In this document: positions 1-15,666 of the stretch, piece after piece
Layout of the letters: every line of letters starts with the position of its first letter
Numbering within the stretch: position 1 is the first letter of the stretch
DNA from: Patescibacteria group bacterium
GTDB taxonomy: Bacteria > Patescibacteriota > Minisyncoccia > JAHCSD01
Assembly (NCBI GenBank): GCA_018609185.1
Contig: JAHCSD010000006.1
Location: forward strand, 1 to 15,666
Length of the DNA stretch: 15,666 bases
Direction: 5' to 3'
Position numbers and translations under genes: made by a program
The notes under the pieces: model-generated
Told to the model about the DNA's origin: nothing
The model's input: the letters and a program-made list of their open reading frames with translations, nothing else
Databases searched by the model: none

Positions 1-1
1 A

Positions 2-1684
2 GTTATTATAATCACTATAGTGATAATCCTCGGTTTTGGAGGCATTTTTTTCTTTTTGCAAAAACAAGAAAGGGAGACGCAGGCGCTCGACGTTCAGCTG
101 TTTGTCTCTCCCCACGTGAGCGCGGGAGAAACTGTTCTCTATCGCGTGGTCTATAACAACACGAGCGCCGGCGAGCTACTTGAGGTGAATGCTACCATAC
201 TTTATCCCGAAGGATCTTTGATAGTTAATGAAGATTCTCAAGAATTTGAGCGGATTTCTTCCGAGACAAAAACAGTGGGCGCGCTATCTCCCCGTGCACA
301 AGGGGAAATATCGTTCGAGGCGCTGCTCTTTGGGACGGTAGACGAGGTAAAGCGGGTGAACGTTACTCTCGAATATAAAACCAAAACATCCAATGCTGCC
401 ATCCGAGTTGCACGTTCCGCAGACATTGAAATAGGATCGCTTCCTCTTGCGCTCACGTTTACGTTTCCTTCAAAAGTTAATTTGGGCGAAGAGTTTGAAT
501 TTTCTCTTAACTACATATCTACTTCACGTAACCCATTCCCCCAACAGCGAATCATAATGGAGTATCCGGAAACGTTTGAGTTTCTTGCCTCTTCTCCCGT
601 GCCGTCTCGGGGACAAGCCACTTGGGATATTGGCGACCTCTTTCCTTCTAGTTCGGGAGAAATAAAAATTAAGGGAGTGATTACGGGGGAAGCGGGAGAC
701 GAGCGGCTCTTTAAAGCAGAATTGGGAATGCTTGATCTTGAGACGTTTACTTCTTACCTCGCTTCCGAGAGACGGGTTGGCGTGTCTCTTCCCGGTTTTA
801 GGCTTTCTCAAAACGTGACGGGGGCGAGAGGAGGTACGGTTATGCCAGGCGAAAAATTGAATTGGGAAATAGACTATAAGAATCTTAGCAGTGAGATCCT
901 CGAGGGTCTGGAAGTGCTGGTGTTTTTGGAGGGAGAGACGTTTGATTACTCTTCTCTTGTTGCGGACCGTGGAACGTTTTTAAAAGATCAAAAGATGCTT
1001 CGCTGGGACAAAGATTCTGTTTCTGACTTTGTGTTGGTGGAGCCGGCTGAAGAGGGGAGGCTGGAATTTTCACTTACCCTTAGGTTAACTCCTCCCATAG
1101 AAAATTTTGATGATAAAAACTTTACGGTGGGCTCGCGCGCGGTTGCGCGGGTGAGAGGGGTGACGCTCGCCGAAGACATCCAGGAATTTAAAGTGAATTC
1201 CCGGTTTGAGTTTTACCAGCGTGGATTTCGGAACTCGGGTCCATTCGAAAATACCGGCCCTATTCCTCCACGCGTGGGCGAGTCTACGACCTACACCCTT
1301 TCCTGGCAGGTATTTAATTCATCCAATGTACTTTCTAACGTTGTGGTCCGGGGGGCCATTCCTTCGTATGTCGATTGGGAGGGAGTCGTGGTGCCCGACG
1401 AAGAAAACCTTGTGTTCAACCCCAACACCGGAGAGATCGTCTGGGCCATTAAAGACCTTGAACAGGGGGTGGGAATTTTACTTCCTATTCGCCAGGTATC
1501 ATTTCAGATTAGTATTACCCCTGACGGGAACGATGTGGGCAAGATTCGGGAACTGATCGGGGGGTCTAATGCAGTTGCCCGCGATTCGTTTACGGGCGCG
1601 GGGCTCGAAAGCTTTTCTGTTTCCATTGATACGTCGCTCGCGGATGACCCTAGTGTGTCGGTGAATGATGGGATAGTGAGATGA
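2..1684 (+). CDS. Surface/secreted beta-sandwich (DUF11-like) protein, 5'-truncated
   Basis: The reading frame is open from the window edge, so the true start lies upstream; the GTG at 20 falls inside the membrane segment and is probably internal. The first visible residues form a hydrophobic helix (VIIITIVIILGFGGIFFF), followed by QKQERE and then about 530 residues rich in beta-strand-forming, acidic and Asn residues with no catalytic motif. Several Ig-like units can be made out by the recurring pattern V.PGE...YR..Y.N.S at about residues 28-50, 150-170, 275-295 and 420-440. This is how DUF11/conserved-repeat domains of cell-surface proteins look. I infer a membrane-anchored protein whose bulk faces outside. 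It ends at TGA 1682-1684. The function is unknown; adhesion or envelope structure is the natural guess. Confidence 0.75.
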   Translation, partial: VIIITIVIILGFGGIFFFLQKQERETQALDVQLFVSPHVSAGETVLYRVVYNNTSAGELLEVNATILYPEGSLIVNEDSQEFERISSETKTVGALSPRAQGEISFEALLFGTVDEVKRVNVTLEYKTKTSNAAIRVARSADIEIGSLPLALTFTFPSKVNLGEEFEFSLNYISTSRNPFPQQRIIMEYPETFEFLASSPVPSRGQATWDIGDLFPSSSGEIKIKGVITGEAGDERLFKAELGMLDLETFTSYLASERRVGVSLPGFRLSQNVTGARGGTVMPGEKLNWEIDYKNLSSEILEGLEVLVFLEGETFDYSSLVADRGTFLKDQKMLRWDKDSVSDFVLVEPAEEGRLEFSLTLRLTPPIENFDDKNFTVGSRAVARVRGVTLAEDIQEFKVNSRFEFYQRGFRNSGPFENTGPIPPRVGESTTYTLSWQVFNSSNVLSNVVVRGAIPSYVDWEGVVVPDEENLVFNPNTGEIVWAIKDLEQGVGILLPIRQVSFQISITPDGNDVGKIRELIGGSNAVARDSFTGAGLESFSVSIDTSLADDPSVSVNDGIVR

Positions 1685-1691
1685 GTGGGGT

Positions 1692-1895
1692 GACCGTTTA
1701 GGAGTAAGCCTTGAAAAGATGCGTGTCGAAGACCCTCTTTGAGAGAAACCGAACAAGGGTCTTCATTTTCGCGCCTCAATTATATTTTTTCCTGAATGTA
1801 CCCACGGCCACCCCGAAGAAAATGAAGGCCCTTGCTCGGTTTCTCTGGGGCGAAGTCGAGGGGGAGGAGCTTTACAAGACCTACTCCTAAACGGT
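1692..1895. repeat. Long imperfect inverted repeat (79-nt arms)
   Basis: The left arm 1692-1770 and the right arm 1817-1895 are reverse complements at about 57 of 79 positions by hand alignment. The outer 15 bp (GACCGTTTAGGAGTA) match perfectly. The inner 29 bp (1742-1770, ending CTTCATTTTC) match with two differences. The middle of the arms is diverged. About 46 bp separate the arms. Both arms, read from the loop outwards, translate to related peptides (ENE[DG]PCSVSL then LLLNG), but neither gives a credible gene. It fills the gene-free stretch 1685-2036. A MITE-like or other multicopy element is the best guess; no target-site duplication is obvious. Confidence 0.7.
1728..1769 (+). terminator. 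Possible terminator of the DUF11-like gene
   Basis: A 9-bp perfect stem (GAAGACCCT at 1728-1736 with AGGGTCTTC at 1756-1764) closes a 19-nt loop and is followed by ATTTTC. The U-tract is short. The stem lies inside the left arm of the larger inverted repeat, so the two structures compete. Confidence 0.3.
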
Positions 1896-2001
1896 CTTGG
1901 AGCGTAGGGGGGAAGAGATAGTGAGCCGAGCTCGATTTTTTCGCACGAATTCTAGGGAGTCCCAGCTTGTTTAGGGATAGGATTCTGATGATGATTTATA
2001 A

Positions 2002-2030
2002 TTGTTGATATTCCAATTTATTGCTATGAT
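2002..2030 (+). promoter_or_regulatory. Promoter with -10 six nt before the ATG
   Basis: A -10 box TATGAT (2025-2030) lies 17 nt after a weak -35 TTGTTG (2002-2007). Only GGAATT separates the -10 from the ATG at 2037, so transcription should begin at or next to the start codon. No Shine-Dalgarno sequence is present. This suggests a leaderless mRNA. Confidence 0.5.
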
Positions 2031-2036
2031 GGAATT

Positions 2037-2666
2037 ATGAGAAAAGGGCTTGTATTTAAATTAGTACTTATAACCGTGGCAATTGCTATAGTCAGTATAA
2101 TTGTAGGATATATATATTATTTTCAGCTTTTCCCTTTTCCGTCAAAAATTGAAACGGGTCCAAATATCCAAGAAAGCTTAATAACTGAAGACTGGAAGTT
2201 CTACGAAGATAAAGATTTAAACATTTCTTTGAAATATCCTCAAGATTGGTTTGTAAATAAAAGATCTAGTACTAGCCCTTTATATATACACAATTATACT
2301 CCTTTTAATTTAGGGTTGCCGTTTGATCCCATCCAAGATAGGGGTCAGTATTTGGTAGCGATTAGCAGAGCGACTGCACCCGGTTCAAAGAGCGCTGATG
2401 ATATAGTGAATATAATGAAAAAACCCGTAGTATTGGATGCTAATGGGACAACGTATTATTTTAACCAAAAAACATTCAAGGTTAATGATTATAGGGCTTT
2501 TTATGTAGAATCTTCAATATACAGGGATCAAAGTAAAGGTTCAAACCAACGAACCTATTTGCTTGACGGAAAAGGTGGTGGAGTTATTTTTACCGCGGGA
2601 CGTGATAAAGAAGGAGCTCAATTATTTATAAATGACATTATGTCAACTGTAAAATTTACTAAATAA
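2037..2666 (+). CDS. Single-TM PsbP-like domain protein
   Basis: This is a 209-residue protein with a short basic N-terminus (MRKGLVFK), one membrane helix at about residues 8-30, and an outward-facing domain. The domain opens with the phrase DWKFYEDKDLNISLKYPQDW (about residues 52-71), typical of PsbP/DUF1795-like proteins. It continues through a VDYRAFYVE-like strand (NDYRAFYVES, about 150-159) to a C-terminal helix with FINDIMSTVKF. These domains are common in short membrane-tethered proteins of unknown role in many bacteria. There is no lipobox cysteine, so the helix probably stays as an anchor. The gene is AT-rich compared with the gene before it and stands alone: repeat-filled gaps lie on both sides. 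I see no feature that would assign a substrate or partner. Confidence 0.7.
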   Translation: MRKGLVFKLVLITVAIAIVSIIVGYIYYFQLFPFPSKIETGPNIQESLITEDWKFYEDKDLNISLKYPQDWFVNKRSSTSPLYIHNYTPFNLGLPFDPIQDRGQYLVAISRATAPGSKSADDIVNIMKKPVVLDANGTTYYFNQKTFKVNDYRAFYVESSIYRDQSKGSNQRTYLLDGKGGGVIFTAGRDKEGAQLFINDIMSTVKFTK

Positions 2667-2719
2667 AAAGCTACAGATGTAATGATTTTGGGAAAAGTCA
2701 TAATTTAACCTGGATTTTA

Positions 2720-2745
2720 TAGTTCCATGACTTAGTTCCATGACT
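2720..2745 (+). repeat. 13-bp perfect tandem duplication
   Basis: TAGTTCCATGACT occurs twice head to tail (2720-2732, 2733-2745) in the gene-free region downstream of the PsbP-like gene. It is probably slippage or a remnant; no function is evident. Confidence 0.8.
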
Positions 2746-2772
2746 GTCATACCCGGTAGTAGAATTTTGGCT

Positions 2773-2800
2773 AGTATTTTTGCAAAGCAAAAATACTTTT
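2773..2800 (+). terminator. Terminator-like hairpin
   Basis: An 11-bp perfect stem (AGTATTTTTGC 2773-2783, GCAAAAATACT 2787-2797) with an AAA loop is followed by TTT. A weaker outer pairing TTTGGC/GCCAAA encloses it. It probably ends transcription of the PsbP-like gene, though the stem is AT-rich. Confidence 0.45.
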
Positions 2801-2868
2801 AATAAAAGTTGCCAAATTTCACCACCGGGCTTCGCATTCGTGGAAAAGTGTGGTGTAATATAAAGTAG

Positions 2869-2894
2869 AAAGGCCTAGATTTCTAGGCCTTTTT
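2869..2894 (+). terminator. Rho-independent terminator
   Basis: An 11-bp perfect stem (AAAGGCCTAGA 2869-2879, TCTAGGCCTTT 2882-2892) has a minimal loop and runs into a T-tract. The A-run on its left lets it act in both directions. Confidence 0.65.
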
Positions 2895-2915
2895 CATTTT
2901 ATATCGTTGCTTATC

Positions 2916-2973
2916 AATTCAAGTTAGTTGTTCTATTCGGTCGATCGACCGAATAGAACAACTAACTTGAATT
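2916..2973. repeat. Perfect 58-bp palindrome centred on CGATCG
   Basis: Bases 2916-2944 are the exact reverse complement of 2945-2973, with no spacer. The centre is GGTCGATCGACC and the ends are AATTCAAGTT/AACTTGAATT. There is no T-tract on either side, so it is not a standard terminator. It lies 69 bp upstream of the -35 box of the toxin-antitoxin promoter. Two other perfect palindromes in this window (14730-14781, 15427-15476) also have CGATCG at the dyad. Confidence 0.95.
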
Positions 2974-2976
2974 TAG

Positions 2977-3005
2977 AATGTAACGAGGCAAGGCTTCGTT
3001 ACATT
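2977..3005. repeat. Hairpin next to the 58-bp palindrome
   Basis: A 10-bp perfect stem (AATGTAACGA 2977-2986, TCGTTACATT 2996-3005) has a 9-nt loop and begins 3 bp after the large palindrome. No T-tract follows directly. Its role is unknown. Confidence 0.6.
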
Positions 3006-3042
3006 GATAGAGCTGGGCGTGGCCTTTTTTATTTCCCTTTCA

Positions 3043-3072
3043 TTGACACCCAATAGGCGTATGAACTAAAAT
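3043..3072 (+). promoter_or_regulatory. Promoter of the toxin-antitoxin unit
   Basis: A consensus -35 TTGACA (3043-3048) is followed after 18 nt by TAAAAT (3067-3072). The ATG at 3081 is only 8 nt further on, again pointing to a leaderless transcript. AGGG in the gap is too close to the start for a good Shine-Dalgarno site. Confidence 0.6.
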
Positions 3073-3080
3073 AGGGATAT

Positions 3081-3281
3081 ATGGTAAAAGTAATTCAACA
3101 AAAAAATGTGATACGAGTTGGCAAGGAGCCCGTGGTTATTCTTTCGCTTAGAGAGTGGAGAAAAGTTGAAAAATCACTAGAAGACCTGGAGGAGTCTTTG
3201 CGTTTTAATGTTGCATATAAAGAGACTCGAGGTAAAAAGATGACAAGTCTTGAGTCGCTGAAGAAAAAATATAAGCTGTAA
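3081..3281 (+). CDS. Antitoxin of a RelE/ParE-type module (PHD/YefM-like)
   Basis: This is a 66-residue protein. The N-terminal part (KVIQQKNVIRVGKEPVVILSLREWRKVE, given here by position 3-30) has the strand-strand-helix pattern of PHD/RelB-type DNA-binding antitoxins, including the typical PVVILSLREW phrase. The C-terminus (ESLKKKYKL) is the flexible basic tail that normally wraps the toxin. Its TAA stop overlaps the toxin ATG by one base (TAATG), so the two are translationally coupled, which is the usual arrangement. Autoregulation through the promoter just upstream is expected from the family; the 58-bp palindrome further upstream is a possible additional operator. Identification rests largely on the partner gene and on this pattern. 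Confidence 0.75.
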   Translation: MVKVIQQKNVIRVGKEPVVILSLREWRKVEKSLEDLEESLRFNVAYKETRGKKMTSLESLKKKYKL

Positions 3282-3565
3282 TGTACCGTGTTTTCATCAC
3301 ATCACACGCAGGGCGGGAATTTAAAAAGCTATCTGCAAAACTCAAACAGGAGCTTTACAATGAATTTAAAAAATTAGAGACCGACCCATTTTCGCATCCG
3401 CAGACAAAAAGACTAGAAAGAACTAGACGTGGTTGGCGCCTCCGCCTTGGCAGATGGCGCATTTTATTTGCATTATTTCGAAAAGAAAAGCGAATTGAGA
3501 TTGTAGATATTTTTTTCAAAAAAGGAAAAGAGGATTATATCAAAAGAAGAAAGTTAATGCATTAG
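3281..3565 (+). CDS. RelE/ParE-family toxin
   Basis: This 94-residue protein has the classic order of the RelE/ParE fold. An N-terminal strand (YRVFITSHAGREFKKL) leads into two helices (KLKQELYNEFKKLETDP), then GWRLRLGRWRILFAL as the beta-sheet core with the Arg-rich active surface. It ends with IEIVDIFFKKGKEDYIKR. Members cleave mRNA on the ribosome (RelE) or poison gyrase (ParE); the sequence alone does not separate the two. The length is normal for the family and there is no frameshift, so the toxin looks intact. No Shine-Dalgarno site is seen; expression probably depends on re-initiation after the overlapping antitoxin. Confidence 0.85.
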   Translation: MYRVFITSHAGREFKKLSAKLKQELYNEFKKLETDPFSHPQTKRLERTRRGWRLRLGRWRILFALFRKEKRIEIVDIFFKKGKEDYIKRRKLMH

Positions 3566-3576
3566 AGTTAAAATGC

Positions 3577-3582
3577 TATAAA
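3577..3582 (+). promoter_or_regulatory. Candidate -10 box of glyS
   Basis: TATAAA lies 10 nt upstream of the glyS ATG, and no Shine-Dalgarno motif is present. The hexamer 17 nt further upstream (TTAATG, 3554-3559) is a poor -35 and overlaps the end of the toxin gene. Confidence 0.35.
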
Positions 3583-3592
3583 AAACTCATAT

Positions 3593-4945
3593 ATGAATGA
3601 TTTAATGCAAAAAATCGTATCTTTGGCGAAGCGTAGAGGCTTCATCTTTCCTTCATCCGAGATTTACGGCGGGTTTTCGAGTTGTTATGACTATGGGCCT
3701 TTGGGTGTAGAACTCAAAAACAATATTAAACGGGCCTGGTGGCAAAACATGGTTTGGTCCCGAGCAGATGTGGTGGGGCTTGATTCATCCATTTTAATGT
3801 CTCCAAAGATTTGGGAAGCCTCAGGTCATTTATCTGCCGGGTTTGCGGATGAGTTGGTTGAGTGTAAGGCCTGTCATAAAAGATTCCGTAAGGATCATGT
3901 AGAAACCCCCACGTGTCCTGAGTGCGGAGGTGAGTTCACTGCTCCCAAAAAGTTTAATTTGATGATGAAGACCTACGCGGGGGTTACGGAAGACGAATCA
4001 AACCTTGCGTATTTACGAGCTGAGACCGCACAAGGGATTTATGTAAACTTCAAGAACATAGTAGATACCATGCGTGTGAAAATTCCTTTTGGTGTTGCTC
4101 AAATCGGGAAGGCGTTCCGCAATGAAATCACACCGGGGAATTTTATATTCCGTACGAGAGAATTTGAGCAAATGGAGATGCAGTTTTTTATCAATCCCCA
4201 ACCAGACAAAAAAGGCAAAACCGTAAAACAGTGGTTTGAGTATTGGAAGAAAGAACGAATGAAATGGTACAAGGGCCATGGCATAAATGCCAGAAATCTT
4301 CAGTTCCGCAAACACAAGAAAGACGAGCTTGCGCACTACGCTAAAGCCGCTGAGGATATTGAGTATAACTATCCCTTTTCCTCCGGAGGCGGATCCGCCT
4401 CAGGCGGAGGCTGGGGAGAACTTGAAGGGATACACGACAGGGGAGACTGGGACCTTTCAAATCACGCGAAGCATAGCGGAGAAGACCTTACGTATTTTGA
4501 TGAGGGGGCTAATAAAAAGTATATTCCGAACATAATCGAAACTTCAGCAGGTGCGGATAGATCTACTCTCGTGTTTCTTCTCGACGCATATCAAGAAGAA
4601 GAGGTAAAAGGAGAAAAGCGGGTAGTTTTGAAGTTTCATCCCAAGATTGCGCCGATTAAAATCGCAGTGCTTCCTCTGGTTAAAAATAAGCCAAAACTTG
4701 TCAAGTTCGCGCGGAGGGTCTATGAAGATCTCATAGATACGTTTCCTGTTATGTATGATGAAGTGGGCTCCATTGGTAGAAGGTACCGTCGCCAGGATGA
4801 AATAGGGACGCCGTATGCTCTAACTATTGACTTTGAAAGTTTGGAGAAGTATACTGTAACGTTACGTGATCGTGACAGTATGAAACAAACGCGTCACAAG
4901 GTCGCGGAACTTCAAGATCTTTTACAAGATAAATTAGGAGGATAA
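3593..4945 (+). CDS. glyS: Glycyl-tRNA synthetase (single-chain, class II)
   Basis: The enzyme charges tRNA-Gly with glycine in the cytoplasm. It is 450 residues long and of the homodimeric archaeal/eukaryal-like type. Visible signatures are: YGPLGVELKNNIKRAWW at 34-50; a zinc-finger-like CxxC pair (C91/C94 and C108/C111); LRAETAQGIYVNF (141-153); motif 2 FRNEITP with R.REFEQMEMQ (175-197); WGELEGIHDRGDWDL (274-288); motif 3 GADRS (320-324); and an anticodon-binding domain from about 350. The family normally reads PFGWGEL; here PF and WGEL are separated by about ten extra residues, SSGGGSASGGG (263-273), encoded by a palindromic GC-rich block. Catalytic residues look intact, so the enzyme is probably functional. 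The ATG at 3593 fits the family N-terminus. The M16 protease gene follows three bases after the stop, its Shine-Dalgarno site lying inside the last codons. Confidence 0.95.
   Translation: MNDLMQKIVSLAKRRGFIFPSSEIYGGFSSCYDYGPLGVELKNNIKRAWWQNMVWSRADVVGLDSSILMSPKIWEASGHLSAGFADELVECKACHKRFRKDHVETPTCPECGGEFTAPKKFNLMMKTYAGVTEDESNLAYLRAETAQGIYVNFKNIVDTMRVKIPFGVAQIGKAFRNEITPGNFIFRTREFEQMEMQFFINPQPDKKGKTVKQWFEYWKKERMKWYKGHGINARNLQFRKHKKDELAHYAKAAEDIEYNYPFSSGGGSASGGGWGELEGIHDRGDWDLSNHAKHSGEDLTYFDEGANKKYIPNIIETSAGADRSTLVFLLDAYQEEEVKGEKRVVLKFHPKIAPIKIAVLPLVKNKPKLVKFARRVYEDLIDTFPVMYDEVGSIGRRYRRQDEIGTPYALTIDFESLEKYTVTLRDRDSMKQTRHKVAELQDLLQDKLGG
4379..4411. repeat. Palindromic GC-rich in-frame insert in glyS
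   Basis: Eleven codons hold three overlapping dyads: CCTCCGGAGG (4380-4389), GGCGGATCCGCC (4388-4399) and TCCGCCT-C-AGGCGGA (4394-4408). They encode Ser/Gly/Ala only (SSGGGSASGGG). The flanking protein sequence is the conserved PF...WGELEGI of GlyRS, where such residues are normally absent. Confidence 0.75.
4936..4941 (+). promoter_or_regulatory. Strong Shine-Dalgarno site for the M16 protease gene
   Basis: AGGAGG lies 7 nt before the ATG at 4949 and within the last codons of glyS (LGG). This fixes the start and implies translational coupling. It contrasts with the leaderless-looking first genes of other units. Confidence 0.85.
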
Positions 4946-4948
4946 GAT

Positions 4949-6244
4949 ATGAAGTTTCCAATATCTAGAAAAATAGTGCTTGATAATGGATTGCGGGTTA
5001 TCACGGTACCTATGAAGGGTACGAACGCGGTCAGTGTACTTTTTTTGTTTAACACCGGTTCTGATTATGAAACTAAAGACATAAATGGTATATCCCATTT
5101 TCTCGAACATCTTTTTTTCAAAGGTACGAATAGACGTCCGACAGCAAAAGCTGTTTCAAAAGAACTTGATAAATTTGGTGCGGATTTTAATGCCTTTACC
5201 GAGAGAGAGTTTACAGGATACTTTGTTACCATTGATGCAGAACAGGTCGACGTTGCGTTTGATGTAATTGCAGATATGCTGCTGAATTCGAAATTTCTCG
5301 ATGAAGAAATAGAAAAAGAACGCGATGTTGTCAAGGAAGAGATTAAGATGGTTAGAGATAATCCTTCCGCATATATTTCACAGGAATTATTGCCTGATTT
5401 TCTTTATGGAGATCAACCGGCGGGGTGGAGCGTAGCAGGTCCCGAAGAAAACATTGACCGTATTACTCGAGAAGAGCTGATGTCGTATAGAAAGCGCCAT
5501 TATCATGCAAGGAATTCGGTTCTTGTTGTCGCAGGCGGAATCACTCGACAAGAAATTGAATCCAAGGCACAAACTTTCCTTGGCAGTGTTCCCGAGCAAG
5601 AGATTCAGCCGAAGCCTAGGGTGGTGGAAAAACAGCGTAAACCCAGAAATCGGATTATCTTCCGAGATACTGATCAAACCCAAGTTATGCTGGGTTTTCG
5701 GGCTTATAATGTGTTTGATGGTCGTAATAAATATGCCGAACGAGCCCTTTCAGTCATTATGGGTGGAAATATGAGTTCTCGACTTTTTACTGAAGTTCGA
5801 GAGCAGCGAGGTTTGGCTTATATGATTAGAACACTTACTTCTTTTCGTACAGATCGAGGGAGCTTCGTGATAAAAGCAGGCCTTAATAATGGAAAAGTTG
5901 AGGAAGCAATAAAAATTATCTTGAATGAGTTAAGAAACGTTACGGCACATGGAGTAACAGAAGAAGAGGTTAAAGATGCAAAAACGTTTATCACGGGTTC
6001 TGCAAAACTTGACCTAGAAGAGTCATTTGAAATCGCCGAAAATTTTGCCGTTCAAGAGCTTCTGGAGAAAAAGATGGATCCTATTGAAGAAACTTTTAAG
6101 CAAATTGACAGAATAACACGAGATGATGTTGTAAGGGTTGCCTGTGAAATATTCGTTCCCGAAAGACTTAACCTCGTTATTCTGGGACCACATAGGTCTC
6201 GAGAATTTAAACGGAATATCAAATCGATTCTCGAAGCATTTTAA
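4949..6244 (+). CDS. M16-family zinc metallopeptidase (processing-peptidase-like)
   Basis: This is a 431-residue protein. The inverted zinc motif HFLEH (H50, E53, H54) is followed 76 residues after H54 by the third ligand in ERDVVKEEIKM (E130), exactly the M16B spacing. The catalytic half covers roughly 1-210. The second, inactive half (about 220-431) carries the usual FTEVREQRGLAY phrase (265-276, including RLFTEVREQ). The length is that of single-domain-pair bacterial proteases related to YmxG/PqqL and mitochondrial processing peptidase beta. No signal peptide is seen, so it is probably cytoplasmic and degrades or trims peptides; the substrate is unknown. It is coupled to glyS by its Shine-Dalgarno site and followed by a clear terminator, so the two form one operon. 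Confidence 0.93.
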   Translation: MKFPISRKIVLDNGLRVITVPMKGTNAVSVLFLFNTGSDYETKDINGISHFLEHLFFKGTNRRPTAKAVSKELDKFGADFNAFTEREFTGYFVTIDAEQVDVAFDVIADMLLNSKFLDEEIEKERDVVKEEIKMVRDNPSAYISQELLPDFLYGDQPAGWSVAGPEENIDRITREELMSYRKRHYHARNSVLVVAGGITRQEIESKAQTFLGSVPEQEIQPKPRVVEKQRKPRNRIIFRDTDQTQVMLGFRAYNVFDGRNKYAERALSVIMGGNMSSRLFTEVREQRGLAYMIRTLTSFRTDRGSFVIKAGLNNGKVEEAIKIILNELRNVTAHGVTEEEVKDAKTFITGSAKLDLEESFEIAENFAVQELLEKKMDPIEETFKQIDRITRDDVVRVACEIFVPERLNLVILGPHRSREFKRNIKSILEAF

Positions 6245-6280
6245 AAGCCCCTTGAACTATTTCGGGGCTTTTTGATTTTT
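6243..6280 (+). terminator. Rho-independent terminator of the glyS-M16 operon
   Basis: A 9-bp stem AAAAGCCCC (6243-6251) with GGGGCTTTT (6264-6272) and a 12-nt loop is followed by TTGATTTTTT. The stem begins within the stop codon region of the protease gene. The T-tract holds the -35 box of the next promoter. Confidence 0.9.
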
Positions 6281-6300
6281 TAGGTCAGGAGTAGTATAAT
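6272..6300 (+). promoter_or_regulatory. Promoter of the AI-2E-family gene
   Basis: -35 TTGATT (6272-6277), a 17-nt spacer, and consensus -10 TATAAT (6295-6300). The GTG start at 6310 is 9 nt downstream, so the transcript should be leaderless or nearly so. The ATG overlapping the -10 (6299) leads into an early stop and is not the start. Confidence 0.7.
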
Positions 6301-6309
6301 GAGCGTATC

Positions 6310-7332
6310 GTGGCACAAAGTGTAAAAATCGAGATCTCAGTTATTTCTCTACTTAAAATCGTTGCAGTTATTGCCGCACTCGCGTTTCTTTATCATGTGC
6401 GCGATATTATCGTGTTGGTATTTCTTGCGGTCGTCATTGCTTCAGCTATTGATCCGATTGCGACATTCTTTGCGCGTTACAAGATCCCCAGAATTTTAAG
6501 CGTGTTGCTCATTTATATGTCGGTATTTGTTCTTGTTTCTCTTGTGTTGTATTTTGTTATTCCTGATTTATTGAGCGAGATGGGCGATCTTGCGACCACG
6601 CTTCCGCAGTTTTACCAGCAAATTGTATGGGGCAAGCCCTTGAGTTTTCTTGGGTATAACGCGCTTATTCAACTTCAAGGGTTTCTTAATGGTCTAGTGC
6701 CGCAAGTGGGGGAGATTGTAACAGGAGCGGTTGGCCTTACGCCCAAGCTTTTTGAGGGGTTTGTTGCCTTTGCAAGTGTGCTGGTCATTTCGTTTTATCT
6801 CGCAGTGAGAGAAGGCGAGATCAGGAAATTTATTAAACTTATTACTCCTGGAGGATATGAGAGTTACGCGATTGATCTGTGGAATCGGACTCACAAAAAA
6901 TTCGGCAGGTGGCTTCAGGGTTCACTATTCCTTGCGTTTCTTGTGGGGGTTACCGCTTTTATCGGACTTTCGCTCCTTGGGGTGAAGTACAGTTTGAGTT
7001 TGGCTTTGCTTGCGGGAGCCTTTGAGTTAATTCCTATGGTAGGTGCGACGCTCGCGACAATCCCCGCAGTGCTCATTGCGCTTACCCAGTCATGGTATCT
7101 TGCGCTCGGGGTGCTCATTTTGTATATTGTTATTCAACAGCTTGAAAATAACTTAATGGTTCCCCTGGTGTTCAAGCGCATGATCGGGCTTAACCCCATC
7201 ATCGTTATTTTGAGTCTGTTGATAGGGTTTAAGCTTGTCGGGCCTCTTGGTCTTTTGATTGCGGTTCCGGCAGCCGCGGCCTTGGGCGAATTCCTTGGCG
7301 ATATCTCAACCGGAAAATTTAAGTTAAAATAG
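6310..7332 (+). CDS. AI-2E/PerM-family multi-pass membrane protein
   Basis: This 340-residue protein has about eight hydrophobic segments. It opens with a pair of helices (about 10-45), a helix at 58-80, a soluble stretch (about 85-150), and then a C-terminal bundle containing the family phrases LLGVKYSLSLALLAG, ELIPMVGATLATIPA and QQLENNLMVPLVFKRMIGLNP. Members export small molecules (TqsA exports autoinducer-2) or act as Na+/H+ antiporters or permeases; the substrate cannot be read from sequence. Start choice: GTG at 6310 follows a consensus -10 closely, and no ATG gives the full first helix. The 3' end overlaps the convergent gene 7319-7780 by 14 bp. Confidence 0.9.
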   Translation: MAQSVKIEISVISLLKIVAVIAALAFLYHVRDIIVLVFLAVVIASAIDPIATFFARYKIPRILSVLLIYMSVFVLVSLVLYFVIPDLLSEMGDLATTLPQFYQQIVWGKPLSFLGYNALIQLQGFLNGLVPQVGEIVTGAVGLTPKLFEGFVAFASVLVISFYLAVREGEIRKFIKLITPGGYESYAIDLWNRTHKKFGRWLQGSLFLAFLVGVTAFIGLSLLGVKYSLSLALLAGAFELIPMVGATLATIPAVLIALTQSWYLALGVLILYIVIQQLENNLMVPLVFKRMIGLNPIIVILSLLIGFKLVGPLGLLIAVPAAAALGEFLGDISTGKFKLK

Positions 7333-7780
7333 CCGTTATTGCAAGAATACTTACGGCAAGCTGCGAACCCACTCCGATAACAAGCGGAGCCTTTTTTGTT
7401 TTGTTGTCAAAATGCAGTTTGTGGCCTAGGTTGATTACTTTTAGTAGGGGGCGGGGAATAATGTATCCTCCCACTACTCCGATCGCATCGGGCACGGCGG
7501 CAATAAATCCAGTGAGGAGCATCCAGACGAGAAGCGGATGGGAGGACGCGAGAATGTACACCATTACGAGTCCGATGGTTACATCCGTGATCGCGAACAA
7601 AAACTCTTTTACAGCTTTTAAATTTACCTTTTCTTCTGATAAATCCTCGATGGGGTAGTCAGCATGAGGGATAGCGTCAAGAAGATAATGGCTTAAAAAC
7701 GCAAAAAGTATCCCAAGGTAGGGGTTTGCGGTTTTTGCCGCGATTGCCGCGCCAACTAAGATGTGAGGAGTGAGGATCAT
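7319..7780 (-). CDS. Small multi-pass membrane protein, YdjM/DUF457-like putative metal-dependent hydrolase
   Basis: This 153-residue protein has four to five hydrophobic segments and polar residues placed as in membrane-bound YdjM/DUF457-type putative hydrolases. They are H6 (TPHILVG), the cluster SHYLLDAIPHADY (H31, D35, H39, D41), D66, D98 (VPDAIG) and H120/H123 (GHKLHFD). The family is thought to bind metal at the membrane, but the reaction is not established. The ATG at 7780 has no Shine-Dalgarno site. The tandem TTAGTGN repeat begins 3 bp upstream of the start codon and lies between this gene and divergent rsmI. The gene converges on, and slightly overlaps, the AI-2E-family gene. Confidence 0.75.
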   Translation of the reverse strand: MILTPHILVGAAIAAKTANPYLGILFAFLSHYLLDAIPHADYPIEDLSEEKVNLKAVKEFLFAITDVTIGLVMVYILASSHPLLVWMLLTGFIAAVPDAIGVVGGYIIPRPLLKVINLGHKLHFDNKTKKAPLVIGVGSQLAVSILAITAILT

Positions 7781-7782
7781 TG

Positions 7783-7817
7783 TTAGTGGTTAGTGCTTAG
7801 TGACTAGTGATTAGTGG
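7783..7817 (+). repeat. Five-unit 7-bp tandem repeat (TTAGTGN)
   Basis: Units are TTAGTGG, TTAGTGC, TTAGTGA, CTAGTGA and TTAGTGG, exactly adjacent. They occupy most of the 56-bp gap between two divergent start codons, so they must overlap both promoters. Confidence 0.9.
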
Positions 7818-7828
7818 CGTGATATTAT
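7800..7828 (+). promoter_or_regulatory. Candidate rsmI promoter, leaderless type
   Basis: TATTAT (7823-7828) as -10 is 17 nt after GTGACT (7800-7805, four of six -35 bases) and 8 nt before the ATG at 7837. The -35 lies within the tandem repeat. No Shine-Dalgarno motif is seen. Confidence 0.45.
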
Positions 7829-7836
7829 ATAGAAAT

Positions 7837-8520
7837 ATGGGTACACTATATATCGTTGCAACTCCAATTGGAAATCTGAAAGACATAACACTTCGCGCGC
7901 TCGAGGTACTAAAAGAGGTTGATCTTATTTTGTGTGAAGATACACGGGTAACCAGGAAATTACTTGATCATTATAGCATAAAAACTCCTACCTTAAGTTA
8001 TCATCAACATTCGAGAATGAAAAGGATTAATGAAATTGTGGGATACCTGGAACAAGATAAAAAACTTGCCCTTGTAACTGACGCAGGAACGCCGGGTATT
8101 TCTGATCCGGGCAATAAGCTGATTGATCGGTTAATCAAAGATCGATTAATCGAGGAACAGACAAGAGTTGTTCCTATACCGGGGGCTTCTGCGGTGACGG
8201 CAGCGGCAAGTGTTTCGGGGCTCCCTATGGATAAGTTTATTTTTCTTGGCTATCCCCCAACAAAGAAAAAAAGGAAAAAGTTTTTTCAAGAAATTGCTGA
8301 TTCAAAATATCCGGTTATCTTCTACGAATCTCCCCACCGAATATTGAAATCACTTGAAGAATTAGCCTTATTGATAGAGCATGATAGGCAGGTGGTGGTG
8401 TGCCGGGAACTAACTAAGAAATTCGAAAGTATCTATCGAGGAACGATGGATAAGGTGCTCGAAAAAGTACAAGAAGATCCCGTAAAAGGGGAGTATACGG
8501 TGGTTGTGGGAGAAAAATAA
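7837..8520 (+). CDS. rsmI: 16S rRNA (cytidine-1402-2'-O)-methyltransferase
   Basis: The enzyme methylates the ribose of C1402 in 16S rRNA using S-adenosylmethionine. The family motifs appear in order: YIVATPIGNLKDIT (4-17), LCEDTRVTRKLL (32-43), LVTDAGTPGISDPG (about 78-91), VVPIPGASAVTAA, FLGYPP and FYESPHRI. At 227 residues it lacks the C-terminal extension of the longer E. coli-type enzymes, as is common in reduced genomes. I chose ATG 7837 because the protein then begins MGTLYIVATP like its relatives; the ten codons upstream overlap the promoter and repeat. Residues 97-106 (DRLIKDRLIE) are a tandem duplication at the DNA level, an extra piece between DPGNKLI and RVVPIPG. Its terminator is not clear on the plus strand. 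Confidence 0.93.
   Translation: MGTLYIVATPIGNLKDITLRALEVLKEVDLILCEDTRVTRKLLDHYSIKTPTLSYHQHSRMKRINEIVGYLEQDKKLALVTDAGTPGISDPGNKLIDRLIKDRLIEEQTRVVPIPGASAVTAAASVSGLPMDKFIFLGYPPTKKKRKKFFQEIADSKYPVIFYESPHRILKSLEELALLIEHDRQVVVCRELTKKFESIYRGTMDKVLEKVQEDPVKGEYTVVVGEK
8125..8154. repeat. 15-bp imperfect tandem duplication with palindrome inside rsmI
   Basis: GATCGGTTAATCAAA (8125-8139) and GATCGATTAATCGAG (8140-8154) are codon-aligned copies encoding DRLIK and DRLIE. The second contains the perfect palindrome TCGATTAATCGA (8142-8153). Confidence 0.7.
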
Positions 8521-8544
8521 AAAGCATGGGTATGCCCCACGCTT
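8510..8544 (-). terminator. Minus-strand terminator of the interrupted gene
   Basis: On the minus strand AAGCGTGGG (8544-8536) pairs with CCCATGCTT (8530-8522), nine pairs including one G-U, with a 5-nt loop. TTTTATTTTT follows. It serves the gene 8955-8563 and overlaps the end of rsmI; on the plus strand there is no T-tract. Confidence 0.65.
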
Positions 8545-8562
8545 AGAAATGGCTATTTGTGT

Positions 8563-8955
8563 TTACACCACCTCAATGGCTCCGATTTGAAATTCGTCGA
8601 GTACTTCCTTTATTACACCTATCCATTTGTCAGTTATTATTACCGTTCGAACAGTATCGCAAGGAATCTTGTATGTTTTGCACCAAGACTGCATATCTCA
8701 TCTTGTGGTATCGGCGTGGGCCGCATGGGAAAAGAAAAGTGGATGATCGAACTGACGAGCAGGGTCTATCAGGAAAATCAGGTGTTCTTTCCCGCGTTTT
8801 GCGTGGAGGGAAATTTGCCACCTGGCACCCGGGAAATCCAGTTCACCCTCATGCATTATAATTTCATACCCAAGACCTGAAAGAAGTTTGGGGAGGGATT
8901 CGAGTAGTCCCTTCAACCTGTTCTGACGTTGTTTGAACTTGAAAAAGTTAAACAC
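8563..8955 (-). pseudogene. Small unknown gene interrupted by one in-frame TGA
   Basis: The frame opens with GTG at 8955, exactly 7 nt after a near-perfect AGGAGGTG Shine-Dalgarno site. It runs 85 codons to TGA (8700-8698). The same frame then continues for 44 codons of protein-like sequence (DMQSWCKTYKIPCDTVRTVI, then ITDKWIGVIKEVLDEFQIGA) to TAA (8565-8563). A terminator follows. With the TGA read through, the product would be about 130 residues, soluble, with a basic N-terminus (FNFFKFKQRQNRLKGLLESL) and alternating strands and helices. I do not recognise the family. A single CGA-to-TGA or TGG-to-TGA change would explain it, as would a sequencing error; UGA recoding is less likely because other genes here stop at TGA. 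It is divergent from metG (52 bp between starts). Confidence 0.6.
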
Positions 8956-8960
8956 CTACG

Positions 8961-8969
8961 CACCTCCTT
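8961..8969 (-). promoter_or_regulatory. Strong Shine-Dalgarno site of the interrupted gene
   Basis: On the minus strand AAGGAGGTG lies upstream of the GTG start at 8955, the AGGAGG core being 7 nt away. It shows that the frame 8955-8563 was a translated gene. Confidence 0.75.
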
Positions 8970-9007
8970 TTCTAAAGAACAGATTTATACTAACAACTTT
9001 CCGAATT

Positions 9008-10495
9008 ATGTCAATTGAAAAACAAAAATTTTATATTTCAACAGCAATACCGTATGTCAATTCAGATCCTCATATCGGTTTTGCTTTAGAAATTATCCAG
9101 GCAGATGTGGTTGCACGATATCATCGGCTTTTAGGCGAGGATGTATTTTTTGTGACAGGTACTGATGAGAATGCTCTTAAGAATGTGCTTGCGGCAGAAG
9201 AAAAAGCAGTTTCTCCAAAAGAACTTGTTGATGCTAATGCAGGAAAATTTCGCGAGCTTTCAGAGATCCTTAATATCTCCAACGATGATTTTATCCGTAC
9301 GACGGAAGATCGTCATATCCGCGGCGCACAAAAATTATGGGAAGCATGCAAGGAGGAGGATATTTATAAAAAGAAATATCGAGGGTTATACTGTGTGGGA
9401 TGTGAAGAGTTTTACAAGGAGAGTGAACTGGTAGATGGTTGTTGCCCGGAACATAAAACCAAGCCTGAAGTAGTAGAAGAAGAAAATTATTTTTTTCGTC
9501 TCTCGAGTTATCAAAAGAAGCTCGAAAAACTAATTTCGACTGATGAGTTCCGGGTAATTCCTGAAACAAGAAAAAATGAAGTGTTGAGTTTTATTCGTCA
9601 AGGACTTGAAGACTTTAGCATTTCGCGTTCAAACGAGCGTGCGCGGAACTGGGGCGTTCCGGTCCCTGGAGACGACTCGCAGCGGATCTTCGTATGGGTG
9701 GATGCGCTTTCGAACTATATTAATGCGCTTGGATATGCCGATGATTCAGAGAAATTCAAAGAATTTTGGCAAGATAACGAGAATATTTTGCACTGCATAG
9801 GCAAAGGGATATTAAGATTCCATGGGATATACTGGATCGCGATTTTGCTTTCTGCAGGTTTACGGCTTCCCAAAACAATTTTTGTTCATGGGTATCTCAT
9901 GGTTGATGGTCAGAAAATATCGAAGACGCTCGGCAATGTGGTGAGTCCAAAGGATGTGGTTCAAAAATACGGAACTGATTCCGTGAGATATTATCTCTTA
10001 CGCGAAATTTCTTCAACTGAAGATGGCGATTTCAGTTATAAGAAATTCGAGGGTAGATATAATGCCGATTTTGCGAAGGGTTTGGGGAATTTGGTTTTGC
10101 GTGTTTTAACGCTTGCAGAAAAAAATACTAGATTTAAATCTAGTATTAAATCTAGTATTTTTCAAAAAGATATTGATGATGCTTGGAAGAATTATCGGAA
10201 GGCCCTCGAAGAATTTAAATTCAATGATGCACTTGAAGCGGTGTGGAGATTGATAGGAGTTTGCGACGAATATATAAGCAAAGAAAAACCCTGGGAAGAG
10301 AAAGAGTCTTCAGCACCTGCTATTAGCAATTTGTTATTAGTCCTTGGCCATGTGGCGTGGATGGTTAAACCGTTTTTACCAGAGACTTCAGATAAGATAT
10401 TCAAGCAGCTTGGCATTGATCCAGAAAGCGAGACGCCGTGGGAAGAGCAAGAATTAAAGATTAACAAGGGAGAAGCACTATTTCCTAGATTATGA
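9008..10495 (+). CDS. metG: Methionyl-tRNA synthetase
   Basis: The enzyme charges tRNA-Met in the cytoplasm. It is 495 residues long, a compact form without the C-terminal tRNA-binding domain of longer enzymes. The class I signatures are HIGF (22-25) and KISKTLGN (303-310, the KMSKS loop with I and T substituted). Other MetRS features are a knuckle with C129/C132 and C145 or C146/H149, EDFSISR (201-207), NWGVPVPGD (214-222), VWVDAL (229-234) and IHFHGIYW-like FHGIYWIAIL (271-280). The anticodon-binding helical domain begins near 340. ATG 9008 is preferred over the open frame from 8933 because the family begins close to FYISTAIPYVNSDPHIG. A -10-like TATACT (8986-8991) lies 16 nt upstream. Residues 372-385 are encoded by a palindromic AT-rich block. 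The gene ends at TGA. Confidence 0.95.
   Translation: MSIEKQKFYISTAIPYVNSDPHIGFALEIIQADVVARYHRLLGEDVFFVTGTDENALKNVLAAEEKAVSPKELVDANAGKFRELSEILNISNDDFIRTTEDRHIRGAQKLWEACKEEDIYKKKYRGLYCVGCEEFYKESELVDGCCPEHKTKPEVVEEENYFFRLSSYQKKLEKLISTDEFRVIPETRKNEVLSFIRQGLEDFSISRSNERARNWGVPVPGDDSQRIFVWVDALSNYINALGYADDSEKFKEFWQDNENILHCIGKGILRFHGIYWIAILLSAGLRLPKTIFVHGYLMVDGQKISKTLGNVVSPKDVVQKYGTDSVRYYLLREISSTEDGDFSYKKFEGRYNADFAKGLGNLVLRVLTLAEKNTRFKSSIKSSIFQKDIDDAWKNYRKALEEFKFNDALEAVWRLIGVCDEYISKEKPWEEKESSAPAISNLLLVLGHVAWMVKPFLPETSDKIFKQLGIDPESETPWEEQELKINKGEALFPRL
10121..10162. repeat. AT-rich palindromic in-frame block in metG
   Basis: The ten bases ACTAGATTTA appear once forward and twice as TAAATCTAGT. The block forms a 16-bp perfect inverted repeat (10121-10136 with 10147-10162) and, alternatively, a 24-bp perfect palindrome (10124-10147). 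It encodes KNTRFKSSIKSSIF between LTLAE and QKDIDDAW, in the anticodon-binding domain. Confidence 0.8.
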
Positions 10496-10597
10496 TGCCA
10501 ATCTACTAATTTCATGCCAATCTACTAATTGCGAATATGCAAGAAGGATCATTAGCAATTCGCATTATTGGCATAAGATTCGCATCATTAGCATCAC
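10495..10597. repeat. Repeat-rich metG-tatD spacer
   Basis: ATGCCAATCTACTAATT occurs twice (10495-10511, 10514-10530). Related words ATTAGCAATTCGCAT, ATTGGCAT, ATTCGCATCATTAGCAT follow, partly in inverted orientation (10551-10592). A -10-like TAAGAT (10574-10579) lies 18 nt before the tatD start. No clear terminator after metG is seen. Confidence 0.65.
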
Positions 10598-11491
10598 ATG
10601 CTAGTTGACGTTCACGCTCACATACAATTCAACGCATACAAAGATGACGCCGACGAAGTAATCAAGCGGGCGATAGATTCCGGAGTATTGATGATTACGC
10701 CAAGTTCGCAGATTTCAACATCCGAGCGTTCTATTGAATATGCAGAAAAATATCCCGGGAAAGTATTTGGCGGTGTGGGGCTCCACCCCATTCATCTAAA
10801 GCCTGCGTATTTTGATCCTTCTGAGGAAGCCGCCCACGAAGTGGGCGAGCCTCGCCCCGTCTCGGGGCGTGGCGCGCCTGCGTTTAATACGCGAGTCGAA
10901 GAGTTTTCGTATGAAAGGTACAAAAAACTTGCTGAAAATCCTCGCACGGTTGCAATTGGCGAGACCGGATTGGATTATGCAGAGAAACTCGAAGTGGGGG
11001 AGGGGGATCAAAAGAAGCAAGAAGAATTATTCCGAAAACAAATCGAGCTTGCGCTTGAAGTCGGAAAACCTATCATTCAGCATTGCCGAAACGGAGTGGT
11101 AGACGGTAAAAAGCGAAACGCGCACGATGACGCGCTTCGTATCGTTTCTGAATACGTCCCAAAAGGGCTTAAAGGCGTCGCACATTGTTATTCTGGAAAC
11201 TTGGAGCAAGCCAAGCGATATGTAGAGCTGGGTTTCTATGTATCATTCACCGGTCTTATCACTTTTGTCGATCAATGGGAGGATGTGATACGGGAAGTTT
11301 CCCTTGAATACATCCTTACGGAAACCGATTGCCCCTACATGACACCCGTACCTCATCGGGGCAAAAGGAATGAGCCTGCGTATGTGCGATACGTGGCCGA
11401 AAAGATTGCCGAGATCAAAAAAGTTTCATTTGAAGAAGTAGCCGAACAAACAAGTGAAAATGCAAGGCGACTATTTGATTTAAAGGTTTGA
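10598..11491 (+). CDS. TatD-family metal-dependent hydrolase (DNase-like)
   Basis: This 297-residue TIM-barrel amidohydrolase relative has all metal ligands visible: HAH (H6, H8), GETGLDY (E122), QHCR (H162), AHCYSG (H196) and ETDCPYMTP (D244). Relatives are 3'-5' exonucleases on DNA or RNA, or D-aminoacyl-tRNA deacylase-like enzymes; some Patescibacteria carry several paralogues, so I give no symbol. The ATG at 10598 begins LVDVHAH directly, as expected. Between GLHPIHLKPAYFDPSE and EFSYERYKKLAENP is a stretch rich in Gly, Pro, Arg and Ala (residues about 78-97), encoded by three successive GC-rich hairpins. It falls in a surface loop of the family and need not harm the barrel. The gene ends at TGA, and a strong terminator follows. 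Confidence 0.9.
   Translation: MLVDVHAHIQFNAYKDDADEVIKRAIDSGVLMITPSSQISTSERSIEYAEKYPGKVFGGVGLHPIHLKPAYFDPSEEAAHEVGEPRPVSGRGAPAFNTRVEEFSYERYKKLAENPRTVAIGETGLDYAEKLEVGEGDQKKQEELFRKQIELALEVGKPIIQHCRNGVVDGKKRNAHDDALRIVSEYVPKGLKGVAHCYSGNLEQAKRYVELGFYVSFTGLITFVDQWEDVIREVSLEYILTETDCPYMTPVPHRGKRNEPAYVRYVAEKIAEIKKVSFEEVAEQTSENARRLFDLKV
10831..10878. repeat. Triple GC-rich palindrome in frame in tatD
   Basis: Three dyads follow each other: CGCCCAC-GAA-GTGGGCG (10831-10847), CGCCCCG-TCT-CGGGGCG (10853-10869) and GGCGCGCC (10871-10878). They are coded as part of residues 78-94. The base composition contrasts with the surrounding gene. Confidence 0.8.
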
Positions 11492-11530
11492 ATTTTTGGA
11501 GACTCGACTCATTCAGGAACGTTGATGTTT

Positions 11531-11570
11531 AGAGGTCGGACCTCGCCGGGGAGGCCCGACCTCTTTATAT
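11531..11570 (+). terminator. Terminator of tatD
   Basis: A 9-bp stem AGAGGTCGG (11531-11539) with CCGACCTCT (11556-11564) holds an inner CCTC/GAGG stem. It runs into TTATATT. Confidence 0.75.
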
Positions 11571-11572
11571 TG

Positions 11573-11601
11573 AAAAGACGAGACTAAGTCTCGTCTTTTT
11601 T
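11573..11601. terminator. Bidirectional terminator between convergent units
   Basis: AAAAGACGAGAC (11573-11584) pairs with GTCTCGTCTTTT (11588-11599) over a TAA loop. A T-tract follows on the plus strand and four Ts on the minus strand. It abuts the stop codon of the small minus-strand frame at 11602. Confidence 0.85.
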
Positions 11602-11760
11602 CTATGGAAGTTCTTTCCAAGTTTTTCCTCTGATTTTTTCTTGGAAGAATTTTTCTTGTTTACAAACATTGGAGGATTGTATTACTGCAAGCATCACAGC
11701 GCAGGCCGACAGAAACAATACAGTACCAATACCTGTATAAAAAAGAATTTCCCCAATCAA
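11602..11760 (-). CDS. Possible 52-residue single-TM protein
   Basis: TTG start at 11760, stop TAG at 11604-11602. The frame lies 19 bp after the aldehyde dehydrogenase stop, with AAAGGA in front of the start as a moderate ribosome site. The product would begin IGEILFYTGIGTVLFLSACA, a convincing membrane helix (about residues 4-27), followed by SSNVCKQEKFFQEKIRGKTW and a short polar tail. The frame ends right at a bidirectional terminator, as the last gene of an operon would. Against it: a TTG start and short length. I do not recognise the protein. Confidence 0.45.
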   Translation of the reverse strand: MIGEILFYTGIGTVLFLSACAVMLAVIQSSNVCKQEKFFQEKIRGKTWKELP

Positions 11761-11779
11761 TTTTTCACATCCTTTCTTT

Positions 11780-13555
11780 TTAGAATTCTACGTACCGTCC
11801 TTTTTGCTTCCGGCAGAAAATCTTTATCGTGGCTTCGGCTTCGCCGACTCCCATGTTGCCGGATGGGCCGATACCCGATCCACCGAATTCTTCCCACTCC
11901 ATGGCGCTGTCAGTACCGTCGTTGAATTTAAGCATTCCGCCCAGTACTCGTTTTGCCTGCTCGATTTTTGAAGAATCCCTCGTATAGATGGAAGTTGCAA
12001 GGCTGTGCGGATTTTCGGTGAGACAGAAGTCAATAAACCGCTCGAAATTCATCTTCATCGTGATAAGCACGGGGAGAAAAAGTTCAGTGGTTGCGAGTTT
12101 GAACGTTTTATCGCCTTTGTCGTCCCAGTCGATGGTTATTTCTGTTTCTGGTGTTACGTTTTCGATAATAAGTGGCCGGCCGGTTTCGGTATTATCCATG
12201 TATTCCTGATAGGCTTGGAATTCTTCTCGGTTTCTCTCGCGTGCCTTGTCGAACACACTATGCATTACGCATCCATTGTTACCGGCCTCCATCGCAATCC
12301 GGTCTATATTGGAGGCTTTATGAACCATCAATGGCCCAATCGTTTTGGAGTCATCCGTCTTTCGTGGGTCACCTAGGTTCCACTTGCTCATTTCTTTTTT
12401 AATGAGGGGGACAAGACGACTGAGAGTTTTTTGCGAACCAGCAATCCCATGAAGCGTCGTGCACTTATGTGAAGAGAGTGAGAGTTTTGCAGACGCTAGG
12501 CGTTCTGCGCATTCCTGGAGTTTTTCGTCAGACAGTCCGGCGTCAACCCATATCCAGTTGCACCCACCTCCTTCAAAATAAAGTTTGTCGGGGTAGTCGA
12601 GTTTCGACTGGATCTGTTTTGCAGTTTGTTCGCTACCCGTGAGTGAAACACGCGCGACCCGCGGATCAAGAGCCAGTCGCTCGATCTTGGAACTGAACCC
12701 TTCGACTTTCTGGATCTGTCTAGGGTCGGCGCCGGCCGCAAGCAGCATTCTCATAAGCACGGTGTTCGTAATTCCCGCAAAAGGGTGTCCTTTAAAGATA
12801 ATCGGAACTCCTGCGAGATACGCTCCTACAAGTTGGATAACCGGAATGCCGTAGATGAAGTTCATGGGTGTGAGGAGGGTGGAAACTCCGATCGGGAGGA
12901 ATTCATTCCGCCAGTAGTGGTGTCCATAGACCATCTGGGGCGATATCTCGCCTTTCATTACGGTTTCTGCAGCACCTACCATGTGTGCGGCTGCACGCTT
13001 TGCTTCATAGAAGTCTTTTTTCGCCTCAAGAAGGGTTTTTGGAATCTGATGGCGAATTTCCCGTAAACAGTCTTCCGAGAAGTGGTTGAGGATCCGCACG
13101 AAATTGTCTATCACCCATTTACGGTAGCTGAGCGTCTCTTTGGCCCATTCCAGAGAGGTCCAGAAGTGATATGCCGCGTCAACCGCGGCCTTTGCCTCTT
13201 TCTCTCCAGAATCGGGAAGCTTGACAAGCGGGACGCGTCGGTCGAAGTGTGCGTTAAGCGTTACAGTCTTCCGATTTCCTTCCCAGCGGCCGTTTATGAA
13301 GTTTGGGGCGAACGTAGGTTCGCCGTTCGGGTCTTCGTTGAGATTTCGGCCGTAGTTTCGGTAGTAGAAGATATAGTCATGCATTGCTTCTATCTCTTCT
13401 TCCGAAATATTGTCCGTGGATAAACTCCAGGAGGCACGTCTTTCCGGGTAGCAATCGCCTATTTTATCCACAGTAGCTAGTCGGAACGCTTGATCGATTG
13501 CGCGCGTCAGTCTGGGGTTTTTATCCTTCATTTGTTCAAGGATTATACTTTTCAT
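11780..13555 (-). CDS. Aldehyde dehydrogenase superfamily enzyme with N-terminal extension
   Basis: The family oxidises aldehydes to acids or acyl-CoA with NAD(P)+. All core residues are visible: the oxyanion Asn in LTPMNFIYGIP (N232), the cofactor lysine in IIFKGHP (K255), SLTGS (304-308), the general base in YFEGGGCN (E328), the nucleophile in SSHKCTT (C365) and ELFLPV (491-496). The catalytic core starts at about residue 84 (PNFINGRW). The first 83 residues form an extra helical region, making 591 residues against about 480-550 in most relatives. The sequence is diverged (EGGG in place of ELGG), so the substrate is uncertain; 1-pyrroline-5-carboxylate or PaaN-like dehydrogenases are possible relatives. 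The ATG overlaps the preceding gene's stop (ATGA), and GGGGGGA precedes it. It is the main enzyme of the minus-strand operon. Confidence 0.88.
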   Translation of the reverse strand: MKSIILEQMKDKNPRLTRAIDQAFRLATVDKIGDCYPERRASWSLSTDNISEEEIEAMHDYIFYYRNYGRNLNEDPNGEPTFAPNFINGRWEGNRKTVTLNAHFDRRVPLVKLPDSGEKEAKAAVDAAYHFWTSLEWAKETLSYRKWVIDNFVRILNHFSEDCLREIRHQIPKTLLEAKKDFYEAKRAAAHMVGAAETVMKGEISPQMVYGHHYWRNEFLPIGVSTLLTPMNFIYGIPVIQLVGAYLAGVPIIFKGHPFAGITNTVLMRMLLAAGADPRQIQKVEGFSSKIERLALDPRVARVSLTGSEQTAKQIQSKLDYPDKLYFEGGGCNWIWVDAGLSDEKLQECAERLASAKLSLSSHKCTTLHGIAGSQKTLSRLVPLIKKEMSKWNLGDPRKTDDSKTIGPLMVHKASNIDRIAMEAGNNGCVMHSVFDKARERNREEFQAYQEYMDNTETGRPLIIENVTPETEITIDWDDKGDKTFKLATTELFLPVLITMKMNFERFIDFCLTENPHSLATSIYTRDSSKIEQAKRVLGGMLKFNDGTDSAMEWEEFGGSGIGPSGNMGVGEAEATIKIFCRKQKGRYVEF

Positions 13556-13824
13556 TCTTTATCCCCCCAGAGAGGATCCCAATCGACTTCGTCATGAGAG
13601 GAGAGCTCTTCATCGCGAAGCTCTTCAAGGCTAAGGTTGGGCTCTACGCCGTCTTTGACGCGGTCCATTTCATCCATGAGAATTTGTTGGAGTTTCCACT
13701 CCATTTGTTTTCGGAGCTTCTTATTGTAGATGCCTTGTTCTCCTGTTTGGCCAACTGTGGCAAGTTTCACAACTCTTTTTGCAACACGTTTCGCGAACAG
13801 CTTTTCGTCTTTTATTACAATCAT
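13552..13824 (-). CDS. Unknown small protein 4 of the operon (90 aa)
   Basis: I do not recognise the family. A basic amphipathic helix, EKLFAKRVAKRVVKLATVG (7-25), is followed by a second charged helix with KKLRKQMEWKLQQILMDEMD (34-53). The tail is strongly acidic and Trp-containing (SSHDEVDWDPLWGDKE). There are no membrane segments or cysteines. AGGAG sits 9 nt before the ATG, the gene starts 3 bp after the preceding stop, and its TGA overlaps the aldehyde dehydrogenase ATG (ATGA). The tight coupling suggests it works with that enzyme, perhaps as a partner or assembly subunit (inference). Confidence 0.75.
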   Translation of the reverse strand: MIVIKDEKLFAKRVAKRVVKLATVGQTGEQGIYNKKLRKQMEWKLQQILMDEMDRVKDGVEPNLSLEELRDEELSSHDEVDWDPLWGDKE

Positions 13825-13827
13825 GTA

Positions 13828-14043
13828 TTATACTCCTATTCCTGTTTCTTCTCCGTTTGCAAGTTCCCGCTCCGCATCGTCAAAGCAATTAAGCTTTTCT
13901 TCTATAATACGTGAAAGAAGATCCTCTGCTTTTTTCTCTTCTTCCGGGGTGTATGACCCTCTGGGAAAGTTTGTGTGTTCTTTTGTTTTCGTGATAATAG
14001 ATGATGCAACTGATCGCGCCTTCTGCTCGTTATTCAGGAACAT
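13828..14043 (-). CDS. Unknown small protein 3 of the operon (71 aa)
   Basis: I do not recognise the family. Start ATG 14043 is fixed by AAAGGAG 7 nt upstream; the open frame extends further but would overlap the previous gene. Two helices are predicted by eye: NEQKARSVASSIITKTKE and EEKKAEDLLSRIIEEKLN, followed by an acidic end (DDAERELANGEE). The second helix resembles one in small protein 1 (KKAEQIVEMLFEEI against KKAEDLLSRIIEEK). It is soluble and mostly charged. The gap to protein 2 is 16 bp and to protein 4 is 3 bp. Confidence 0.75.
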   Translation of the reverse strand: MFLNNEQKARSVASSIITKTKEHTNFPRGSYTPEEEKKAEDLLSRIIEEKLNCFDDAERELANGEETGIGV

Positions 14044-14059
14044 AAAGAATCTCCTTTCC

Positions 14060-14353
14060 TTATCCAATATAGGGAAGGCCTGGTTGCTGGGGAGGAACGG
14101 ACTTGCCACCCTTATCGTTTGGAGACCGGTTAATCTCATTAATGATAATTTTATAGATGGCCTTGCGCGTTTTTCTCCTTCTTCTTTTACTTATTCGTCG
14201 TCTGTCCGGATCTGCGTCCATAAAAGCTTTTGTGAGGCGACTCGCAAATTGTTCTTTTGTTTCTTTCTTTTCTCCTTCTTGCGGCGGCTCTTGAGAGACG
14301 GGGAACCCACCTCCCATAAATGCGGATATTATCTTTGTTTTTTTGTCAGTCAT
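14060..14353 (-). CDS. Unknown small protein 2 of the operon (97 aa, basic)
   Basis: I do not recognise the family. The order is a Gly/Pro-rich N-terminal part (FMGGGFPVSQEPPQEGEKKE), a helix KEQFASRLTKAFMDADPD, a strongly basic run RRRISKRRRRKTRK, a hydrophobic helix AIYKIIINEINR, and a Pro/Gly tail ending QQPGLPYIG. The basic run could bind nucleic acid or an acidic partner such as the tail of small protein 4 (inference). The ATG overlaps the stop of protein 1 by four bases (ATGA). The stop is followed at once by the Shine-Dalgarno site of protein 3. Confidence 0.72.
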   Translation of the reverse strand: MTDKKTKIISAFMGGGFPVSQEPPQEGEKKETKEQFASRLTKAFMDADPDRRRISKRRRRKTRKAIYKIIINEINRSPNDKGGKSVPPQQPGLPYIG

Positions 14354-14607
14354 TTGCCCTCTCCCTCTTGAGGAAGGGGGGTGTTAAGTATATCCAGCAC
14401 CCTTTTCCTGAAATATTCTCCTAGACTTTTTAGATTTTCGGGGAGCATGGAGATTTCAATGTTTAGATTTTGAGTTGGAGCGGTACCAAGGGTTCTCGTG
14501 TAGCCAAAAGTTTGCTTCTCTAAAATTTCTTCAAACAGCATTTCAACAATTTGTTCTGCCTTTTTTTCGTTAAAGCTGGGCGGATTTGCCTCATGAACGT
14601 CTATCAT
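14350..14607 (-). CDS. Unknown small protein 1 of the operon (85 aa)
   Basis: I do not recognise the family. It has a helix NEKKAEQIVEMLFEEILEKQ (13-32), a short strand region TQNLNIEISMLPENL, a second helix LGEYFRKRVLDILN and a polar tail PLPQEGEGK. It is the first gene of the minus-strand operon. A good Shine-Dalgarno site (AAGGAGA, 14621-14615) lies 7 nt before the ATG. A promoter lies about 63 nt upstream, leaving a real 5' leader. Its first helix resembles the second helix of small protein 3. Confidence 0.72.
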   Translation of the reverse strand: MIDVHEANPPSFNEKKAEQIVEMLFEEILEKQTFGYTRTLGTAPTQNLNIEISMLPENLKSLGEYFRKRVLDILNTPLPQEGEGK

Positions 14608-14669
14608 GTTTTCGTCTCCTTCTGAACTTGTTTGGACATTTTATTTTTCAAGGTTCAAACTGTCTTAGA

Positions 14670-14699
14670 ATAGTACAACAGGCGGAATAGATAAGTCAA
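14670..14699 (-). promoter_or_regulatory. Promoter of the small-protein/aldehyde dehydrogenase operon
   Basis: Minus-strand -35 TTGACT (14699-14694), then TACTAT (14675-14670) after 18 nt, or TGTACT after 16 nt. Unlike several other units here, about 55 nt of leader and a Shine-Dalgarno site precede the ATG. The palindrome 14730-14781 ends 30 bp upstream of the -35. Confidence 0.5.
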
Positions 14700-14729
14700 C
14701 GGCTTTTGTTTTTTTCTAGTTTTTTATCG

Positions 14730-14781
14730 TATTAAGGTGTGCTAATATCTGACGATCGTCAGATATTAGCACACCTTAATA
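14730..14781. repeat. Perfect 52-bp palindrome centred on GACGATCGTC
   Basis: Exact dyad with no spacer, centre between 14755 and 14756. Its inner 24 bp (14744-14767) match the inner 24 bp of the palindrome at 15427-15476 except for one symmetric pair of positions (AATATCT against AATATGT in each half). The outer arms are unrelated but still perfectly self-complementary. It has no T-tract after it in either direction. It lies 63 bp after the regulator gene and 30 bp before the next -35 box, so it could be an operator. Confidence 0.95.
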
Positions 14782-14844
14782 ATAATGATAGAATCAAGTA
14801 ACCCGGGGCTAGACTGGTAGTGGAGGCTAAAAGAGCATACCTTT

Positions 14845-15405
14845 TTAGTGAATTTTGAAATATTTTTTTAAATCTGAATCACGGTTCATTTTCTCTATCG
14901 TAATAAACCGGATGTCTCCTTCAAATGTTTTATTGCAGAGCCTTAAGAATTCATAAAATTCTTTTTCTATATCATAGGGATATACCCATACGCTTTTTTG
15001 TAGTTCCTTAAGGCCGAAACTTTTGAGATACGACCTCAAAAAATTTCTCTCTTTTCTGTCGTTTTCTGGTATATCGAATATGACTATGCGCCATTTACGA
15101 TCCCACTGTTTGTTATTTTGTTTCTGGTTAATTTTTTCCCGAAGAGCGATCAGTTTTCCTTTGTTGGTAATCTTGATTATTTTATGTTTTCCATGTATGC
15201 TTTTTTCGATATAGCCGCCTCTTTGAAGGCTATTTACGGACCAGTATATTTTTTTAGGAGTTGTCCCACGACGAAATTTTCCGTGAGGGTCAGACATAAT
15301 ATCTACAAGTTCTATCATCGCAAAATCGAGCCCCTTTATTCCTTTCTTTGTAATTTTTACCATCGAGCTCAGTATATGTTTGGATTGTTTTGATAGCGCT
15401 GCCAT
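14845..15405 (-). CDS. PaaX-like regulator with Cas2-fold C-terminal domain
   Basis: This is a 186-residue protein from ATG 15405. The N-terminal part (about 1-90) looks like a winged helix, with TPKKIYWSVNSLQRGGYIEK as recognition helix and wing. The C-terminal part is Cas2-like ferredoxin fold: WRIVIFDIPENDRKERNFLR (105-124) and FGLKELQKSVWVYPYD (130-145). These match the first strand with its Asp (D111) and the SVW/SVF strand of Cas2 and PaaX. There is no cas1 or CRISPR array nearby, so a transcription regulator is likelier than a CRISPR role. It is shorter than classical PaaX (about 300). A frame open to a TTG at 15468 would read through the palindrome and promoter; I reject it because -10 and -35 boxes lie between. 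The -35 overlaps the palindrome, suggesting self-regulation. Confidence 0.82.
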   Translation of the reverse strand: MAALSKQSKHILSSMVKITKKGIKGLDFAMIELVDIMSDPHGKFRRGTTPKKIYWSVNSLQRGGYIEKSIHGKHKIIKITNKGKLIALREKINQKQNNKQWDRKWRIVIFDIPENDRKERNFLRSYLKSFGLKELQKSVWVYPYDIEKEFYEFLRLCNKTFEGDIRFITIEKMNRDSDLKKYFKIH

Positions 15406-15412
15406 AATTAAA

Positions 15413-15441
15413 AGTGTAGATGAAGAAATCTTAGTTGTCAA
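15413..15441 (-). promoter_or_regulatory. Promoter of the PaaX-like gene, overlapping the palindrome
   Basis: Minus-strand -35 TTGACA (15441-15436, full consensus) lies inside the palindrome. A 17-nt spacer leads to TACACT (15418-15413), then 7 nt to the ATG at 15405, so the transcript should be leaderless. Anything bound at the palindrome would cover the -35. Confidence 0.65.
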
Positions 15442-15476
15442 TATGTGACGATCGTCACATATTGACAACTAAGATT
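15427..15476. repeat. Perfect 50-bp palindrome / probable operator
   Basis: Exact dyad with no spacer, centre between 15451 and 15452 (GTGACGATCGTCAC). The ends are AATCTTAG/CTAAGATT. The mirror copy of TTGACA on the plus strand has no -10 at a proper distance, so only the minus-strand promoter looks functional. Confidence 0.95.
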
Positions 15477-15511
15477 GAGAGCGTGAGGCGTTACGTGAAG
15501 TTAACAATGGG

Positions 15512-15536
15512 AGGCCCCACACATAGTGTGGGGCCT
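15512..15536. repeat. Strong GC-rich hairpin without U-tract
   Basis: An 11-bp perfect stem, AGGCCCCACAC (15512-15522) with GTGTGGGGCCT (15526-15536), has an ATA loop. No T-run follows on either strand. It may end the transcript of the gene entering from the right edge or be another repeat. Confidence 0.6.
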
Positions 15537-15614
15537 TGGTGTTGTCTTCTGCGCGTACGATTGTTTGGTTGATTGTTTGTCGCGCGTATAGGCGCTAGTG
15601 AGTTTTGTAGGGGT

Positions 15615-15665
15615 CTAGCGCATGCGTTTGATGAGTTTGAGGCAGGCTACTGCTGCCGCATTGTA
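15615..15665 (-). CDS. Possible C-terminus of a gene running in from the right edge
   Basis: One minus-strand frame from the window edge reads YNAAAVACLKLIKRMR and then TAG (15617-15615), an Ala-rich basic helix that looks like a protein C-terminus. Only 16 codons are visible, so this is weak; the other two minus frames look less protein-like. The 78 bp between this stop and the hairpin hold nothing I recognise. Confidence 0.25.
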   Translation of the reverse strand, partial: YNAAAVACLKLIKRMR

Positions 15666-15666
15666 G

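Follow-up and report, generated by a model that had tools for sequence, protein, structure and literature searches.

IS200/IS605 elements carry hairpins close to both ends, in the same orientation. In the REP/RAYT systems (TnpA-REP, REPtrons), one gene, encoding the HUH/Y1 transposase RAYT, lies between two palindromes of gene-specific sequence, and solo copies of the palindromes are found elsewhere, mainly in extragenic positions. The two REPs of a RAYT are described as inverted, and REPs are described as usually numbering more than 100 per genome (PMC2817692). The regulator PaaX has a winged helix followed by a Cas2-like middle domain (PF20803) and recognises a long dyad DNA site.

The window, which is the whole stretch of 15,666 nucleotides analysed here, contains on its minus strand a 747-bp segment (14730-15476) in which a Cas2-fold gene lies between two palindromes. 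This arrangement resembles the REP/RAYT systems in the single gene between two palindromes, in the gene-specific sequence of the palindromes, in the mainly extragenic solo copies and in the presence of a RAYT-like Y1 gene in the same slot of a sister species. It differs in its protein, a winged helix plus Cas2 fold which is unrelated to the RAYT transposase, and in the orientation of the flanking sites, which is mostly direct (29 direct and 5 inverted among the 34 orientable pairs, another 33 of the 67 pairs being undecidable). The copy number is also low, with 0-3 copies beyond the flanking pair for the four genes counted genome-wide. As compared to IS200/IS605, the unit has no Y1 transposase. 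The best reading of the locus, and a fairly probable one, is in our view a palindromic mobile unit which resembles REP/RAYT but uses an unrelated protein with a winged helix and a Cas2 fold. A literature search, mostly at the level of titles and abstracts and covering few subscription papers or preprints, returned no work joining PaaX/Cas2-like proteins, palindromes and CPR/Patescibacteria. The hosts are tiny, mostly uncultured bacteria.

The locus and its Cas2-fold protein

All named genes of the window lie on the minus strand. The regulator gene (14845-15405, minus strand; ATG at 15405, TAA checked) encodes a protein of 186 aa with a winged helix and a Cas2 fold (PaaX_M). Upstream of the gene is site 1 (15427-15476), a perfect 50-bp palindrome without a loop and with the core TGACGATCGTCA at 15446-15457, and downstream is site 2 (14730-14781), which is also perfect and loop-free, 52 bp in length and with the same core. 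The arms of the two sites differ at 7 of 20 half-positions and each difference is compensated. The proposed unit as a whole was inferred from comparison with 60 loci of the class and 29 further loci of the phylum.

The first-pass annotation had described a minus-strand set made up of a Cas2-fold gene, an aldehyde dehydrogenase (ALDH) and, between the two, four small ORFs, with the -35 box of the regulator inside a perfect palindrome and a second palindrome of the same core ahead of the promoter of the next operon. All of these are present as described: the -35-like TTGACA (15441-15436; TACACT as the -10) falls within site 1 and TTGACT-18-TACTAT starts at 14699, 30 bases beyond site 2. Promoter-pattern matches number 12 against 5.6 +/- 2.0 in shuffled sequences, and any single promoter is therefore weak evidence. 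Autorepression through the upstream site is likely, because this site overlaps the promoter-like sequence of the regulator gene itself.

The protein is matched in Pfam by PaaX_M (PF20803, E 8e-20, 71.1 bits against a cut-off of 24) and by CRISPR_Cas2 (PF09827, 24.9 bits against 23.8). It also exceeds the NCBIfam cut-off for Cas2 (TIGR01573, 30.4 bits against 24.5) and is matched by PADLOC Cas2 models. The score for the PaaX equivalog TIGR02277 is 31.2 against a cut-off of 264.55, and the Pfam scan found neither a C-terminal PaaX domain nor the HUH/Y1 transposase domain PF01797 in the protein. Thus, it shares with PaaX the order of winged helix and Cas2-like middle domain as well as the long dyad site, but has 186 residues against 305 in the E. 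coli PaaX chain, shows no C-terminal PaaX domain in the Pfam scan, has no recognisable aromatic-acid operon nearby, has sites on both sides of its gene and is very probably mobile. The E. coli PaaX target is given as TGATTC(N27)GAATCA (PMC9493321); as the footprint is similar in length, plain operator binding accounts for part of the dyad. With Cas2 it shares the fold and the signature FDIPE..R..R / Q-x-S-V-W; it differs from Cas2 by the fused winged helix and by the lack of Cas1 in its own genome. Asp112 and Ser139 do not vary among the 39 proteins aligned. In alignment A2, no His occurs in the columns that are invariant or almost so, and no known transposase motif was found in the protein.

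The AlphaFold2 model has a pLDDT of 86, and PaaX is its sole Foldseek match below E 0.001, followed by other regulators and Cas2. VIA-align rows consist mostly of winged-helix regulators at middling Z and were for this reason left out of the function assignment. A sequence search of the PDB gave no significant match, and no relative of the protein was present among 111 pattern matches in viral contigs. Genomes in the class sample contain up to 13 matches to Cas2/PaaX-like genes. The gene product is presumably a dimer, recognising its own dyad site.

Flanking sites and gene movement across the phylum

Flanking sites were compared in two sets of loci: set A, consisting of the window plus the first 60 of the more than 150 class matches listed, and set B, consisting of 29 loci, which are the 30 returned by the search less the window itself. 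Set B comes mostly from other classes, with two loci (L149 and L165) from genomes of the same class. Upstream and downstream sequences resemble each other with a score of at least 14 in 43 of 59 class loci and 23 of 28 set B loci, as compared to 3 of 177 and 0 of 84 mismatched pairs; the same test on other genes of 130-260 aa in the class loci gave 7 of 149. A pair at this score is not clear in 16 of the 59 class loci. Dyads scoring at least 12 on at least one side occur in 32 of 61 and 15 of 29 loci against 2 of 624 and 0 of 210 random windows, a control which is generous because these windows are mostly coding. The arms are specific to each gene while centres recur, for example CGATCG, CGRYCG, CTATAG and CCATGG. 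In G056, where 17 stretches (340 of 837 kb) were covered, all six genes found in the stretches read (six of seven matches) have a site within 15-62 bp. The site behind the gene is also present where the following gene is convergent (L078, L082). These observations suggest that the protein very probably recognises the palindromes.

In the families examined, the arms change yet remain self-complementary. Where both sides have good dyads (24 loci), 56 of the positions that differ between the upstream and the downstream site are compensated and 40 are not, and self-complementarity is therefore not absolute.

The gene moves independently of its neighbours. Of the between-genome pairs whose proteins are 60-80% identical, 1 of 18 has a neighbour in common, and of those at 50-80% identity, 2 of 94; the comparison value for other genes, 19 of 21, is inflated because the loci were chosen around the Cas2-fold gene. 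At the level of genes, eight comparisons involving 5 loci reveal empty sites with gaps of at most 199 bp, one of which (L054/L088) depends on a 30% match. At the level of DNA, G073 has 56 bp in place of 920 bp in G052 of the same genus, between flanks which are about 80% identical. The unit in this pair (L065) has weak sites (dyad scores 4.0 and 6.5), the 920 bp also contain a 95-aa ORF and the junctions are too diverged to define a target-site duplication or an exact junction. In G034, the Cas2-fold unit occupies the slot that is taken by a Y1 transposase gene (PF01797, RAYT-like) in the sister species G005. This Y1 gene has short repeats of its own (19 bp, spotted by eye in the sequence), and a scan of the slot for palindromes with even centres found none. 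The gene occupies the same slot in several genomes at L063/L072/L082, L060/L062 and L083/L142, which is also compatible with vertical inheritance. No transposition event was observed directly; with strong confidence, we take the regulator and its two palindromes to be a mobile unit.

Solo palindromes and a possible mechanism

The core TGACGATCGTCA occurs in 5 copies in the 799-kb own genome, three of them on other contigs beyond the two flanking sites, while the reversed control pattern does not occur. This genome has two genes of the family with differing sites, and 5 copies of each site. The outer arms of its six solo copies, which were found by the 12-bp core alone, pair at 40 of 42 and 40 of 42 positions for the two genes (68 of 70 and 68 of 70 with the flanking copies added). 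Where copies differ, most of the changes are compensated (e.g. 10 against 0), and the central core is kept within a site family. Copies beyond the flanking pair number 3 for each of these two genes, 2 in G082 (one of them nearby) and 0 in G049.

Nine solo copies could be traced to the site of a gene. Eight of them lie over a stop codon or 0-136 bp behind one, as judged from longest-ORF gene calls, and one of the eight (L116) is also 102 bp ahead of the next gene. The ninth is an in-frame insertion of 36 bp in sufS (codons 343-354); the two solved SufS proteins that were aligned to the sufS product are shorter by 15 residues at this place. This single case is similar to the Rickettsia palindromic elements and MITEs in being a palindromic insertion within the frame of a metabolic gene. 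It differs in its length, about 150 bp being the size described for those elements (PMC10969869), and in the protein gene associated with the palindromes here. Sites of an ordinary regulon would be located at target promoters, and the nine traced copies do not follow this arrangement. Two more palindromes in G056, one at 298165 and one at 441036 (86 bp downstream of a gene), match the site of no placed gene and are excluded from the nine.

A third perfect palindrome in the window (58 bp, 2916-2973, centre GGTCGATCGACC), which the first-pass annotation had missed, precedes a toxin-antitoxin-like gene pair. Its centre is similar to those of the flanking sites; a search with the 20-bp centre, allowing up to 3 mismatches, found no second copy in the own genome, and its kinship with the flanking sites is uncertain because of this single copy. 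Rfam gave zero matches across 35 kb, palindromes included.

It is fairly probable that 14730-15476 is one small mobile element, made of a palindrome, a single gene and a palindrome, and that the gene product, a Cas2-fold protein with a winged helix, recognises its own dyad site. The dispersed solo palindromes may then represent non-autonomous copies or scars. Recognised in its hairpin or cruciform form, the palindrome might be moved jointly with the protein that is encoded between the copies, or by this protein in trans, with single-stranded hairpins as the possible substrate and with cutting performed either by the protein (Cas2-like fold, invariant Asp112) or by a host enzyme. That the protein itself is the mobiliser is a possibility on which we are divided, leaning slightly against. 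Only tentatively do we consider that the Cas2-fold winged-helix protein alone, without Cas1 or a known transposase, might be a recombinase moving its own palindrome as a hairpin, and might thereby have left perfect palindromes with ever-changing arms behind genes and within coding sequences across Patescibacteria. Such a recombinase would represent a new class of DNA mobility and would point to a part played by the Cas2 fold in mobile elements, apart from CRISPR adaptation. If the mobile unit proposed here is real, 'Cas2'- or PaaX-like genes in ultra-small genomes would be genes of an unrecognised mobile element, their annotation would be corrected and the origin of many long perfect palindromes in such genomes would be explained. 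A Cas2-fold protein would also be added to the few proteins linked with DNA mobility, which bears on the way in which Cas2 became part of CRISPR adaptation.

Alternative explanations and the neighbouring genes

The unit might be mobile and its protein nevertheless a mere autorepressor acting on two sites, the cassette spreading through uptake with recombination, or through a palindrome-recognising transposase encoded elsewhere, and the solo sites forming a small regulon or MITE-like copies. We consider such a passive cassette unlikely, since the nine solo sites comprise eight that follow or overlap a stop codon and one within a coding sequence, and since a passenger is not required to have its own site on both sides. 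The positions of those eight copies, together with the terminator-like score of site 1 on the minus strand, would also suit bidirectional terminators or mRNA 3'-end hairpins which flank the regulator gene by chance. However, both flanks have the same gene-specific sequence, sites are present upstream of the gene too, one copy is inserted in the coding sequence of sufS and the copies of a family retain their central core, which makes terminators highly improbable. A stray Cas2 next to repeat-like palindromes could further be the remnant of a CRISPR system, as the Cas2 matches in NCBIfam and PADLOC might suggest, but this is scarcely credible: Cas1 is missing from the own genome (85% complete) and is present in 6 of 93 relatives, in one case with a score under the curated cut-off; three of these six (G009, G014 and G025) also belong to the 56 genomes that carry the Cas2-fold gene. 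In addition, the sites flank a gene instead of spacers.

The first-pass annotation had proposed that the short PaaX-type regulator controls, through two operators, both itself and the operon of four small genes and ALDH, with the small proteins assisting the enzyme. The part that ties the palindromes to the regulator agrees with the paired gene-specific sites. Control of the ALDH operon is, in our assessment, very unlikely, although the promoter-like sequence past site 2 and the tight gene spacing speak for it. The latter is confirmed on the minus strand for the ORFs of 85 aa (14350-14607), 97 aa (14060-14353, ATGA overlap), 71 aa (13828-14043, 16-bp gap) and 90 aa (13552-13824, 3-bp gap) and for the 591-aa ALDH (11780-13555, ATGA overlap with the 90-aa ORF). 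In addition, the closest relatives of the regulator (P0002, 61%) and of ALDH (P0121, 67%, the next being 57%) are both listed with 52,242 bases as the length of the longest contig and may be neighbours in one relative. Against this stand the PaaX equivalog score, the solo sites, which are not clearly at promoters, and the downstream site, which is present irrespective of the next gene; site 2 is thus the usual downstream site. An ALDH match at E 1e-40 is found in 1 of 285 class genomes, namely the own genome, and homologues of the small proteins (tblastn) are present in 0 of 16 loci of named ALDH relatives, which also speaks against their assisting the enzyme. A reading centred on ALDH was rejected, as nothing connects the enzyme to the palindromes.

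Under the favoured reading of a palindromic mobile unit, the ALDH operon is probably only a bystander, and the 85-aa ORF is probably outside the unit. None of the small proteins exceeds a Pfam or NCBIfam cut-off (weak matches at E 0.06-0.18). PHROGs gave no match to the small ORFs, and PADLOC none to the four of five submitted. Their four tblastn matches (E 0.06-0.5) lie outside the ALDH loci, and the 90-aa ORF matches only itself in 5.8 billion proteins. Viral contigs contain no relative of ALDH. The relatives at the 16 named loci are 47-52% identical, some of them truncated, and belong to Myxococcales, Sericytochromatia, Deltaproteobacteria and others. At two of the loci (L041 and L049), ALDH is followed by genes of the sarcosine-oxidase/FAD type, which suggests a role in amino-acid catabolism there.

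Cas2-fold gene and its paired palindromes

The window makes up one entire contig (15,666 bases) of a genome of 799 kb in 153 contigs. A gene on its minus strand (14845-15405) encodes a protein of 186 amino acids in which a winged helix precedes a Cas2-like domain, and is bordered by two perfect palindromes, site 1 upstream (15427-15476) and site 2 downstream (14730-14781), which have the core TGACGATCGTCA in common. Four short open reading frames (ORFs) on the minus strand lie between this gene and that of a 591-residue aldehyde dehydrogenase (ALDH), also on the minus strand and the sole PF00171 match of the genome. The first-pass annotation had described these genes, their strand and the common core accurately. 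The 186-residue protein matches PF20803 (E 8e-20), scores above the NCBIfam cut-off for Cas2 and far under that of the PaaX equivalog, and gave no match to a Y1 domain in a Pfam scan. Foldseek with its AlphaFold2 model (pLDDT 86) returned E. coli PaaX (8a39, E 9.5e-4) as the sole match below 0.001, followed by further regulators and several Cas2 chains. The Cas2 signature of the family includes an Asp which all 39 aligned sequences share and which is catalytic in Cas2. A CRISPR explanation for this Cas2-like protein is unlikely, as the genome (85% complete) contains no Cas1, and Cas1 occurs in just 6 of 93 relatives, one of the six being under the curated cut-off.

Members of the family are carried by 56 of 93 genomes of the class, a sample in which a single genome has as many as 13 matches, and by 64 of 192 genomes of the phylum; none was found in the viral contigs searched. 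Flanks were compared at 61 class loci (60 and the window) and at 29 loci from a phylum-wide search, in each case 200 bp upstream of the gene against 160 bp downstream. A segment common to both flanks with a score of at least 14 was present at 43 of 59 usable class loci and 23 of 28 usable phylum-search loci, against 3/177 and 0/84 when flanks from different loci were paired; among other genes of 130-260 aa in the class loci, 7 of 149 passed the same test. Dyad scores of at least 12 on at least one side were obtained at 32/61 and 15/29 loci, compared with 2/624 and 0/210 for random windows, most of which fall in coding sequence. The sites are about 30-55 bp long and have a 6-8-bp centre, for example ACGATCGT, ACGRYCGT, GCTATAGC, GCGATCGC or GCCATGGC, between arms peculiar to each gene. 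Their pairs form 29 direct repeats and 5 inverted ones, while 33 of the 67 are too symmetrical to call. These comparisons indicate that the palindromes belong to the 186-residue protein as its cognate sites, which bears out the earlier link between palindromes and regulator.

Solo copies and self-complementary arms

For each of the two family members of the window's own genome, five copies of the core were found, of which two flank the gene and the other three lie at other places in the genome (reversed-pattern controls 0). Of four palindrome copies in genome G082, three cluster near the gene and one is far away; G049 has the flanking two only; the 340 kb read of G056 contain two solo copies, which match two genes of that genome. 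Eight of nine traced solo copies (L114, L115, L116, L134, L137, L138, L182, L125 and L128) either overlap a stop codon or lie 0-136 bp 3' of one (gene calls taken from the longest ORF), and that of L116 is additionally 102 bp ahead of the next gene. The ninth lies in frame within sufS of G056 (codons 343-354); in a residue-by-residue alignment, the two solved SufS proteins are 15 residues shorter at this place. Compared with the site that follows its cognate gene, this copy shows two changes, each of them mirrored in the second arm, and has the same single near-centre mismatch.

The six solo copies of the window's genome were located by the 12-bp core alone. The outer arms of these copies (positions 7-20 counted from the centre, pairing scored on the arm sequences) vary from copy to copy, yet in both families 40 of 42 positions are paired; including the flanking copies, which were first recognised as palindromes, the count is 68 of 70 per family. 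The solo copy in L137, for example, departs from the site at L054:3662 at 10 half-positions, every one of them compensated. Where both sides have good dyads (24 loci), 56 differences are compensated versus 40 uncompensated, so that the rule is strong in the two own-genome families but not absolute. This pattern shows that self-complementarity itself is maintained there, an indication that either a folded arm is recognised or one arm is copied from the other.

Changing neighbourhoods and the ALDH operon

Between genomes, family proteins 60-80% identical have a neighbouring gene in common in 1 of 18 pairs, and those 50-80% identical in 2 of 94. The corresponding figures for other genes of the same loci are 19/21 and 45/57, biased upward because the loci were chosen around the family. 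Both family pairs above 80% identity keep their neighbours, so recent relatives have stayed where they were. At five loci, eight comparisons revealed gene-level empty sites: the flanking genes are adjacent, -4 to 199 bp apart, without a family gene in between. In one of these (L054/L088) a flank match is only 30% identical. The window is itself such a site, its glyS and M16 peptidase genes being 3 bp apart where locus L081 has a unit, that is, palindrome, family gene and palindrome. In three further comparisons a non-family ORF stands between the flanking genes. At the DNA level, 920 bp separate the flanks in G052 against 56 bp in its genus mate G073; the sites of the G052 unit are weak (dyad scores 4.0 and 6.5) and the insert also carries a 95-aa ORF. 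Evidence against movement comes from slots (L060/L062, L063/L072/L082 and L083/L142) that are filled by family members in several genomes each. On balance, the sequence comparisons indicate that the units move. At L063, L072 and L082, divergent members (38-46% identical) stand between the same two flanking genes in three genomes, suggesting either that the insertion is old or that the place is a hot spot.

The first-pass annotation had proposed that a short PaaX-like regulator controls both itself and the ALDH operon, the small proteins assisting the enzyme. Of this, the cognate palindromes stand; the remainder gives way to a mobile unit. Site 2 occupies the downstream-site position of other units, whatever gene comes next. 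At E 1e-40 the ALDH was not found in any of the 284 other genomes of the class that were searched. Its relatives at 16 named loci (47-52% identical) belong to other phyla, and tblastn found no small-protein homologue at any of these, some of which are incomplete. For one of the four short ORFs, no relative was retrieved from 5.8 billion proteins. For these reasons the operon is regarded as a neighbour of the unit. One observation alone could revive regulation of the operon by the PaaX-like protein: the nearest relatives of the regulator and of the ALDH are listed on equally long contigs. At L041 and L049, long-ALDH relatives directly precede genes with 2Fe-2S/FAD sarcosine-oxidase-like domains, hinting at amino-acid oxidation.

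Possible mechanism and related elements

To our knowledge, no known mobile element is built on a Cas2-fold winged-helix protein, and no palindromic mobile unit with such a protein was found in searches of open-access literature listings, most subscription papers being outside their scope. The simplest account is an element with palindromes at its borders that are recognised by its own protein, in the manner of RAYTs and REPs. Strand transfer by the Cas2-fold protein itself is the weakest step, and a host enzyme could perform it; the protein may instead be a passive repressor. Autorepression through the upstream site is likely, since this site overlaps the promoter-like sequence of the gene. 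RAYT genes are described as lying between two REPs in inverted orientation, co-evolving with them and proposed to mobilise them (PMC2817692), and TnpA-REP as processing single-stranded REPs (PMC8266576). The family gene similarly lies between two palindromes; however, its sites are mostly direct among pairs that can be oriented (29 versus 5), and its protein, having no Y1 match, is not a RAYT. A long dyad site would be in keeping with PaaX binding, for which PMC9493321 gives TGATTC(N27)GAATCA. The unit meets the definition of neither RAYT nor PaaX.

The slot of the unit in G034 holds, in the genus mate G005 (G005:C35:9484-10297, L178), an open frame of 222 aa that contains a Y1 transposase domain (PF01797), accompanied by GCAAAGGTT-type and GCAAAGGTTWAACCTTTGC-type repeats, the former spotted by eye. 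From domain and repeats we read this gene as RAYT-like; one slot would thus house a RAYT-like or a Cas2-fold unit depending on the species.

At L085 (G082:C8, 5857-7569), three copies of one palindrome alternate with two small called ORFs and a Cas2-fold gene, in the order palindrome, ORFs, palindrome, gene, palindrome, a possible cargo cassette. At L059 and L078 the final base of the contig is the final base of a palindrome, so units may break metagenome assemblies; the window's contig ends 190 bp past its palindrome. The window also contains a ~205-bp intergenic hairpin-like element (1692-1896) of two nested imperfect inverted repeats (arms 27 and 29 bp), resembling a MITE, and two overlapping small ORFs (3081-3565), presumably a RelE-like toxin-antitoxin pair, with a 58-bp palindrome (2916-2973) just upstream. 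A separate palindrome family with centre ACATTCTGCAGAATGT occurs in two genomes (L091, 531-566; L130, G056 323237-323591), away from Cas2-fold family genes.
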